A stretch of DNA of 64,000 nucleotides, taken from NCBI RefSeq assembly GCF_001463885.1, contig NZ_BBWQ01000020.1, forward strand, positions 62,001 through 126,000. The letters are read 5' to 3'. Below the pieces are notes generated by a model. That model was not told the DNA's origin. It worked only from the letters and a program-made list of their open reading frames with translations, and ran no database searches. Below, piece after piece: positions 1 to 64,000 of this stretch (position 1 is its first letter; each line of letters begins with the position of its first letter). Both the position numbers and the translations under genes were made by a program. The DNA is from Aureimonas altamirensis (GTDB lineage: Bacteria > Pseudomonadota > Alphaproteobacteria > Rhizobiales > Rhizobiaceae).

Positions 1-1475
1 CGCTGCAGCTCTTCGGGACTCATGATGCGCGCGGCACCTCCGCCATCGAGTTCGGCCTGCCGACGCGCCGTCATCTCACGCAGTTCGCGGCGAAGGCGCT
101 CGCGGCGGCGCAGGACCGCGTCATCCACCTGCGGTTCGTTCCCCGCTTCTGGCGGTTCGTTGCCCGGTTCGGCCTGGGGTTCGGGTTCGGGCCGGCGCTC
201 CGGCTCCGGCGCGGCATCGGCCGCGCGCGGCTCAGCGGTTTCGGCCGGGGGTGCAAGGCGCAATGCGTCGCCCCGCCGTGCCAGATCGACAGGCGCATAG
301 GATACATCCGACAGGACCACTTCCGTCCGGCGCGCGCCCTGCCCCAAGGCGCGCGACAGGCCGTAAGCCGCCAGAATGAGAAGGCCGGCCAGGATGCCGC
401 CGGCCGCGCCCATCAACCCGTAGGCGGCCTCCGACGGGCCGTCGCGCAAGGCGGGCGGCTTCGCTGCAATCACTATGGCAACCGGAGCCACCGGGGCGCG
501 GCGGGTGAGTTCATCCCGCGCTGCGCTTGCCTCTGCCAGCGCGGCGCGCAAGCGGTCCACCTCGGGCGACTCCCGGACGGGGCCTGCCGCGGCCGAATCG
601 GCGGCCGCTGGCGGGGCCGGCTCGGCCAGCGCCGCATCCAGCGCTGCCTGACGTTCCGCCACAAGGCGGGTGGCCTCCTGCCGCGTTGCGGCCTCGGCGG
701 CCGCCAGCCGTCGGGCGGCTTCCACGCGGCGCGGATGCCGGGGCCCATAGGTTCGCGATAGAAGACCAAGTTCCGCTGCCGCAGCATCGCGCCTTTCGGA
801 CAAGGTGCGAACGCTTTCCGGCACATCGCCGCTGCCCGATCCGCCGTTGGATATCCGCTGCAGCGCAGCCAGTTGTTGCTGAAGGCGCGACACCTCCGCA
901 TTCGGCGCATCCCTGTCGGGTTCCGGCTCGGCCGTGGGTTGCACCGTGGCAAGCGCGGCTTCGGCTTGCGCGAGGGCGGTCTCGGCATGGCGCACATGGC
1001 GCTCCGCTTCGTCCTGCTCTGCAGTGCGCCTGCCTTCGACGTCACGCGCCTCGCGCTCTGCGAAGGCGCGTGCGATGGCGTTGGCATCCCGCGCAGCGGC
1101 CTCGGCCGAGGCGGCCCGCACGAGGATATCAGCCGTCAGCTCGCCCTGCGGGCTGTGGACGGCCACGCGGCTGCGCAGGTCGGCCAGGTCCGGCGACGCC
1201 GCAGCCAGAACATCATCCCCCGCGATCCGCGCCAGCTTGCCGCGCAGCCGTGGCAGAAGGATCGCATCGTCGCCGCCGTCTGCCGGGCGGTAGGCATCCG
1301 GTTCCAGCGCAATGCGCGCAACGGCCGAATAGACCGGCTCGGACAGCCGGTCGAAGGCGACACCCGCCACGGCCCCGCATGCGGCGGCCAGCAGCAGAAC
1401 CACGCCCCAGCGCAATGCGGCGGGCGGGCGCTTCCGCGCTGTACCGTCGGGTAGCGGCCGGGTGATGCGAGGCAT
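1..1475 (-). CDS. Wzz/ExoP-like polysaccharide chain-length protein (3' end outside window)
   Basis: The minus strand is open from an ATG at 1475 to the left edge, giving at least 491 residues. The protein begins with a basic stretch and a membrane segment at about residues 21-41. A long Ala/Glu/Arg-rich, probably coiled-coil, periplasmic region follows, then a second membrane segment at about 350-372 and a basic cytoplasmic tail. This is the topology of Wzz/GumC/ExoP chain-length regulators that control polymer length in Wzy-dependent export. No Walker A motif is seen in the visible part; a kinase domain could still lie past the edge. A full exoP lies at 52860-55166, so this would be a second family member. 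Assignment rests on topology and composition more than motifs. Confidence 0.6.
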   Translation of the reverse strand, partial: MPRITRPLPDGTARKRPPAALRWGVVLLLAAACGAVAGVAFDRLSEPVYSAVARIALEPDAYRPADGGDDAILLPRLRGKLARIAGDDVLAAASPDLADLRSRVAVHSPQGELTADILVRAASAEAAARDANAIARAFAEREARDVEGRRTAEQDEAERHVRHAETALAQAEAALATVQPTAEPEPDRDAPNAEVSRLQQQLAALQRISNGGSGSGDVPESVRTLSERRDAAAAELGLLSRTYGPRHPRRVEAARRLAAAEAATRQEATRLVAERQAALDAALAEPAPPAAADSAAAGPVRESPEVDRLRAALAEASAARDELTRRAPVAPVAIVIAAKPPALRDGPSEAAYGLMGAAGGILAGLLILAAYGLSRALGQGARRTEVVLSDVSYAPVDLARRGDALRLAPPAETAEPRAADAAPEPERRPEPEPQAEPGNEPPEAGNEPQVDDAVLRRRERLRRELREMTARRQAELDGGGAARIMSPEELQ

Positions 1476-1540
1476 GAAGCGGGTCCTGGATGATGCGGGG
1501 CGTGCAGCCTTGAGTGTCGCCGAACATGGCAAACAAACAT

Positions 1541-2527
1541 TTAAACCTGCGGTTGCCGCCTGTCACCCGTCGCCGGCGTTCTGGGCGCCAGCGCCGGGAT
1601 GGCGGGTTGCGACAGGCTGGCCCGCCAGGTGCCATCGCCGACCAGCCGTGCGATTACATCGCCCAGCGCTCGCGCAACCGCTTCGCTGCCGCGTGGGTTG
1701 ACGGTGCGTTGCGATACGACGACCGACAGCCGCCAGGACGGCGTCGGATCGCAGATCTCCAGCGCCACCATCTCGTTCCGCGCAAGCTCGTCCAGAAAAG
1801 CGAAATGCGGCATGATCGCGCCGAACCCTTCGGAGGTGACAAGCCGGGCTATGGCAGGCAGGCTGTCGCAATCCAGCGCATCCACGGTCATGCCGCGCCG
1901 CGCCGCCAGCCGCTCGACAACGGTGCGCAGCGCATGCGGGCGGCCCGGCAGAACGAGCGGCATGTCGAACACCCGGTCGAAGGCAACCTGACGACGACGC
2001 CCCCATGGGTGCCGCGAGGATACGAACAGGCACAGATCCTCGACGACCATTTCCGTCCAGGCGACATCGTCATAGGCCCGGTGATCGTAGAGCAGCGCGA
2101 CATCCAGCCGTCCGCCCTGGACGAAATCGTCGAGATAGCCCGACATGGCCTCGACGATATGAAGCTCGATATCGGGCGCGCGCACCGCAAGTTCCCGGAA
2201 CAGCGGCAGTGACAGATTGCGTGCGGCCGATGTCGGCAGGCCGACGGACACCCGGCCGCGCGGATGGCCCTTGCGCGCATGCATGACCTCTCGTGCGCGC
2301 TCGACCCCGGACAGGATCCGCCGCGCATGGTCGTAGAATTGCTGCCCGAGTTCCGTCAGGGCGACGCCACGGGCATGGCGGGACAGAAGCTCGACGCCGA
2401 GCTCGTCCTCCAGGTTTCGAATCTGCTGGCTGAGGGATGGCTGTGAAATGCGGAGGGTTTCCGCCGCCCGGGAAAAGGTGCCGCTGTCGGCAATCGCGAC
2501 AAAATATCTAAGCTGCCGGAAGTCCAT
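1541..2527 (-). CDS. LysR-family transcriptional regulator
   Basis: This is a 328-residue LysR-type regulator. Residues 1-60 form the winged helix-turn-helix (start MDFRQLRYFVAIADSGTFSR, then a SQPSLSQQI recognition helix); the rest is the effector-binding domain. I chose the ATG at 2527 because the family normally starts just before the HTH; an in-frame ATG at 2581 would add 18 unrelated residues. It is divergent from the ABC importer/amidohydrolase operon that begins at 2885, the usual arrangement for a LysR activator and its target. The intergenic region carries repeated CCTATGG elements that could be its sites. The effector is unknown, presumably the imported compound. Confidence 0.9.
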   Translation of the reverse strand: MDFRQLRYFVAIADSGTFSRAAETLRISQPSLSQQIRNLEDELGVELLSRHARGVALTELGQQFYDHARRILSGVERAREVMHARKGHPRGRVSVGLPTSAARNLSLPLFRELAVRAPDIELHIVEAMSGYLDDFVQGGRLDVALLYDHRAYDDVAWTEMVVEDLCLFVSSRHPWGRRRQVAFDRVFDMPLVLPGRPHALRTVVERLAARRGMTVDALDCDSLPAIARLVTSEGFGAIMPHFAFLDELARNEMVALEICDPTPSWRLSVVVSQRTVNPRGSEAVARALGDVIARLVGDGTWRASLSQPAIPALAPRTPATGDRRQPQV

Positions 2528-2884
2528 CGGCCTCGACCTGCGTTTGGACCTACCTATGGTTAGGTTTTGATCACATGTCAAGTTGCCTAAACTTTAGTCA
2601 TATGCTCTGAAATCAGACAATCGGTGTCTATTCCCGGATCACCGACCGAAGAATAAGTGCACGGCTTTCAAGCACTCACGCTATAAAGTCTGCCGCACTT
2701 TCGGGCAGCCGGAACCGATATTCAAATAACATCAATAGAGTCAGGGAGGCTGCCAGCTACGCGTCGGCGCAATCTGCATCCCCATAGGAGCATCCTATGG
2801 GCAGTGATCGGTTTTTCGTCTTTCCGTTTCAAGAAGCGGTCATGCACAGTCGCGGCACGACATTTGAGCCACGAAGGTCTTTTC
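2528..2884. promoter_or_regulatory. Divergent promoter region between LysR gene and importer operon
   Basis: This 357-bp gene-free stretch is visibly more AT-rich than its neighbours. It holds an inverted repeat at 2552-2565 (arms ACCTA and TAGGT, 4-bp spacer) just upstream of the LysR start. A perfect inverted repeat at 2781-2801 (arms CCCATAGGA and TCCTATGGG, spacer GCA) lies 84 bp before the importer start. Both contain the heptamer CCTATGG or its complement. A TATAAA element at 2682-2687 could be a -10 box. Assignment as LysR operators is inference. Confidence 0.5.
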
Positions 2885-4033
2885 ATGAGCCGCTTCCTGA
2901 TCCGCGATCCGCGCGAGCTTCTTCTTCGTCCGACACGCAGAACCGTCCTGCAGGGCGCCGGCGCTCTGGCCGGTGCGACGGCTCTGGGCCTTGGCACCGG
3001 CGCATCGATGGCGCAGGACAATGTCCTCAACATCCTTACCTGGCCGGGCCATGGCGACCCGGCCTTCGTCAAGCCGTTCGAGGACGCGCACGGCGTCAAG
3101 GTCGTCGCCAAGGAGTATGTGGGCGGCGAGCCGATGCTGGCGCTGATGAACCAGTCGCCTCCCGGCTCCTTCGACGTCGTGCTTGCCGATGCCGAGTATA
3201 TCGGCATGCTGCAGGATGGCGGCTTCATCGACGCGCTCGACCCGGCCGATTACCCGCTGGCCGACTATTGGCCGGAGTTCCAGAAGTTTCCGCTGCATTG
3301 GGTCAATGACGAGCTTTATTCCGTCATGATCCGCTTCGGCTATCTGGGCCTTGCCTACCGCACCGATATGCTGGCACCGGAAGACGTCGCCTCCTACGAG
3401 GCCCTGTGGAACGAGAAGGTAAAGGGCAAGGTCGGCTTCTTCGACTGGTACCTGCCGACGATGGGCTGCCTCAGCCTCTATGACGGCAACGCCTCGCCCT
3501 TCGATATCGACGACACGGCCTACGAAAAGCTGAGCGAAACGCTCTTCTCCCTGCGTCCTCAGACGAGCGGCTTCTATTCCATGGCAGACCAGTTCGCCAT
3601 GCTGACCAACGGAACCGCCGCCGTCATCCCCGGCATCGGCGACTGGGTGGTGCTGCTTCTGCAGAACGAGGGCGTGCCCGTGGACGCCGTCGTGCCCGAG
3701 CAGGGCGGCATCCAGTGGACGGAATCCATGTCCATCGTCTCCAGCTCCACCAAGAAGGACCTGGCCAAGGCGTTCATCCAGTATGCCAGCTCGCCCGAGG
3801 GCCAGTTCCGTTCTGCGCGCCTGCCGGCCTATTGGGCATCCATCCCCAACAAGAAAGGCTGGGAGATGATGAACGCCGAGGCCCCCGAGGATGCGGTGAA
3901 GCTGCGCCACACCTTCGATGCCCGCAACGTCATGGACGAGTACAAGGAAGGCAAGATCCACATCCGCCAGACGCCGGTGCAGCAGGATATCGAGACCTGG
4001 AACGACACCTGGTCCGAATTCAAGGCCATGTGA
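2885..4033 (+). CDS. ABC transporter substrate-binding protein, PotD/PotF-like
   Basis: This 382-residue periplasmic binding protein belongs to the spermidine/putrescine (SBP_bac_8-like) group. The N-terminus has a twin-arginine signal (RRTVLQGAG) followed by a hydrophobic stretch ending near ASMAQ, so export may be by Tat. The mature protein opens with VLNILTWPGHGDPAF, typical of PotD-like proteins. The ATG at 2885 was chosen over an upstream in-frame ATG at 2804 because it directly precedes the signal peptide. It is first in a tightly packed operon with two permeases, an ATPase and two hydrolases. Polyamines are only one possibility; the linked amidohydrolase and creatininase suggest another nitrogen compound. 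Confidence 0.88.
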   Translation: MSRFLIRDPRELLLRPTRRTVLQGAGALAGATALGLGTGASMAQDNVLNILTWPGHGDPAFVKPFEDAHGVKVVAKEYVGGEPMLALMNQSPPGSFDVVLADAEYIGMLQDGGFIDALDPADYPLADYWPEFQKFPLHWVNDELYSVMIRFGYLGLAYRTDMLAPEDVASYEALWNEKVKGKVGFFDWYLPTMGCLSLYDGNASPFDIDDTAYEKLSETLFSLRPQTSGFYSMADQFAMLTNGTAAVIPGIGDWVVLLLQNEGVPVDAVVPEQGGIQWTESMSIVSSSTKKDLAKAFIQYASSPEGQFRSARLPAYWASIPNKKGWEMMNAEAPEDAVKLRHTFDARNVMDEYKEGKIHIRQTPVQQDIETWNDTWSEFKAM

Positions 4034-4049
4034 CGAAGCGTCTTCCGGC

Positions 4050-4895
4050 ATGACGGTGCGTCGCTCCCGCTTCGGCCTCGTTCTCGGCCTGCCCATGTTC
4101 CTGTGGCAGGCCGCGTTCTTCGTGGCCCCGCTTCTCTTCCTGGTCGCGATGACCTTCTGGTCGGTCCGCAACTTCCGCCTGCGGCCGGATTTCACGCTGG
4201 CCAACTGGCAGGCCGTGCTGTCGGCCGGTTTCTTCCAGAATGCCTTCGTCCATACCTTCGTGCTGTCGTCGTTCGCCGCGCTTGCCGTCAGCCTCCTCGC
4301 CTTACCGGTATCCTATGCCCTGGCATTCAAGGTGCCGTCGCGCTGGCGGCTACTGCTGGCCGGGCTGCTGCTGGTGCCCTTCTTCACCAGTTTTCCCGTC
4401 CGCATCTACTCGATGCAGATCTTCTTCAGCCCGTCCGGCATCATCCATGCGCTCGTTACGCCGTTCGGCCTCACCGCCCCGTCCATCCTGAATACGCCGA
4501 CGGGCACCTTCATCGGCTATCTGACCCTGACCGCGCCGCTGGTCATCCTGTTGCAGACGATCGCGCTGGGCGCAGTCGACAGGACGCTGGTGCAGGCCGC
4601 GCACAATCTCGGCTGCGGCCGGATGGCGACGGTGCTGCGCATCATCGTGCCTTCGGCGCGGGTGGGGCTGGTGCTGGCCGCCGCCTTCGCCTTCATCCTG
4701 TGCTTCGGAGATTACATCAGTCCGCAGTTCCTGGGCGGGTCCAACCCGCCGACGCTGTCCATCCTGATCGCCGACCAGGTGAAATCCGGCAATCACTGGC
4801 CGCGAGCGTCAGTTGTCGCCGTCGTGATGATCCTGACCCTGACCGCCGTGCTCGGCATCCTGATGAAGCTGGCCTATGGACGGCGCCCATCATGA
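4050..4895 (+). CDS. ABC transporter permease, PotB-like
   Basis: This 281-residue inner-membrane permease has about six hydrophobic segments and the binding-protein-dependent transport signature near AAHNLGCGRMATVLRIIVP, the EAA-type loop that contacts the ATPase. It starts at an ATG at 4050, 16 bp after the binding-protein gene, and overlaps the next permease by ATGA at 4892-4895. It belongs to the PotB/MalF-like half of importers whose other half is PotC-like. Confidence 0.9.
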   Translation: MTVRRSRFGLVLGLPMFLWQAAFFVAPLLFLVAMTFWSVRNFRLRPDFTLANWQAVLSAGFFQNAFVHTFVLSSFAALAVSLLALPVSYALAFKVPSRWRLLLAGLLLVPFFTSFPVRIYSMQIFFSPSGIIHALVTPFGLTAPSILNTPTGTFIGYLTLTAPLVILLQTIALGAVDRTLVQAAHNLGCGRMATVLRIIVPSARVGLVLAAAFAFILCFGDYISPQFLGGSNPPTLSILIADQVKSGNHWPRASVVAVVMILTLTAVLGILMKLAYGRRPS

Positions 4896-5713
4896 AGACC
4901 GACGCCACGGGCCGGATCATCAACTGTCTGCTGGCGGCCTGGGCCGTCGTAGTCTTCCTGTTCATCTTCGCGCCCATCCTGTCGACGGTCGTCTTCTCCT
5001 TCAATGCCGACCGCTTTCCCGCGCTGCCATGGGGCGGGTTCTCCCTGCAATGGTACGAGGCCATCTTCGCCGACGCGACGGTGCGGCGCGGGCTGGGCAA
5101 CAGCCTCGTCGTCGCAGGCTTTGCCGCCGTGATATCGACCGCCCTCGGCTTCACCGCCGCCTATGTCGACTATCGCTATCGCTTCTTCGGCAAGGCCGTG
5201 TACATGGTGCTGGCAACGCTGCCGCCGACCGTACCCGTGGTCATCATGGGCGTGGCGATGCTCAGCTTCCAGGGCCGCATCGGCCTGTCGGGCACCATCC
5301 CGGGCCTTGTGGCCGCCCATGTGGTGATCTGCGCGCCCTTTGCCATGGCGCTTGTCCGCATGCGGCTGGCCGATCTCGACAAGGATCTCGAACCTGCCGC
5401 CTGGAACCTCGGCTGCGGCCAGTGGATGACGCTGCGCCGGATCGTCATTCCCTTTGCCCGGCCGGCCATCGCCGCGGCGCTGCTCATCACCGCTTCGGTC
5501 TCCTTCGATGAATTCATGGTCGCGTGGTTCATCTCCGGGCTCAACGAAACGCTTCCGGTCCGCGTGCTCGCCATGCTGCAGGGGCAGGTCAGCCCACGCA
5601 TCAACGCCGTCGGGGCCCTCGTCTTCGCGGTTTCGATCGTCCTGGTGGCGCTGGCGCAGCTGATCGCCACACGGCGGCTGGCGGCCGGCCGTATCAAGGG
5701 AAACAATCCATGA
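4892..5713 (+). CDS. ABC transporter permease, PotC-like
   Basis: This 273-residue permease has about six membrane segments and an EAA-type loop reading AAWNLGCGQWMTLRRIVIPF. It pairs with the PotB-like permease. Start and stop are translationally coupled on both sides: ATGA overlap at 4892 with the upstream gene and at 5710 with the ATPase gene. The strong similarity of the two EAA loops is normal for paired permeases. Confidence 0.9.
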   Translation: MKTDATGRIINCLLAAWAVVVFLFIFAPILSTVVFSFNADRFPALPWGGFSLQWYEAIFADATVRRGLGNSLVVAGFAAVISTALGFTAAYVDYRYRFFGKAVYMVLATLPPTVPVVIMGVAMLSFQGRIGLSGTIPGLVAAHVVICAPFAMALVRMRLADLDKDLEPAAWNLGCGQWMTLRRIVIPFARPAIAAALLITASVSFDEFMVAWFISGLNETLPVRVLAMLQGQVSPRINAVGALVFAVSIVLVALAQLIATRRLAAGRIKGNNP

Positions 5714-6777
5714 CGAACGCCATGCTGGAGCTTTCCGCCGTCGGCAAAAGCTATGACGGGCAGATGGCGGTGGAGGATGTCAGCCTTGCCGTGCACAAGG
5801 GCGAGTTCGTCGCGCTGATGGGCCCGTCCGGCTGCGGAAAGACGACCACCCTGCGCATGATCGCCGGCCTGGAAACGCCGACCCGTGGCGACATCCGCCT
5901 GTGGGGGCGGCGCATCAACGACGATCATCCCTGGGCGCGCGACACGCCTCTGGTCTGGCAGAACTATGCCCTGTTTCCATTCATGACGGTGCGCGACAAT
6001 GTCGAGTTCGGCCTGAAGCAGCGCTCGGTCGAAGCCGCCATACGCCGCATCAAGGTGGAGGAGTGGCTGGAGCGGATGGGCATCGCCGCGCTGGCGGGGC
6101 GGCTGCCGCATCAACTGTCGGGCGGGCAGCGCCAGCGCGTCGCCCTGGCCCGGGCGCTGGCCATCGAGCCGGAATTGCTGCTGCTCGACGAGCCGCTCAG
6201 TGCCCTCGACCCGCATTTGAAGGTGCGCATGCAGGCAGAGCTGGTCCGCCTGCACCGGGAGCTCGGCATCGCCTTCGTCTGCGTCACCCACAGCCCGTCC
6301 GAGGCCTTCGCCATGGCCGATCGCGTCGTGATCATGAATGCCGGCAAGGTGCAGCAGGTCGGTGCGCCCCGCGCGCTCTATCGCCGGGCGGCAAACAGCT
6401 TCGTGGCCGAGTTCCTCGGCGGCTCCAATCTCGTGCCCGGCACCGTGCGCCAGGATGGTGGACGCCAGGTCATCGACACCGCCATCGGCACATTCGGCGT
6501 CCTGGAGCCGGCGCCCTCTCCCGGCCCGGCAACGCTTGTCATCGGCGCCGACAAGATCGTCCTGTCGTCCGTCGCGCCCGGCCACGGCGGTGTCGCTGCA
6601 AGCGTCGCCACCACCGATTTCAACGGCGCGTCGCTGACCGTCTTCCTGGAATGCGCCGGCGGACAGGAGCTGAAGGCCGTGGTGGCGTCGGGCGCCATCG
6701 AGGCCGATGCCTTCACGCCCGGCACCAGGGTCTTCGCAAGCTGGAGCGACGATTCCGGCTACCTCATCACAAATTGA
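5710..6777 (+). CDS. ABC transporter ATP-binding protein, PotA-like
   Basis: This 355-residue ATPase has Walker A GPSGCGKTT at residues 38-46, a Q-loop (WQNYALFPFMTV), signature LSGGQRQR at about 136-143 and Walker B LLLLDEP at about 156-162. A C-terminal TOBE-type regulatory domain follows from about residue 240, as in PotA/MalK-group ATPases. It completes the importer encoded from 2885. The following gene for an amidohydrolase starts 14 bp downstream, so uptake and hydrolysis are probably co-expressed. Confidence 0.92.
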   Translation: MTNAMLELSAVGKSYDGQMAVEDVSLAVHKGEFVALMGPSGCGKTTTLRMIAGLETPTRGDIRLWGRRINDDHPWARDTPLVWQNYALFPFMTVRDNVEFGLKQRSVEAAIRRIKVEEWLERMGIAALAGRLPHQLSGGQRQRVALARALAIEPELLLLDEPLSALDPHLKVRMQAELVRLHRELGIAFVCVTHSPSEAFAMADRVVIMNAGKVQQVGAPRALYRRAANSFVAEFLGGSNLVPGTVRQDGGRQVIDTAIGTFGVLEPAPSPGPATLVIGADKIVLSSVAPGHGGVAASVATTDFNGASLTVFLECAGGQELKAVVASGAIEADAFTPGTRVFASWSDDSGYLITN

Positions 6778-6790
6778 AGGCATTCAATCC

Positions 6791-8290
6791 ATGAGCATCC
6801 TGATCAAGGGCGCAACGATCCTGGCCGGCGGGCAAGCCGGCATGGAGCCATTCACCGGCGACATGCTGGTGGAAGGCGAGCGGATCGCCGCCATCGGCAC
6901 CGGGCTCGAGGCGCCGGACGGCACGCAAACGCTGGACGGCAGCGGCAAGCTGGTCATGCCCGGCCTCGTCAACGCCCATCTGCATTCCAACGAAGCCCTG
7001 TTCAAGGGCCGCTACGACAACATGCCGCTCGAAGTCTGGATGCTCTATTCCTACCCCATCCGCGCGGCGAAGGCATTGCCGCCGCGCCTTGTCTATCTTC
7101 GCAGCATGCTGGTGGCGATGGAATCCCTGCGCACCGGCGTCACCTGCATCACCGACGATCTTTACGAAAGTCCCCGCTCCGAGCTGGAGCTGATGGGCGC
7201 GGCCATCGACGCCTATGACGATGTCGGCATCCGGGCCACCGTTTCGGCCCATGTGGTCAACCGCAACTTCCTGGATACGATTCCCTTCACGCGGGACTAC
7301 GTACCGCAGGATCTTCAGGACGAGATCGGGCGCATGATCCCGATGTCCACGCAGGAGTACCTCGCCTTCGTCAAGGAGGCGCATGCCAGGTTTCATGGGC
7401 GGTCGGGCCGCATCCGCACCATGCTTGCCCCTTCCGCGCCCCAGAGATGCACGGTGGATCTGATGCAGGCCGCCAACGAGTTGGCAAGGGAATGGGATGC
7501 CCCGTTCCATACGCATATCGTCGAGACCAAGGTCCAGGGCGTGACGGGGCCGGAATTCTACGGCAAGTCGCTGATGGCCTATATGGACGATCTTGGCCTG
7601 CTCAGCCCCTGGACGACGATCGCCCATTCGATCTGGGTCAGCGACGACGACATTGCCCGTATGGGGCGGGCCGGTGTCTGTGTCGCGCACAATGCCATTT
7701 CCAACCAGAAGCTCGGCGCGGGAACCGCCCCCGTGCGCAAGCTTCTCGACGCCGGCGTCCATGTCGGCCTCGGATCGGATGGCATATGCTCCAACGATAC
7801 GCCGCGGATCTTCGATGTGATGAAGGCCGCCGGCCTGATGCACAAGGTGAACAACCCGGACTGGAAGCGCTGGCTGACGGCATCCGAAGTCCTGCATGCC
7901 GCAACGCTTGGCGGCGCGCGCACCGCGCGGCTGGAGGCGGAAACCGGCTCGCTTGAGGCCGGCAAGAAGGCCGACTTCCTGGTGCTCGACATGGAGACCG
8001 CCAGCTTTACGCCGATGAACGACCTGCGCCAGCACCTCGTCTATTGCGAGAATGGGTCCTCCATCGAGAAGGTCTTCGTCAACGGCGAGATGGTGGTGGA
8101 TGGCGGACGCCTGACCAAGGTGGACGAGAAGGCGCTGCTGGCCGAGCTTCGCGAGATGATGCCCGCCTTCCAGGAGTATACGCTGGGTGTCGAAGCGGCG
8201 AACCGCGTGCTGGAACCGGCCTTCGAAAAGGTCGTCAAACGCTGCTACGGAATGGATATCGGCATGACCCGGTGGGCCTCCGATGTCTGA
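6791..8290 (+). CDS. Amidohydrolase-superfamily metal-dependent deaminase/hydrolase
   Basis: This 499-residue protein belongs to the TrzA/AtzA/SsnA-like group of the amidohydrolase superfamily. It shows the N-terminal beta-sandwich, the metal motif NAHLHSN (His63, His65), a further HTH motif near residue 240, His279 in AHSIWV, and Asp330 in LGSDGICSND, consistent with a mononuclear zinc or iron site. Relatives deaminate or dechlorinate guanine, S-adenosylhomocysteine-like and triazine rings. The real substrate is unknown; its genetic link to an ABC importer and a creatininase-family enzyme suggests a cyclic or amidine nitrogen compound. It overlaps the next gene by 8 bp. Confidence 0.87.
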   Translation: MSILIKGATILAGGQAGMEPFTGDMLVEGERIAAIGTGLEAPDGTQTLDGSGKLVMPGLVNAHLHSNEALFKGRYDNMPLEVWMLYSYPIRAAKALPPRLVYLRSMLVAMESLRTGVTCITDDLYESPRSELELMGAAIDAYDDVGIRATVSAHVVNRNFLDTIPFTRDYVPQDLQDEIGRMIPMSTQEYLAFVKEAHARFHGRSGRIRTMLAPSAPQRCTVDLMQAANELAREWDAPFHTHIVETKVQGVTGPEFYGKSLMAYMDDLGLLSPWTTIAHSIWVSDDDIARMGRAGVCVAHNAISNQKLGAGTAPVRKLLDAGVHVGLGSDGICSNDTPRIFDVMKAAGLMHKVNNPDWKRWLTASEVLHAATLGGARTARLEAETGSLEAGKKADFLVLDMETASFTPMNDLRQHLVYCENGSSIEKVFVNGEMVVDGGRLTKVDEKALLAELREMMPAFQEYTLGVEAANRVLEPAFEKVVKRCYGMDIGMTRWASDV

Positions 8291-9074
8291 GACCCGCACG
8301 ATCCGCATCGCGGACCTGACCTCCTACGATTTCCGACGCCTGGTGCAGGAAGGGCCGCCGGTGGTGCTGCTGCCGGTCGGCTCCATCGAGCAGCACGGCC
8401 CGCATCTGCCGCTGTCGACGGATGTCATCCTGCCCGAGGAGATCGCCATGCGTGTCGCCGCGCGGATGGGCGCGCTCGTCGCGCCGGCCATCTCCTACGG
8501 CTACAAGTCGCAGCCGAAGACCGGGGGCGGCAATCATTTTCCCGGCACGCTCAGCCTCGACGCCTCCACCTTGATCGCCATGCTGCGCGATGTGATGAAC
8601 GAGCTCGTGCGTCACGGCATACGCCATATCGTGGTGTTCGACGGCCATATGGAGAACCAGTGGTTCATCACCGAGGCGATCGACCTCATGCTGCGGGACC
8701 AGCGGCGCGAAGGCATCGACACGGTCCGCGCAATCAAGCTCGGCTACTGGGAGTTCATCACGCCCGCCACCGAGGAAGTCCTCTTCCCCGATGGTCTCGT
8801 AAGCTGGGCGCTGGAACATGCCGCCGTCATGGAAACCTCGGTCATGCTGCATCTGCGGCCCGATCTCGTCCGGGCGGACCTGATCCCCGATCATCCCCCG
8901 GCAGAGTTTCCACCCTTCGACCCCTACCCGTTCGACCTGTCGACCATACCGGAAGATGGGGTCCTCAGTTCCGCGGCCAGCGCCACGGCGCAGAAGGGGC
9001 GCCTGGTCGTGGAGCAGGTGGTGCCCGATATCGCCAATGCGCTTTCGGCATTCTTCGCAAGGTCAGGCGGTTAG
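8283..9074 (+). CDS. Creatininase-family amidohydrolase
   Basis: This 263-residue protein is of the creatininase family, which includes creatinine amidohydrolase, ArfB-type formamide hydrolases and MftE. The conserved block PVGSIEQHGPHLPLSTD gives Glu36, His38 and Asp47, and FDGHMENQ gives His122 and Glu124, matching the five metal ligands of creatininase. It overlaps the upstream amidohydrolase gene by 8 bp and ends the importer operon. A two-step hydrolysis of the imported compound by the two enzymes is a reasonable inference; creatinine itself is not shown. Confidence 0.87.
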   Translation: MSETRTIRIADLTSYDFRRLVQEGPPVVLLPVGSIEQHGPHLPLSTDVILPEEIAMRVAARMGALVAPAISYGYKSQPKTGGGNHFPGTLSLDASTLIAMLRDVMNELVRHGIRHIVVFDGHMENQWFITEAIDLMLRDQRREGIDTVRAIKLGYWEFITPATEEVLFPDGLVSWALEHAAVMETSVMLHLRPDLVRADLIPDHPPAEFPPFDPYPFDLSTIPEDGVLSSAASATAQKGRLVVEQVVPDIANALSAFFARSGG

Positions 9075-9147
9075 CGGAGCGCGGCGTTTCCACTTTCGCC
9101 CGATCTGCTCTACATGGGTTCCGGAACCGAACCACACGAAGCGGACC

Positions 9148-9603
9148 ATGACAGACCTACGCCTTATGGCGCTCGACGCCCAGGACCTCCAGATCATCTC
9201 GGCGTGCTGTCAGGACGCCGTCATGAAGACGCAGGATCTCACCTTCGAGCCGAACGGCAAGCGGTTCGTCATCGTGATGAACCGCTTTGCCTGGGAAGCG
9301 GCGGACGAGCGCAAGGGATTTGCCCGGTTTCGCCCCCGTAGCCGCGAGCGTCGGCGCGCCGTCCTGCATTTCGACCGGGTGATTTCGGTGCGCCAGAACG
9401 GAATCGCGACAACCATGCCGGAGGAGGTGCTGGACCTTCTTGCCATCCGCTTCGAAGAGGCGGACGCCCCCTCCGGCGTCATCGAGCTTGTCTTTGCCGG
9501 CAACGCTACGATAAGGCTTCAGGTCGAGTGCATCGAGGCCCAGCTATCCGATCTGGGGGCAGCCTGGAGCACGGATGCGGTGCCCGACCACGACCGGGGC
9601 TGA
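9148..9603 (+). CDS. DUF2948 family protein
   Basis: This 151-residue protein matches the DUF2948 family, found almost only in alphaproteobacteria and commonly next to hisD. Recognisable features are the start MTDLRLMALDAQDLQIISA and the FARFRPRSRERRRAVLHFD block. It has no signal peptide or membrane segment. The ATG at 9148 was chosen because the family begins there; the frame is open further upstream without similarity. Function is unknown. In many rhizobia murA precedes it; here a creatininase gene does, so the synteny is broken at this edge. Confidence 0.82.
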   Translation: MTDLRLMALDAQDLQIISACCQDAVMKTQDLTFEPNGKRFVIVMNRFAWEAADERKGFARFRPRSRERRRAVLHFDRVISVRQNGIATTMPEEVLDLLAIRFEEADAPSGVIELVFAGNATIRLQVECIEAQLSDLGAAWSTDAVPDHDRG

Positions 9604-9621
9604 AGTTTCGAGGAGTATCCA

Positions 9622-10920
9622 GTGCCGATCAGGCTGAATGCGGGGGAGCCGGATTTCGAAAGCCGCTTCGAGACCTTCCTGGGTACGAAGCGGGAAGCCT
9701 CGCCCGATGTGGACGATGCCGTCCGCAGCATCATCGCCCGGATCCGTTCGGAAGGCGACGCCGCACTGATCGATCTGACCCGGCGCTTCGACGGCCTGGA
9801 CCTGACACCTGATACGCTGCGCGTCACGCCCGACGAGATTGCCGCCGCGGTTGCGGCGACACCGCAGCCGACCATGGATGCACTGAAGTTCGCGCATGAG
9901 CGTATACGGCGCCACCACGAGCGCCAGCGCCCCGAAGACGACCTGTATACGGATGCGCTGGGCGCCACGCTCGGGGCGCGCTGGACGGCGATCCGCTCGG
10001 TAGGGCTGTACGTGCCCGGCGGTGCCGCCAGCTATCCGTCCTCGGTTCTCATGAATGCCGTGCCGGCGGCGGTGGCGGGCGTCGGCCGCATCGCCATGGT
10101 GGTTCCGGCACGCTCGGGCGAGTTGAACCCGCTGGTGCTGGCGGCAGCACACCTAGCCGGCGTCGGCGAAATCTATCGCATCGGCGGGGCACAGGCCGTG
10201 GCCGCGCTTGCCTACGGCACCGAAAGCGTGCCGCCCGTCGCCAAGATCGTCGGCCCAGGCAATGCCTACGTTGCCGCTGCCAAGCGGCAGGTGTTCGGCA
10301 CGGTGGGCATCGACATGATCGCCGGCCCATCGGAAGTGCTCGTCATCGCCGACCGCGACAACAATCCCGACTGGGTTGCGGCCGACCTGCTGGCCCAGGC
10401 GGAGCACGATACGGCGGCGCAGTCGATTCTCATCACCGACGACGCCGCCTTCGCACAATCGGTCATCGAGGCGGTGGACAGGCAATTGCGCCGCCTGCCG
10501 CGCGAGACCACCGCGCGCGCCAGCTGGGACGATTTCGGCGCCATCATCCTGGTGCAGGATCTGGTGCGCGACGCTCCGCCGCTGGCCGACCGTATCGCCG
10601 CGGAACATCTGGAAATCGCCACCGCCGATCCGGAGCGCCTGCTGGAGCGCATCACCGATGCCGGTGCCGCCTTCCTGGGGCGGCATACGCCGGAAGTCAT
10701 CGGCGACTATGTCGCGGGGTCCAATCACGTCCTGCCGACGGCCCGTTCGGCGCGCTTCTCGTCCGGCCTTGGCGTCCTGGATTTCATGAAGCGGACATCC
10801 ATCCTGAAATTGACGCCCGAAAGCCTCGCGGCCCTCGCGCCGGCTGCGGTGGAACTGGCGCGTGTGGAAGGGCTGGACGCCCATGCGCGCTCGGTATCCA
10901 TCCGACTGAACATGTCCTGA
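9622..10920 (+). CDS. hisD: Histidinol dehydrogenase
   Basis: This 432-residue enzyme catalyses the last two steps of histidine synthesis, oxidising L-histidinol through the aldehyde to histidine with two NAD+. Full-length family features are present, including [37 protein letters not shown], the metal-site region [10 protein letters not shown] and the C-terminal [15 protein letters not shown]. Translation starts at GTG 9622 behind an AGGAG ribosome site. No other his gene is near; hisD is commonly separate in this order and grouped with DUF2948 and UPF0262 genes, as here. Confidence 0.97.
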
Positions 10921-10927
10921 GGCCCCG

Positions 10928-11407
10928 ATGGACAGGGGGGAACATGGCAGGCTGGTCGATATCGAACTGGACGAGTCGATCGGGCGTGCCACCCCGGATG
11001 TCGAGCATGAGCGCGCCGTCGCCATCTTCGACCTGATCGAGGAAAACCGCTTCGAGCCGACGGGCATGGAGCCGGCCGGTCTCTACCGGCTGCGCCTTGC
11101 CCTCGTGGAAAAACGCCTCGTCTTCGACATCCGCGACTCCGACAACCGCAAGCTGACGACGCACATCCTGTCGCTGACGCCGTTCAAGCGCATTATTCGG
11201 GATTACTTCCTGATCTGCGACAGCTATTACGAGGCCATCCGCTCGGCGACGCCCTCGCAGATCGAGGCGATCGACATGGGGCGCCGGGGCGTCCACAATG
11301 ACGGCTCCGAACTGCTGCGCGAGCGCCTGGCAGGCAAGATCGTCCTCGATACCGATACCGCACGGCGGCTCTTCACGCTCATCTGCGTCCTGCATTGGCG
11401 GAGCTGA
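10928..11407 (+). CDS. UPF0262 family protein
   Basis: This 159-residue soluble protein is a clear UPF0262 member: [20 protein letters not shown] near the N-terminus, [16 protein letters not shown] in the middle, and [19 protein letters not shown] near the end. The family is restricted mainly to alphaproteobacteria and sits between hisD and a low-molecular-weight phosphatase gene. It begins 7 bp after hisD and ends 4 bp before the phosphatase, so the three are probably one transcript. No biochemical role is known to me. Confidence 0.9.
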
Positions 11408-11411
11408 CGCG

Positions 11412-11864
11412 ATGACGACGGGCACCACCCTCCCCCGCTCCATCCTGTTCGTCTGCGGCATGAACTCCATTCGTTCGCCGATGGCCGAAGTCCTGGCGCG
11501 CAGCCTTCTGCCGGGCACCGTCTACATCGCCTCGGCCGGGGTGAAGGATGGCCAGCCGGACCCCTTCGTGGACGCGATCCTGAAGCAGGAGGGCCTGCCA
11601 CCCGTCAGCGCACCGCCCCGCCGCATGGAGGATATGGAGGACGGGTTCTTCGACATGATCGTCACCATGTCACCGGAGGCGCATCACTATGCGCTGGACC
11701 ATACGGGTGGTGAGGCGGTGACGATCGAGTTCTGGCCGATGCCCGATCCGTCGGCCACCACCGGCAGCCGCGAGCAGATCCTCGACGCCTATCGCGACGT
11801 GTTCAACCGGATCGAGGCGAAAGTCCGCGACTTGCGAGCCCGTGGGCTGGCCTCACCGGCGTAA
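11412..11864 (+). CDS. Low-molecular-weight phosphatase family protein
   Basis: This 150-residue protein has the low-molecular-weight protein tyrosine phosphatase/arsenate reductase fold. The phosphate-binding loop is CGMNSIRSPMAE, a CX5R motif with the usual RSPMAE continuation, and a WPMPDPS segment provides the general-acid Asp region. Family members act on phosphotyrosine or arsenate; the substrate is unknown here. It follows UPF0262 by 4 bp. In many rhizobia infA comes next, but here the convergent engB does. Confidence 0.85.
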   Translation: MTTGTTLPRSILFVCGMNSIRSPMAEVLARSLLPGTVYIASAGVKDGQPDPFVDAILKQEGLPPVSAPPRRMEDMEDGFFDMIVTMSPEAHHYALDHTGGEAVTIEFWPMPDPSATTGSREQILDAYRDVFNRIEAKVRDLRARGLASPA

Positions 11865-11878
11865 GGCGCGGCAAGCGG

Positions 11879-12517
11879 TCAGTCGACGAAGGATTCGATG
11901 GCCGCCTGCACCTCGGCAAGGCCGACGCCCTTTTCCGACGAGGTAGACAGGATTTCCGGATAGGCGGCCGGCCGCTTGCGGATGGCCTCCTGGGTGGCGG
12001 CCATCAGCTTGGGCAGCGCCAGCGCGGAAATCTTGTCGGTCTTGGTCAGCACGATCTGGTAGGACACGGCGGCCTTGTCCAGAAGGGCCATCACGTCGGC
12101 GTCGTTCTTCTTGATGCCATGGCGGGAATCGATCAGCACGAAGACGCGCTTCAACGAGGCCCGGCCGCGCAGATAATCGAAGACCAGGCGCGTCCAGGCA
12201 TCGACATGCTCTTTCGGCGCCTTGGCATAGCCATAGCCCGGCATATCCACCAGCGCGACGGGCGGCAGGTCGTCCGCTCCGCCGGCATAACCGTCCGGCA
12301 CGAAGTAGTTGAGCTCCTGCGTGCGGCCCGGCGTATTGGACGTGCGCGCCAGCCCCTTCTGGCCAAGCAACGCGTTGATCAACGAAGACTTGCCGACATT
12401 CGACCGGCCGGCGAACGCCACCTCAGGCGGGCCCTCCGGCGGCAGGAACTTCATGGCAGGCACGCCGCGGATGAACACCCACGGCCGCTTGAAGATCAGG
12501 CTCGTTTCTTCGGCCAC
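11879..12517 (-). CDS. engB: Ribosome biogenesis GTP-binding protein EngB/YihA
   Basis: This GTPase of about 212 residues acts in 50S subunit assembly. G1 is GRSNVGKSS, the switch I threonine region reads [13 protein letters not shown]3 is DMPGYG and G4 is TKTD. I chose the GTG at 12517 because a GGAGG lies 6 bp upstream and the codon is 1 bp past the yidC stop. An ATG at 12550, which would overlap yidC, would add 11 residues. It is last in the rpmH-rnpA-yidC-engB block. Confidence 0.93.
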
Positions 12518-12518
12518 G

Positions 12519-14324
12519 TCAGGCCTCCGAACCTTTTCGTCGGAACACACCGCGCAGATTGTCCCACAGCTCGATCTTGGCGCCGTTGCGCTTCATGATC
12601 ACGGACTGCTGGATGATCGACAGGAAGTTGTTCCACGTCCAGTAGATCACCAGTCCGGCGGGGAAGGACGCCAGCATGAAGGTGAACAGGATCGGCATCC
12701 AGGTGAAGATCATCTGCTGGGTCGGATCGGGCGGCGTCGGGTTCAACTTCATCTGGATGAACATCGTGATGCCCATCAGGATCGGCCACACGCCGATCAT
12801 CAGGAAGTGCGGCAGCGTCAGCGGAATGAGACCGAAGAGGTTGAAGATGCTCGTCGGATCCGGTGCGGCCAGATCCTGGATCCAGCCGAAGAAGGGCGCG
12901 TGCCGCATCTCGATGGTGACGTAGAGCACCTTGTAGAGCGCAAAGAAGACGGGGATCTGCACCAGCACGGGCCAGCAGCCCGCCGCAGGATTGATCTTCT
13001 CCTCCTTGTAGATGCGCATCATCTCCTGCTGCTGCTTCATCCGGTCGTCGGCGTATTTCTCGCGCAGCTCCATCATCAGCGGCTGCACGTTCTTCATCTT
13101 CGCCATCGACTTGTAGCTCTTGTTGGCGAGCGGGAAGAAGACGAGCTTCAGCATGACGGTCACCAGCAGGATGGCGATGCCGAAATTGCCGGTGAAGTTG
13201 TAGATCCAGTCGATCACGTAGAAGAGCGGACGCGTCAGGAAGCGGAACCAGCCCCAGTCGATCAGGCGGCTGAACTCCGGTATGCCGAGGCTGTCCTGAT
13301 AGCCGTCGACGAGACTGACGACCTTCGGGCCGGCGAAGGCGCGGGTCAGCAATTCGCGGGTTTCACCCGGCTGCAGGTTGACGGCTTCGCTCAGATATTC
13401 CGACTGGTAGCGGCTGCCATTGTCGGACGAGAAGCGGAAACCGGGCTGGAACGACGCGCCGGTATCGGGAATCAGCGTCGTTGCCCAGTATTTGTCGGTG
13501 ATGCCGAGCCAGCCGGAATTGGTCGCTGCGGGGCTGACCCTGCCCTCTTCCTCGATCTTGGAATAGGTGACCTCGTTGAGGCCGCTGTCGCCGAGATAGC
13601 CGATGAGGCCCTCGAACACGACCCAGGCGGAGGCAACCTGCGGCTTGGAATGGCGCACGACGCGGCCGTAGGGCTGCACCGACACCGCGGCGTCGCCGGC
13701 ATTGGTGATGCTGTCGGCGATGGAGAACATCGCATTCGGATCGACGGAGATCTCGCGGACGAATTCGATGCCGCGCTCGTTGGTGTAGGTCAGGCGGATG
13801 GGCGTGCCGGGCGTCAGCGTCTGGCCCTCATCGGCCTGCCAGCGCGTCGTCGGGCCTGGCAGGGCGCCGATATTCTGCCCGGTATAGCCGAATTCGGCAA
13901 AATAGCCGTCATGGCCGGTCTGCTCGGGCGACAGGAGCACGATGGTGGGCGAGGAATCGTCCACCGTCTCGTGGTAATTCTTGAGGCGCAGATCATCCAG
14001 GCGGGCGCCGATCAGGTTGATCGAGCCGGTCAGCGAGGGCGTATCCAGCGTAACGCGAGGCGAGGCGGCGATGGCGGCGTCGCGCGTCAGCGTATCGACC
14101 TGCGCAGCGGCCTGCGGAATGCTTTCGCGGCCTGCTGGCGCCACGGCCTGTTCCTGCGGGGTGCCGGCCGGAACGGTGGGCGACTGCAACGATCCCTCCG
14201 CCGCGGTCGTCGTCGCGGCGCCCTCGTCGGACATGCGGGGGCTGATGACGAAGAACTGCCACCCCACCAGGACCGCGATGGACAGCACCATCGCCAGAAG
14301 AAAATTGCGGTTGTTTTCCATCAT
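12519..14324 (-). CDS. yidC: Membrane protein insertase YidC
   Basis: This 601-residue Oxa1/YidC family insertase assists integration and folding of inner-membrane proteins. It has an N-terminal membrane anchor (about residues 5-22, [20 protein letters not shown]), a large periplasmic domain to about residue 355, and the conserved hydrophobic C-terminal core with about five membrane segments, including [19 protein letters not shown]. The length fits the Gram-negative type. It starts directly after rnpA. A very long open frame on the opposite strand here is a composition artefact. Confidence 0.97.
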
Positions 14325-14699
14325 TCACGTTCCCGGTGGACGGGCCCTCTGGCCGGAACGGCCGCCCGCGTCGCCCCGCGCCACTTTTCGAAACCGTGCG
14401 GACAGCTCCGCTTCGATCCGGTCGAAGGGTGCTGAAAGAAGATCGCGGCGCGCGACGATCACATAATCGAAGCCCGGCACCATGTCAGCCCCGGAATGGA
14501 CACGGATCGCTTCACGAAGGCGTCGGCGGATGCGATTGCGCTCCACCGCGTTGCCGACCTTGCGCGTGACCGTCAGTCCGTACCGGGCCGGGTCATCGTC
14601 CGGACGTTCCAGAGCCTCGATAAAGAACAAAGGGCCGTTCAGACGACGGCCCTTGCGTGCGGCCAGAAACTCCGACCGCTTCTTGAGTCGCTGCACCAC
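14325..14699 (-). CDS. rnpA: Ribonuclease P protein component
   Basis: This basic protein of about 124 residues binds RNase P RNA and supports 5' maturation of tRNAs. The RNR motif appears as VGNAVERNRIRRRLREAIR, preceded by GLTVTRKVGN, and the N-terminus QRLKKRSEFLAARKGRR is characteristic. Two adjacent GTG codons at 14699 and 14696 are the likely starts; the frame remains open far upstream through rpmH, but that extension has no similarity. It lies between rpmH and yidC, the standard order. The C-terminal Arg/Gly-rich tail is poorly conserved. Confidence 0.92.
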   Translation of the reverse strand: MVQRLKKRSEFLAARKGRRLNGPLFFIEALERPDDDPARYGLTVTRKVGNAVERNRIRRRLREAIRVHSGADMVPGFDYVIVARRDLLSAPFDRIEAELSARFRKVARGDAGGRSGQRARPPGT

Positions 14700-14728
14700 C
14701 CTGGCAGTGCGCGCCGGCGTCCGTAGCC

Positions 14729-14863
14729 TTAGGCCGACAGGCGCTTGCGGCCCTTGGCGCGGCGCGACGCGATAACGCGGCGGCCACCGGTGGTCGCCAT
14801 GCGCGAGCGGAAGCCGTGGCGGCGCTTGCGGACGAGTTTGCTCGGCTGATAAGTGCGCTTCAT
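14729..14863 (-). CDS. rpmH: 50S ribosomal protein L34
   Basis: This 44-residue protein is read directly on the minus strand: it starts [20 protein letters not shown] and ends KGRKRLSA, the invariant L34 pattern. It is first in the rpmH-rnpA-yidC-engB block. The 265 bp upstream, shared with the divergent histidine kinase gene at 15129, should contain its promoter. Confidence 0.98.
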
Positions 14864-15128
14864 GTTGTTCTTCCGCGGCGATATCCGCGGACCCCTTGGT
14901 TCGACAGGTCTCTACATAGACTTTGGCGGACGGGGCGTCGGACATGCATAAGCACTCTGACGCGGGCTGCCACCCGCTCTGGTGCGGCGCTTATGGAAAA
15001 TTCGTGGACGAAAGTCAATTGCGCCTTCCTATCCTGCGGCCCGAAAGCCTAAGAAGTACCAAGGCGCGATGGCCAGTTGCCGGTACCAGGTGCGGAATCG
15101 GGCGAGGAAGGATCTGAGAGGATATTGG

Positions 15129-16574
15129 ATGACGGGCGCCAGGGAAGAGGCGAACGCCCACCGGCCCACGCTGCCGCGCCGTCTGTCGACGCGCATCCTG
15201 TGGTTCACCATGATTTCGATCATGCTGGCCGAGGTCGCCGTGTTCGTGCCGTCCGTTTCCAAGTTCCGCCGCGACTGGCTCTACACCAAGGTCGAGACGG
15301 TGGCAGCCGCCAGCCTTGCGGCCGGGCGCAGTTCGGGCGGGCCCTTCGGGCTGATGGCGCCGGAGGACGAGGCGGAGCTTCTCCATTCGCTCGGCGCGCA
15401 GCTCATTGCCGTCGAATCGCAGGGGATGTCGCGGCTTCTGGCGCGGGCCGACGAAGTGGGACCGGTGGACCGCGAGGTCGATCTTGCGACCGAATCCATA
15501 CCCGCATCCATCCGCGCGGCCTTCGACACGCTTCTCTTCGGCGGCCAGCGCACCATTCGGGCCCTTGGACCCATCGGCGACGGAACGATGACGGCGGAAG
15601 TCGTTCTTCTGGAGCAGCCATTGCGCCGGGCGATGCTGGTCTATTCCCGCAACATCTTCACCATCTCGCTTTTGCTGGCCAGCTTCGCGGGGCTTCTCGT
15701 CTACATCGCCATCAGCCGCTATCTGCTGCGGCCCATGCGCCGGATGACCGAATCGATGGTGCGGTTTCGGGAAGAGCCGGAAAACCCCGCGCGCGTTATC
15801 GTGGCCAGCAACCGCGATGACGAGATCGGCATCGCCGAGCGGCACCTGGCCGATATGCAGGGCACGCTGCAGCGGATGCTGCGCGAGCAGCGGCATCTTG
15901 CGGATCTCGGGCTGGCCGTTTCCAAGATCAACCATGATCTGCGCAACACGCTGGCCTCGGCGCAGCTTGTCTCGGACCGCCTCTCGGATATTCCGGATCC
16001 GCAGGTGCAGCGTTTTGCGCCGACCCTGATCCGAAGCCTGGACCGGGCACTGCATTATACGCAGTCGGTGCTGGCCTATGGCCGCGCGGTCGAGAGCAAT
16101 CCGCAGAAGCGCGTGATTCGGCTGCGGCTCCTTGTCGACGACGTCTTCGAGATGATGGCCGGGCTGGACGACCGGGTCCAGTTTTCCAACGAGGTGCCGA
16201 CCGATCTCGAGATGGAGGTGGACCCCGACCATTTCCATCGCGCCGTCGCCAATCTTGTCCGCAACGCGATTCAGGCCTTCGAGAACGACGCCGACGAGGC
16301 GCTGGTGCGCCGTGTCGTGGTGGACGCTGTGGACGTGGACGGCGAGGAGGTCCGCATCGGCGTCCAGGATACCGGACCTGGCCTGTCTGCCCGCGCCCGC
16401 GAAAATCTTTTCAAGGCGTTTCGTGGCTCGACGCGCGCCGGCGGCACCGGGCTGGGGCTCGCCATCGCGGCCGAGATCGTGCAGGCGCATGGAGGTTCTA
16501 TCCACCATGTCGAGGGGCACTCGCCGGGGGCGCGCTTCGAAATCGTGGTCGGCAAGCATGACGGTCGCATGTGA
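15129..16574 (+). CDS. HAMP-containing sensor histidine kinase (orphan)
   Basis: This 481-residue two-component kinase has an N-terminal membrane segment at about residues 24-44, a periplasmic region, a second membrane segment at about 174-198 and a HAMP linker. The phosphoacceptor region is INHDLRN with His269. The ATPase domain shows an N box (VRNAIQAF), G1 (DTGPGLSARA) and G2 (GGTGLGLAI). I chose the ATG at 15129, behind a GAGAGG ribosome site; the frame is open upstream to 14982. No response-regulator gene is adjacent, so the partner is unknown. Confidence 0.88.
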   Translation: MTGAREEANAHRPTLPRRLSTRILWFTMISIMLAEVAVFVPSVSKFRRDWLYTKVETVAAASLAAGRSSGGPFGLMAPEDEAELLHSLGAQLIAVESQGMSRLLARADEVGPVDREVDLATESIPASIRAAFDTLLFGGQRTIRALGPIGDGTMTAEVVLLEQPLRRAMLVYSRNIFTISLLLASFAGLLVYIAISRYLLRPMRRMTESMVRFREEPENPARVIVASNRDDEIGIAERHLADMQGTLQRMLREQRHLADLGLAVSKINHDLRNTLASAQLVSDRLSDIPDPQVQRFAPTLIRSLDRALHYTQSVLAYGRAVESNPQKRVIRLRLLVDDVFEMMAGLDDRVQFSNEVPTDLEMEVDPDHFHRAVANLVRNAIQAFENDADEALVRRVVVDAVDVDGEEVRIGVQDTGPGLSARARENLFKAFRGSTRAGGTGLGLAIAAEIVQAHGGSIHHVEGHSPGARFEIVVGKHDGRM

Positions 16575-16613
16575 CGCATTTTTTCGGCAGAGGGCGCTTG
16601 CTTTCGCAAAGGG

Positions 16614-16632
16614 GAGCGGTTAGGAACCGCTC
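16614..16632. terminator. Perfect hairpin after the histidine kinase gene
   Basis: The arms GAGCGGTT and AACCGCTC pair perfectly around an AGG loop, 40 bp after the kinase stop and 42 bp before tRNA-Arg. No T-run follows on either strand, so it is not a textbook intrinsic terminator; it could act with Rho or be an operator. Confidence 0.35.
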
Positions 16633-16673
16633 ACACCGGTTGCGGGGCTGCCAAGCCCCTGCCAACGCCGGAT

Positions 16674-16750
16674 GCGCCCGTAGCTCAGCTGGATAGAGCA
16701 CCAGACTACGAATCTGGGGGTCAGAGGTTCGAATCCTTTCGGGCGCGCCA
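16674..16750 (+). tRNA. tRNA-Arg (ACG anticodon)
   Basis: A 77-nt cloverleaf with an encoded CCA end. The acceptor stem pairs GCGCCCG with CGGGCGC, the D arm has GCTCAGCTGGATAGAGC, the anticodon stem CCAGA/TCTGG closes the loop CTACGAA, giving ACG, and the T loop is TTCGAAT. No second copy of its 3' end is visible nearby, so there is no sign of an integrated element. Confidence 0.97.
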
Positions 16751-16917
16751 TTCATCGCCAATTTGCATCCGCAGTACGACATGCCGGCCGAGCGCAGCGT
16801 CGGCATTCTGCCCGCCAGTTGTATTGCGTCAGGGCTCCGCGCAAACGACGATTGCTTAAATGCAGCTCTCGCCGACCCGCTTCCGCTACGGCGTGAGGAC
16901 GGGCCACAAGCTACCGG

Positions 16918-17820
16918 TCACGTTGCAAGATGCCGCTTGAGAAGGTCCTCGAGCCAGTCGGCGAAGATCTGCAATCGGCGGGAAAGATGCTGCCTGTGCG
17001 GATAGAGCAATGTCATCGGCATGGGCTCCGCGCGATAGCCGGGCATCACCTCGACCAGTTCGCCGGCATCGAGGTGGCCTTGCACGTCGTAAGCTGGAAT
17101 CTGGATCAGCCCGAGGCCGGCCAGACAGCACGCGATATAGGCTTCTGCGCTGTTTACGGTGACGCGACCGCGCATCGATAAGGTGCGCAGTGTACCCTCC
17201 TCCACCCATTCCCAATCCTCGACGCGGCCGCTGGAAGGGGATGCATAGTTGACGGCCCAATGCTGGCCGAGATCGCCCAAGGCCCGCGGCGTTCCATGGC
17301 GCGCCAGGTAAGCGGGGCTCGCAACGTTGATCAGCGCCAATCTGCCGATGGGGCGGGCGATCAGACCGGAATCGCTTAAAGGGCCAACCCGAAGCACACA
17401 ATCCAGACCGTCTTCCACCAGGTTCACCGCGCGATCGGTAAGGCCGAGGTCGATGTCTATCTGCGGATAGAGATCGAGAAATTCCGGAAGCGCCGGCGCA
17501 ACGATGAGCCGGCCGATCCGACCGGGGACATCGATGCGCAGCCGGCCCGACGGCTGCGCCGCGGCCTGCCGGAACAGATTTTCCGTATCCTCGACATCCG
17601 CGATGACGCGCTGGCACCGTTCGTAGAAGGCTGCTCCGTCGTGGGTCGGTGCGACCTTGCGGGTGGTGCGATGCAGCAGCCGCGCGCCGACCCGCCCCTC
17701 CAGTTCCTGAACTGCCGCCGAGACGGAAGAGCGTGGCAGGCCGAGCGTGTCGGCTGCACGCGTGAAGCTTGCGCATTCCACGACGCGGCTGAAAGTGCGG
17801 AACAGGTCGATGCGGTCCAC
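16918..17820 (-). CDS. LysR-family transcriptional regulator
   Basis: This 300-residue regulator has an N-terminal HTH (residues 1-60, SFTRAADTLGLPRSSVSAAV) and an effector domain. It resembles the large DsdC/CrgA-like branch of proteobacterial LysR proteins. The start is GTG at 17820, the first possible start after an in-frame stop. It diverges from the SDR gene at 17959, and the gap holds a perfect 8-bp-arm inverted repeat (17849-17869), so control of the SDR is likely. Confidence 0.9.
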   Translation of the reverse strand: MDRIDLFRTFSRVVECASFTRAADTLGLPRSSVSAAVQELEGRVGARLLHRTTRKVAPTHDGAAFYERCQRVIADVEDTENLFRQAAAQPSGRLRIDVPGRIGRLIVAPALPEFLDLYPQIDIDLGLTDRAVNLVEDGLDCVLRVGPLSDSGLIARPIGRLALINVASPAYLARHGTPRALGDLGQHWAVNYASPSSGRVEDWEWVEEGTLRTLSMRGRVTVNSAEAYIACCLAGLGLIQIPAYDVQGHLDAGELVEVMPGYRAEPMPMTLLYPHRQHLSRRLQIFADWLEDLLKRHLAT

Positions 17821-17848
17821 CGGTCAGACATTCCTGATTGTACTGCTT

Positions 17849-17869
17849 TTCTGACAAGTCATGTCAGAA
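17849..17869. promoter_or_regulatory. Inverted repeat, candidate LysR operator
   Basis: The arms TTCTGACA and TGTCAGAA are perfect complements around a 5-bp spacer (AGTCA), in the middle of the 138-bp gap between a LysR gene and the divergent SDR gene it probably controls. A further related hexamer (GTCAGA) lies at 17823-17828. Binding by the adjacent LysR protein is inferred. Confidence 0.5.
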
Positions 17870-17958
17870 TGATCGCCTTTATCGCCCGATGCTAGACGAT
17901 ATTGGTCCCCGCGGGAAAGCAGCCACTGGTTAGCTGCACACTGGCAAGGAGACCACCC

Positions 17959-18732
17959 ATGACCGACCACAGCATCAAGGGTAAAACCGTCATCATCGCC
18001 GGCGGGGCCAAGAACCTGGGCGGGTTGATTGCCCGGGATCTTGCCGCACAAGGCGCCAAGGCCATTGCCATCCACTACAACAGCGCGGCCACGAAGGCCG
18101 ATGCCGACGCGACGGTGGCTGCGGTCAAGGCGGCCGGAGCCGAGGTCGTCGCGATCCAAGGCGATCTGACGACGGCCGGGGCCGTCGAGGCCCTGTTCAA
18201 CGATGCCGTCGCCGCCATCGGCAAGCCGGATATCGCCATCAACACGGTCGGCAAGGTTCTGAAGAAGCCAATCGCCGAGACGTCCGAAGCCGAATATGAC
18301 GAGATGAGCGCGGTGAACGCCAAGAGCGCGTTCTTCTTCATCAAGGAGGCCGGCAAGCATCTCAATGACAATGGCAAGCTCGTAACGCTGGTCACGTCGC
18401 TGCTTGGAGCCTACACGCCCTTCTATGCCACCTATGCCGGCACCAAGGCGCCGGTTGAACATTTCACGCGCGCAGCCTCCAAGGAGTTCGGCGAGCGCGG
18501 CATTTCGGTGACGGCCATCGGCCCCGGTCCGATGGATACGTCCTTCTTCTACGGTCAGGAAAGCGCCGATGCGCAGGCCTATCACAAGAGCGCGGCGGCG
18601 CTCTCCGGCTTCTCGAAGACCGGCCTGACCGACATCGAGGACATCGTCCCCTATATCCGCTTCCTGGTTTCCGATGGTTGGTGGATGACTGGCCAGACCA
18701 TCCTGGTGAATGGCGGCTACACTACCAAGTAA
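17959..18732 (+). CDS. SDR-family oxidoreductase
   Basis: This 257-residue short-chain dehydrogenase/reductase has a Rossmann nucleotide site (GGAKNLGGLIARDLAAQGAK), a catalytic Ser/Thr near 146-147 and the YxxxK pair Tyr159/Lys163 (YAGTK). The C-terminal GQTILVNGGYTTK is typical of classical SDRs. A good AAGGAGA ribosome site precedes the ATG at 17959. It is divergent from one LysR gene and its 3' end overlaps the convergent LysR gene at 18717 by 16 bp. The substrate cannot be read from sequence. Confidence 0.88.
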   Translation: MTDHSIKGKTVIIAGGAKNLGGLIARDLAAQGAKAIAIHYNSAATKADADATVAAVKAAGAEVVAIQGDLTTAGAVEALFNDAVAAIGKPDIAINTVGKVLKKPIAETSEAEYDEMSAVNAKSAFFFIKEAGKHLNDNGKLVTLVTSLLGAYTPFYATYAGTKAPVEHFTRAASKEFGERGISVTAIGPGPMDTSFFYGQESADAQAYHKSAAALSGFSKTGLTDIEDIVPYIRFLVSDGWWMTGQTILVNGGYTTK

Positions 18733-19673
18733 ATGTCACGCGGGCCCTGCTCGTTGCGGGTAGCCGTCGTTTCGGCCGCGCCGGTCAAGAGGTCGGATAA
18801 TGTCCGCGCGGCCGGTCCCAGCGCCTCGTCCCGACGGTGGGCGAGGTAGGCGCTCGATGTCATCTCGCCATCGCGGCCCAATGCGCTGACATCGAGACGC
18901 GCGAGCCTGCCCTGCTCCAGGTCCCGCTCGACGCGCCAAATGGGTAGCCGCCCCCAACCTGCTCCACCCAGGATAAGATCGTACTTAGTATCCTGGGTGT
19001 TGACGCGACAGGTCCGCGCGGACACCACGCCGAAATCGCGTCCTGCGGATATATCGGATGGATCCGTCAGGACGATTTGAAGATGGTCTGCAACATCCAT
19101 CGCCTCCAATGGACGGCCGGCGCGGCACGACGCAAGCGGATGCGTTGACGCCACCACGGCAACCTGCCTGACCGACGTCAGCGGCTCGAACCTGATCCGC
19201 GGGTCGCGAAACTCCTCGCCCACCATGATGGCAAGCGCACAGCGCTTCTTTCGCAAAGCGTCCAGTGGACCGCCCATGGCCTCGGCCCAGACCTGGATGG
19301 CGACGGCCGGAAAATCGTCTCGCATGCGTGAGATCGCGCGTGCAATGTCCTGCATGGGGTAGAGCGTGTCGACGGAAACGGCGAGCTCCGTTTCGACACC
19401 GCTGGCAAAACCCCGGGCCTCGGCGCGCAGCACGTCCACACGCAGAATGATGTCACGGGCGTTGCCCAGCAGCACGCGCCCCTGTGCGGTCAAAACCGGC
19501 CTGTGCCCGGACCGATCGAACAGTTCCACGCCGAGGGCCGCCTCCAGATTGGCAATAGCGACGCTTACTCCCGACTGGACGCGGGACAGTTTTCGAGCCG
19601 CCGAGCGAAAGCTGCCGCTGTCGGCAATCGTCACGAAGGTCCGGATCTGATCGAGAGTAAGAGCATCCAACAT
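18717..19673 (-). CDS. LysR-family transcriptional regulator
   Basis: This 318-residue regulator has an HTH at residues 1-60 (ALTLDQIRTFVTIADSGSFR, then SRVQSGVSVAIANLE) and a LysR substrate-binding domain. It starts at an ATG at 19673 and is divergent from wrbA at 19776. The gap contains the perfect palindrome CTTGATCAAG at 19684-19693, a possible binding site. It likely controls wrbA and the MFS gene translationally coupled to it. Confidence 0.9.
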   Translation of the reverse strand: MLDALTLDQIRTFVTIADSGSFRSAARKLSRVQSGVSVAIANLEAALGVELFDRSGHRPVLTAQGRVLLGNARDIILRVDVLRAEARGFASGVETELAVSVDTLYPMQDIARAISRMRDDFPAVAIQVWAEAMGGPLDALRKKRCALAIMVGEEFRDPRIRFEPLTSVRQVAVVASTHPLASCRAGRPLEAMDVADHLQIVLTDPSDISAGRDFGVVSARTCRVNTQDTKYDLILGGAGWGRLPIWRVERDLEQGRLARLDVSALGRDGEMTSSAYLAHRRDEALGPAARTLSDLLTGAAETTATRNEQGPRDIYLVV

Positions 19674-19775
19674 GATCGTTTCTCTTGATCAAGCCTATCC
19701 ATTTTATATCACTTATTGTGCTCGGCTGATCGGTGCAAACCTCTCCGGCAGATTGCAACCGAAGCGAGACCCCCA

Positions 19776-20402
19776 ATGACCAAGGTGCTGGTGCTTTACT
19801 ACTCCTCCTACGGACACATAGAGACCATGGCTCTGGCTGTGGCCGATGGCGCGCGCGCGGCGGGCGCGGAGGTGGCCATCCGACGCGTGCCGGAGCTTGT
19901 TCCCGAAGCTGTTGCCGAGAAATCGGGATACAAGGTCGACCAATCGGCCAACGTCGCAACCGTGGCGGAGTTGGCCGAGTACGATGCGATCATCATCGGC
20001 ACGCCCACCCGCTTCGGCACCATGGCATCGCAGATGAAGAATTTTCTGGATCGGGCCGGTGGGCTCTGGTTCGAGGACCGGCTGGTGGGGAAAGTGGGTA
20101 GCGTCTTTGCCTCCACCGGCAGCCAGCATGGCGGTCAGGAGACGACCATCCAGTCCACCCAGACCGTCCTTTTCCATCTCGGCATGATCATCGTCGGCCT
20201 GCCTTACACCTTCAAAGGCCAGATGCGGATGGACGAGATCACCGGCGGCACCCCCTATGGTGCATCAACCCTGGCCGATGACGGGCATGGCGGACACCGC
20301 GACGTCAGCGAAAACGAACTGGATGGCGCGCGCTTCCAGGGCCGGCATGTTGCGGAGATCGCGGCCGCCCTGGTCGCCGGCCGCACGCAACGGGCCGCGT
20401 GA
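19776..20402 (+). CDS. wrbA: NAD(P)H:quinone oxidoreductase, WrbA type IV
   Basis: This 208-residue flavodoxin-like enzyme reduces quinones by two electrons with NAD(P)H and FMN. The FMN phosphate loop is at the N-terminus ([12 protein letters not shown]), followed by [18 protein letters not shown] and the diagnostic [14 protein letters not shown] segment; the C-terminus has [12 protein letters not shown]. The ATG at 19776 fits the family start. Its TGA overlaps the ATG of the next gene (TGATG at 20400-20404), so it is translationally coupled to an MFS transporter. Confidence 0.95.
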
Positions 20403-21601
20403 TGGACACGGCATCGGCAAAGAGAGTGGGAAATTCGAACTGGATTGCCGTGACCGTGATTGTCGGGAGCGGGATTGCAGCCGCCCTGCAGGCCGGCAAA
20501 GCCGCGATTGCGGCGCCGTTGCTGCAATCCGATCTTGGCATCGGCCTGACGGCAATCGGATGGCTGGCCGGCGTTTTTGCCCTAACCGGGTTTATCGGCG
20601 GCATTCCTGCCGGCGCGTGCGTGGCGCGCTTCGGTGCGCGGCGCATGCTTATCATCGGACTTCTGGTCACCGCGGCCGGCGGCACCCTCGGCGCGACCCT
20701 ACCGGGGTTGCCCGGCCTGTTTGCGGGCCGCGTCATCGAGGGTGCAGGCTTCCTGCTGGTGACAGTCGCGGGGCCCTCATTGCTGGACGAGGTCGTGCAG
20801 GCTGCGCATCGTGATCTGGCTTTCGCACTATGGAGCTGCTTCATGCCGGTCGGCATGGCAGCGGCCATGGTGGCCGGGCCGCTGTTCCAGCAATGGCCCG
20901 TAATGTGGTTGGCAGGAAGCGCGTTGCCGCTGGTAATCTGCGCGATCGTGCCATTCGTCATTGCCGCAAGCGGGCAAGGACGGCCCCTGTCGCTCGATGG
21001 CCTGTGCCGGGATGCGTTGGCTGTCTCGCGCGACCGGAAATCCCTGGGATTGTCGCTCACCTTTGCGCTGTACAGCCTGATCTTCTTTGCCATGTTCAGC
21101 TTTTTGCCGGTGTTGCTCATGCAGCGGCTGGGGGTGACGCTCCAGATGGCAGGGCTGCTCAGCGCGCTGGCTTCGGCAGTCAATGTCATCGGCAATCTGA
21201 CAGCGGGCCTGTTGCTATCCAGGGGCCTGAGCAGGGCAATGCTGCTGGTTGGCGCCTTTGTTATTGTCGGCGTGGTCGGCTTCGGCATCTTTCTGCCCGG
21301 TCTGCCGGACACCGGCGTATTTGCTCTGTGCCTGGTGTTTTCCGCAGTCGGCGGCGTGATCCCGGCCATTCTGTTGTCATCCGCACCGATCGTCGCGCCG
21401 ACCGCAGGACTGGTGCCGATCGTTATGGGCCTGATCATGCAAGGCAATAATCTCGGCCAGATTCTGGGTCCGACGGCCATCGGCGCTGCGCTGGATCGGT
21501 TTGGATGGGGCGCTGCCGCATACATCGTGGCCGCTGCTGCATCGCTTGCGGTGGTTATTGTGCTCTCCACGCTGACACGACGCGACTTCACAGCCGCGTG
21601 A
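20402..21601 (+). CDS. MFS transporter
   Basis: This 399-residue major facilitator transporter has about 12 hydrophobic segments. The loop after the second segment (GACVARFGARRMLIIG) matches the GxxxDRxGRR-type motif. It is of the CynX/NarK-like branch by general look, but I cannot assign a substrate. It is coupled to wrbA by a 1-bp overlap, and the pair probably answers to the LysR protein at 18717. Export of a toxic quinone-like compound is one possible role. A GTG at 20399 is an alternative start. The zinc operon begins 80 bp later behind its own operator. Confidence 0.85.
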   Translation: MDTASAKRVGNSNWIAVTVIVGSGIAAALQAGKAAIAAPLLQSDLGIGLTAIGWLAGVFALTGFIGGIPAGACVARFGARRMLIIGLLVTAAGGTLGATLPGLPGLFAGRVIEGAGFLLVTVAGPSLLDEVVQAAHRDLAFALWSCFMPVGMAAAMVAGPLFQQWPVMWLAGSALPLVICAIVPFVIAASGQGRPLSLDGLCRDALAVSRDRKSLGLSLTFALYSLIFFAMFSFLPVLLMQRLGVTLQMAGLLSALASAVNVIGNLTAGLLLSRGLSRAMLLVGAFVIVGVVGFGIFLPGLPDTGVFALCLVFSAVGGVIPAILLSSAPIVAPTAGLVPIVMGLIMQGNNLGQILGPTAIGAALDRFGWGAAAYIVAAAASLAVVIVLSTLTRRDFTAA

Positions 21602-21617
21602 ACACACCGGAGCGCCG

Positions 21618-21645
21618 TTGACGTAATGTAATAACATAACATAGT
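21618..21645 (+). promoter_or_regulatory. Promoter with Zur-like operator ahead of the zinc operon
   Basis: A -35 box TTGACG (21618-21623) and a -10-like CATAGT (21640-21645) are 16 bp apart. Between them lies GTAATGTAATAACATAAC (21623-21640), an imperfect palindrome in which 7 of 9 base pairs match. AT-rich palindromes built around ATGT...ACAT-type halves are characteristic of alphaproteobacterial Zur boxes. A repressor bound here would block RNA polymerase, so the operon should be switched on by zinc limitation. Confidence 0.72.
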
Positions 21646-21681
21646 GATGCGCCCAGCCGCGATATCGAGACGTTGGAGCGC

Positions 21682-22617
21682 ATGGCCTTCTCAAGACATA
21701 TCATTCGTGCCCTCGCCTTTGCGGCCGCTGTTGCGGCGTTTGGCGGGAATGCTCAAGCCAAGTCGCTTCGCGTTGTCGCCAGCTTCTCGATCATCGGCGA
21801 TTTCGCCGCCGTTGTGGGCGGCGACCGGATCGAACTTCAGACGTTGGTGGGCCCCAATGGCGACGCGCATGCGTATGAGCCGCGCCCAAGGGATGCGACG
21901 GCCCTTGCGCATGCAGATGTGATCCTGACCAACGGGCTGGAGCTGGAAGGCTTTCTGGATCGGCTGATTACCGCCAGTGGCACCAAGGGCCACGTCGCAA
22001 CGCTGACCGATGGCCTCCTGGCGATCGAAGAACCGGGTGGCGGCCATTACCATTTCGTCAATGGTGAAGCGATTTTCCATGCCGGCGCGCTGAATGCCCA
22101 TGCGTGGCAGTCCGTACCCAACGCCAAAATCTACGTGGCCAATGTCCGCGACGCATTCTGCCAGGCCGATGCAGCAGGATGCCAATCCTACACGGACAAT
22201 GCAGACGCCTATCTAGAGGCGCTGGACAGTCTGGACCGCGATATCCGCGACACTCTGAAAACGCTTCCGGACGATCGCCGCACCGTTGTCGTGGGGCACG
22301 ACGCCTTCGGCTACTTCCAACAGGAATACGGGATCCGCTTCCTGTCGCCGCAGGGCATTTCCACTGCGTCCGAAGCTTCGGCCGCCGACGTGGCGGGGCT
22401 GATCGAGGAGATGCGCCAAGCCGACGTCAAGGCGATCTTTGCGGAGAACATCAGCGACCCCAGACTGGTCGAGAGGATCGCATCGGAGGTCGGCGTGCAA
22501 CTTTCCGGCACCCTCTATTCCGATGCCCTGTCGCCGGCCGACGGCCCCGCGCCCGACTACATCACCATGATGCGGCACAATCTGGCACTGCTGGCGAAAG
22601 CCCTGTCGGCCGGTTGA
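21682..22617 (+). CDS. aztC: Zinc ABC transporter substrate-binding protein AztC
   Basis: This 311-residue periplasmic protein belongs to cluster A-I of metal-binding proteins. A signal peptide ends at GGNAQA (about residue 26). The zinc ligands can be placed as His63 (DAHAYEP), His140 (NAHAWQS), His206 (VGHDAF) and Asp281 (YSDAL), the H-H-H-D set of AztC, with a short His-containing loop before His140. The ATG at 21682 has GGAG upstream; a TTG at 21673 is less likely. It lies behind a Zur-like operator and before aztD. No aztA (ATPase) or aztB (permease) gene is nearby. Confidence 0.92.
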   Translation: MAFSRHIIRALAFAAAVAAFGGNAQAKSLRVVASFSIIGDFAAVVGGDRIELQTLVGPNGDAHAYEPRPRDATALAHADVILTNGLELEGFLDRLITASGTKGHVATLTDGLLAIEEPGGGHYHFVNGEAIFHAGALNAHAWQSVPNAKIYVANVRDAFCQADAAGCQSYTDNADAYLEALDSLDRDIRDTLKTLPDDRRTVVVGHDAFGYFQQEYGIRFLSPQGISTASEASAADVAGLIEEMRQADVKAIFAENISDPRLVERIASEVGVQLSGTLYSDALSPADGPAPDYITMMRHNLALLAKALSAG

Positions 22618-22683
22618 GGCCGGGTGGGCTGCCCGGCTCCACACACCCCCCTTTTCTTCCCACGCATATCGAGGATGCGAACT

Positions 22684-24501
22684 ATGTTGCGAAGACTAAG
22701 CTGCGCGACGGGCATCGCGCTCATTCTGGCAGGTACCGGCATGGTGCATGCAGAGGACGGGCACGACGACGTCACCCTTTTCCGCGTTTTCGTTGCCGAT
22801 CATGCGGAGCCCCGCATCACGGCGTTCGATCTTACAGAGCCCGCCAATCGCTGGAGCTTCCAGACGACAGGGCAGAGCCGGCTCTATCCCATCGACAATG
22901 GTACGGCCATCGCCGCCGTCCAGTCCGATGCCGATGCGGTTCATTTCCTGCGCAGCGGCGTCACGCTCAGCGCGCACGGAGATCATTCCGACATCGAGAT
23001 AGCGGACCCGGCCAGCCTGCCGCAAACCCTGTCCGGGCCGCGGCCTTTCCACCTGATCGATCATGGCGGCAAGGTCGTCATCAACTTCGATGGCGGGGGA
23101 TATGCCGGCATTCTCGACGCGCATGCCTTGTCGGATGGCGCGCTTGAGGAGCGACGCCTGCCGCAGGCACGCGCGCATCACGGCTATGTCGCGCCGATCG
23201 GCAATGGCTGGGTCACCAGCGTTGCCTCCGATGCGCCGGTCGAGGGCGATGCCGCGCCGTCTCGCATCGGCCTTCAGCCAGTGGACGGGGATGGCAAGCC
23301 GACCGGCGAGGTCGCAGCCTGCACCGCCATCCACGGCGAGGCGTTTTCCGGCGCCTATCTGGCAACCGGCTGCAAGGAAGGCATCCTGACGGTGACCGCC
23401 GGTGAAAACGGGCCGGCCTTCAAGATGCTGGACTACCCGGCCGACCTGCCCTCGGGGCAAAGCACCGGAACGCTGCTCGGATCGACCGCGATGCAGGTTT
23501 TCCTGGGCAACTACGGTGCCAAGGGACTTGTGGTGATCGACCCGGTCGATACGCCGCACCTGCGCTATGTCGAGCTGCCATTCCGCCGCATCGACTTTAC
23601 CCTCGATCCGGCCAATGCCCGCTTCGCCTACGTGTTGACCGAGGACGGAACCTTGCACCAGTTCGACATGCTGGAAGCGAAGGTGACGGCAAGCGCGCGC
23701 GTTACCGAGCCCTATTCGATGGACGGACATTGGAGCGATCCGCGCCCGCGCCTTGCCATGGCGGGCGACGAAGTGGTGATGAGCGACCCGAAGGCCGGCC
23801 TGATCCGGCGCATCGCAAAGGCCGACCTTAAGGAAATCGGCACGATTGCCGTAGACGGCATGCCCTTCAACATCGCTGTCGTCGGCGGAAGCGGCGTCGT
23901 CCACGACCATGCCGACCACGACCACGCGGGCCACGACCACGCAGGCCACGCGCACAGCCATGGCGACCCCCAGATCTACAAGGGCTATTTCGAGGATGCC
24001 CAAGTCGTGGATCGCCCCCTGTCGGACTACGCCGGAGACTGGCAGTCGGTCTATCCCTACCTGCAGGACGGGACCCTGGACCCGGTCTGGGCGCATAAGG
24101 CGGAGGGCGGCACGATGAGCGCCGACGCGTACCGCGCCGAGTACGAGACCGGCTATCGCACCGATGTCGAGCGCATCACCATCGAAGGCGACAGGGTGAC
24201 GTTCTACCGCGACGGCAAGCCCATCGGCGGCACCTACGTGTATGACGGACTGGAGATCCTGACCTACAAGAAGGGCAATCGCGGCGTGCGCTTCATCTTC
24301 CAGAAGACGGCCGGCGATGACGACGCACCGCAATTCATCCAGTTCAGCGATCACAAGATCGCTCCGGAAAAGACCGATCACTTCCACCTGTATTGGGGCA
24401 ATGACAGAGCCGCGCTTCTGGAAGAGGTCACGAACTGGCCGACCTACTATCCCTCAAGGCTCGACGCCGACCAGATCGTAGAGGAGATGCTGGCTCACTA
24501 A
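22684..24501 (+). CDS. aztD: AztD zinc metallochaperone fused to a ZinT domain
   Basis: This 605-residue secreted protein has two parts. Residues 1-24 form a signal peptide; about 25-400 form the AztD beta-propeller, a periplasmic chaperone that hands zinc to AztC. A His/Asp-rich linker at about 406-426 (repeats of DHDHAGH) leads into about 180 residues matching the whole of ZinT, with LSDYAGDWQSVYPYLQ near its start and NWPTYYPSRL near its end. The ZinT zinc ligands are His557, His566 and His568, with the same spacing as His167/176/178 of E. coli ZinT. Separate AztD proteins stop near 400 residues, so this is a fusion. It is 66 bp after aztC. Confidence 0.9.
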   Translation: MLRRLSCATGIALILAGTGMVHAEDGHDDVTLFRVFVADHAEPRITAFDLTEPANRWSFQTTGQSRLYPIDNGTAIAAVQSDADAVHFLRSGVTLSAHGDHSDIEIADPASLPQTLSGPRPFHLIDHGGKVVINFDGGGYAGILDAHALSDGALEERRLPQARAHHGYVAPIGNGWVTSVASDAPVEGDAAPSRIGLQPVDGDGKPTGEVAACTAIHGEAFSGAYLATGCKEGILTVTAGENGPAFKMLDYPADLPSGQSTGTLLGSTAMQVFLGNYGAKGLVVIDPVDTPHLRYVELPFRRIDFTLDPANARFAYVLTEDGTLHQFDMLEAKVTASARVTEPYSMDGHWSDPRPRLAMAGDEVVMSDPKAGLIRRIAKADLKEIGTIAVDGMPFNIAVVGGSGVVHDHADHDHAGHDHAGHAHSHGDPQIYKGYFEDAQVVDRPLSDYAGDWQSVYPYLQDGTLDPVWAHKAEGGTMSADAYRAEYETGYRTDVERITIEGDRVTFYRDGKPIGGTYVYDGLEILTYKKGNRGVRFIFQKTAGDDDAPQFIQFSDHKIAPEKTDHFHLYWGNDRAALLEEVTNWPTYYPSRLDADQIVEEMLAH

Positions 24502-24570
24502 GGCCAGGGCCTCCAGCGCGCCCGGCTCCTATCGCCAAAAGATACAGGCCGGGCGCGACAAATATATACT

Positions 24571-24597
24571 CGTCATACCAGTTGACGGGGTGATGAC
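24571..24597. promoter_or_regulatory. Inverted elements upstream of apnO, candidate GntR sites
   Basis: The 270-bp gap before apnO contains CGTCATACC (24571-24579) facing GGTGATGACG (24589-24598). GGTGATGAC (24589-24597) is the exact complement of GTCATCACC at 29281-29289, upstream of oiaX. TGGTATGAC-type half-sites are typical of FadR-subfamily GntR regulators, and such a regulator is encoded at 28525-29238. A common regulator for both promoters is inferred. Confidence 0.45.
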
Positions 24598-24771
24598 GTA
24601 CCGTGATATAGAGACCCTGCTGGGAGGCAGGGTCCACGCGGTATCGCCGCATTGGCCGGAAGTTCGCTTCGGTCCGCAGCGCGCAAGCGCAAACGGGCCA
24701 ATCCTTTGCCTCTCCGCAGTCATGCTTGGCGGCCAACGCGCCGCGACGCTGCCAGAGGAAAGGAATTCGAC

Positions 24772-25599
24772 ATGACTTCGATCGCCCTGTTCGGCGCCGG
24801 TGGCAAGATGGGCTACCGTCTGGCCAGCAATTTAAAAGGCTCGCGCTTCGACGTGCGCCACGTCGAGCCCAGCGAGGCCGGCGCAAAGCGCCTCAAGGAC
24901 GGTCTGGGCTTCGATTGCGTGCCCGCGGAAGCCGCGCTCGACGGCGCCGAAGTGGTGGTGCTGGCCGTACCGGACACGCTGATCGGCAAGGTTGCCAACG
25001 GCATCGAGAAAAGCCTGAAGCCCGGCACCATCGTCGTCGTGCTGGACGCGGCGGCCCCGTTTGCCGGCCACTTGCCCAACCGCCCCGACCTGACCTACTT
25101 CGTCACCCATCCGTGCCATCCGCCGATCTTCAACGACGAGACGGAGATGGACGCCAAGCGCGACTTCTTCGGTGGCATCGCCGCCAAGCAGCACATCACG
25201 TCGGCCCTGATGCAGGGCCCCGACGAGCATTATGCGCTGGGTGAGGAAGTCGCCAAGGTGATCTGGGCGCCGGTCATGCGCTCGCATCGCGTGACCGTGG
25301 AGCAGATGGCCCTTCTGGAGCCCGGCCTGTCCGAAACCGTCTGCGCCAGCCTGCTGGTTGCGATGAAGGAAGCCATGGACGAGGTCGTGGCACGCGGCGT
25401 GCCGAAGGAAGCCGCACGCGACTTCCTTCTCGGCCACATGAACGTGCTCGGCTCGGTGATCTTCGAGGAGACACCCGGCGTGTTCTCCGACGCCTGCAAC
25501 AAGGCGATCGAGTTCGGCAAGCCGATGCTGATGCGCGACGACTGGAAGCGCGTCTTCGAACCGGAAGAGCTGGCCGCCTCCATCCGCCGCATCACCTGA
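24772..25599 (+). CDS. apnO: D-apionate oxidoisomerase
   Basis: This 275-residue NAD-dependent enzyme should convert D-apionate to 3-oxo-isoapionate. It has an N-terminal Rossmann site (ALFGAGGKMGYRL) and a C-terminal domain of the phosphogluconate-dehydrogenase-like PGDH_C type, with the characteristic YFVTHPCHPPIFNDETEMDA and VIWAPVMRSHRVTVEQMA segments of ApnO. A strong GAGGAAAGG site precedes the ATG. It is followed by apsD and apnL, the other upstream enzymes of apiose catabolism, which makes the family assignment firm. Confidence 0.92.
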   Translation: MTSIALFGAGGKMGYRLASNLKGSRFDVRHVEPSEAGAKRLKDGLGFDCVPAEAALDGAEVVVLAVPDTLIGKVANGIEKSLKPGTIVVVLDAAAPFAGHLPNRPDLTYFVTHPCHPPIFNDETEMDAKRDFFGGIAAKQHITSALMQGPDEHYALGEEVAKVIWAPVMRSHRVTVEQMALLEPGLSETVCASLLVAMKEAMDEVVARGVPKEAARDFLLGHMNVLGSVIFEETPGVFSDACNKAIEFGKPMLMRDDWKRVFEPEELAASIRRIT

Positions 25600-25664
25600 G
25601 TTCGGTTGATCTCCAGGCTCTGCCGCCCCGCCGGCAGAGCCATTCCTGCGCGGAGGACGTAAGA

Positions 25665-26705
25665 ATGGGAAATGCCGGAAACAGGCTGCAAGGCGCGCTG
25701 ATCGGATGCGGCTTCTTCGCCGTAAACCAGATGCACGGATGGGCCGATATCGCCGATGTCGACATCGTGGCCGTCTGCGACCGCGATGCCGGCCGCGCGA
25801 AGGCCATGGCCGAACGCTTCGCCGTGGCCAGGGTCTATGACGATGCCGCGGCGATGATGCGTGCGGAAACGCTCGATTTCGTCGATATCGCGACGACGCC
25901 GCCCAGCCACCGCGCTTTGGTGGAGCTTGCGGCGGCCCACCGCATTCCCGCCATCTGCCAGAAGCCCTTCGCCCCACGGCTGGACGACGCACGCGCGATG
26001 GTGGCCGCCACGCAGCAGGCCGGCACAAGGCTGATGGTGCACGAGAATTTTCGCTGGCAGTCGGCCATCCGGGCGGCGGCGGCGGCCCTGCAATCCGGCA
26101 GCATCGGCAGGCCCTTCTTTGGGCGTGTCTCGTTTCGCTCTGCCTTCGACGTCTATGCCGCACAGCCCTACCTTGCCACGGGCGAGCGGTTCATCATCGA
26201 GGATCTCGGCATCCACGCGCTGGATGTCGCACGCTATTTGTTCGGCGACGTTTCCGGCGTCACGGCCCGGATCGCCCGCGTCAATCCGGCGATCCGGGGC
26301 GAGGACGTCGCCACGATGATGCTCGACCACGCCAGCGGCGTCACAAGCATCGTCGACTGCTCCTACGCCACGCGGCTGGCCGAAGAGCATTTCCCCCAGA
26401 CGCTGATCGAGATCGATGGCGCAGACGGCACGATCCGGCTGGATGCGGGCTATCGCCTGACGGTGACCACGCCAGGCGGCAGCCGCGCCGAAGACGTATC
26501 GCCGACGCTCCTGCCTTGGGCCGAGCGGCCATGGCACAACATCCAGGAAAGCGTTCTTGCGATCCAGCGGCACTGGGTAGACTGCCTGCGCGCCGACACC
26601 CAACCGGAAACATCCGGGGCCGACAATCTGAAGACGCTGGCGCTTGTCGAGGCGGCCTATCTCAGCGCCGCTGAAGGCCGCTCCATCGATCCGGATACGC
26701 TGTGA
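25665..26705 (+). CDS. apsD: D-apiose dehydrogenase (Gfo/Idh/MocA family)
   Basis: This 346-residue oxidoreductase should oxidise D-apiose to D-apionolactone with NAD+. It shows the Gfo/Idh/MocA fold: nucleotide motif GALIGCGFFAVNQMHGW, a QKPF motif in place of the common EKP, and the catalytic-face segment IEDLGIHALDVARYLFG. The assignment as ApsD rests on overall resemblance plus its place between apnO and apnL; the family is broad and close paralogues act on other sugars. Its stop overlaps the GTG start of apnL (GTGA). Confidence 0.85.
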   Translation: MGNAGNRLQGALIGCGFFAVNQMHGWADIADVDIVAVCDRDAGRAKAMAERFAVARVYDDAAAMMRAETLDFVDIATTPPSHRALVELAAAHRIPAICQKPFAPRLDDARAMVAATQQAGTRLMVHENFRWQSAIRAAAAALQSGSIGRPFFGRVSFRSAFDVYAAQPYLATGERFIIEDLGIHALDVARYLFGDVSGVTARIARVNPAIRGEDVATMMLDHASGVTSIVDCSYATRLAEEHFPQTLIEIDGADGTIRLDAGYRLTVTTPGGSRAEDVSPTLLPWAERPWHNIQESVLAIQRHWVDCLRADTQPETSGADNLKTLALVEAAYLSAAEGRSIDPDTL

Positions 26706-28516
26706 CGACGCGCGACGACATGGCGCTGCGCCGACCGACGGCCGATGGCCGCAGGCTGCTGGCCGGCAGGCTGTCGGCGGAACTCGTATCCGGTGGTCTG
26801 CGGGACATTCGCTACGACGGACATGAGGTCCTGCGCGCCATCGACTATGTTGTCCGCGACCGCGACTGGGGCACCTACGACCTGATCGTGACCGGGCTCG
26901 ATGTCGACGAGACGCAGGCGGGCTTTTCCATCCGCTATGCGGCCCGCTGCGCGGCGCCGGACGGGACGGCCCTGCATCTCAGCGCGCGCATCGAGGGTGC
27001 CGAAGACGGTACGCTGTCCTTTACCGTCGACGCCACGCCGGACGGCGCGTTCGAGACAAACCGCACGGGCTTTTGCGTGCTGCACCCGATCGAGGGTGTC
27101 GCAGGCGCGCCGGTGCGGGTTACCCATACGGACGGCACCACGCAAGACGCCCACTTCCCCGACCTGATCGAGCCATGGCAGCCTTTCAAGGATATCAGGG
27201 CGCTCGACCATTCTCCGGCCCCCGGCCTTTCGGCAAGCTGCCGGATGGAGGGGGACACGTTCGAGATGGAAGACCAGCGCGCCTGGTCCGACGCTTCGTA
27301 CAAAACCTATGTGCGGCCGCTAAGCCTGCCCTGGCCCTACCGCCTGACGCCGGACGTGCCGCTGCGACAGAGCGTGACGTTGACTGTCCGCCGGTCGGCG
27401 GACGCGGTACCGAAGAGCCGGCCGGACGTCGTGTCGATACGGCTGGGCGAGCGCCTGCCGACACACATGCCGCCCATCGGCGTTGCCGTGTCGCCGGGCG
27501 AGACCGGCGCTGCGGACGCCGCACGCGATGCGCTGGCGGAGTTGAACCCGCAATCGCTGCTTCTGGCATACGAGCCCGGGATCGGCCATGGCCGGGCAGA
27601 GCTTGAGCAGCTTCGCATGCTGGCGGAGGCCGTTCCGGACTCCGAGCGCGTGCTGGAGTTCGTCGTTCCGACAGCCGGGCCGCTGGGAAGCGCCTTCGAC
27701 ACGGCTGCGTCGGCCATCCTGGAATCGGGTCTTGCACCCCATGCCGTCGCGGCGCTGGCGGATGTCGACCGCCAATCCACCCCGCCCGGCAGCGAATGGC
27801 CGGCCTGCCCGCCTCTGGAAGACATCTATGCCGAAGCGCGCCGGGCCTTCCCCGGCGTCTCGATCGGCGGCGGCATGTTCAGCTATTTCACGGAGCTGAA
27901 CCGCAAGCGCGTGCCGGCCGCGCTGCTGGACTTCGTCACGCATGCCACCTGCCCCATCGTCCATGCAGCGGACGACCGCAGCGTGATGCAGACGCTGGAA
28001 GCGATCCCTTATATCACGCGGTCCACACGCAGTTTCATCGGCACGACGGCATACCGCCTCGGCCCCACCACCATCGGGATGCGGCAGAACCCGTACGGCT
28101 CGCGCACCATGCCCAATCCCGACGGCGGGCGCATTCCGATGGCGCATGACGATCCGCGCGGCCGCAGTGCGTTCGGTGCGGCCTGGCTGGTGGGCTATGC
28201 CGCACGGCTTGCCGGCACGGGCGTGCAAAGCTGGACGGCCGGCTCCCTCAGTGGACCGCGCGGCGCGATCCTGCCGGATGGCGGCAGAACGCCCGCCTTC
28301 GCCGTGCTGAAAACGCTGGCCAGCCTTGCCGGGCGACCGCGCATCGCGCTTGAAAGCGATGCGCCCGGACGGGTCGATGGCTTCGCCGCGCTCGATACCG
28401 ACGGCTCGACCGTCCTGTGGCTTGCCAATCTGACGGCCGAAGACCAGCAGGTGCATATAGACGGCGAAATGGCGACTCTCGGCCCCTATGCGCTCCTGAG
28501 CCGGGTCACCTCATGA
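26702..28516 (+). CDS. apnL: D-apionate lactonase
   Basis: This 604-residue protein matches ApnL in size and layout. It has an N-terminal beta-rich domain, a central TIM-barrel-like region (GGGMFSYFTELNRKR) and a C-terminal beta domain ending near YALLSRVTS. ApnL hydrolyses D-apionolactone to D-apionate. Translation appears to start at GTG 26702, overlapping apsD by 4 bp; an ATG at 26720 is the alternative. There is no signal peptide, so it acts in the cytoplasm. It ends 8 bp from the 3' end of the convergent GntR gene. Confidence 0.86.
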   Translation: MTTRDDMALRRPTADGRRLLAGRLSAELVSGGLRDIRYDGHEVLRAIDYVVRDRDWGTYDLIVTGLDVDETQAGFSIRYAARCAAPDGTALHLSARIEGAEDGTLSFTVDATPDGAFETNRTGFCVLHPIEGVAGAPVRVTHTDGTTQDAHFPDLIEPWQPFKDIRALDHSPAPGLSASCRMEGDTFEMEDQRAWSDASYKTYVRPLSLPWPYRLTPDVPLRQSVTLTVRRSADAVPKSRPDVVSIRLGERLPTHMPPIGVAVSPGETGAADAARDALAELNPQSLLLAYEPGIGHGRAELEQLRMLAEAVPDSERVLEFVVPTAGPLGSAFDTAASAILESGLAPHAVAALADVDRQSTPPGSEWPACPPLEDIYAEARRAFPGVSIGGGMFSYFTELNRKRVPAALLDFVTHATCPIVHAADDRSVMQTLEAIPYITRSTRSFIGTTAYRLGPTTIGMRQNPYGSRTMPNPDGGRIPMAHDDPRGRSAFGAAWLVGYAARLAGTGVQSWTAGSLSGPRGAILPDGGRTPAFAVLKTLASLAGRPRIALESDAPGRVDGFAALDTDGSTVLWLANLTAEDQQVHIDGEMATLGPYALLSRVTS

Positions 28517-28524
28517 CGACGCGG

Positions 28525-29238
28525 TCAGCCGGCCTGATGGACGTAAAGCTCGCGCGATCGCTCGAGGTGGCGCACCAGCGCCGCCTCCGCGGCCTCCGGA
28601 TCGCGGGCGGCCAGCGCATCCAGCAGTTCCTGATGCTCGACCAGCGTCACGTTTTCGCGGCCGGACCAGATCAAAAGTTCCGTGTGGTACTGTTTCAGCC
28701 AGCCCAGCATGGAATGCGACACAGCCGTCAGGATCGGGTTGCCGCAGATGGCCGTGATGCGCGTGTGGAACTGCATGTCGGCCGCGATGAAGGCATCGGG
28801 CCGGCCCAGCACCGCGCGCTGCGCGTCGAGCAGGGCGCCGAGGGCGGCGATGTCGGTATCATGGGCCCGCTCGGCGGCTTGCCGCACCACGCCGCGCTCG
28901 AACAGGATGCGCGCTTCTTTCAGATGGTCCAGCGCGGCCGGAGAGGTCGACAGCATGATCTCGGCCGCGCGGTCCACCTGCCGCACGACAGATTGCGGCG
29001 TCATGGCCAGCACCCGCGCACGCTCGCCATGGCTGATCGCGATCAACCCCATGCCGGCCAGCGCCTGCATCGCCTCGCGTATGGCAGGGCGGCCGACGCC
29101 GAAGCGCGCCATCAGATCCCGCTCGGCGGGCATCGCGTCGCCGGGGGCAAGCTCGCCCGACACGATCATGCCCTTCAGACGGTCGAAGACCTCGTCCGAC
29201 AATTTGCGGCGAACGATCGGCTCCGGGGTCGTGTCCAT
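28525..29238 (-). CDS. GntR-family (FadR/FCD subfamily) regulator of apiose genes
   Basis: This 237-residue regulator has an N-terminal winged helix (about residues 10-75, RLKGMIVSGELAPGDAMPAE then GVGRPAIREAMQAL) and a C-terminal FCD helical domain with metal-ligand residues in MQFHTRI and in EHQELLDAL/RHLERS. It resembles NanR-like FCD regulators. It is convergent with apnL and divergent from oiaX. Inverted repeats lie in the 104-bp gap before oiaX and a shared 9-mer lies before apnO, so it probably controls both halves of the apiose pathway, responding to a pathway intermediate. Confidence 0.9.
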   Translation of the reverse strand: MDTTPEPIVRRKLSDEVFDRLKGMIVSGELAPGDAMPAERDLMARFGVGRPAIREAMQALAGMGLIAISHGERARVLAMTPQSVVRQVDRAAEIMLSTSPAALDHLKEARILFERGVVRQAAERAHDTDIAALGALLDAQRAVLGRPDAFIAADMQFHTRITAICGNPILTAVSHSMLGWLKQYHTELLIWSGRENVTLVEHQELLDALAARDPEAAEAALVRHLERSRELYVHQAG

Positions 29239-29239
29239 G

Positions 29240-29294
29240 GGTATGGTCCTGCGCGGCGCGGCGCACTGTGCCCCGCTGGTGTCATCACCATACC
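29240..29294. promoter_or_regulatory. Operator region between the GntR gene and oiaX
   Basis: GGTATGGT (29240-29247) and ACCATACC (29287-29294) form a widely spaced inverted repeat. Overlapping the second is the perfect palindrome TGGTGTCATCACCA (29277-29290). TGGT...ACCA halves are usual in FadR-type operators. The first element also covers the region just upstream of the GntR start, which would allow autoregulation. Confidence 0.5.
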
Positions 29295-29342
29295 ACTATC
29301 GGTTTCCGTCTGGAAACGCTCCAGTCTGGAGGGCGTAACGCC

Positions 29343-30614
29343 ATGAACGACAGGATCGTCGTCACCTATCGCATCGAGACGCCGGGCAGCGTCGAAAAGC
29401 TCGCCGCCAAGATCGCCAGCGACCAGTCCACCGGCACCTTCGTTCCGCTGCCGGGCGAAACGCCCGAACTGAAGGCGCGTGTGGCAGCCGAGGTTATCGC
29501 GGTGCGCCCGCTGGAACCGGTTGGGGAACCGTCCTTCGGGCGCGACCACGACGATCTGGCTGCGCCGCTTTCCTTCAACCGGGGCGAGGCCGACATCGCC
29601 TTTCCGCTTGCGGCGGTGGGCACGGACCTTGCCGCCCTGATGACCATCGCGATCGGCGGCGTCTATTCCATCAAGGGGTTCAGCGGCATCCGCATCACCG
29701 GGCTGAAGCTGCCGGAGGCCTTCGCCAGGGCATGGCCCGGCCCACAATTCGGCATAGCCGGCAGCAAGCGGCTGACCGGCGTGGAGGGGCGCCCCATCAT
29801 CGGCACCATCGTCAAGCCGGCGCTCGGGCTTCGGCCACATGAATCGGCCGCGATGGTGAAGGAGCTGGTGGAAGCCGGCGTCGACTTCATCAAGGACGAC
29901 GAGAAACTGATGAGCCCGGCCTACTCGTCCCTGGACGAGCGGATTGCCGCCATCATGCCGGTGGTGCTGGACCATGAGCAGAAGACCGGCAAGAAGGTGA
30001 TGGTTGCCTTCGGCATCACCGCCACCGACCCCGATACCATGATGCGCAACCATGACCGGGTGGTCGAGGCGGGCGGCAATGCCGCCGTGGTCAACATCAA
30101 CTCCATCGGCATGGGCGCCATGGCGTTCCTGCGCCGCCGTTCGTCCATCGTGCTGCACGCCCATCGCAACGGCTGGGATATACTGACCCGGCACTCCGGC
30201 CTCGGCATGGACTTCTCCGTCTACGAAACCTTCTGGCGTCTGCTCGGCGTCGATCAGTTCCAGATCAACGGCATCGGCGCGAAATACTGGGAGCCGGACG
30301 ACAGCTTCATCCGCTCGTTCCGCGCGCTCGACACCCCCCTCTTCAAGCCGGAAGACCGGCCCCTGCCGGTGGTCTGCTCCGGCCAGTGGGGCGGGCAGGC
30401 TCCGGCCACCTGGCAGGCCGTTGCCACGACGGACCTTCTCTATCTGTGCGGTGGCGGCGTCGTCAGCCATCCCGGCGGGCCGGCTGCCGGGGTCCGCGCG
30501 GTGCAACAGGCCTGGCAGGCCACCGTGGCCGGCATCGACCTTGCCACCTACGCCAGAGACCACACCGAACTCGCACAATCCATCGCCAGATTCGGGTCCG
30601 GCGATGGCGCCTGA
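29343..30614 (+). CDS. oiaX: RuBisCO-like protein, 3-oxo-isoapionate-4-phosphate transcarboxylase/hydrolase
   Basis: This 423-residue protein is a RuBisCO large-subunit homologue. Lys158 lies in the motif GTIVKPALGL, and Lys184-Asp185-Asp186-Glu187 (FIKDDE) corresponds to the carbamylated Lys and metal ligands of RuBisCO. HAHRNG and SGQWGGQ match the later phosphate/substrate segments. The loop-6 region reads GAKYWEPDD rather than GKLEG, and the N-terminal domain is shortened, so it is not a CO2-fixing enzyme. With apnO, apsD, apnL and oiaK alongside, it fits OiaX, which splits 3-oxo-isoapionate 4-phosphate to 3-phosphoglycerate and glycolate. The ATG at 29343 follows a GGAGG site. Confidence 0.92.
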   Translation: MNDRIVVTYRIETPGSVEKLAAKIASDQSTGTFVPLPGETPELKARVAAEVIAVRPLEPVGEPSFGRDHDDLAAPLSFNRGEADIAFPLAAVGTDLAALMTIAIGGVYSIKGFSGIRITGLKLPEAFARAWPGPQFGIAGSKRLTGVEGRPIIGTIVKPALGLRPHESAAMVKELVEAGVDFIKDDEKLMSPAYSSLDERIAAIMPVVLDHEQKTGKKVMVAFGITATDPDTMMRNHDRVVEAGGNAAVVNINSIGMGAMAFLRRRSSIVLHAHRNGWDILTRHSGLGMDFSVYETFWRLLGVDQFQINGIGAKYWEPDDSFIRSFRALDTPLFKPEDRPLPVVCSGQWGGQAPATWQAVATTDLLYLCGGGVVSHPGGPAAGVRAVQQAWQATVAGIDLATYARDHTELAQSIARFGSGDGA

Positions 30615-30636
30615 GCGCACAAGGATAGGCCGCACG

Positions 30637-31965
30637 ATGACTTCTCCCCTGCTGATGACCTGGTATGGCGACGACCTCACCGGCTCGACCGACGTGATGG
30701 AGGCGCTGGCGCTGTCCGGCATCGAGGCCGTGCTGTTTCTCGATATTCCGGACGCCGCCCAGCGCGCGCGCTTTCCGGGCGTGCGTGCCCTCGGCATCGC
30801 CGGCACCAGCCGCAGCGAGACGCCGGAGTGGATGGACGAGAACCTGCCGCCCGTCTTTGCCGCGCTGGCCGCCGAACACGCCGAGATCTGCCATTACAAG
30901 GTCTGCTCGACCTTCGATTCCGCACCGCATGCCGGCAGCATCGGACGGGCGCTGGAGCTTGGGCGCAAGGCCTTCGGCGACAGGCCCGTGCCCATCCTCG
31001 TCGGCGCGCCGCAGCTTAAGCGCTATACCGCCTTTGCAACGCTGTTCGCGGCCTATCGCGGCGAGGTCTTCCGCATAGACCGCCATCCCGTCATGAGCCG
31101 CCATCCGGTAACGCCGATGCACGAGGCCGACCTGATCCGTCATCTTGCCGGGCAGACGGATCTTTCCATCGCCCTCGTCGACCCCATCGCGCTGGGCGGC
31201 AACGACCCGGATTCCAGCATCGATGCCGCTTTGGCGGAAGAGCCGGGCGGCCTGTTCATCGACGTCATGGACCCGCGCGGCCAGGCAGTGGCGGGCCTTC
31301 AGTTGCGCAGGCTCGCCAGGGCCGGGAGCCGGTTCGTCGTCGGCTCGTCCGGCGTGGAATACGCGCTTGCCCACGCCTTTGCCGCGGCGGGCGAGGCGTC
31401 GGGCAGTGGGCATTTCGATCCGCTGCCGGCGGTGGAGCGCCTGTCCGTCGTATCCGGGAGCTGCTCGCCCACCACCGCGCGCCAGATCGCCTATGCACAA
31501 AGCCAGGGCTTCACGCCTGTCGCGCTGGACCCCCGCGCCCTCGTCTCCGGCGACGAAGCGGCGGTGGAAGCGGTGGCCGCCACCGCCCATGCGGCGCTGG
31601 CCGAAGGCGCCAGCGTGATCGTCCATACGGCGATGGGGCCGGAAAGCGATCTCGGCGACGAGATCGCCGATGCGCCCGGCGCACGCCATGCCATCGGCCG
31701 GGGCCTTGGCCGCCTGCAGGCCGAACTTGTCCGCCGCGCCGGCCTGACGCGCGCCGTCATTGCCGGCGGCGATACGTCCAGCCACGCGCTGCGGCAGCTT
31801 GCGGTCTATGCGCTGACGCCCCGCCTGCCGATGGCGGACACACCCGGCTCTCCATTGTCGACGGCCTACAGCACCGACCCGGCATTCGACGGGATGGAGG
31901 TGGCGCTGAAAGGCGGGCAGGTCGGCAACGACGACTATTTCGTGCGCATCCGGGACGGCGGCTGA
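30637..31965 (+). CDS. oiaK: 3-oxo-isoapionate kinase (four-carbon acid sugar kinase family)
   Basis: This 442-residue kinase has the DUF1537 architecture. The N-terminal sugar-binding domain shows TWYGDDLTGSTDVMEAL and the C-terminal nucleotide-binding domain shows SGSCSPTTARQI and AGGDTSSHAL. OiaK phosphorylates 3-oxo-isoapionate at the 4 position with ATP to supply OiaX. It starts 22 bp after oiaX and is surely in the same transcript. The family also acts on other acid sugars; the choice of OiaK depends on its neighbours. Confidence 0.88.
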   Translation: MTSPLLMTWYGDDLTGSTDVMEALALSGIEAVLFLDIPDAAQRARFPGVRALGIAGTSRSETPEWMDENLPPVFAALAAEHAEICHYKVCSTFDSAPHAGSIGRALELGRKAFGDRPVPILVGAPQLKRYTAFATLFAAYRGEVFRIDRHPVMSRHPVTPMHEADLIRHLAGQTDLSIALVDPIALGGNDPDSSIDAALAEEPGGLFIDVMDPRGQAVAGLQLRRLARAGSRFVVGSSGVEYALAHAFAAAGEASGSGHFDPLPAVERLSVVSGSCSPTTARQIAYAQSQGFTPVALDPRALVSGDEAAVEAVAATAHAALAEGASVIVHTAMGPESDLGDEIADAPGARHAIGRGLGRLQAELVRRAGLTRAVIAGGDTSSHALRQLAVYALTPRLPMADTPGSPLSTAYSTDPAFDGMEVALKGGQVGNDDYFVRIRDGG

Positions 31966-32041
31966 CGCGAATATGGCGGGCCGGGACGAGGGGCCCGGCC
32001 TTCAAGACCGTCTTTTTCCTCATTGGGGGGTTCGACACAGC

Positions 32042-33355
32042 ATGCAAACGATCAATTCCGTCGAGACATCGGCGATCCGCAAGATCACCTGGCGTCTCGT
32101 GCCCTTTCTGGGGTTGATGTTCTTCATCAACTTCCTCGACCGTACGGCCATCGGCTTCGCCGGGCCGAATGGCATGACGCAGGATCTGGGGCTGACGGCA
32201 GCCCAGTTCGGCTTTGCCGCCGGCATCTTCTTCGTCGGCTACATCGCGCTCGAAATCCCCAGCAACCTCGCTCTGCACAAGTTCGGCGCCCGCAAATGGC
32301 TGGCCCGCATCATGGTGACGTGGGGTATCGTGTCGCTGCTCTTCACCTTCGTGCAAAGCGCCACGCAGCTTTACTGGCTGCGCTTCCTGCTCGGCGTCGC
32401 CGAAGCCGGCTTCTTTCCCGGGGCGATCCTGTTCCTGTCCATGTGGGTGCCGGCGCGCCACCGCGCCAAGGTGCTGGCCGTCTTCTATGTGGCGCAGCCG
32501 CTGACGACGGTGATCGGCGCGCCCATCGCCTCCGCGCTGATCGAGGCGCATGGCGCCTTCGGCCTCGAGGGATGGCGCATCATGTTCTTCGGCGTCTCCG
32601 TGCCGGCCATCATCGTCGGCATCATCACCTTCTTCTACCTGCCCGACACGCCGAACGACGCGCGCTGGCTGACGCGGGAAGAGCGGGATTGGCTCAACGG
32701 CGAACTGGCGAAGGAAGACAAGGCCAAGGCGGCAAGCCATGGCCGCGATACCGGCAAGGCGCTCAAGAGCGGCCGGGTTTGGCTGCTGTCGCTGATCTAT
32801 TTCGGCTTCATCTACGGGCTCTACGCGCTGGGCTTCTTCCTGCCCACCATCATCGGCGGGTTCGAGGCCGATTTCGGAACGAAGTTCACCGTCATGGAAC
32901 GCGGCCTCATCACGGCGATCCCCTATCTGCCGGCCGCGATCGCGCTTGTCCTGTGGAGCCGCGATGCCTCCCGGCGCGGCGTGCGCCCCTGGCATATCGG
33001 CATTCCGGCCCTGCTGGGCGCGGTGTCCATTCCGTTGGCCCTGGCCATGCCGACACCCACCACGACCATCGCGGTCATCACCCTGACGGCCTGTGCCATC
33101 TTCTCGGCGCTGCCGAACTTCTGGTCCTTCCCGGCCCGGTTCCTAACCGGGGCGGCGGCGGCGGCCGGCATCGCCCTCATCAACACGATGGGCAACATCG
33201 CCGGCTTTGCCGCGCCCTACATCACCGGCGCGGTCAAGGACTGGACGGGCGGCTACGCCGTGCCGATGACCATCGTGGGCGGCTTCATGCTGCTGTCGGC
33301 CATCCTGTCCTTCGCGGTGCTGCCGCGCCTGGAAGAGCCCCGCGACCGGGGCTGA
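32042..33355 (+). CDS. MFS transporter, anion:cation symporter type
   Basis: This 437-residue transporter has about 12 membrane segments and early-loop features of the ACS/phthalate-permease group (INFLDRTAIGFAGPNGM and LHKFGARKWLARIMVTWG). Such proteins usually import sugar acids or aromatic acids. Its position 76 bp after oiaK, in the same direction, suggests import of an apiose-derived acid such as D-apionate. The ATG at 32042 follows a GGGGGG stretch that could serve as ribosome site. A 35-nt hairpin-forming repeat follows its stop. Confidence 0.85.
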   Translation: MQTINSVETSAIRKITWRLVPFLGLMFFINFLDRTAIGFAGPNGMTQDLGLTAAQFGFAAGIFFVGYIALEIPSNLALHKFGARKWLARIMVTWGIVSLLFTFVQSATQLYWLRFLLGVAEAGFFPGAILFLSMWVPARHRAKVLAVFYVAQPLTTVIGAPIASALIEAHGAFGLEGWRIMFFGVSVPAIIVGIITFFYLPDTPNDARWLTREERDWLNGELAKEDKAKAASHGRDTGKALKSGRVWLLSLIYFGFIYGLYALGFFLPTIIGGFEADFGTKFTVMERGLITAIPYLPAAIALVLWSRDASRRGVRPWHIGIPALLGAVSIPLALAMPTPTTTIAVITLTACAIFSALPNFWSFPARFLTGAAAAAGIALINTMGNIAGFAAPYITGAVKDWTGGYAVPMTIVGGFMLLSAILSFAVLPRLEEPRDRG

Positions 33356-33360
33356 CGGCC

Positions 33361-33406
33361 AGGGGCGATCACACCGGCCTCACAGAACCGTTGGTTGATC
33401 GCCCCT
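33361..33406. terminator. Long inverted repeat after the MFS gene
   Basis: AGGGGCGATCA (33361-33371) and TGATCGCCCCT (33396-33406) are perfect 11-bp complements around a 24-nt loop, starting 6 bp after the MFS stop. It probably ends the oiaX-oiaK-MFS transcript, although no T-run follows. A second, independent perfect repeat begins 18 bp later. Confidence 0.5.
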
Positions 33407-33423
33407 CCCTGCAACTGAAATAC

Positions 33424-33460
33424 CCTCCCCCGTGGTCCCATTGTTGGACCACGGGGGAGG
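33424..33460 (+). promoter_or_regulatory. 15-bp perfect inverted repeat covering the GntR ribosome site
   Basis: CCTCCCCCGTGGTCC (33424-33438) and GGACCACGGGGGAGG (33446-33460) pair perfectly around a 7-nt loop. The right arm contains GGGGGAGG, 4 nt before the proposed TTG start of the GntR gene at 33465, so as RNA the hairpin would hide the ribosome site. As DNA the inner TGGTCC/GGACCA halves look like a FadR-type operator. Either role would allow feedback on the GntR-TRAP operon. Confidence 0.5.
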
Positions 33461-33464
33461 CATC

Positions 33465-34190
33465 TTGGGACGGACGACAGCCGTACAAAGCGTGGTCGAC
33501 ACGCTGCGGGCCGAAATAACGGCCAGCCACAGGCCGGGAGATCTGCTCGCCAACGAGCGGGCTTTGGCCGAACGGTTCGGCGTCGGCCGCAACACCGCGC
33601 GCGAGGCGCTGGTGACGCTTCAGGTCCACGGCCTCATCAAGATCACGCGGCGCGGGCCCATGGTGACGGAGCCCGATTTCGACGCCGTCTTTTCCATCTT
33701 CAGCCATTACTTCGCCAGCGATCTGCGCACCTGCCGCGATCTCCTGGACATGCGCACCATGCTGGAAACGGGGGTTCTGCCCGCGGCGCTGGCCAATGCC
33801 GGGCCGGACGACGTCGTGGCCCTGTCGGCTATCCTGGATCGGATGGATGCGGCCCTGACGGTGCGCGAAAACGCCGTCGCCGACCATGCCTTCCATGCGC
33901 GTATCGTCCAGATGGCGGGCAATACGGTGATCGCCCGGCTCTATGCCGTGATGCGCGATCCCATCATCTTCTACATGGAGATCGGCAAGAACGTGCCCCG
34001 GCACGACGCCGCCTCCATGGGCAACCACCGTCGCATGGTGGAGGCCATCGGCCGGCAGGATCTTGCCGGCCTGACAGAGGCGGCGGCCGCCCACTACGCA
34101 TACAGCCGGGCAGTGCTGGAAGAGACGCTGTCCCGCGAGGCCGCCGCACGAACCCCCACGCAAAACGGCTCGGGAGGCCAACAGACATGA
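33465..34190 (+). CDS. GntR-family (FadR/FCD subfamily) regulator of the TRAP operon
   Basis: This regulator of about 241 residues has an N-terminal GntR winged helix (SVVDTLRAEITASHRPGDLL, then GVGRNTAREAL) and a C-terminal FCD domain with NHRRMVEAI and AAAHYAYSR. The likely start is TTG at 33465 behind GGGGGAGG; a GTG at 33432 lies inside the hairpin and has no ribosome site. Its stop overlaps the ATG of the TRAP binding-protein gene (ATGA at 34187), so regulator and transporter share one transcript and probably one effector. Confidence 0.85.
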   Translation: MGRTTAVQSVVDTLRAEITASHRPGDLLANERALAERFGVGRNTAREALVTLQVHGLIKITRRGPMVTEPDFDAVFSIFSHYFASDLRTCRDLLDMRTMLETGVLPAALANAGPDDVVALSAILDRMDAALTVRENAVADHAFHARIVQMAGNTVIARLYAVMRDPIIFYMEIGKNVPRHDAASMGNHRRMVEAIGRQDLAGLTEAAAAHYAYSRAVLEETLSREAAARTPTQNGSGGQQT

Positions 34191-35173
34191 CAACGACGCT
34201 CAAGCGCCTGGCAGGCTCGCTTCTGGCGGCAGGCCTTGCCCTGTCCATCCATGGGCATGCCAGCGCACAGGAAGTCACCATCCGCGTCGCCTACGAGAAC
34301 AATCCCGGCGAGCCGCTGGACCAGGTGATGAAGCACTGGCAGGAGCTGATCGCCGAGCGCTCCGACGGCCAGATTGCACTGGAGCTCTACCCGAGCTCGC
34401 AGCTCGGCTCCAAGCAGGACGTAACCGACCAGGCCATCATGGGCCTCAACGTCGTCACCATCACCGATGTCGGCTTTCTGGCCGATTACGAGCCGGATGT
34501 CGGCGTGCTGTTCGGCCCGTATCTGACCGACGACATGGACAAGCTTTTCGCCATCTACGACGGGGAATGGTTTGCGGAAAAGCGCGAGTCGCTGCGCCAG
34601 AAGGGCGTCCACATCGTCATCCCCAACCTGCTCTACGGCACGCGCCACCTGATTTCCAAGCGCCCCGTGCGCACGCCCGAGGATATGCGCGGCCTGAAGG
34701 TGCGCGTGCCCAACAACATCATGCAGATCCGCTCCTTCGAGGCGATGGGCGCGACCCCGACGCCGATGCCGCTGGGCGAGACCTTCTCGGCGCTGGCGCA
34801 GGGCGTCATCGACGGCGTGGAAAACCCCGTCTCGGTGCTCTACGGGCAGCGGTTCCACGAAGAGGCGAAATATCTGAACAAGATCGGCTACATCACCAAC
34901 ACGGCGATGTTCGTCGGCGGCGAAGCCTTCTTCTCGACCCTCAGCGAGCCGCATCTGCAGATCGTGCACGAAACGGGCTACGAGGCGGGCCTCTACAGCC
35001 AGCAACTGATGACCTCGCTGGACGACGAGCTGATCGGCAAGATGCAGCAGGAGGGTGTCGAGATCGTCGAGGTGGATACCGAGCCGTTCCGCGCGCTGAC
35101 GCAGCCGGTCTACGCAAGCTTCCCCGAATGGTCCGACGGTCTCTACGAAGAGATCCAGGGCCAGCTACAGTAA
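34187..35173 (+). CDS. TRAP transporter substrate-binding protein (DctP family)
   Basis: This 328-residue periplasmic protein has a signal peptide cleaved after HASA (about residue 27) and the DctP fold. Recognisable parts are YPSSQLGSKQDVTDQAIMGL, TPEDMRGLKVRVPNN with the substrate-carboxylate Arg, and ALAQGVIDGVENPVS. DctP proteins usually bind organic or sugar acids. Coupled to its GntR regulator and followed by small and large membrane subunits, it forms a complete TRAP system beside the apiose genes. An acid such as D-apionate is a plausible ligand. Confidence 0.93.
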   Translation: MTTTLKRLAGSLLAAGLALSIHGHASAQEVTIRVAYENNPGEPLDQVMKHWQELIAERSDGQIALELYPSSQLGSKQDVTDQAIMGLNVVTITDVGFLADYEPDVGVLFGPYLTDDMDKLFAIYDGEWFAEKRESLRQKGVHIVIPNLLYGTRHLISKRPVRTPEDMRGLKVRVPNNIMQIRSFEAMGATPTPMPLGETFSALAQGVIDGVENPVSVLYGQRFHEEAKYLNKIGYITNTAMFVGGEAFFSTLSEPHLQIVHETGYEAGLYSQQLMTSLDDELIGKMQQEGVEIVEVDTEPFRALTQPVYASFPEWSDGLYEEIQGQLQ

Positions 35174-35191
35174 GCCGGTGGGTGAAGACCG

Positions 35192-35662
35192 ATGAGATAT
35201 CTGACAAGGCCGGTCAACTGGCTGGTGGCCTCCGCGCTGCTGGTTCTGGTGGGCATCACCAATTACGGCGTCTTCATGCGCTATGTCATGGGCCAGCCCG
35301 TGCATTGGGGTGAAGAAATGAGCGCTTTGCTGCTCATCTGGATCGTGATGGTGGGCGCCATCGCGGCAGAGCGCGATGGCCAGCACCTGACCATATCGGT
35401 CTTCACCGACATCCTGCCGGAAGGCGTGCGCCGCGGGCTCGAGCTGGCGGTCACGCTGGCCTCGGCGGCGCTGCTGTTCTACCTCGCCTGGCTCGGCTGG
35501 CAGTTGGCCATGTCGACGCAGTTCCGCGTTACCGCCATCCTGCGCATTCCGCAGATGTACCTGAACCTTGCTTTGCCCGTCGGCTTCGCCGGCACGGGCC
35601 TCTACATGCTGCACGCCGCCTATGCCGGCCTGACGCGGCCCAGGGCGGGAGACGACCGTTGA
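35192..35662 (+). CDS. TRAP transporter small permease (DctQ family)
   Basis: This 156-residue protein has four hydrophobic segments and the DctQ features FMRYVMGQPVHWGEEMSALLLIW and AAERDGQHLTI. It bridges the binding protein and the large DctM subunit in the inner membrane. The gene lies 18 bp after dctP-type gene and overlaps the next by 4 bp. Confidence 0.93.
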   Translation: MRYLTRPVNWLVASALLVLVGITNYGVFMRYVMGQPVHWGEEMSALLLIWIVMVGAIAAERDGQHLTISVFTDILPEGVRRGLELAVTLASAALLFYLAWLGWQLAMSTQFRVTAILRIPQMYLNLALPVGFAGTGLYMLHAAYAGLTRPRAGDDR

Positions 35663-36933
35663 GCCTGTCCACCATCATCCTGTTCATGCTGGCGCTGATC
35701 GCGCTCAACATGCGGCTCTACCTCGCCATCATCGCGGCGACGCTGTGCTACTTCCTGTTCATTGCGCCGTTGCCCATCGGCATCGCGGTGCAGCGGCTCG
35801 TCGGCCCGACGCAGAACGCCTCGCTGCTGGCGATCCCCTTCTTCATCCTGCTCGGCACCCTGATGGCGCATACCGGCATTGCCGAGCGTATGCTGAAGAT
35901 CGCCGATCTTCTCGTCGGGCGGGTGCGCGGCGGCATGGCATTGGCAAACGTGATGCTGTCCACCCTGATGGGCGGGCTCAGCGCATCCAATCTGGCCGAC
36001 GCCGCCATGACGGCGCGCATGATGGTGCCGGAAATGGAAAAGCGCGGATACGACCGCGCCTTCTCGTCGGCGCTGACGGCGGCCAGCTCGCTGATCACGC
36101 CCATCATACCGCCCGGCATCGCGCTGATCATCTACGCGCTTCTGGCGAACGTCTCCGTCGGGCGCATGTTCATGGCCGGCATCCTGCCCGGCCTGCTCCT
36201 GGCCGCTATCCTGATGCTGACGACCTACATCGTTTCGGTGCGGCGCGGCTACAAGCCATCGCGGCAAACGGCGCCGAGCGCGCAGGAGGTGGGCACGACC
36301 CTCTTTGGGGCATGGCCGGCGATCTTCCTCGTCATCGCCGTCATCGGCGGCATCAGGGCCAATATCTTCACGCCGACGGAGGCCGGCGCCTTTGCGGTGC
36401 TGTTCGTGATCTTCGTCGGCTTCATCGTCTCGCGCGAGATGCGCCTGTCGCATGTGGGTGATGCGCTGCTGGAAACCGGCAAATCCACCGCGTCGATCAT
36501 GCTGGTCATCATGGCGTCGTCGGCGCTGGCCTGGGTGTTCTCGCTCGAGCAGGTCGGACAGCAACTGGCCTCGGTCATCACGGCGACGACGAGCAATCCC
36601 TGGATCTTCCTGTTGATCATGAACGGGGTGTTCCTCGGGCTCGGCCTGTTGATCGAGGGCACGGCGCTGATGATCGTGCTGGTGCCGATCCTGCTGCCGA
36701 CGGTCCTGGAACTGGGGATCGACCCAATCCACTTCGGCATCGTCATGATCGTCAACCTGTCGATCGGTACGATGACGCCGCCCGTGGGCACGGTGATGCT
36801 GGTGGTCTGCAACATCACCAGGGTTTCCGTGGGCGCCTTCACGCGGGAGGCGACCAGCCTTTATATCGCGCTGCTGGTGGCGCTGCTGCTGGTGACGTTC
36901 GTGCCGGCCATCTCGCTTGCGCTGGCGGGGTAG
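35659..36933 (+). CDS. TRAP transporter large permease (DctM family)
   Basis: This 424-residue channel subunit has about 12 hydrophobic segments and DctM motifs including LIALNMRLYLAI, LLAIPFFILLGTLM, ITPIIPPGIALIIYA and the C-terminal TPPVGTVMLV. It transports the ligand with sodium using the DctP/DctQ partners encoded upstream. Translation starts at TTG 35659, which overlaps the upstream TGA stop (TTGA), so expression depends on coupling. It ends the apiose-associated region. Confidence 0.94.
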   Translation: MSLSTIILFMLALIALNMRLYLAIIAATLCYFLFIAPLPIGIAVQRLVGPTQNASLLAIPFFILLGTLMAHTGIAERMLKIADLLVGRVRGGMALANVMLSTLMGGLSASNLADAAMTARMMVPEMEKRGYDRAFSSALTAASSLITPIIPPGIALIIYALLANVSVGRMFMAGILPGLLLAAILMLTTYIVSVRRGYKPSRQTAPSAQEVGTTLFGAWPAIFLVIAVIGGIRANIFTPTEAGAFAVLFVIFVGFIVSREMRLSHVGDALLETGKSTASIMLVIMASSALAWVFSLEQVGQQLASVITATTSNPWIFLLIMNGVFLGLGLLIEGTALMIVLVPILLPTVLELGIDPIHFGIVMIVNLSIGTMTPPVGTVMLVVCNITRVSVGAFTREATSLYIALLVALLLVTFVPAISLALAG

Positions 36934-37043
36934 CATCGAAGCGAGGGGGCGGAAGCGCGCACGTTGCCGTCGGCCGCCGCTTCGGCCATGATGCGCAAAA
37001 CCGGTTCGGGTTCGGGCCGGCGTTCCACCCCCTTATTTCGGAC

Positions 37044-38123
37044 ATGCCGATCATGGCCCATCGCGCAAGCGCCATCCGCCTTTTCCTGACGAGCGGGCTG
37101 GCGCTCGCCACGCTGGCGGTTCCGCCTTCGGCACTCGCCTGCACGCGCTTTGTCTATATCGGTGCCGACGATGCCGTCGTGACCGCACGGTCGATGGACT
37201 GGAAGGCCGAGATCGGCACCAACCTCTATATCCTTCCACGCGGCATTGCGCGCACCGGCGAGGCGGGGGAAAACTCGCTGGAGTGGACGGCGAAATACGG
37301 GTCCGTCGTCGCGACGGGCTACGACGTGTCAACGACCGACGGGGTCAACGAGCAGGGGCTGGTGGCCAATCTGCTGTGGTTGACCGAATCCGAATATCCA
37401 GCCTTCGACGCGTCGTCCAGGCCGGGCCTGACCATCGCCGCATGGGCACAATACGCGCTGGACAATTTCGCGACGGTGGCCGAGGCGGTTGCCGTCATGG
37501 GCGATCCGCCCTTCACCATCGTCACGGATGCCGTCCCGGGCGAGGACCGGCTGACCACGCTGCATCTTTCCCTGTCGGATTCGACCGGCGACAGCGCCAT
37601 CTTCGAATATATCGATGGGCGGCTGGTGGTGCATCACGGACGGCAGTACCAGGTGATGACGAACTCGCCCACCTATGACGAGCAGCTTGCGCTTGCCGCA
37701 TACTGGTCGCAGATCGGCGGCACGGTGATGCTGCCCGGCACCAACCGGGCATCGGATCGCTTTGCGCGGGCCGGTTTCTACATCAAGGCAATTCCGCAGG
37801 CCGCCCCGCAAAAGGAAACGCTGGCCAGCGTCTTCGGCATCATCCGCAACGTGTCGGTGCCGCTGGGCATCTCGACACCCGACCAGCCGGAAATCTCGTC
37901 GACGCGCTGGCGTACGGTCTACGACCACAAGGCGCGGCTCTACTTCTTCGAATCCGCGATGACGCCCAATACGTTCTGGGTCGATCTGAAGGCGGTGGAT
38001 TTTGCAGAAGGGGCAGAGGTCAAGCGTCTGGACCTTGGCCCGCAGCAGGACCACACCTTCTCGGGCAATGCGACGGCCGACTTCAAGCCGGCCGCGCCAT
38101 TCCAGTTTCTCGGGCTACGCTAG
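37044..38123 (+). CDS. Choloylglycine hydrolase-family (Ntn) amidase, secreted
   Basis: This protein of about 359 residues is an N-terminal nucleophile hydrolase of the linear amide C-N hydrolase family (bile salt hydrolase, penicillin V acylase and relatives). The signal peptide ends ALA immediately before the nucleophile Cys (33rd residue from this start; CTRFVYIGADDAVVTARSMDW). Other family residues are the Arg/Asp of ARSMDW, GVNEQGLVANLLWL and MTNSPTYDEQ. It is predicted periplasmic. An ATG at 37053 is equally possible as start. It stands alone; its substrate could be an N-acyl compound such as an acyl-homoserine lactone or penicillin, but this is not shown. Confidence 0.88.
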   Translation: MPIMAHRASAIRLFLTSGLALATLAVPPSALACTRFVYIGADDAVVTARSMDWKAEIGTNLYILPRGIARTGEAGENSLEWTAKYGSVVATGYDVSTTDGVNEQGLVANLLWLTESEYPAFDASSRPGLTIAAWAQYALDNFATVAEAVAVMGDPPFTIVTDAVPGEDRLTTLHLSLSDSTGDSAIFEYIDGRLVVHHGRQYQVMTNSPTYDEQLALAAYWSQIGGTVMLPGTNRASDRFARAGFYIKAIPQAAPQKETLASVFGIIRNVSVPLGISTPDQPEISSTRWRTVYDHKARLYFFESAMTPNTFWVDLKAVDFAEGAEVKRLDLGPQQDHTFSGNATADFKPAAPFQFLGLR

Positions 38124-38129
38124 GGGCGG

Positions 38130-39143
38130 CTAGCGCGCCGGCTGCACGGCTGCGGCCTTTTCCAGGCCGAAATCGCGGAACCTGAAGTCGAACTCGTCTT
38201 CGGCCTTCAGCGTCTTGCCGGGGAAGGCGCCGCCTGCCTGCAGAAGATCGATCGTCTTCTGCTGGATGGGTACGATGGCCTCGAGGCCCGGCGCCCGGGT
38301 CGCATCGCCTTCGCTGATCCACACCTGTTCGGCATCGTCCTGCGACAGCCGCTGGTCCTTGACGAGATAGTCGGCGATCCACGTGTCCCGATTGCCGTTC
38401 CTCCAGGCATGGGCGCGGTACCAGGCCTCGACGAAATCGGCGATGGCCGCAGCCTGAGCCGGATCGTCCAGCGCGGTTTTGGCGGCGTAGAGATATTTGA
38501 GGTTGGTTGCGGTTCCCGGAGCGTTGTCGAGGGCGCGTGCGCCCTGCCCTTCCACCGAGGCCAGGTACCGTGCCCGGTCCGGCTGCTTGAGCACGGCGGC
38601 GTCGATCTGGCCGCCGCGCAGGGCATCGGCAAACTCCGAAAGGCCGAGATTGACCGGCTCGATATCGGCGATGCCCAATCCGACGGCTTCGAGATTGCGC
38701 AGTACCGTCGCCTGCTGGGCCGTACCGACATTGATGCCGACGCGCTTGCCCTTCAGGTCCTCAAGCGTCTCGATGCCGCTGCCCGGCGCCGTCGTGACGA
38801 GGTTGCCCGGCCCGGCGGTGACGACGGCGCCCACCACGACAACACCGGCATCGGAATAATGCGCCAGGATCGGCGGAACGTCGCCCACCGCGCCCACCTG
38901 GGCGGCTCCGGCGCGGATGGCTTCCAGGCGCAGCGGGCCGCTGCTGAAATTGGCGTAGGTGACGTCCGCGGCGAGTTTATCCTGCTCGCCCGAAAGCTTG
39001 AGAAGGCTGGCGACATAGTTGGCGTCGTCGGCGATCACGAGGCTTGTGCCGGGCGGCACATCGCGCGGCAGAGGCTGTTCGGCCGACGCCGTGATCGGCA
39101 GAAGCAGAGTTGCGGCAAGCAGCAGTCCGGAAAGTCGTTTCAT
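38130..39143 (-). CDS. ABC transporter substrate-binding protein, SsuA/TauA-like
   Basis: This 337-residue periplasmic protein has a signal peptide ending ASA (about residue 21) and belongs to the NitT/TauT group. Typical segments are VGAVGDVPPILAHYSDAG, LEDLKGKRVGINVGTAQQATVLRNL and DIEPVNLGLSEFADALRGGQIDA. It is the last gene of the minus-strand operon monooxygenase-permease-ATPase-binding protein, with an ATGA overlap at 39140-39143. The context points to an organosulfur or related compound. Confidence 0.9.
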   Translation of the reverse strand: MKRLSGLLLAATLLLPITASAEQPLPRDVPPGTSLVIADDANYVASLLKLSGEQDKLAADVTYANFSSGPLRLEAIRAGAAQVGAVGDVPPILAHYSDAGVVVVGAVVTAGPGNLVTTAPGSGIETLEDLKGKRVGINVGTAQQATVLRNLEAVGLGIADIEPVNLGLSEFADALRGGQIDAAVLKQPDRARYLASVEGQGARALDNAPGTATNLKYLYAAKTALDDPAQAAAIADFVEAWYRAHAWRNGNRDTWIADYLVKDQRLSQDDAEQVWISEGDATRAPGLEAIVPIQQKTIDLLQAGGAFPGKTLKAEDEFDFRFRDFGLEKAAAVQPAR

Positions 39144-39892
39144 GGGTTCGCACTCCTGTGGGCATGGCCGGCGGGGACGCCGAGCTCGGTGAGGATTCGG
39201 TTGCGCGCCTGAAGGAAGGCTTCGGCAGACAGGCGCACGTCGGAGATGTCTTCGTCGTAGGCGATGCGCCCCTCGGCGATCATCACGACCCTGTCGGCAA
39301 GGCTGAGCGCCTCCTCGACATCGTGGGTCACGAAAAGCACGGCCGGGCGATGGCGCGCGCACAGGTCGAGCAGCAGCCGCTGCATACGGATGCGGGTCAG
39401 CGCGTCGAGCGCGCTGAACGGCTCGTCGGCAAGGATCAGTTCGGGATCGCGGACAAGCGAGCGCGCCAGCGCAACCCGCTGCTGCTCTCCGCCCGAAAGC
39501 ATTCTCGGCCAGGCATCCTCGCGGCCGGCAAGCCCCACTTCCGCAAGGGCGGCGGAGGCACGCTCCCGGATGCCGGGGCGCCATGCCCCCAGAACCACGT
39601 TGTCGACCACGCTTGCCCAGGGCAGCAAACGCGAATCGTGGAACAGAACGGCGCGGCGACCGGGCACAGAGACCCGCCCCGTACCTTCTGCGCCGTCGTC
39701 CAGCCCGGCCACCGCCCGCAGCAGCGTGCTCTTGCCGCAGCCGCTTTTGCCGAGCAGGGCGACGAACTCTCCGCGCCGTATGGACAGATCGATGCCGGAC
39801 AGGACCTCGCGTCCGTCGAAGGCGCGCCGCAGGCGCTGGATGCGAACCACCTCCGGCTCCGGCGACGGGTTCAGGCTATGGAGCTGCGCCAT
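39140..39892 (-). CDS. ABC transporter ATP-binding protein, SsuB/TauB-like
   Basis: This 250-residue ATPase has Walker A GKSGCGKST at residues 48-56, signature LSGGEQQR and Walker B LILADEP, followed by the switch His in VTHDVEEAL. It is of the nitrate/sulfonate/taurine group. The start ATG at 39892 lies 22 bp inside the end of the permease gene, indicating coupling. It works with the permease at 39871 and the binding protein at 38130. Confidence 0.93.
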   Translation of the reverse strand: MAQLHSLNPSPEPEVVRIQRLRRAFDGREVLSGIDLSIRRGEFVALLGKSGCGKSTLLRAVAGLDDGAEGTGRVSVPGRRAVLFHDSRLLPWASVVDNVVLGAWRPGIRERASAALAEVGLAGREDAWPRMLSGGEQQRVALARSLVRDPELILADEPFSALDALTRIRMQRLLLDLCARHRPAVLFVTHDVEEALSLADRVVMIAEGRIAYDEDISDVRLSAEAFLQARNRILTELGVPAGHAHRSANP

Positions 39893-40707
39893 GACAATGC
39901 CCTCCTTTCGGCAAGGCGGACGATGGCATCGGAGCCGAACCCAAGCGCGCCGTAGAGCACCAGCCCCACCAGCACCACTTCGGTCTGGCCGTAGATCCGC
40001 GCCTGCGTGATCATGAAGCCGATGCCGCTGGTCGCATTGATGGTTTCCACCACCACAAGGGCCGTCCACGAATGGGTGACGGCAAGGCGAAGGCCGGTGA
40101 AGAACCCCGGCAGCGACGCGGGAAACACCACGTGGCGCAGGAAGCGCGCGCGGCTCAGCGACACCGCCTGGCCCAGCTCCACGTAACGGCGGTCGATGCC
40201 GCGCAGGGCGGCGTGGGTATTGATGTAGATGGGTACCAGGGTTCCGAGTGCGATGATGCTGATCTTCATCGTTTCGTCGATGCCGAGCCAGATGATGAAA
40301 AGCGGGATCAGCGCAAGGTTCGGGATCGAGCGCTTGACCTGCACGAGCCCGTCGATCAGCGCGTCGCCCAACCGGGTCAGCCCGGCCACGACCGCCAGGA
40401 CGAAGCCGGCGGCCACGCCGATGCCCAGCCCGAGCCCGGCACGGTGCAGCGAGGCCGCGATATCGGTGGCCAGCGTACCGCTGGCCACCATGTCGAAGAA
40501 GCTGTCCACCACGGCATCGGGGCCCGGCATCTTGGCCGGGGGCAGCCATCCCGCGCCCGAGGCCACATACCACGCAGCCAGCACCAGCAACGGCCCTGCC
40601 AACCGTTGCAGCGGCCATGGCCGGGGCGGCACGAGGCGTTTTGCATCGCCCTGCGTTACGACGCGCGGCGCAGAAACCGGGCCGGCCTTGTCCACAACGG
40701 CACTCAT
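39871..40707 (-). CDS. ABC transporter permease, SsuC/TauC-like
   Basis: This 278-residue permease has about six membrane segments and the binding-protein-dependent transport loop (ELGQAVSLSRARFLRHVVFP). KRSIPNLALIPLFIIWLGIDE is characteristic of the SsuC/TauC group. The ATG at 40707 overlaps the stop of the monooxygenase gene (ATGA). Confidence 0.92.
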   Translation of the reverse strand: MSAVVDKAGPVSAPRVVTQGDAKRLVPPRPWPLQRLAGPLLVLAAWYVASGAGWLPPAKMPGPDAVVDSFFDMVASGTLATDIAASLHRAGLGLGIGVAAGFVLAVVAGLTRLGDALIDGLVQVKRSIPNLALIPLFIIWLGIDETMKISIIALGTLVPIYINTHAALRGIDRRYVELGQAVSLSRARFLRHVVFPASLPGFFTGLRLAVTHSWTALVVVETINATSGIGFMITQARIYGQTEVVLVGLVLYGALGFGSDAIVRLAERRALSWRSSIA

Positions 40708-42050
40708 TCCGCGGCAACCCGCTGCTGGCCATGCGCGCGCCATTCGGGCCGTGGCAGGCCGAGATGCTCGCGCAGGGTCCGCCCCTCGTAGTCTTCCCGG
40801 AAAAGCCCCTTGCGCTGGAGGATCGGAACGACCGTCTCCACGAAATCGGACAGGGAGCCCGGCAGCGACGGCGGGATCAGGTTGAAGCCGTCCGCAGCGG
40901 CGCCATCGAACCATTCGACGATCGTCGCGGAGATCTGCTCCGGCGTTCCCGTGGCGATGCGGTGCCCGCGCCCCGCGCTCAAGCGCCGCAGAAGCTGGCG
41001 CAGCGTCAGATGCTCGTTGTCGGTCAGCCGATGGACCAGGTCGTGCCGGCTCTTCTGGTGGGTGCCGACCGAGTCGCGCGGCGGAATATGCACCGCGTCA
41101 TCCAGATCGTGGCCGGAGAAGTCGATGCCCGTCACACGCTTCAACTGCGCCAGTCCGTAGGTGGGCAGGGTCAAATCCTCGAAGGTCTCGCGCCGTGCCC
41201 ATGCCTCTTCCTCGGTGCCGCCGATGAAAAACGACAGGCCCGGCAGGATGTGAACCAGAGCCGGGTTTCGCCCATGGCGCGCAATGCGCGACTTGACGTC
41301 CGCATAGAAGCGTCGCGCATCGTCGAAATCCGGCTGGGCGGTAAAGATCGCTTCCGCATGCCGGGCGGCAAGCTCCTTTCCCGGTTCGGACGATCCTGCC
41401 TGGAAGATGACCGGCCGCCCCTGCGGCGAGCGGGGAATTTCCAACGGCCCTGCCACGCGGAAATGCTGCCCCTCATGGTGAAGGCGATGGATTTTTTCCG
41501 GGTTGACCAGAATGCCGGCCTGCTTGTCGCCGACGACGGCGTCGTCTTCCCAACTGTCCCACAGGCCGGTGGTCACGCGCAGGAATTCGTCGGCACGGGC
41601 ATAGCGCTCGTCCGGTGCGGGATGGCTGCCGAAGCTGAAATTGGCGGAGGCCTCGTCATTGGCGGTCGTCACGACGTTCCAGGCGGCCCGCCCCTGGCTG
41701 ACATGGTCCAGTGTCGCAAAGCGACGTGCCAGGCCATAGGGGTCGTTGTAGGTGGTCGACGCGGTTGCCACCAGGCCCACATGGCTCGTCACCCCGGAGA
41801 GGGCTGCGATCAACGTGAAGGGGTCCAGGCTGTCCCATGGACGGTCCTGCGGCCTGTCCTTCAGCACCGGGTGGTCTGCAAAGAAGATGGCGTCCAGTTT
41901 GCCGGCCTCGGCAATGCGGGCCAACCGGCGAAAGTGTTCGATGTCGGTAACGGCGCGGATGTCGGTTTCCGGCAGCCGCCATGCGGCCTCGTGCTGGCCG
42001 ACATTGCGCAGGAATGCGTTGAGGTGAAGTTGGCGGCGCCGAGCGGACAT
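40704..42050 (-). CDS. LLM-class flavin-dependent monooxygenase, NtaA/SnaA/DszA family
   Basis: This 448-residue protein is a bacterial luciferase-like monooxygenase that uses reduced flavin and O2. Family marks are LHLNAFLRNVGQHEAAWRLP, DAIFFADHPVL, ATASTTYNDPYGLARRFATLDHVSQGRAAWNVVTT and GRPVIFQAGSSEPGKELAARHAEAIFT. Members cleave C-S or C-N bonds, for example dibenzothiophene sulfone or nitrilotriacetate. It is first in the operon with an SsuABC-like importer, which favours sulfur scavenging. No flavin reductase gene is adjacent. A CGGAGGGA site lies before the ATG. Confidence 0.9.
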   Translation of the reverse strand: MSARRRQLHLNAFLRNVGQHEAAWRLPETDIRAVTDIEHFRRLARIAEAGKLDAIFFADHPVLKDRPQDRPWDSLDPFTLIAALSGVTSHVGLVATASTTYNDPYGLARRFATLDHVSQGRAAWNVVTTANDEASANFSFGSHPAPDERYARADEFLRVTTGLWDSWEDDAVVGDKQAGILVNPEKIHRLHHEGQHFRVAGPLEIPRSPQGRPVIFQAGSSEPGKELAARHAEAIFTAQPDFDDARRFYADVKSRIARHGRNPALVHILPGLSFFIGGTEEEAWARRETFEDLTLPTYGLAQLKRVTGIDFSGHDLDDAVHIPPRDSVGTHQKSRHDLVHRLTDNEHLTLRQLLRRLSAGRGHRIATGTPEQISATIVEWFDGAAADGFNLIPPSLPGSLSDFVETVVPILQRKGLFREDYEGRTLREHLGLPRPEWRAHGQQRVAAE

Positions 42051-42085
42051 CTGTCCCTCCGATCGTTGGTCACGCCTTATCAGTC

Positions 42086-42106
42086 TATAAATTTTGTATA
42101 TTTATA
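42086..42106. promoter_or_regulatory. AT-rich inverted repeat upstream of the monooxygenase operon
   Basis: TATAAAT (42086-42092) and ATTTATA (42100-42106) are perfect 7-bp complements with a 7-bp spacer, 36 bp before the operon start, in an otherwise GC-rich stretch. It may be a promoter and/or the site of a sulfur-responsive LysR protein encoded elsewhere; no regulator is adjacent. Confidence 0.4.
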
Positions 42107-42170
42107 AGCGACGCTATTGCGCATTTGGGCTTGCCGGAGAAAATTCTGTTCCAGTTTACCGGGCCTTGCG

Positions 42171-42833
42171 CTAACCGGCGCGCCGCCTAAGGCACAGATC
42201 CGCCAGGAAGCAGGTTGGGCATGCCGGCGCACGGGCGTGGCACACCGCTTTGCCGAACTGGATCAGCCAGAAATGCCCGTCCCGCAGCGCCCAGCGGGGC
42301 GCCCGCGCCGCAAGCTCGTCGGCCGTGCGGTCGGCAGTGGGGGCGTGGGTCAGGCCAAGCCGGTTGGCCACGCGAAAGACATGGGTATCGACGGCAATCA
42401 CAGGCCGGTCGTAGACGAAGGACAGCATGATATCGGCGCATTTACGCCCGACGCCGGGCAGCGCCGTCAGCCCTTCGCGCGTGGTCGGCACGGCTCCGCC
42501 ATGCCTGTCCAGCAGGGCCGCCGCCATGCGCAGGATGTTGCGTGCCTTGGCATTGTAGAGGCCGCAGGGGCGGATCGCTCCAGCGATCACGGCCTCGTCC
42601 AGCGCCAGCATCGCCGCTGGCGTATCGGCAAGGCGAAACAGGGCATCGGCAGCCAGCCGCGTGTTGGCGTCGCGGCTTTGCGCCGACAGCATGCAGGCCA
42701 CCAAGGCGCGAAACGGGTCCGCTTCGCCCTTCGGCCCCTTGGCGCCCTCGACCCGCCCCGGCATATGCGTCCGCAGCCGGTGGAAGCATTCCTGTACCTC
42801 TGCCGGAGACAGGCGTTCAGAGTGCGCCTTCAT
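42171..42833 (-). CDS. Endonuclease III-like DNA glycosylase (HhH-GPD family)
   Basis: This 220-residue protein has the endonuclease III fold. The helix-hairpin-helix LPGVGRKCADIML carries the catalytic Lys, and VDTHVFRVANRLGL carries the catalytic Asp. Four cysteines spaced C-X6-C-X2-C-X5-C at the C-terminus (CHARAPACPTCFLADLC) form the [4Fe-4S] cluster. It probably removes oxidised pyrimidines in base excision repair. It overlaps the upstream membrane-protein gene by 17 bp. It may be a paralogue of the main nth. Confidence 0.9.
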   Translation of the reverse strand: MKAHSERLSPAEVQECFHRLRTHMPGRVEGAKGPKGEADPFRALVACMLSAQSRDANTRLAADALFRLADTPAAMLALDEAVIAGAIRPCGLYNAKARNILRMAAALLDRHGGAVPTTREGLTALPGVGRKCADIMLSFVYDRPVIAVDTHVFRVANRLGLTHAPTADRTADELAARAPRWALRDGHFWLIQFGKAVCHARAPACPTCFLADLCLRRRAG

Positions 42834-43356
42834 CGTCTTTCTCGGGCGGGTCGTTCACCTGCCGCTCGGCGCTGACGCTCAGCAATTGATAAGCCCCGAG
42901 CCCGACGAACAGCAGCACGCCGACAAACAGAAGGATGGTCGGGTAGATCATGCGGGAGAAGTCCTCCTTGCCCGCCTGGAATACCGTGACGACCGCCTCC
43001 AGAAGGACCGCGATGACGATGGTGGAGATGAATTTCGTCAGGCTGCGGCGCGCCTCGGCGGCCTGCCGCATTTCGCGGCCCCGGATCGCCTCCTCCTCGA
43101 GCAGGTATTTCCCGACATCGAAGACGGCGATGGCGATGACCGTGTAGCCCACGGCTTCCAGCAGGGCCGGCCCGACATCCTGGTCGGGCACGGTCCAGCT
43201 TTGCCAGACGTCTGCCAGCGCATAGGCGATCAATCCGCCGGCGAGCAGCATGAGCACGATGCTTGCGACGCCGAATGCGGCGCGCGTCAGAAACTCGAAC
43301 AAGGGATCCACCCGGAAATGCTTGGCGACGCGAGGTAAGTGCGCGACACGCATCAC
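42817..43356 (-). CDS. Integral membrane protein of unknown function
   Basis: This 179-residue protein has four predicted membrane segments in two pairs: about residues 26-48 and 65-85, then about 110-128 and 140-160. Between the pairs is a charged cytoplasmic loop (EEEAIRGREMRQAAEARRSLTKF). The short acidic tail ends EKDDEGAL. The layout resembles PsiE-like phosphate-starvation proteins, but I see no decisive motif. It overlaps the glycosylase gene downstream by 17 bp, so the two are probably co-transcribed. Confidence 0.72.
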   Translation of the reverse strand: MMRVAHLPRVAKHFRVDPLFEFLTRAAFGVASIVLMLLAGGLIAYALADVWQSWTVPDQDVGPALLEAVGYTVIAIAVFDVGKYLLEEEAIRGREMRQAAEARRSLTKFISTIVIAVLLEAVVTVFQAGKEDFSRMIYPTILLFVGVLLFVGLGAYQLLSVSAERQVNDPPEKDDEGAL

Positions 43357-43365
43357 TTGGCAAGG

Positions 43366-44148
43366 TCAGACGATGCCGGGATATGTGCCGCCATCGATCA
43401 GCAGGCTCTGGCCGGTGATGTAGCCGGCCTGTGCCGAGCACAGGAAGGCGCAGACCGTGCCGAATTCTTCGGGCGTGCCGAAGCGGCCGGCCGGGATGCT
43501 CTTTCGGCGCTCATCCGCCAATTGCGCCTTGTCGACACCGCGTGCCGCGCTCTCCCGCTCCATCGAGCCGCTCAGCCTGTCCGTGTCGAAGGCGCCGGGC
43601 AGCAGGAAATTGATGGTCACGTTGGCCCCTGCCACCTGCCGTGCCACGCCGCCGAGAAAACCCGTCAGGCCGGCGCGTGCGCCGCTGGACAAGTCCAGCA
43701 TGGGAAGCGGCATCTTAACCGAGGCGGAGGTGATGTTGACGATGCGCCCGAACCGCCGCTCGACCATGCCGTCGATGACGCGCTGCACCAGGTCGACCGG
43801 CGCGATCATGTTGGCCTGCAGACCGGCCAGCATCGCCGCCTCGTCCACCTGCCGGAAATCGCGCAGAGGGGGGCCGCCATTATTGTTGACGAGAATGTCG
43901 ACCTGCCCGCCGGCAGCCGCAACCAGCTCGGCCCGCAGGCCCGCATCGTCCAGATTGCCGGCGACGGCCACGATGTCGGCACCCGTCTCTTCGGCAATGG
44001 TGCGCGCCACGGGCTCTATCGATTCGGGTGTGCGGCCATTCATCACCACGCGCGCACCCTCGCGCGCCAGCGCCGTCGCGCAGGCCCGGCCAAGGCCGCG
44101 GCTGGATGCGCAGACGATGGCCGTACGGCCGGCAATTCCAAGATCCAT
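43366..44148 (-). CDS. SDR-family protein lacking the canonical Tyr-Lys pair
   Basis: This 260-residue SDR homologue has a nucleotide site (ASSRGLGRACATALAREGA), an NNNGG motif in place of NNAG, and the C-terminal GQSLLIDGGTYPG. In the active-site segment after NITSAS, alignment to classical SDRs puts Ser where the catalytic Tyr should be and Arg where Lys should be (LSSGARAGL). It may bind NAD(P) without ordinary dehydrogenase chemistry, or use other residues. The ATG at 44148 was chosen because it begins MDLGIAGRTAIV. It is divergent from the cupin gene. Confidence 0.85.
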   Translation of the reverse strand: MDLGIAGRTAIVCASSRGLGRACATALAREGARVVMNGRTPESIEPVARTIAEETGADIVAVAGNLDDAGLRAELVAAAGGQVDILVNNNGGPPLRDFRQVDEAAMLAGLQANMIAPVDLVQRVIDGMVERRFGRIVNITSASVKMPLPMLDLSSGARAGLTGFLGGVARQVAGANVTINFLLPGAFDTDRLSGSMERESAARGVDKAQLADERRKSIPAGRFGTPEEFGTVCAFLCSAQAGYITGQSLLIDGGTYPGIV

Positions 44149-44253
44149 AGGATAGTCCCCTTCCCTCGTTGCAACCATTGATCGTAAGTTCGACCTGGGA
44201 ATCAAGCCGGCTGCAAGCCGGCACCATCCGCGCCGAGGGAGGAAAAAGCGAGG

Positions 44254-44763
44254 ATGAGCAGCAGCTTCTATCGCGATATGAAGGGCTCGACACACAGGCT
44301 GGCCCCGCACGAGATCGTCGTGCCGGCGGTGCCGGACGACGAGCGCATCTGGGTGCCGCAGGCACCGGACGTCTGGTTTCGTCCCCTGATGCTGAACACG
44401 CTGGCCGGGCAATGGTGCAACCTCTTGCGCGTGCGCAAATCGGGCGTGCTGTCACGGCATCTTCACCCCAACCCCGTGCATGGCTTCGTGCTGAAGGGCA
44501 GATGGCACTATCTGGAGCATGACTGGGTGGCCACGGAGGGCTCCTATGTCATGGAGCCGCCGGGCGAGATCCACACGCTGACCGTGCCGGAAGACGTGCC
44601 GGAAATGATCACCTTCTTCAACATCACCGGCTGCATGGTCTATCTGGACGAGAACGACCGGCACATCGGCTTCGAGGACGTGTTCACCAAGATCGACATG
44701 TGTCGCGCCCATTACGAAAAGGTTGGCCTGGGGAGCGACTATGTCGACCAGTTCGTCCGCTGA
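44254..44763 (+). CDS. Cupin protein, 2,4'-dihydroxyacetophenone dioxygenase-like
   Basis: This 169-residue protein is a single-domain cupin. The metal motif is SRHLHPNPVHGFVLKG with two His and a downstream Glu in EPPGEIHTL, the H-H-E-H pattern of mononuclear iron cupins. Overall layout resembles the 2,4'-dihydroxyacetophenone dioxygenase family, which cleaves a C-C bond. The substrate is not known. The SDR gene at 44741 overlaps its 3' end by 23 bp, so the two are one operon. Confidence 0.8.
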   Translation: MSSSFYRDMKGSTHRLAPHEIVVPAVPDDERIWVPQAPDVWFRPLMLNTLAGQWCNLLRVRKSGVLSRHLHPNPVHGFVLKGRWHYLEHDWVATEGSYVMEPPGEIHTLTVPEDVPEMITFFNITGCMVYLDENDRHIGFEDVFTKIDMCRAHYEKVGLGSDYVDQFVR

Positions 44764-45517
44764 GGCGCTGCGCGCGGCCCATGGCTGGGCCTCCGGCTGG
44801 GCCGGCGGGCGGCATGTCCTGGTGTCCGGCGGCACGTCGGGCATCGGCGCCGCCATCGCCGGGGCCTTTCTGGCGGCGGGTGCGCACGTCACCTGCACCG
44901 GCGCGGGCGCGGCCGACATCGCCAGAGCCGAGGCCGATCCGGCATTGAGCGGCGCCAGCCTGAAGGCCCTCGACGTGCGCGATTGCGATGCCGTCGCCGC
45001 CTTCTTCGCCGAGATGGACGCCCTGGACATCCTGGTCAACTGCGCAGGCATCATCCGGCGCGGTGCGGAGCTGGACCCGGAGGTGTTCGCCGAAGTGGTG
45101 GACATCAACCTCAACGGCAGCATGCGCATGGCTGCCGGCGCCCGGCCGCTTCTGGCCCGGCAGGGCGGCTCCATCGTCAATACCGCGTCGATGCTGTCCT
45201 TCTTCGGCGGCGGGCTGGTGCCGGGCTATTCGGCCAGCAAGGGTGGCATCGCGCAGTTGACGCGCTCTCTCGCCATCGCCTACGCGCCGGACGCGATCCG
45301 GGTGAACGCGATTGCGCCGGGCTGGATCCGAACACCCCTGACGCAGGGGCTGACCGCCGACAAGGAGCGCAGCGCCGCCATCGAGCAGCGCATCGCACTT
45401 GCCCGCTGGGGCGAGCCGGAAGACCTCGTCGGCGGCGTCTTCTATCTCGCCTCGCCCCTTGCCGCCTATGTTACCGGAACGATCCTGCCCATCGACGGCG
45501 GCTATCTCTGCGTTTGA
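44741..45517 (+). CDS. SDR-family oxidoreductase
   Basis: This 258-residue classical SDR has VSGGTSGIGAAIAGAF for cofactor binding, NCAGI, a catalytic Ser in NTASMLSFF and the YSASK Tyr-Lys pair, ending GTILPIDGGYLCV. I chose the ATG at 44741, 6 bp after GGGAGC, over a TTG at 44723. It overlaps the cupin gene by 23 bp and ends 9 bp from the 3' end of the convergent PoxB-like gene. A two-step oxidation with the cupin is possible. Confidence 0.88.
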   Translation: MSTSSSAEALRAAHGWASGWAGGRHVLVSGGTSGIGAAIAGAFLAAGAHVTCTGAGAADIARAEADPALSGASLKALDVRDCDAVAAFFAEMDALDILVNCAGIIRRGAELDPEVFAEVVDINLNGSMRMAAGARPLLARQGGSIVNTASMLSFFGGGLVPGYSASKGGIAQLTRSLAIAYAPDAIRVNAIAPGWIRTPLTQGLTADKERSAAIEQRIALARWGEPEDLVGGVFYLASPLAAYVTGTILPIDGGYLCV

Positions 45518-45526
45518 GCGACAGGC

Positions 45527-47257
45527 TTACCGTCGGCGCAAAAGATTGGCGGCGGCCAGTTCCAGCACCTCGTCGCCGCGCCCGCTCAACACGGCCTTGA
45601 GCGCATAAAGGCTGAACCCCTTTGCCTGCTCCGCCTTGATCTTCGGCGGGATCACCAGTTCCTGCGGTTCGATGGGCACGTCCACCAGCACCGGCCCCGG
45701 GTGGGCGAGCGCTTCCGCAAGGATGCTCTCCAGCGAGGCGGAATCGCGCACGCGAAGCCCGCGTATGCCCACCGCCTCGGCCAGCGCCGCGAAGTCGGCC
45801 CCCTGTAGCGACGTGTTGGTATCGAGGTAGCCGGCCGCCTTCATCTCCATCGCCACGAAGCCGAGCTGGCCGTTGTTGAACAGGATGATCTTCACCGGCA
45901 GGTCGTGCTGCGACAGCGTCAACACATCGCCCATCAGCATGGTGAAGCCGCCATCGCCCGACAGGGAGATGACCTGCCGGCCGGGAAAGGCCGCCTGTGC
46001 GCCGATGGCCTGCGGCATGGCGTTGGCCATGGAGCCATGGTTGAACGAGCCGATCAGCCGCCGCTTGCCGTTCATGCGCAGATAGCGCGCCGCCCAGACG
46101 ACGGGCGTTCCGACATCGGCGGTAAAGATGGCGTTGTCGTCGGCAAGCTTGTCCAGCACCTTGGTTACATATTGCGGGTGCAGCGGCTTGCCCGCCGGCG
46201 ATGTCGTGGCCAGATCGTCGAGCCCTTCGCGGGCCTTCTGGTAATGGGCACGGGCAGAGTCGAGAAAGCCCGCATCGCGATGCGGCTCTATCATGGCGCG
46301 CAGACGCCGGGCCGTCTCGCCCAGATCGCCCAGCACGGCCACGTCCAAGGGCACGCGGCGGCCCAGCGCCTGCGGGTCGATATCGACCTGGCCGATCTTC
46401 GCGCCCGTCGGATAGAAGTTCCGGTAGGGGAAATCCGTGCCGAGCATCAGCAGCGCGTCGCATTCCATCATGGCGTGATAGCCGGACGAAAAGCCGATCA
46501 GCCCCGTCATGCCGACATCGTAGGGGTTATCCCATTCGATATGCTCCTTGCCGCGAAAGGCATGGACGATCGGCGCCTGCAGCGCCTCGGCCAGCGCAAC
46601 GACGTCCGCATGCGCGCCGGCGCAGCCGGCGCCGCACAGAAGCGTGACGGCGGGGGCGGCGTTGAGCATCAGCGCCAGCCGGCGCAGGGTCGCATCGTCG
46701 GGCGTTGCTACCGGGGGCTCCATCGGCGCGAAGGGCGGCGTGCGCCCGCCGACGGCAGGCTTCAGGGAGACATCGCCCGGCAGCACGATCACCGCAACGC
46801 CGCGCTGGCCGATGGCCGCACGCATGGCCCGGTGCAGCACTTCCGGCATCTGGCGCGGGTCGGTGACCAGCTCGACGAAGTGGCTGCACTCGCGGAAGAT
46901 GTCCGTCGGGTGCGTTTCCTGGAAGTAGTTCAGCCCGATCTCGGAAGACGGAATATGCGAGGCGATGGCCAGCACCGGCACGCGGTTGCGGTGGCAATCG
47001 TAGAGGCCGTTGATCAGATGGAGATTGCCGGGTCCGCAGCTTCCGGCGCAGACGGCCAGCTTGCCGGTGGCGTGGGCCTCCGCGCCCGCGGCAAACGCGC
47101 CGGCCTCTTCGTTGCGGACGTGCATCCATGCAATGGAGCCGATTCGCTGCAGGCTGTCGTTGATGGCGTTCAGGCTGTCGCCCGTAACACCCCAGATGCG
47201 CGACACCCCTGCGGATACCAGCGTTTCGACCACGAGGTCCGCGACAGACTTGGCCAT
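45527..47257 (-). CDS. poxB: Pyruvate dehydrogenase (quinone)-like ThDP enzyme
   Basis: This 576-residue thiamine-diphosphate enzyme has three domains: N-terminal PYR with the catalytic Glu in [15 protein letters not shown], a central FAD-type domain, and C-terminal PP with the ThDP/Mg motif [16 protein letters not shown]...NN. The length and [30 protein letters not shown] segment fit PoxB, which oxidises pyruvate to acetate and CO2 and reduces quinone. The ATG at 47257 follows AAGGAG; an in-frame ATG at 47338 has none. Acetolactate synthase-like relatives are the alternative. Confidence 0.88.
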
Positions 47258-47557
47258 GATGCGATCTCCTTCATGCGAATGAGGGAGGAACTGGCGCGCC
47301 GTGGAAAGATGGAAAGCCTTGCGGCGTGTCGGTTTCACGCGTCAGGCATGCAGAACTGGAAGATCACACCCCCCACGCAGGGCCCAAACACGACTGAGCA
47401 CAGCACCATTGGAACGGTGTGATTCTGCGTCATTACTGATGGGCCGTGTCCAACGGTCGAAAAGGTCAGTGAACCGACGGTCATGATATGACAGCCAACT
47501 GTTTGTGCAGAGACGCGAACAGGAACGCAGAGGATCTTGAGCCGCAAACAGAGATCG
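47258..47557. other. Gap upstream of poxB
   Basis: This 300-bp gene-free stretch becomes AT-richer away from poxB. It holds the short palindrome GTCATGATATGAC (47480-47492) and presumably the poxB promoter. I see no RNA gene, repeat array or further coding potential. Confidence 0.4.
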
Positions 47558-47851
47558 TTAGTCGCAACTACATATCGGCATCGCACCCCAATCGCCATTG
47601 ACGTGGTCAAGGTGTAACGTTCTTCTTCCAGCAGCAGCTTTAGAAGCGTTCATGTATGCCTGAAAAATGTCCAGGTTCATCAACATAACATGAGGCTCGT
47701 TATCCGGCCCTGATATCAACCTGATTTTTCCTCTGGCATGAACACCCGCCAGCAGCTTCATGTCGGCGTCGGAGAAGGCATCGAGGGGCACGCCGTCCTG
47801 GCCAGCCGCGGATAGTCGCTTGCATAGTGACTTGAGTTTTATGTCGGTCAT
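47558..47851 (-). CDS. Hypothetical protein, 97 residues
   Basis: I do not recognise this protein. It has a plausible soluble composition, no signal peptide and no membrane segment, and ends with two cysteines (CSC). Codon use is richer in A/T-ending codons than in neighbouring genes, which points to acquired or fast-evolving DNA. No clear ribosome site precedes the ATG. It lies between poxB and a tRNA-Thr/tRNA-Phe pair. Confidence 0.45.
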   Translation of the reverse strand: MTDIKLKSLCKRLSAAGQDGVPLDAFSDADMKLLAGVHARGKIRLISGPDNEPHVMLMNLDIFQAYMNASKAAAGRRTLHLDHVNGDWGAMPICSCD

Positions 47852-48051
47852 GGTCCGTAGGCCCTGCTATCGCCGTCCCAGATACGGATGCACACTGCCG
47901 TTGGATGCACTGCAGCAAATTATCTTTGCGCAAGGCCTGCCCGGGCGTCGTTTGGCCGGTCTCTTATGGGATTGGGAAATGACGTCGGGTTGGAGAGGCT
48001 TGCCCGGATAGGCATGCGCATTCGGGAGCAGGCTTCAAATGCCAGGACGGA

Positions 48052-48126
<75 letters not shown>

Positions 48127-48292
48127 CGCTGTCGACGGCGGCTCTATTACACAGCCCGGCGTCTTGCGCAAGGCGCTGGCGGCAAGAATGCGCCGGGCAT
48201 GCAAAAGGGGCTGGACAGCCCGATATGCGTCACCTATAAGCCGCCCATCCTGAAGAGGGGTCGTCACACAAGACACCTCGCAATCGGGGCAT

Positions 48293-48368
48293 GCCTAGGT
48301 AGCTCAGTTGGTAGAGCATGCGACTGAAAATCGCAGTGTCGGCGGTTCGATCCCGTCCCTAGGCACCA
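48293..48368 (+). tRNA. tRNA-Phe (GAA anticodon)
   Basis: A 76-nt cloverleaf with encoded CCA. Acceptor GCCTAGG pairs with CCTAGGC, the D arm is GCTCAGTTGGTAGAGC, the anticodon loop CTGAAAA gives GAA, and the T loop is TTCGATC. It is divergent from tRNA-Thr, 166 bp away. Confidence 0.97.
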
Positions 48369-48429
48369 CCACCCACAACACTTTGATTATAGCTTGCCTG
48401 ACCGCCATCCTCGATTGCGGGCGGGTGGT

Positions 48430-49167
48430 TCATCGCAGCGAAATCGTGCCGACACCCGGCAGCTTAACCCCCAGTCGCCTGAAATCGAGCCCGGCCACGA
48501 GGCCGAGTATGTTGATCTCGAGCCCGCTTGCCAGACCGACGGTGATGCCTGCATAGCCGCCGAGAGAAGCGCGAAAGTCGCGTCCGTCGGGTGTCGGGCC
48601 GAACCGCCCCCATCCCGGCGCGAAATCGCGTCCCACCGCATGCGGCGGAAGCCGCCCGCCGAAATCCGGGACGGCATCCAGAACATAGGCAACGAAACTG
48701 TTCGAGTTCGGCCCCGGCCAGATGTGATAGCCGCCGGCCTGCGCGTAAGGGTAGGCGGCAATCGCCGCATCGAACTGCGGCAGCAAAGCCTCTGCGGCCT
48801 GCCCCTCGACGGCGTGGACAATGAAGGGTTCGTTCGAGTACCAGAAGCCGTCCGCATCGCGGTGGTTGCGCCGCACCGGCTGGCCCCAGCCCACCTTGTC
48901 ATACCGCTCGTAACGCGCCTCCCCCGGCCGCTTCAGCACGATCCAGCTATGCAGGGAGATCGCCCCCTTCATGCCGCCGGTCCGCGCTGCCAGAATATAG
49001 ACGGCAGCCCTTTCCCGGTCCGCCGGCGGCAGGGTGCCGGCCGACGTCCAGATGGCGCGGTTCCACTGCGAGGGGCGCTCCGTCAGGGCCCACCAGGCCG
49101 AACTTGCCAATACCGGTATCAGGAAGAAGATCGCGAATGCCGCGATAAGGCTACGCATCAGCGTCAT
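48430..49167 (-). CDS. DUF3750 domain-containing protein
   Basis: This 245-residue protein has an N-terminal signal anchor (RSLIAAFAIFFLIPVLASSAWWAL) and then a DUF3750 domain. Diagnostic pieces are AISLHSWIVLKRPGEARYERYDKVGWG, YHIWPGPNSNSFVAYVLD and LGGYAGITVGLASGLEINILGL. It is probably periplasmic or membrane-bound facing the periplasm. Function is unknown. It is divergent from the sensor kinase gene at 49322. Confidence 0.85.
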   Translation of the reverse strand: MTLMRSLIAAFAIFFLIPVLASSAWWALTERPSQWNRAIWTSAGTLPPADRERAAVYILAARTGGMKGAISLHSWIVLKRPGEARYERYDKVGWGQPVRRNHRDADGFWYSNEPFIVHAVEGQAAEALLPQFDAAIAAYPYAQAGGYHIWPGPNSNSFVAYVLDAVPDFGGRLPPHAVGRDFAPGWGRFGPTPDGRDFRASLGGYAGITVGLASGLEINILGLVAGLDFRRLGVKLPGVGTISLR

Positions 49168-49321
49168 GCGGCACAGGCCCTTTCGACACGGCGTTGCATA
49201 GCCGCGACCGGATTGCTTTCATGGTTCTGTCTGCAACTTCAGATATGCATTTAAATCACGATTAAGTCTTTCGAAGGAGGCGAGCATCCGAGGCGATCTG
49301 GAATCTTATGCGGATAGCGAG

Positions 49322-50413
49322 GTGGCAAGGCTTGCCGCACTCGAATCCTATGCCATTCTGGACACGCCTCCCGAGCCCGACTTCGACGAAATCGCCGCCA
49401 TTGCCGCGGAGTTGTGCGGGGCATCCGGCGCCCTCGTCAACCTCGTCGCGGCCGAACGACAGTTCATCAAGGCGGCCACCGGCCTTGCCGGGGCGGAAGC
49501 CGCGTCGGTGCTGCCCTTCTGCCGCCAGACAGTGCGCCAGGGAAGCTTCCTTCAGATTTTCGACACGGCGGCCGACCCGCGTTTCAATGACCATCCCGCC
49601 GTGACGGCGACAGACGCGATCCGCTTCTATGCCGGCGCCGTGCTGCGCACCCCCGGCGGATATCCGATCGGCACGATCTGCGTGCTCGATACCGTACCTC
49701 GCACCTTGAACGACCATCAGGTGCGCAGCCTGCAACTCCTGGCGCGCCAGGCCATGGCTCAGATCGAGATGCGCAAGCTCATCGCCGAGCGCGACGCCAG
49801 CATCGAAGATCTGCGCGAAGCCAACCGACGCCGCCTCGTGCTGGCGCACGAACTGTCGCACCGCATGAAGAACACTTTGGCGGTGGTGCAATCCATCGTC
49901 GGCCAGACGTTCCGCATCTCGTCCAGCCTGGAAGAGGCCCGCACGGCCATTTCGGCACGGCTGGCCGCGCTTGCGCGTGCCCAGGATCTTTTGATCGGAT
50001 CCGTCTCGGCAAGCACACCCGTCGCCGACGCCATCGCATCCGCGCTCGTGCCCCATCGTGAAAGCACCGACAGGATCGGCGTGTCCGGGCCTGTCGCCTA
50101 CCTGAATCAGCAGCAGACGCTGGGCCTGACGCTGGCGATCCACGAGCTGGCGACGAATGCCTGGAAGTACGGCGCCCTGGCAAGCCCCGACGGGCGCGTC
50201 GATATCGTCTGGGCGCTCGGGCAGGAAAGGCAGTTCACCTTCCATTGGCTGGAGTCCGGCGGGCCGCCGGCCTCGGCGCCGGCTCGGCGCGGCTTCGGCT
50301 CCCGCCTTCTGGAAAGGGTCGTGGCCGGTTACTTTTCCGGAAGCGCGCAACTGACCTTCGCGCCGGCCGGCGCCGAGTTCCGGATGCGTGGCACGTTGGA
50401 CAAAATCGATTGA
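49322..50413 (+). CDS. GAF-domain HWE-family sensor histidine kinase
   Basis: This soluble kinase of about 363 residues has a GAF sensor domain at about 1-150 (ARLAALESYAILDTPPEPDFDEI, with FCRQTVRQG and RFYAGAVLRTPGGYPIGTICVLD) and an HWE/HisKA_2 kinase domain. The phosphoacceptor His180 lies in HELSHRMKNTLAVVQSIV, and LAIHELATNAWKYGAL is the ATP-binding N box. GTG 49322 is the first standard start in frame. However, a strong AAGGAGG at 49274-49280 sits 5 nt before an in-frame ATC, so the true start may be upstream. A response-regulator gene faces it at 50430. Confidence 0.88.
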   Translation: MARLAALESYAILDTPPEPDFDEIAAIAAELCGASGALVNLVAAERQFIKAATGLAGAEAASVLPFCRQTVRQGSFLQIFDTAADPRFNDHPAVTATDAIRFYAGAVLRTPGGYPIGTICVLDTVPRTLNDHQVRSLQLLARQAMAQIEMRKLIAERDASIEDLREANRRRLVLAHELSHRMKNTLAVVQSIVGQTFRISSSLEEARTAISARLAALARAQDLLIGSVSASTPVADAIASALVPHRESTDRIGVSGPVAYLNQQQTLGLTLAIHELATNAWKYGALASPDGRVDIVWALGQERQFTFHWLESGGPPASAPARRGFGSRLLERVVAGYFSGSAQLTFAPAGAEFRMRGTLDKID

Positions 50414-50429
50414 CCCGCCCTGCGGGCTT

Positions 50430-50780
50430 CTATTGCACCGCCAGGACCAGAAGGTCCTCGTAGCGGTAGGGCTTGGTCAGGAATACGGCACCGTCCGGCA
50501 GCGCCGCGCGGTCCGGGTGCTGACGGCCCGACAGGATGACGATACGCGTATCCTCGCAATCCCTGTGAAGGCGATGCGCAAGGTCGAGGCCATCCAGTTC
50601 GCCCGGCATGTTCACATCGGTATAGACGATGTCGAACCGCTCGCCGGCCTCGATCAGCCGCCATGCGTCGTCCGCGGAGCCCGCTTCGCGCACGTCCAAC
50701 CCGTTGTCGGACAGGAAATCTACCAGAGCCATGCGGACCATGGGCTCGTCTTCGACGACCAATGCCAGCAATTCATGCAC
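50430..50780 (-). CDS. Single-domain response regulator
   Basis: This receiver-only protein of about 116 residues has the acidic pair Asp11/Glu12 (VVEDEPMVR), the phosphoacceptor Asp55 (YTDVNMPGELDG), Ser84 in VILSG and Lys103 in FLTKPY. There is no output domain, as in CheY-like phosphorelay proteins. The start is uncertain: GTG 50780 or TTG 50783 give the canonical receiver, while the open frame continues to 50927 without similarity. It converges on the HWE kinase gene with a 16-bp gap and is its likely partner. Confidence 0.82.
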   Translation of the reverse strand: MHELLALVVEDEPMVRMALVDFLSDNGLDVREAGSADDAWRLIEAGERFDIVYTDVNMPGELDGLDLAHRLHRDCEDTRIVILSGRQHPDRAALPDGAVFLTKPYRYEDLLVLAVQ

Positions 50781-50920
50781 CAATTCAATATGCCGTTCGA
50801 CGAAAATATAGGTCGGCGGCGCAGCGTGTAAAGATTCGTAACCGGGCGAAGCTATAGACGAGTGACAACGCAGATGGAACTGAATCGGCATTGCCGATCG
50901 AGACCCTATGGAGCGCGATG

Positions 50921-51535
50921 ATGGCAACGGGCAAGCGCAGGCGCAAACCGGCAGGCAAAAAATCCGGCATCGGCATGGGCTGGTGGCTGGCGGGCCTGCT
51001 CGGGGTGGGCTGGATCGTCCATGGATCGAACCCCGCTCTCATGAACGGCGTCTACGACAGGGTCGCGACCCTCACCGGCATGACCGACCAGAAGACCCCA
51101 CCCACGCGCACGGCATCCGCTCCGCGCGCCACCACCGCCGCCAAGCCGGCCATAACCTCGCCGCGCCCGGCGGCACCGACACCCGAGCGCAAGGCGCAGG
51201 TGGCCTCCATCGCCAATCCGGCAACGCCCGCGACACGGCCCGCAGCCGCAAGCCGCCCCGTTCTGAAAAGGGGGCAGCTTCGCCTTCTGTCCGAACCCAG
51301 GGACGGATCGACCGTGCGCGCGACTGTCGAGCCGGGCAAGGTCTTGCGAATCGTCGAAAGCAAGGGGGAGTGGCGCCGCGTCGAAGCCGGGATATTCACC
51401 GGCTGGGTCCGCGCGGCCAGTCTGGGCCGCAATGCGTCTGCTGCGATGCCGACGGCGATGCGGCCGCCTTCCATGCAGGTGGAGCGGGCCGATCGGCGCA
51501 TCGTGCCGCCCGCTTCGGTGAACGGGCAAAACTGA
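50921..51535 (+). CDS. Membrane-anchored bacterial SH3 domain protein
   Basis: This 204-residue protein has a basic N-terminus, one membrane segment (about residues 16-32, GWWLAGLLGVGWIVHG), a Pro/Ala/Thr-rich linker, and an SH3b-type domain at about 120-175 (QLRLLSEPRDGSTVRATVEPGKVLRIVESKGEWRRVE...GWVRAASL). Such domains often bind peptidoglycan in the periplasm. ATG codons at 50918 and 50921 are adjacent; the second is better spaced from GGAG. A function is not assigned. Confidence 0.78.
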   Translation: MATGKRRRKPAGKKSGIGMGWWLAGLLGVGWIVHGSNPALMNGVYDRVATLTGMTDQKTPPTRTASAPRATTAAKPAITSPRPAAPTPERKAQVASIANPATPATRPAAASRPVLKRGQLRLLSEPRDGSTVRATVEPGKVLRIVESKGEWRRVEAGIFTGWVRAASLGRNASAAMPTAMRPPSMQVERADRRIVPPASVNGQN

Positions 51536-51573
51536 CGACGGGAGACGGCCGGAGCCGCTCCCGCCTGTCATTG

Positions 51574-51834
51574 TCAGCTACGGACGCTGTTGCCCCGAAG
51601 CGCACGCGCGATCGCTATGAGGATGCAGGCTCCGACGAAGCCCGCGACCAGATAGCCGAGCCAGCCGCCGAACGATACGCCCAGCAGTCCGAAAAGGAAG
51701 CTCGCCACTGCCGCGCCGATGATACCCAGAATGATATTCATGAAGACGCCTGTGTCGCTCTTCATGAAGATCGTCGCCAACCATCCCGCAAGGCCACCGA
51801 TGATGATGGCCGCAATCCAACCTACGCCGTCCAT
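51574..51834 (-). CDS. GlsB/YeaQ/YmgE-family stress membrane protein
   Basis: This 86-residue protein of the transglycosylase-associated family has three glycine-rich membrane segments: GWIAAIIIGGLAGWLATIF, GVFMNIILGIIGAAVASFLFG and a third ending ACILIAIARAL. Members are induced by general stress in several bacteria. The ATG at 51834 follows AGGAGA; a longer frame to 51885 adds only basic residues. It is convergent with the SH3 gene. Confidence 0.9.
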   Translation of the reverse strand: MDGVGWIAAIIIGGLAGWLATIFMKSDTGVFMNIILGIIGAAVASFLFGLLGVSFGGWLGYLVAGFVGACILIAIARALRGNSVRS

Positions 51835-52044
51835 AACTCGTCTCCTGACTACACGGTCGATGCGATGGAAGGTGAAGCGGCGCACCGTTCGGTCAAGCAG
51901 CTTTCGATAAAAAAGGCCGTAATGGGGCTCGATCGGTTCCGGGGCGGCATTTTTTGTGGCCGCAGGGTGTATGCACTACCGTGTCACGCAAGGTCGCCCC
52001 AGGGCGAATCGCATCGCCCGAATGACCACCCAGGATCGCACCGC

Positions 52045-52854
52045 ATGAAAAGCCTGTCCCGGCTGCTCGGCTCTCGCCAACCGGAACGCCGCCCGTTGAA
52101 GCGCATCGCCCTGCCCGAGCCCTCTGGGCCGGTCTATGCCGTCGGCGACGTCCACGGGTGCCTGGACGCGCTTCTGGCGCTGGAAGACGAGATCTTCGCC
52201 GATGCCGCCCACTTTCCGGAGCCGCGTCTGCTGATCATGCTGGGCGACTACGTCGACCGAGGCCCGGCCTCCGCCCAGTTGATCGACCACCTCATGCAGC
52301 CGATGCCCAATGGCTTCACCCGCCTGTGCCTGGCCGGCAACCACGAGCTCGTCATGCTCGATTATCTCGAAGGGCGTGGCAACCTGGAAGACTGGCTGCG
52401 TTACGGCGCAGAGGCAACGCTTGCCTCCTATGGCGTCGATACGGCGTATCTCGCAAAACTGGGGCAAGGCAATGCCGAGCGGGACATGCTGATCCGACAG
52501 GCGATCCCCGTTGCGCATCTGCAGTTTCTGCGTCAGCTGGCCATCGTCGTCGAAATGCCGGGCTTCGCCTTCGTCCACGCCGGCATCCTGCCCGACATGC
52601 CCCTCGACCGCCAATCCGACTGGCAACTGGCCACGGTGCGCAAATCCTTCGAAGAGAAAGCCCATCTGTCCGAGCGCGTCGTGGTGCACGGTCATACGCC
52701 CGTGGAGCAGCCCCTGCATATGAAGGGCAGGGTCAATCTCGATACCGGCGCCTGCTTTACCGGGCAGCTCACGGGCATCCGGCTATGGCACAACACGGGC
52801 CGGTACCTGTCCAGCCGGCCGGGCGGCAATGTGCGCCCCGCCGTCAGGGCCTGA
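52045..52854 (+). CDS. Metallophosphoesterase, PrpA/ApaH-like serine/threonine phosphatase
   Basis: This 269-residue enzyme has the dinuclear-metal phosphoesterase motifs GDVHGC, GDYVDRG and GNHE, with further His in FVHAG and VVHGHTPVE. This set fits bacterial phosphoprotein phosphatases of the PPP family. It is cytoplasmic. It converges on exoP with a 5-bp gap, so it directly borders the exopolysaccharide cluster, and a role in reversing ExoP phosphorylation is only speculation since its class acts on Ser/Thr. Confidence 0.88.
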   Translation: MKSLSRLLGSRQPERRPLKRIALPEPSGPVYAVGDVHGCLDALLALEDEIFADAAHFPEPRLLIMLGDYVDRGPASAQLIDHLMQPMPNGFTRLCLAGNHELVMLDYLEGRGNLEDWLRYGAEATLASYGVDTAYLAKLGQGNAERDMLIRQAIPVAHLQFLRQLAIVVEMPGFAFVHAGILPDMPLDRQSDWQLATVRKSFEEKAHLSERVVVHGHTPVEQPLHMKGRVNLDTGACFTGQLTGIRLWHNTGRYLSSRPGGNVRPAVRA

Positions 52855-52859
52855 CGAAA

Positions 52860-55166
52860 TCAGGTCTTGTCGCTGTAGTAGGCGCCGTAATGGCCGGTAT
52901 ACTGTTCCGGCCCAGCCGCAGAGCCATAGAGGCCAAGTTTCTGCATGTCGGTTTTCGTCAGGATGACGCCGGCGGCCTTCGACCCGATCTCGCGATGCGA
53001 TTCCAGCGCGCTGCGCAGCAGCTCGCGCGGGGTGCGGCCCCATTCGGCGACGATGATGAAGGCATCGCAGATCGGCTCGAATGCCCGGGCATCCAGGAGC
53101 GCGCCGAGCGGAGGAAGGTCCACCACGACATAGTCGAAATGTTCCCGCGCCTCGCTGATCAGAGTTGCCGCTTCCGCGCCCGACAGAAGTTCCGCCGTTG
53201 GGGTGAAGTTCCGGCGCATGACGGACGGCAACAGGATCGTCTGCGTGTACTTGTCCTGCAGCAACGCACCGTGCCACGGGGTGGTACCGCCCAAGACATC
53301 GACCAGCCCCGTCTCCGGCGGCCGCAGAAGCGCGCGGCTGAGGCCGGGGTTGCGCATGTCGCCATCGATCAGCAGCGTGCGCCGTCCCGACGCGGCCAGC
53401 AGCGCCGCGAAATTGGCAGCGGTGGTGGATTTACCCTCGCCCGGCAGCACGGAGGCAAAGCCGATCACGCGGGCGGCCTTGTCCGGCAATGCCGCATCCA
53501 CCATCATCCGCGCGTGGCGCAGGCTTTCCGCCGTGCTGGAGCCGGGCGCCATCGCGGCAAAGCGCATTTCGGGCGGCATCAGGGCCTCTCCCTCGCCGTT
53601 CGCCGCCGATTGGGCCGCCGCAGCGGCCACGATGCGCCGGTCGAAATACGGCAGGTAGCCAAGGAACCTCAGACCGAGCTCCGGTGCGATCTGCGCGCCG
53701 GTGCGGAAAGACCGCTCGCGGAACTCGCGCAGACCGGCGACCGCCGCCCCGCCCATCAGCCCCAGCACGAGCGAAAGGGCGATCGTCATCGTCTTCCGGG
53801 GGCTCGACGGGCTGACCGGATTGCCGGCCGGCGAGATGACCCGCGCCTTCGCGATGGGGAAGGATTGGTGCTGCGAGGCTTCCTCGTAGCGCGTCAGGAA
53901 CCCCTGGTAGAGCGTCGACAGCGTGTTTGCCTGCTGCTCGAGTTCGCGCAGGCGCACCATCGCGGTGTTGGTCTCGGGCACCTGCCCGGTCAAAAGGTCG
54001 AGGTTGTCGCGCAAGGATTGCTCGCGCGACTGGGCAACCTCGAACTCGTTGCGATAGCTGTTCGTCAGTTGCTGAAGCTCGCGGAAGATCTGCTGCGTCA
54101 GCTCGGCTTCCTGGCGCCCCAGCGCAACCGCCTGCGGATGGTCGGCGCCGAACTGCTCCTCGATGCCGGTCTTGCGCTGCGCAACCTGCAAATAGCGCTG
54201 GCGAAGATCGACGATGGCCTCGGTGCCGGGCTGGTCCGCGCTGGAGATGGTGGAGTTCTGGACCGCGTTCTGAGGGCCGGAATCGACGATCGACTGGAAC
54301 TGGCGATAGCGTGCCGAGGCGCGTGCCGTCTCGGCCTGCGCCAGGATCAACTGTCCATTGAGTTCGCTGAGCTGCTGCTCGGAGATCAGTTCGCCGCGCG
54401 CTGCGGTCAGGCCGTTCTCGGCCCTGAAACGCTCAACGGCCAGCGCTGCGGACTGGGAACTCGTGCGCAGCTCTTCCAGCCGCCCCTGCAACCATGCGGT
54501 GGCCTGCTGGGTCGCCTCGAAATTGGCGTCGAGCTGGTCTGCCAGATAGGCGGCCGCATAGCCCCGCGTGATATCGCCGGCCAGAATGCGGTCGTTGGTG
54601 CGGTAGGATACCTCGATCACGAAGCTGCGCCCGACGCGTTCGGCGGTCAGGCCGGACTGCAGGAGATATTGTGCCTTGCCAAGCCGCGCGTTGGCCGCCT
54701 CGGCCTCGGTCAGCTCGGGCGGGGGCGAGATGATGGAGACGACCGAGCGCAGGCCCGACTTGACCCAGCCGACAAAGGATTGCGGCGGGTTCAGGAAGGC
54801 ATCGTTTTCATCCAGGCCCATGTTCTGCGCCACGGTGCGGGCCAGGCGTGACGAGCCGAGGATCTCTACCTCGTTCAACACGACGGAATCCATCTGCAGC
54901 GGATTGCGCGACTGGGGTTCGTCTTCTGCGAACCGGCTGAGATTCTGATCGAGCAGGATGCGGGTGGAGGCGGTATAGACCGATGGCGCGCTCAGCAGAT
55001 ACAGGCCGCCAAGCACAAGGCCGATCGCGCCGCCGATGGCCGCCAGCTTCCAGTTGCGCCGGACCATGCCCACGAGCCGGTCCAGATCTATGAATTCGTC
55101 TCTGCGGTCATCCATTCCAGACAGCGCCTGCACTTTGCCGTGCATGGGGAAATGGTTCTGGTTCAT
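52860..55166 (-). CDS. exoP: Exopolysaccharide chain-length regulator and tyrosine autokinase ExoP
   Basis: This 768-residue inner-membrane protein combines a Wzz domain and a BY-kinase. A first membrane segment lies at about residues 35-55, a long coiled-coil periplasmic region follows, and a second segment lies near LSLVLGLMGGAAVAGL. The cytoplasmic kinase has Walker A GEGKSTTA (about 576-583), Walker A' LLIDGDMRNP and Walker B VVVDLPP. The C-terminal tail has Tyr756, Tyr760, Tyr763 and Tyr764 as the autophosphorylation cluster. It controls polymer length in Wzy-dependent succinoglycan export. It is last in exoK-L-A-M-O-P. Confidence 0.93.
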   Translation of the reverse strand: MNQNHFPMHGKVQALSGMDDRRDEFIDLDRLVGMVRRNWKLAAIGGAIGLVLGGLYLLSAPSVYTASTRILLDQNLSRFAEDEPQSRNPLQMDSVVLNEVEILGSSRLARTVAQNMGLDENDAFLNPPQSFVGWVKSGLRSVVSIISPPPELTEAEAANARLGKAQYLLQSGLTAERVGRSFVIEVSYRTNDRILAGDITRGYAAAYLADQLDANFEATQQATAWLQGRLEELRTSSQSAALAVERFRAENGLTAARGELISEQQLSELNGQLILAQAETARASARYRQFQSIVDSGPQNAVQNSTISSADQPGTEAIVDLRQRYLQVAQRKTGIEEQFGADHPQAVALGRQEAELTQQIFRELQQLTNSYRNEFEVAQSREQSLRDNLDLLTGQVPETNTAMVRLRELEQQANTLSTLYQGFLTRYEEASQHQSFPIAKARVISPAGNPVSPSSPRKTMTIALSLVLGLMGGAAVAGLREFRERSFRTGAQIAPELGLRFLGYLPYFDRRIVAAAAAQSAANGEGEALMPPEMRFAAMAPGSSTAESLRHARMMVDAALPDKAARVIGFASVLPGEGKSTTAANFAALLAASGRRTLLIDGDMRNPGLSRALLRPPETGLVDVLGGTTPWHGALLQDKYTQTILLPSVMRRNFTPTAELLSGAEAATLISEAREHFDYVVVDLPPLGALLDARAFEPICDAFIIVAEWGRTPRELLRSALESHREIGSKAAGVILTKTDMQKLGLYGSAAGPEQYTGHYGAYYSDKT

Positions 55167-55208
55167 GATTCCGCCAGCGCCTTTTTCTTGTTCTGTTTCA
55201 TCCGCGCC

Positions 55209-56141
55209 TCAGCCGGCGGCCGGACGCGCCAGCCGTTGCAGGCGCGCGGCAATGGGCATGCGCAGGTGAGCCAGCGCCATGGGGTTCGCCAGGCCCTGCT
55301 TGAGGGCCCCGCCGATGGATCTATCCTTGATGTGCCGCACGACTTCAAGGAAGGCGGCCGCATCGTCGAGGCTTTTGCGATGCGCCGCCATTGCGGCGCG
55401 CTCGGGGCCGGACAGGCGATGTGCGGCAAGAAAAGCCGCATCGGCGGCAATCAGCGCCTCTACGTGGTGCGCGTGCAGGACACGCGAGATCGAGCCCTGA
55501 CGCACGACGTAGACATAGCCGGTCTCGGGCTCCACGACGCAGCGTCCGCCATGGGCCATGGCGCTGGCCAGGAAAATGAAATCCTCGCCGATCCGCAAAC
55601 CGTCGGGATAGTGGATATCGTGCTGGCGCACGAAGTCACGCCGCACGATCGGCTTCATGTACCCGAAATTGAAGCGGCTGCGAAACATGCGGTTGGACAG
55701 GATGAACGCTTCCAGCGAGATGGCGGGCGTACGTCGCAGGAGCGCTTCGGGAAACATCGGGTGAGAGCGCCCATTCTCGGCGATCTCGATGTTGTCCACC
55801 ACGATGGCCGCGTCCATCCTCTCGCCCCGGGCGATCATGCGGGCAAGCCTGTCCGGGCGGACACTGTCGTCGCAATCCAGAACTGCCAGCCAACGCCCCG
55901 TTGCCAGCCGCATCGCGGCGTTGCGCGCCGCGCCGGGGCCGCCGTTCTTGTCTAGGGAAACGACCTTGATGCGCGCGTCGCCTATCGCCCGCGCGGCATC
56001 GGCCGTGCCATCGCCGGAGCAATCGTCCGCCACCACGCACTCTACGCTGACGCCTTCCTGCGCCAGGGCCGAATGCAGCGCGGCGGGCAGCGTGTCGGCG
56101 GCCTTCCATGCCGCGATGATGAAGGTGACGTCAGGCTGCAT
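55209..56141 (-). CDS. exoO: Glycosyltransferase family 2, ExoO-like
   Basis: This 310-residue GT-A fold enzyme starts MQPDVTFIIAAWKAADTLPA, has a first acidic motif VVADDCSGDGTADAA and the metal-binding DCDD (VLDCDDSVRPDRL). In Sinorhizobium, ExoO adds the fourth glucose (beta-1,6) of the succinoglycan repeat. The assignment rests on the N-terminal half and on position between exoM and exoP. It overlaps exoM by 11 bp. exoN, present between exoO and exoP in Sinorhizobium, is absent here. Confidence 0.82.
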   Translation of the reverse strand: MQPDVTFIIAAWKAADTLPAALHSALAQEGVSVECVVADDCSGDGTADAARAIGDARIKVVSLDKNGGPGAARNAAMRLATGRWLAVLDCDDSVRPDRLARMIARGERMDAAIVVDNIEIAENGRSHPMFPEALLRRTPAISLEAFILSNRMFRSRFNFGYMKPIVRRDFVRQHDIHYPDGLRIGEDFIFLASAMAHGGRCVVEPETGYVYVVRQGSISRVLHAHHVEALIAADAAFLAAHRLSGPERAAMAAHRKSLDDAAAFLEVVRHIKDRSIGGALKQGLANPMALAHLRMPIAARLQRLARPAAG

Positions 56142-57075
56142 CGGGCGTCTCTCCACGATGCGGCGCCGTGCCGTAATGCTCGCTCTCGCGCACGCCCAGA
56201 AGCCCAACCACCGCGCCCGCATGCAATGTGCCGCGCAGGGCATGCCGGCGGCTGGATGCCGTTGCCGGAAACGTCGCGGCGGCCATCGCCCAGCACCATC
56301 CGGCCTTGGCCGCGGCGCGCGCCATCTGGCCCGCCTGTCGGGCGGCGGAGCCCGGCCCGATGACGATGCGCGCATGGGTCTGCCCCATGCGGAACCGCCG
56401 GCGCGCCAGCCAGCCGAAGGTTGCGCGCGCCTTCGGCACCGCTTCCCGCACAAGCGCTTCCGGGGCATAGGCGATGTGCCCGCCATCGCGGGTAAGGCCG
56501 GTGAAGAAGTCGGTATCCTCGCCGCCCGTCCGGCCAAGGGAAAGATCGAAGCGGCGTCCGGCAACGCAGGGTGCCTCGCGGTCCAGAAGGACGTTGCAGG
56601 TGTAGCCGGTCAGGATCCGGCCATCGACATGCACGGGCAGGGTCGAATGAAGATCGGCCTGCCGCATCCAGCGCGGCGCATCCTCGCCATACACCGCCTC
56701 CACGGGCCCCAGCACCGCCGCGGCGCGCTGCCGGCGCGCGCCGTCGAGCAGGGCCGCGATCCAGCCCGGATCGGCCGTTTCGTCGTCGTCGATGAAGGCG
56801 ATGTAGCGTCCCGATGCCGTATCGAGGCAGGCATTGCGTGCGATGGATATGTTTGCGGCCGGCGCATGGACATAGGTGACGCGGTGGCGGGACGCGCTCC
56901 GGAAGGCGTCGACGGTGGCGCGGGCGGTGGGCTCGGTGTCATTGTCCGCAACGATGACATGCAACTCCACACCGTCCGGCACGACGAGCCTGTCCAGGGA
57001 CGCCAGCGCCTCGGCCAGTTCGGGCCTGCGGAAGGTGCACATGCCGATATCGACGAGAAGGCGCGCCTCGGTCAT
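56131..57075 (-). CDS. exoM: Glycosyltransferase family 2, ExoM-like
   Basis: This 314-residue enzyme opens with RLLVDIGMCTFRRPELAEAL and has VIVADNDTEPTARATV, NISIARNACLD and FIDDDETADPGW as donor and metal sites. The layout matches ExoM, which adds the third glucose (beta-1,4). The ATG at 57075 overlaps the exoA stop by 4 bp and its 3' end overlaps exoO by 11 bp, so translation is coupled. Confidence 0.85.
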   Translation of the reverse strand: MTEARLLVDIGMCTFRRPELAEALASLDRLVVPDGVELHVIVADNDTEPTARATVDAFRSASRHRVTYVHAPAANISIARNACLDTASGRYIAFIDDDETADPGWIAALLDGARRQRAAAVLGPVEAVYGEDAPRWMRQADLHSTLPVHVDGRILTGYTCNVLLDREAPCVAGRRFDLSLGRTGGEDTDFFTGLTRDGGHIAYAPEALVREAVPKARATFGWLARRRFRMGQTHARIVIGPGSAARQAGQMARAAAKAGWCWAMAAATFPATASSRRHALRGTLHAGAVVGLLGVRESEHYGTAPHRGETPDAA

Positions 57076-58046
57076 GCCGGCACCTCGCGGCGACGCGCGG
57101 GCCGGACCAGCGCCGCCCAGAAGCCGGCGGACCATGCCGCGTGCATGATCACGGCCGACAGGCCGGCCAGCACACCCTCGCCCGGGCGCCCTTGCCGAAA
57201 GCCGAGGGCCGCGCCATAGGCGAGGCAGAGCAACAGATAGGAAACCGCCGGCAGCGCGAACACCCATGCCACCGGCGCCAGCAGGGCCATGGCCAGCACC
57301 GGCGCAACGAAGACCGGTACGAGTTGGCGCAGACGCGGTCGGCCACGATGCTTCATCAGGTTCATCGCGCGGCCCTTGCCATAGCCGAAATATTGCCGCG
57401 CAAGAGCGCGAAGGCTGGCGCGCGGATAGTAGGTCATCCGCGTCCGGCCCGTCATCCAGATACGATAGCCGGCCGCACGCAGACGATGATCCAGTTCGGC
57501 ATCCTCATTGTGGCTGAAGCTCTCGTCATAGCCGCCGACGGCCCGGAAGGCGGCTATGCGCATGGCGGCGTGATGCCCATGATCGACGAAGGCGCCGCCA
57601 CCGCCGGCCCGGTGCGCCGACCCGCCATTGCCGAGGCGCGAGTTCTGCGCCAGTGCGGCCGCGCGCTGGCGGGCACCCTTGCCCTGCGTCACCATGGCGA
57701 CGACGACGGAATCCGCTCCTGTCGCCTCCGCGTCGGCCAGCACGCTGTCTACGAAATCGTCCGGATAGTCGCCGTGGGCATCGATCCGCAACAGCCAGTC
57801 GAAACCGTCGCCATAGCGTGCGACGGCTTCGTTGATGCCGGCGCTCTGGATGCGACGGGCATTGTGGAAGAAGGAGATCCGTCCACCGGCGCGTGCCCGG
57901 ATACTATCGAGCGTGCCATCCGTGCTGCCGCCATCCGCCACCACGATCTGCGCATCGAGGCGCGCCGCCGCCTCGTCGAGGCGGTCGAGCAGCGGCCCGA
58001 TATGGGCCTGTTCGTTCAGGCAGGGCACGACGATCAGGCAGCGCAT
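57072..58046 (-). CDS. exoA: Glycosyltransferase family 2, ExoA-like
   Basis: This 324-residue enzyme has a GT2 catalytic domain (MRCLIVVPCLNEQAHIGPLL, VVADGGSTDGTLD, LLRIDAHGDYP) followed by C-terminal membrane segments (about residues 240-310). This is the layout of ExoA, which adds the first glucose (beta-1,3) to the lipid-linked galactose. The ATG at 58046 overlaps the exoL stop by 1 bp. Confidence 0.87.
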   Translation of the reverse strand: MRCLIVVPCLNEQAHIGPLLDRLDEAAARLDAQIVVADGGSTDGTLDSIRARAGGRISFFHNARRIQSAGINEAVARYGDGFDWLLRIDAHGDYPDDFVDSVLADAEATGADSVVVAMVTQGKGARQRAAALAQNSRLGNGGSAHRAGGGGAFVDHGHHAAMRIAAFRAVGGYDESFSHNEDAELDHRLRAAGYRIWMTGRTRMTYYPRASLRALARQYFGYGKGRAMNLMKHRGRPRLRQLVPVFVAPVLAMALLAPVAWVFALPAVSYLLLCLAYGAALGFRQGRPGEGVLAGLSAVIMHAAWSAGFWAALVRPARRREVPA

Positions 58047-59224
58047 CAGCCTGCGGCCTCCATCACCGCGCGCCCTTTGGGCCGCGCCTCTCCGGGCAAG
58101 GCGGCCAGGCGCGCCACAAGGGCCGTGCATTCGCGCGGGCCGCATACCCAGAACGAGCGCGGACGGGCAGTCACGCGGGCCCGCTCCGCTGCGTAGCCTT
58201 CCTCAGTCAGCGGCAATGCCGCCAGCAAAGATTCCGGCGTCGCCGCATTGACAAGGATGCCGAGGTCCCGGCGCGCCAGCGTACGCCCGGTTTCCGTGCC
58301 CGACAGGGCGATCGGCACCACGCCATGCAGGCAGCTTTCGTAAAGACGGTTGGGCAGCAGCCAATCGGAATTCAGCCCTGCTTCGAAATAATCGATCGCC
58401 CAGGCGAAATGCACTTCGCCGTAGATGGCGGACAGTTCGTCCGGGTTGCGATAGGGCCCTTCGAAGCGGATGAAGGGCTCCTGCGCGACGCGGCCGTGGA
58501 AATCGTCGAACTCGCGCAGGGCCGGCCGGCCGCGCAGCACGACTTCGATGCGCCCCTCGGCCATCCGCGTGAGCTGCGACAGGATGTCCAGCGACTTGCG
58601 GCAGCGCAGGGCGCCGAACCAGCCGATGGTCCACGGCTGGCCCGGCGGCGGCCGACGCGGCTCGTCGCCTGCCGCCACCTCGCCCCCGCCAAGGTCCAGA
58701 ACCTTGTTCTCCAGAAGGAGGGTCGGCAGCGTCATGCCTTGCCGCGGCTCGAAATACTCCCGCACGAAGGCGGGTGAACTCGTCATCAGCAGCGCCGCAT
58801 CACCGGCAAGGGCCCGTTCGATGGCACGCATCGCGCGGCCTTTCAGCCCCTCGCCCAGAAGCAGGCGGTGGATATCGAGGCTCTCATACACAAGCGCCGG
58901 GCGCGGCCGGAAAAACCCTGTCGCACGCCGCGCCAGGGCCAGCATTTCCAGGTTTCGGGCCACGATCACGTCCGGGCGCGCAACATCGCCGAGCGTGCGG
59001 CGCAGGCTCAGCGCGGCCGTCGCCACCATGGTGATCCGCTGCTTGAAGTCGCCATCGGCCGTCACGCCCAACATGATCGGGCGGCCCGCGCCGATCCGCT
59101 CCGGAACGTCTCCACGGCAGAAGCCTGCTGTCTGCACGCGCGCGCCGCCGGCCTCAAGCATGGCAACGCGCCGTGCGACAGCCGGATCGGAAAGATCGTG
59201 GACAAGATAAAGGATCGTAGGCAT
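58046..59224 (-). CDS. exoL: Glycosyltransferase, ExoL-like
   Basis: This 392-residue GT-B type enzyme starts MPTILYLVHDLSDPAVARRV and contains VIVARNLEMLALARRA, IGWFGALRCRKSLDIL, and WLLPNRLYESCLHGVVPIAL in the donor-binding half. The pattern fits ExoL, which adds the second glucose (beta-1,4). The ATG at 59224 was chosen because it begins the fold; the frame is open to 59302. The 96-bp gap before it contains a TGC-rich inverted repeat and may hold a separate promoter for exoL-A-M-O-P. Confidence 0.85.
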   Translation of the reverse strand: MPTILYLVHDLSDPAVARRVAMLEAGGARVQTAGFCRGDVPERIGAGRPIMLGVTADGDFKQRITMVATAALSLRRTLGDVARPDVIVARNLEMLALARRATGFFRPRPALVYESLDIHRLLLGEGLKGRAMRAIERALAGDAALLMTSSPAFVREYFEPRQGMTLPTLLLENKVLDLGGGEVAAGDEPRRPPPGQPWTIGWFGALRCRKSLDILSQLTRMAEGRIEVVLRGRPALREFDDFHGRVAQEPFIRFEGPYRNPDELSAIYGEVHFAWAIDYFEAGLNSDWLLPNRLYESCLHGVVPIALSGTETGRTLARRDLGILVNAATPESLLAALPLTEEGYAAERARVTARPRSFWVCGPRECTALVARLAALPGEARPKGRAVMEAAG

Positions 59225-59280
59225 GCCGTGCGGACCCCGTGCAACCTGCAGATTAGAGGCTAAGTAAAATCTTGTGGCAT

Positions 59281-59308
59281 TGCAACATGATTGCTGCACC
59301 ACAGCAAT
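59281..59308. promoter_or_regulatory. TGC-rich elements between exoK and exoL
   Basis: The 9-mer TGCAACATG (59281-59289), also found twice ahead of exoY, is followed by the perfect inverted repeat TTGCTG-CACCA-CAGCAA (59291-59307). TGC/GCA-rich sites are bound by PhaR/AniA-type regulators, which affect exopolysaccharide in rhizobia. Regulatory function is inferred. Confidence 0.4.
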
Positions 59309-59320
59309 TATGCTTAGCCC

Positions 59321-60103
59321 CTATTGCGTGCCGGCATCGTCAAGCCGGCAGACGATGGATTCCGGATACTGGCAGGCGTCCCCCTGTGCGGTGAACGATA
59401 CCCTGTCGACTTCCATAACCTTGCGGCCCTCGTCCTGGAAGCGGCCCATCCACCCCGTCAACGTGTCGGTTCCCCAAAGCGCCAGGTAGATCTTCTGGGC
59501 ATTCTGCGGCAGCTTCGCAGGGTCGTCGGCCGTGTGGACGAGTTCTCCGTTGATGAACCAGCGGATACGCTCGGGCTCCCAGATGAAGGCATAGTCGTTG
59601 AAGGCGGCATCGGCGCCGCCAGCGACATCCACGAGCTTCTCGTTATTTCCGACGCCGTCGACATATTGGTTGAGCTGAACCTGCGACGGGTCCTTGCCGA
59701 GAAACTCGAAGTCGATCTCGTCGTGCGGCTTGCCGTGTGTCGGGCCGATATAGGTGAACAACGAAGAGTTGAGGCCGGAGCCGGCAACAGGCTTCATCCG
59801 CACTTCATAGGCACCGTACTTGAACTCACCGCGGGTCTGGATCTCTCCGCAGGCGTAATCCCTGTCCCCGGCCTGGCGCTTCTCGAAGGCCAGCCGCAAC
59901 GTGCCGTCCGAGATGCCGATCTGGCGCTTGGACCAGGCACAATTCTGGTGGTCGCCATTGGCCCAGCCATCCGAGACGTACCAGCGCTTCAGGTCCAGCC
60001 GGTCGAAATCCTCCACGAAGGAGGTTCCGTTGCCACCCGCCCCGGCCGCCAGGGCGGCAGTCGGAGCGGCGAAAATCAATGCTGCGAGCGCAGGGATACG
60101 CAT
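59321..60103 (-). CDS. exoK: Succinoglycan-cleaving GH16 endoglycanase ExoK
   Basis: This 260-residue secreted beta-glycanase has a signal peptide ending ALAA (about residue 20) and a family 16 catalytic domain. The active site EIDFEF carries the nucleophile Glu129, Asp131 and acid/base Glu133. ExoK trims nascent succinoglycan to low-molecular-weight forms. The ATG at 60103 starts the signal peptide. It is first in exoK-L-A-M-O-P; exoH, which precedes exoK in Sinorhizobium, is not found. Confidence 0.92.
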   Translation of the reverse strand: MRIPALAALIFAAPTAALAAGAGGNGTSFVEDFDRLDLKRWYVSDGWANGDHQNCAWSKRQIGISDGTLRLAFEKRQAGDRDYACGEIQTRGEFKYGAYEVRMKPVAGSGLNSSLFTYIGPTHGKPHDEIDFEFLGKDPSQVQLNQYVDGVGNNEKLVDVAGGADAAFNDYAFIWEPERIRWFINGELVHTADDPAKLPQNAQKIYLALWGTDTLTGWMGRFQDEGRKVMEVDRVSFTAQGDACQYPESIVCRLDDAGTQ

Positions 60104-60132
60104 GGCGCAGGCTCCTTGTCTGGCAGGAACGC

Positions 60133-60309
60133 TCACCCCTCCCCGGATGGGCCGACCGCTCCGACGGCAAATCCCATGCCGTGGAAATATGCGGGATAGG
60201 CCTTTCCCTCGGGCGTGCCTGCAACCTCGTCGAGATGCAACCGGGAGCTGTGCTCGGCCTGCGGGTTCGTGTCGAAAGACTGCGCCTTGTGGTTTATGTG
60301 CGTTTTCAT
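60133..60309 (-). CDS. Small protein, 58 residues, upstream of exoK
   Basis: A short frame starts MKTHINHKAQSFDTNPQAEH with AAAGGTGG 6 bp upstream of the ATG at 60309 and ends 29 bp before exoK. It is His/Gly-rich with no membrane segment. I do not recognise it. The good ribosome site and operon position argue that it may be translated; a longer version from 60390 has no such support. Confidence 0.4.
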   Translation of the reverse strand: MKTHINHKAQSFDTNPQAEHSSRLHLDEVAGTPEGKAYPAYFHGMGFAVGAVGPSGEG

Positions 60310-60413
60310 CACGCCACCTTTTCGTTTGCAGTCCGCCGACCGTTCGGGCAGCCAAAATCGCTCGCCATGCTGCGGTGCGGCGGACATCACTCGCCCGCGA
60401 ATGCGGGCAGATT

Positions 60414-60430
60414 GTGACAGGAGCTGTCAC
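60414..60430. promoter_or_regulatory. Perfect inverted repeat between exoK side and exoW
   Basis: GTGACAG and CTGTCAC are perfect complements around GAG, in the 270-bp divergent region between the small ORF/exoK operon and exoW. It is a candidate operator for a regulator acting on both transcripts. Confidence 0.45.
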
Positions 60431-60579
60431 GGCGAAGCGTCGTGCGGTGCGGAAGATCGTTATATTTTTGGGTGGATGCAACCCTTGATTTCGCCAACAT
60501 TGTCATCCGACTCAAGGCCTGCGACAGTTTGATGCGCTGCAGCACAGGTCGGCGCAGACTACCACGGAAAGGGTTGGAC

Positions 60580-61542
60580 GTGCCATCGGTAACCGTCGTC
60601 ATACCGTTCTACCAGAAACAGTCGGGCATCCTGTCCCGGGCGCTCGACTCCGTTTTCGGGCAGTCCGGCGTCATGCCCTCCGTCATCGTCGTGGACGACG
60701 CCTCACCCGTTCCGGCAGAGCCCGAAATCCTCAATCGGGCACCATCGGAGCAGGCGCGGGTGACACTGGTGCGACAAGCCAATGCCGGGCCCGGCGGGGC
60801 GCGCAACACGGGCCTGGACCTCGTACCCGACGATACCACCCATGTCGCGTTCCTGGATTCGGACGATGCGTGGCATCCCGGGCACCTCGCAGCCGCGCTC
60901 GACGCCATGGGCCGTTTCGACGCCGATTGCTGCTTCGCCACCATCACCGGTGGCGAGAGCTTCGATTACCACTCCACGGTCGAGGCTCTGGAGGGCACGC
61001 CCGGCTTCGTCACCCTGTCGAACGAACCGCTGACGCTTGCCGCGGATGGGCTTGCCTCGCGGATGCTGGAAGACTGGTCCTACCTGCATTTGTCCTGCAT
61101 GGTCATGACCCCGCTTGTGTATCGCGCCGTCCGCTTCGATCCGGAATTGCGACTGGCCGCCGAAGATATCCTCTTCATGAACGAAAGCGTGTCGATGGCC
61201 CGGCGCACCATATTGTCCGCGCACACCGGAGCCCTGCGTGGCGAAGGCGCAAACATCTTCCACGGCATCACCAACACCGCGCCGTCCTATCTGGCGCAAC
61301 AGTTCAACACCCTGCGCGCGCTGAAGTTTCTGTCGCAACACGCAATGGCCGACGACGCCGGCTCGGCGGCGCTGTCGCAACGCGCCGAGCGGGCGCGCCG
61401 CGAGGCATTGTGGGGACAGGTCGCCCGATCGCGGCGCGGCAAGGCCCCGCAGCTTGCGCTCCTGGCGCGTTGGGCCCGGACGGACCCGGCCATCCTGCGC
61501 AGCGCCGTGCGGCTTTGCCTTTCGAAACTCCAGAAACAATGA
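60580..61542 (+). CDS. exoW: Glycosyltransferase family 2, ExoW-like
   Basis: This enzyme of about 320 residues starts PSVTVVIPFYQKQSGILSRA and contains VVDDASPVPAEPE, NAGPGGARNTGLD, FLDSDDAW and the ExoW-like FDADCCFATITGGESFDYH. ExoW adds the sixth glucose (beta-1,3) in succinoglycan assembly. GTG 60580 was chosen, with GGAAAGGG 7 bp upstream; an ATG at 60442 would add a dissimilar leader. It stands alone on the plus strand, convergent with exoU. Confidence 0.86.
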   Translation: MPSVTVVIPFYQKQSGILSRALDSVFGQSGVMPSVIVVDDASPVPAEPEILNRAPSEQARVTLVRQANAGPGGARNTGLDLVPDDTTHVAFLDSDDAWHPGHLAAALDAMGRFDADCCFATITGGESFDYHSTVEALEGTPGFVTLSNEPLTLAADGLASRMLEDWSYLHLSCMVMTPLVYRAVRFDPELRLAAEDILFMNESVSMARRTILSAHTGALRGEGANIFHGITNTAPSYLAQQFNTLRALKFLSQHAMADDAGSAALSQRAERARREALWGQVARSRRGKAPQLALLARWARTDPAILRSAVRLCLSKLQKQ

Positions 61543-61549
61543 CCGGCGG

Positions 61550-62548
61550 TCAGACGACCGGCCATCCCTCGGACAGTTGCCTGTGGCGCGGCAGTTCGGC
61601 CGGGCGGCGGTCCAGGCGGCGAAGGAGCGTTTCCAGCTTGTCGGCTGCGATACCGGTGGCGATGCCCGGCAGGGCCCTAGGCCTCGAAAGGCCGGCAATC
61701 CCCGCCCGCACCAGGCCATCCGATGCCTTGTCGTCCAGGAAGCGCCGCAACTCGTAGCGTTTGCGGATATGGCCCGCATGGCGCTCGAGGGCATCGCGCA
61801 CATCCGCGCCCATCGGCAGGGCCAGCAACGCAAGATCGGCCTGCCAAAGAAGCCGGAGATCCTCCGTTCGATGACGGCCGCTCAGCGAATCGGCACGCAC
61901 GATCGCCGCGTAGCCGCAATGATGCACCACCTTGTACCGAGCCCCCGCCAGCAGCGCCCGCACATAGAATTCGTAATCCTCGCCGAGGCGCAATTGCTCC
62001 TGGTAGCGAAGCCCATGAGCCTCCAGGAAGCTGCGCCGCATGACCGGCTTCAGAAAGCCGATCTCCCCGCGAGAGTGGCCGCGCCGCGATACGTTGCCGT
62101 CGATGAAGCCGGCCGCGCCGAGCGTGCTTGCGGGGCGTTTGCTGGCCGCGATCTGAGGAAGAGGGTCGAGCGCGCGATCCGCCGGCACAAACAGGATATC
62201 GTCGGCTGCGAAGTCCCACCCCTCTTCGTCCAGAAGGGCATCGAAGCGGCCCGGCAACAGAAAATCATCTGCATCCAGAATCGCGATCAATGGCGAGGAC
62301 GAGGCATCGATCGCCCGGTTGCGAGCCGCCGCCGGCCCGGCATTGGCGGGCTGCACAAGCACGGTCAGGCGGTTGGAGCCGTCGTCCGCAGCGCGTGCAA
62401 CGGCAGCCGTATCGTCCGACGACGCGTCGTCGACGACGATGACTTCCCCGACATTCCGGTCGGCCAACGCGGAAATTATGGCCCGGGCGATCGTCGCGGA
62501 AGCGTTCATCGCAGCGATGATCACTGCGACCTTCAACCTGTCTTCCAT
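61550..62548 (-). CDS. exoU: Glycosyltransferase family 2, ExoU-like
   Basis: This 332-residue enzyme has KVAVIIAAMNASATIARAI, VIVVDDASSDDTAAVAR, AILDADDFLLPGRF and the later GEIGFLKPVMRRSFLEAHGLRY and LRLGEDYEFYVRALLAGARYK. These fit ExoU, which adds the fifth glucose (beta-1,6). It converges with exoW (7-bp gap) and lies downstream of exoX in the same direction. Confidence 0.85.
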   Translation of the reverse strand: MEDRLKVAVIIAAMNASATIARAIISALADRNVGEVIVVDDASSDDTAAVARAADDGSNRLTVLVQPANAGPAAARNRAIDASSSPLIAILDADDFLLPGRFDALLDEEGWDFAADDILFVPADRALDPLPQIAASKRPASTLGAAGFIDGNVSRRGHSRGEIGFLKPVMRRSFLEAHGLRYQEQLRLGEDYEFYVRALLAGARYKVVHHCGYAAIVRADSLSGRHRTEDLRLLWQADLALLALPMGADVRDALERHAGHIRKRYELRRFLDDKASDGLVRAGIAGLSRPRALPGIATGIAADKLETLLRRLDRRPAELPRHRQLSEGWPVV

Positions 62549-62651
62549 AAACGGATTCCGCCTTCAGCTCTTTTGGTCGTCTTCGGCCAAAAGGCTGACC
62601 CGGAAACGTGGCGAGTTCAAGTGCCTTTGCCGCTCACTCGTAAAGCGGCAA

Positions 62652-62909
62652 TTAGAAATGATTGTGAAAAACGTCGGACCCGACCTTGTGAGCATCGGGC
62701 TGAATATCGCGACGCTGGCCGTTCTCGGCGACGTTTCCTGACCGCCATACAAGAAACAATACGCCCATGAAGTAACCAACCTGGATGATGAGCGCGCAAA
62801 CAAGCGTCTGCACTGCCGTTGTCCAGACAGACCCCGTCAGCCAGTAAATTGCGATAGCGAAGGCTGCGAGAGCCAGCAACATGCCACGTAAAAATAGAAC
62901 GAACGACAT
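62652..62909 (-). CDS. exoX: Small membrane repressor of exopolysaccharide production, ExoX/SyrA family
   Basis: This 85-residue protein has two membrane segments (LFLRGMLLALAAFAIAIYWL and LVCALIIQVGYFMGVLFLVW) with TGSVWTTAVQT between, the pattern of the ExoX/SyrA family. ExoX lowers succinoglycan output post-translationally and its dosage relative to ExoY matters. It is divergent from exoY across a 618-bp gap, as in Sinorhizobium. No ribosome site is visible before the ATG at 62909. Confidence 0.85.
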   Translation of the reverse strand: MSFVLFLRGMLLALAAFAIAIYWLTGSVWTTAVQTLVCALIIQVGYFMGVLFLVWRSGNVAENGQRRDIQPDAHKVGSDVFHNHF

Positions 62910-63527
62910 GATTATAATACCATCATCGTGGCGAAGAACGATGCAGGTTCAACATTTGCGCCGCTTTCCTTGAGCCATTCAGGCCCTGGCTGCTCCCGGC
63001 AGCGCGGCTGTCTTTCCTCAACAGCGATCTTCTAAGGTTAGTAAAGAAACACAAGTTTTATCTCAATATGGTCCATCCGTAAGGCCAAACGCACCATAGA
63101 GCAATATGGATGCGGCCCAATAATCAATTTTTGGTAGATTTTTTTTCGCAGCGCACGCTAACCGATTTAATAAGCGGCCATTCGCAAACGTGATCCCGCC
63201 GTGAGGGCCATGTATCGTTTCTGATGTCGAAAGTATTTTTCTAGAATATACTTACACTGCGTTTACGTTGGGAACTCAGTTTTGATACGTGACAAAAAAT
63301 TGTCAAATTCATCACCCTATACGGTCGGCCTTGACTGATTTTTAGCCATCCCTACTGAGGCGAATCCGACGCTTCAACTGCCCAAGTAGCCCCGCGGGTT
63401 ACGGAGAACGCCAGTAAAATTATGGTCTTCCTGAAAAATTCGATAGAAAGCGCGAAAGCCTGGTTGCACTGCAACATGTTTCGCGTATGCTCGCTGTGTT
63501 CGTCATCCTCGGTTCGGAGTTTGCAAC
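62910..63527. promoter_or_regulatory. AT-rich divergent control region of exoX and exoY
   Basis: This is the longest gene-free stretch in the window and is clearly AT-richer than its surroundings, with several A/T runs between 63120 and 63310. TGCAACATG occurs at 63470-63478 and again at 63522-63530, where it includes the exoY ATG. The equivalent region in Sinorhizobium is a target of MucR and other regulators. I find no coding frame or RNA gene in it. Confidence 0.6.
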
Positions 63528-64000
63528 ATGCGAACGGCTGATAGGCTCCTTAGCAAGCCCGCACGTCTTTTTGCGCGGTCGGAGGGGCAGACGCCGCCTA
63601 TCGGCGGCGTGATCAAGCGGACATTCGATCTTACCGCGTCAATCATCGCGCTTATCCTGCTGGCGCCCCTGTTCATGATGATCGGGGCGCTCGTTAAGTC
63701 CGGCGACGGGGGAAGCATCCTCTATGGCCACAAGCGGATCGGCCGGAACGGCGAAACGTTCCATTGCCTGAAATTCCGCACTATGGTCGAGAATGGCGAC
63801 GAGGTGCTGCAACGGCATCTTCGCGACAACCCCGAGGCGCTGGAAGAGTGGACCGCGACGCGCAAGCTCCAGAACGATCCGCGCGTAACGCGTGTGGGCC
63901 AGGTTCTTCGCAAGCTCAGCCTGGACGAGCTGCCGCAGATCCTGAACATCGTGCGTGGCGAGATGTCGGTTGTCGGACCGCGCCCTGTCGTTTCCGAAGA
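63528..64000 (+). CDS. exoY: Succinoglycan priming galactosyltransferase ExoY (3' end outside window)
   Basis: At least 157 residues of a bacterial sugar transferase are visible. A membrane segment lies at about residues 32-54 (FDLTASIIALILLAPLFMMI). Next come ILYGHKRIGRNGETFHCLKF, the RTM motif, KLQNDPRVTRVGQVLRKLSL and DELPQILNIVRGEMSVVGPR, the catalytic polyprenol-phosphate transferase signature. ExoY starts the repeat by moving galactose-1-phosphate to undecaprenyl phosphate. GGAG lies 9 bp before the ATG. It is cut by the right edge. Confidence 0.94.
   Translation, partial: MRTADRLLSKPARLFARSEGQTPPIGGVIKRTFDLTASIIALILLAPLFMMIGALVKSGDGGSILYGHKRIGRNGETFHCLKFRTMVENGDEVLQRHLRDNPEALEEWTATRKLQNDPRVTRVGQVLRKLSLDELPQILNIVRGEMSVVGPRPVVSE

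Follow-up and report, generated by a model that had tools for sequence, protein, structure and literature searches.

ZinT (YodA) of E. coli and Salmonella is a free periplasmic protein, auxiliary to ZnuABC, and is thought to give its zinc to ZnuA. Interaction of the two is reported in PMC6689063, with no transfer of zinc between them demonstrated. According to PMC7858048, a direct partner of ZinT in vivo has not been observed in Gram-negatives, and for Agrobacterium it has been suggested that ZinT works with TroCBA rather than ZnuA (PMC7029138). According to PMC6689063 and PMC7463823, direct transfer has been demonstrated for AztD, the chaperone of the AztABCD system, but not for ZinT. AztD passes zinc to the binding protein AztC solely from its site 2, the AztC loop with its three histidines is required for this, ZnuA is not loaded by AztD, and zinc was not seen to move between AztD molecules from site 1 to site 2 (PMC6689063). 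A role as periplasmic zinc reservoir has also been called likely for AztD (PMC7731109). Joining of ZinT to a second zinc-handling protein has its precedent in streptococcal AdcA, where ZinT is likewise C-terminal and follows a short linker, of 11 residues (PMC7858048). The same paper states that the N-terminal part of AdcA alone is necessary for import, a point on which another group disagrees.

The window (the whole stretch of DNA analysed, 64,000 nucleotides of Aureimonas altamirensis) holds a gene, behind that for AztC, in which the two families meet (Table 1). The original prediction of AztD fused to a full ZinT in 605 residues is borne out: the frame is open throughout, and the profile and PDB matches described below confirm, at the level of sequence, that a single frame comprises a complete AztD propeller and a complete ZinT domain. 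Of the candidate starts, ATG 22684 is favoured over the upstream GTG 22624 because alignments of relatives begin at the ATG and what follows it, judged by eye, resembles a signal peptide; many AztDs are reported to have signal sequences (PMC6689063).

Table 1. Features of the aztC-fusion locus, in window positions, and of the second azt locus of the same genome
Feature	Position	Strand	Remarks
Zur-box-like site	21623..21637	+	15/15 identity to the published pden1595 (aztA) motif
aztC, zinc solute-binding protein	21682..22617	+	GGHYH...FH short loop as in Paracoccus AztC; ATG start preferred, start in ORF list 21673
AztD-ZinT fusion gene	22684..24501	+	605 aa; from translation, profile and PDB matches
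Signal peptide (probable)	22684..22752	+	About residues 1-23, judged by eye
AztD beta-propeller domain	22684..23904	+	Residues 1-407; last residue is the site-2 ligand H407
His/Asp/Gly-rich linker	23905..23970	+	Residues 408-429; 22 residues, 8 His
ZinT domain	23971..24498	+	Residues 430-605; ligands H557, H566, H568
aztABC-type operon, window genome	L041:4368-6976, contig C1		No aztD alongside; Zur-box-like site in front

The NCBIfam AztD model NF038015 matches residues 37-402 over its whole length (model positions 1-356 of 356; E 5.4e-112; 374.1 bits). The score is under the curated cut-off of 400 bits, which is an annotation threshold and not a biological trait: it is passed by 71 of the 117 family genomes with a match, the other 46 having a mixture of full-length matches and fragments. 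Because those 46 also fall below it, the half is named AztD by homology and ligands rather than by the cut-off. PDB chain 6ck1_B (‘A1B2F4 protein’, 408 residues with a C-terminal His) matches residues 1-407 (E 4e-182); we take it to be AztD of Paracoccus denitrificans, which is consistent with the numbering in the literature. More generally, entries 6ck1 and 6cmk/6n01 are presumed to be the AztDs of P. denitrificans and Citrobacter koseri. With ligand numbering carried over through the 6ck1_B alignment from the residues named in PMC6689063, the ligands of site 1 (H123, H166, H217), those of site 2 (H98, H101, D103, H407) and the cysteine pair C213/C230 are all present. The fusion thus has in common with the two characterised AztDs the propeller, both zinc sites, the cysteine pair, the place after aztC and a Zur site at the operon. 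Where it departs from them is at its C-terminus, as those two end at the site-2 histidine (6ck1) or in a short His-rich tail (6cmk) and are without a ZinT domain (PMC7463823).

The same difference is apparent from genomic relatives. The 38 stand-alone AztDs that were extracted stop at the site-2 His (His408 in Paracoccus) or at most 3 residues beyond it, while in fusions that histidine (H407 in the window) is followed by a His-rich linker that leads into ZinT. That ZinT might be a normal tail of AztD, an outcome that would have refuted the original prediction, was consequently dropped as a possibility. A His/Asp-rich linker had been placed at about 406-426; such a linker there is, though with limits of 408-429, as H407 belongs to AztD. 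Across 38 fusions its length ranges between 8 and 52 residues, 3-19 of them histidines.

Pfam ZinT (PF09223) matches residues 430-605 across model positions 4-181 of 181 (E 1.2e-79; 266.8 bits, passing the cut-off of 27). PDB matches to this half start anywhere between 413 and 432, those of E. coli ZinT chains at 413 or 418 and those of AdcA chains at 430 or 431, and run to the C-terminus or nearly so. The E. coli match beginning at 413 already starts inside the His-rich linker. H557, H566 and H568, presumably the ZinT zinc ligands, are present with the spacing of ZinT; as in the E. coli and Salmonella protein the domain is full and its three histidines are equally spaced, but there ZinT is free and here it makes up the C-terminal half of a chain that begins with AztD. 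That these three had been kept was part of the original prediction, and they prove to be invariant in 38 fusions; indeed all AztD and ZinT ligands of both halves are conserved in 38 of 38 aligned fusions. The contrast drawn with AdcA also stands. In AdcA, ZinT is on the binding protein itself; in the fusion it is on the chaperone, with AztC, the binding protein, as a separate chain. No ZnuA-type binding domain precedes ZinT, residues 1-407 being AztD: Pfam ZnuA (PF01297) is absent among the profile matches of the fusion, and the AdcA model covers 422-605 only.

In titles, abstract openings and text passages of the accessible literature on AztD with zinc or ZinT, on ZinT domain fusions and on zinc in Aureimonas, no description of an AztD-ZinT fusion was found. 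The AztD and ZinT families are already known, and within that literature it is their union in one chain that is new. A search for the same fusion in other genomes had been proposed, and a more singular case had been implied. The fusion is real and widespread: it is in 13 of 101 genomes (the window genome included), comprising 11 of the 21 of the genus and two others. When named genomes were scanned with two patterns derived from ZinT, the best 80 of at least 560 relatives comprised 35 with an intact fusion, 4 in which it is broken or partial and 41 with ZinT only. The intact 35, among that best 80 of at least 560, come under 21 alphaproteobacterial genus names including Aureimonas, Fulvimarina, Rhizobium, Agrobacterium, Martelella, Devosia, Mesorhizobium, Nitratireductor, Stappia, Labrenzia, Paracoccus, Cereibacter and Amaricoccus. 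That the fusion might be an artefact of assembly or annotation, a reading in favour of which nothing was found, merits next to no credence, as independent assemblies contradict it: the frame has no stop between the two parts, which would have refuted the original prediction, and recurrence of the same in-frame junction in those 13 of 101 genomes makes a sequencing error there not credible, as do the 35 among the best 80 of at least 560 relatives.

Broken or partial fusion genes (L074, L078, L088, L089, L171) are present in Agrobacterium sp., Jiella pacifica, Devosia sp., Brucella cytisi and on a Sinorhizobium meliloti megaplasmid, a possible sign of its local decay. Four genomes of the same genus (G001, G011, G017, G018) have, in place of the fusion, a divergent stand-alone AztD (40-44% identical), and the same query gave no ZinT match in them.

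How the two families are distributed relative to each other was assessed in 394 genomes of the family, a class-wide census of 385 genomes being too thin (13 with any AztD match, 3 of them strong, and 5 with ZinT; both in the window genome only). In the family census ‘fused’ denotes same strand, a gap below 500 bases and open frames of equal length. By this definition 30 genomes have the two fused in frame, 1 has them adjacent in another frame, 3 have separate AztD and ZinT, 79 have AztD only, 46 ZinT only and 235 neither. Two of the 30, G576 and G774, have open frames of merely 367 and 388, so that 28 look intact. Weak or fragmentary matches were counted as ‘without’ for 4 of the 117 AztD genomes (G818, G649, G634, G047) and 3 of the 83 ZinT genomes (G507, G604, G554), and several second fragments were also dropped. 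Free AztD and free ZinT are together in 3 genomes against 11 expected (Fisher p 0.002, uncorrected for kinship). With this deficit, and with 30 of the 34 co-occurrences being in one frame, the two appear to be mostly alternatives and, where they do occur together, mostly one chain.

The 15 nucleotides in front of the window's aztC are its sole match, at up to 2 mismatches, to the Zur motif listed for pden1595 (aztA) of Paracoccus in Table 7 of PMC5387054; 0.02 such matches are expected. A Zur matrix was built from the five motifs in print. Scored with it, 35 of 38 upstream regions (those of 36 fusion loci, of the window and of the aztABC operon of the window genome) exceeded every one of 100 shuffles. 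The exceptions are L055, whose contig begins within aztC, L056, where the called aztC start is probably too far upstream, and L060. The place of the fusion behind aztC and the Zur-box match together suggest that the two genes may be co-regulated. Among 36 fusion frames in 39 loci (counting L074, with its cut ZinT) the order is aztABC-fusion in 12, aztC-fusion in 10 and znuA-fusion in 1, and 13 have none of these on the same strand; one of the 13, L079, has a divergent aztABC next door. Genes for zur-like proteins and COG0523-type GTPases are frequent nearby.

Beside the aztC-fusion pair in the window no aztA or aztB was seen. As in AztABCD systems aztC adjoins the gene for the chaperone and aztABC is present in the genome, but the pair is detached from aztAB, which is on another contig and has a second AztC (Table 1). 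The best match of each of the three L041 proteins is the respective AztA, AztB or AztC model, with scores slightly under the cut-offs, and the window AztC scores 339.2 bits against the AztC model with its cut-off of 350. The loop of the L041 AztC is long and His-rich (36 aa, 11 His), and that of the window AztC, GGHYH...FH, is the loop of Paracoccus AztC (5w56). Further ABC-3 permease matches in the genome are three on contig C10 and two weak ones elsewhere. A remaining binding protein, with a short single-His loop, is probably of the Mn/Fe type.

In two genomes, G624 (locus L081) and G027 (locus L053), the fusion immediately follows a gene of ZnuA type, with ABC-transporter-like and Zur-like genes alongside, by similarity. 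No AztC with the short HYH loop was found genome-wide in either, so that one binding protein may here have naturally replaced another as partner.

On the downstream side of the window's fusion, the genes at 24652-28516 resemble a set for the catabolism of apiose/apionate, with a PGDH_C-type reductase, an oxidoreductase of GFO/IDH/MocA type and a D-apionate lactonase that scores 795.9 bits on NF049900, above the cut-off of 750. Close relatives of these apionate-type genes also follow the fusion in G005.

Candidate acceptors were sought among the ZnuA-family binding proteins of 62 genomes: the 28 with apparently intact fusions, 17 with AztD only and 17 with ZinT only. Loops were read for 141 of the 146 matches; the others are one of 816 bases in G005, two fragments in G528 and, next to the fusion, the short AztC matches of G727 and G819. 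A long His-rich loop, defined as at least 32 aa with at least 7 His, is present in 27 of 28 fused genomes, in all 17 with ZinT only and in 8 of the 17 with AztD only. The excess in ZinT-bearing genomes (p 1e-5, uncorrected for kinship) is to be read with p values for loop association being optimistic, because the 62 genomes are related and the comparison groups were drawn from high-scoring rows. The short HYH loop is in 14 of 28 fused genomes (G727 and G819, with merely a short AztC match beside the fusion, being among the other 14) and in none of the 17 AztD-only or 17 ZinT-only genomes. AztD-only genomes pair AztD with partners whose loops are of other sequence, so that an HYH loop is not needed in a partner of AztD. 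Both kinds of loop are found in 13 of the 28, the window genome being one.

Trees of the two halves give different pictures. The AztD halves of fusions are spread over the two deep clades of AztD, and a grouping of them as one clade is rejected (p-AU 9e-81; 24 fused and 20 stand-alone sequences chosen from 88 rows, on a quick tree). ZinT halves are compatible with one clade in a weakly resolved tree (p-AU 0.62; 24 and 26 of 100 rows), also when three fused rows are not counted (p-AU 0.69). Some genomes are in the trees twice (e.g. L012, L084, L152), and the broken or partial fusions, labelled stand-alone in the first trees, were left out of the row choices for the p-AU values. Mean identity between the two AztD clades is 42% for AztD and 73% for ZinT. 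Use of half-identity as a clock failed, ZinT similarity being about equal whatever the AztD distance, closest pairs excepted, and it is for this reason that the evolution is read from trees. Their topology suits one ZinT lineage that has been attached to several AztDs or exchanged between them; one ancient fusion followed by many losses of ZinT is also compatible with it.

What the fused chain might do can be approached from what each half is known for. The reading that we prefer, and hold tentatively, is that it is a zinc-starvation chaperone of the periplasm with two donor heads, in which AztD would serve the short-loop AztC and ZinT a second binding protein with the long His-rich loop. Under zinc scarcity aztC and the fusion would be made together from the Zur-type site, and zinc would be captured by both halves and by the His-rich linker. 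The AztD half would hand its site-2 zinc to AztC at the short HYH loop, as the Paracoccus proteins have been shown to do, and the ZinT half would give mainly to the long-loop protein, which in the window genome would be the L041 AztC. A single AztB-type permease was found in that genome, and it would then be common to the two binding proteins. Since the linker begins at the AztD transfer site, zinc is proposed to be held close to both heads. Presence of a His-rich-loop binding protein in 44 of the 45 ZinT-bearing genomes examined provides a possible acceptor for ZinT of its own, but 8 of the 17 AztD-only genomes have the long-loop protein without any ZinT, and a general rule of two acceptors is weakened by half of the fused genomes being without the HYH kind and by G007, which keeps a fusion with no long-loop protein. 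A fuller proposition, that the chain serves two acceptor classes feeding the same permease and that the same ZinT lineage was joined to more than one AztD lineage, being assembled repeatedly or swapped between hosts, is conceivable, though less likely than not.

Two independent heads would need no shared chain, and the 3 separate against 30 fused genomes hint that the halves act on each other. The main rival is an intramolecular relay, the mechanism suggested with the original prediction, in which ZinT would capture zinc, the linker carry it to AztD site 2 and AztC take it from there. The linker does start exactly at the site-2 ligand, a residue that is terminal or nearly so in the 38 stand-alone AztDs; histidines are present in it in all 38 fusions; both families are in one frame in 30 of the 34 genomes that have both; the fusion is directly after aztC in 22 of 36 cases; and tethering of ZinT to a binding protein in AdcA (PMC7858048) is a precedent. 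However, passage between sites is not a given property of AztD, as none was seen from site 1 to site 2 between molecules in PMC6689063, and the AdcA precedent is weakened if import needs the N-terminal part only, as PMC7858048 has it and another group disputes. The span of linker lengths, the 13 of 36 fusions with no aztC or znuA on their strand, the two genomes in which the partner is of ZnuA type and the near-universal His-rich-loop protein as alternative acceptor also weigh against a relay, and we regard it as a serious but less favoured rival. Some of these features also suit simple capacity, the two AztD sites, the ZinT site and the linker putting more zinc on each chain as a periplasmic reservoir with no directed hand-over from ZinT. 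The reservoir role described for AztD (PMC7731109), the wide variation in length and histidine number of the linker, and those same 13 fusions are in its favour, but invariance of the ligands of both halves in all 38 fusions and association of the fusion with acceptor genes make such buffering improbable. The same invariance, in sequences spanning both deep AztD clades, leaves very little room for just one half working with the other as passenger or docking aid, though absence of the presumed ZinT acceptor from 1 of 28 fusion genomes (G007) and the broken or partial state of some fusion genes could be taken that way.

Delivery of zinc from a periplasmic chaperone to an importer is unsettled, and the fusion could help to show it under zinc scarcity. 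With both AztD and ZinT in a natural chain, and the junction at a known transfer ligand, the relay and two-acceptor readings should be distinguishable with one protein and two binding proteins of one genome.

There is also a consequence for annotation. Of 210 matching plasmid records, 8 cover 80% or more of the fusion in one place; annotated copies are labelled ZinT, AztD or hypothetical and none as a fusion. The plasmid of Rhizobium sp. Q54 that carries a copy (L169:6001-13830) is typed as conjugative, and a few kb from the fusion it has genes annotated for chloramphenicol efflux and beta-lactamases.
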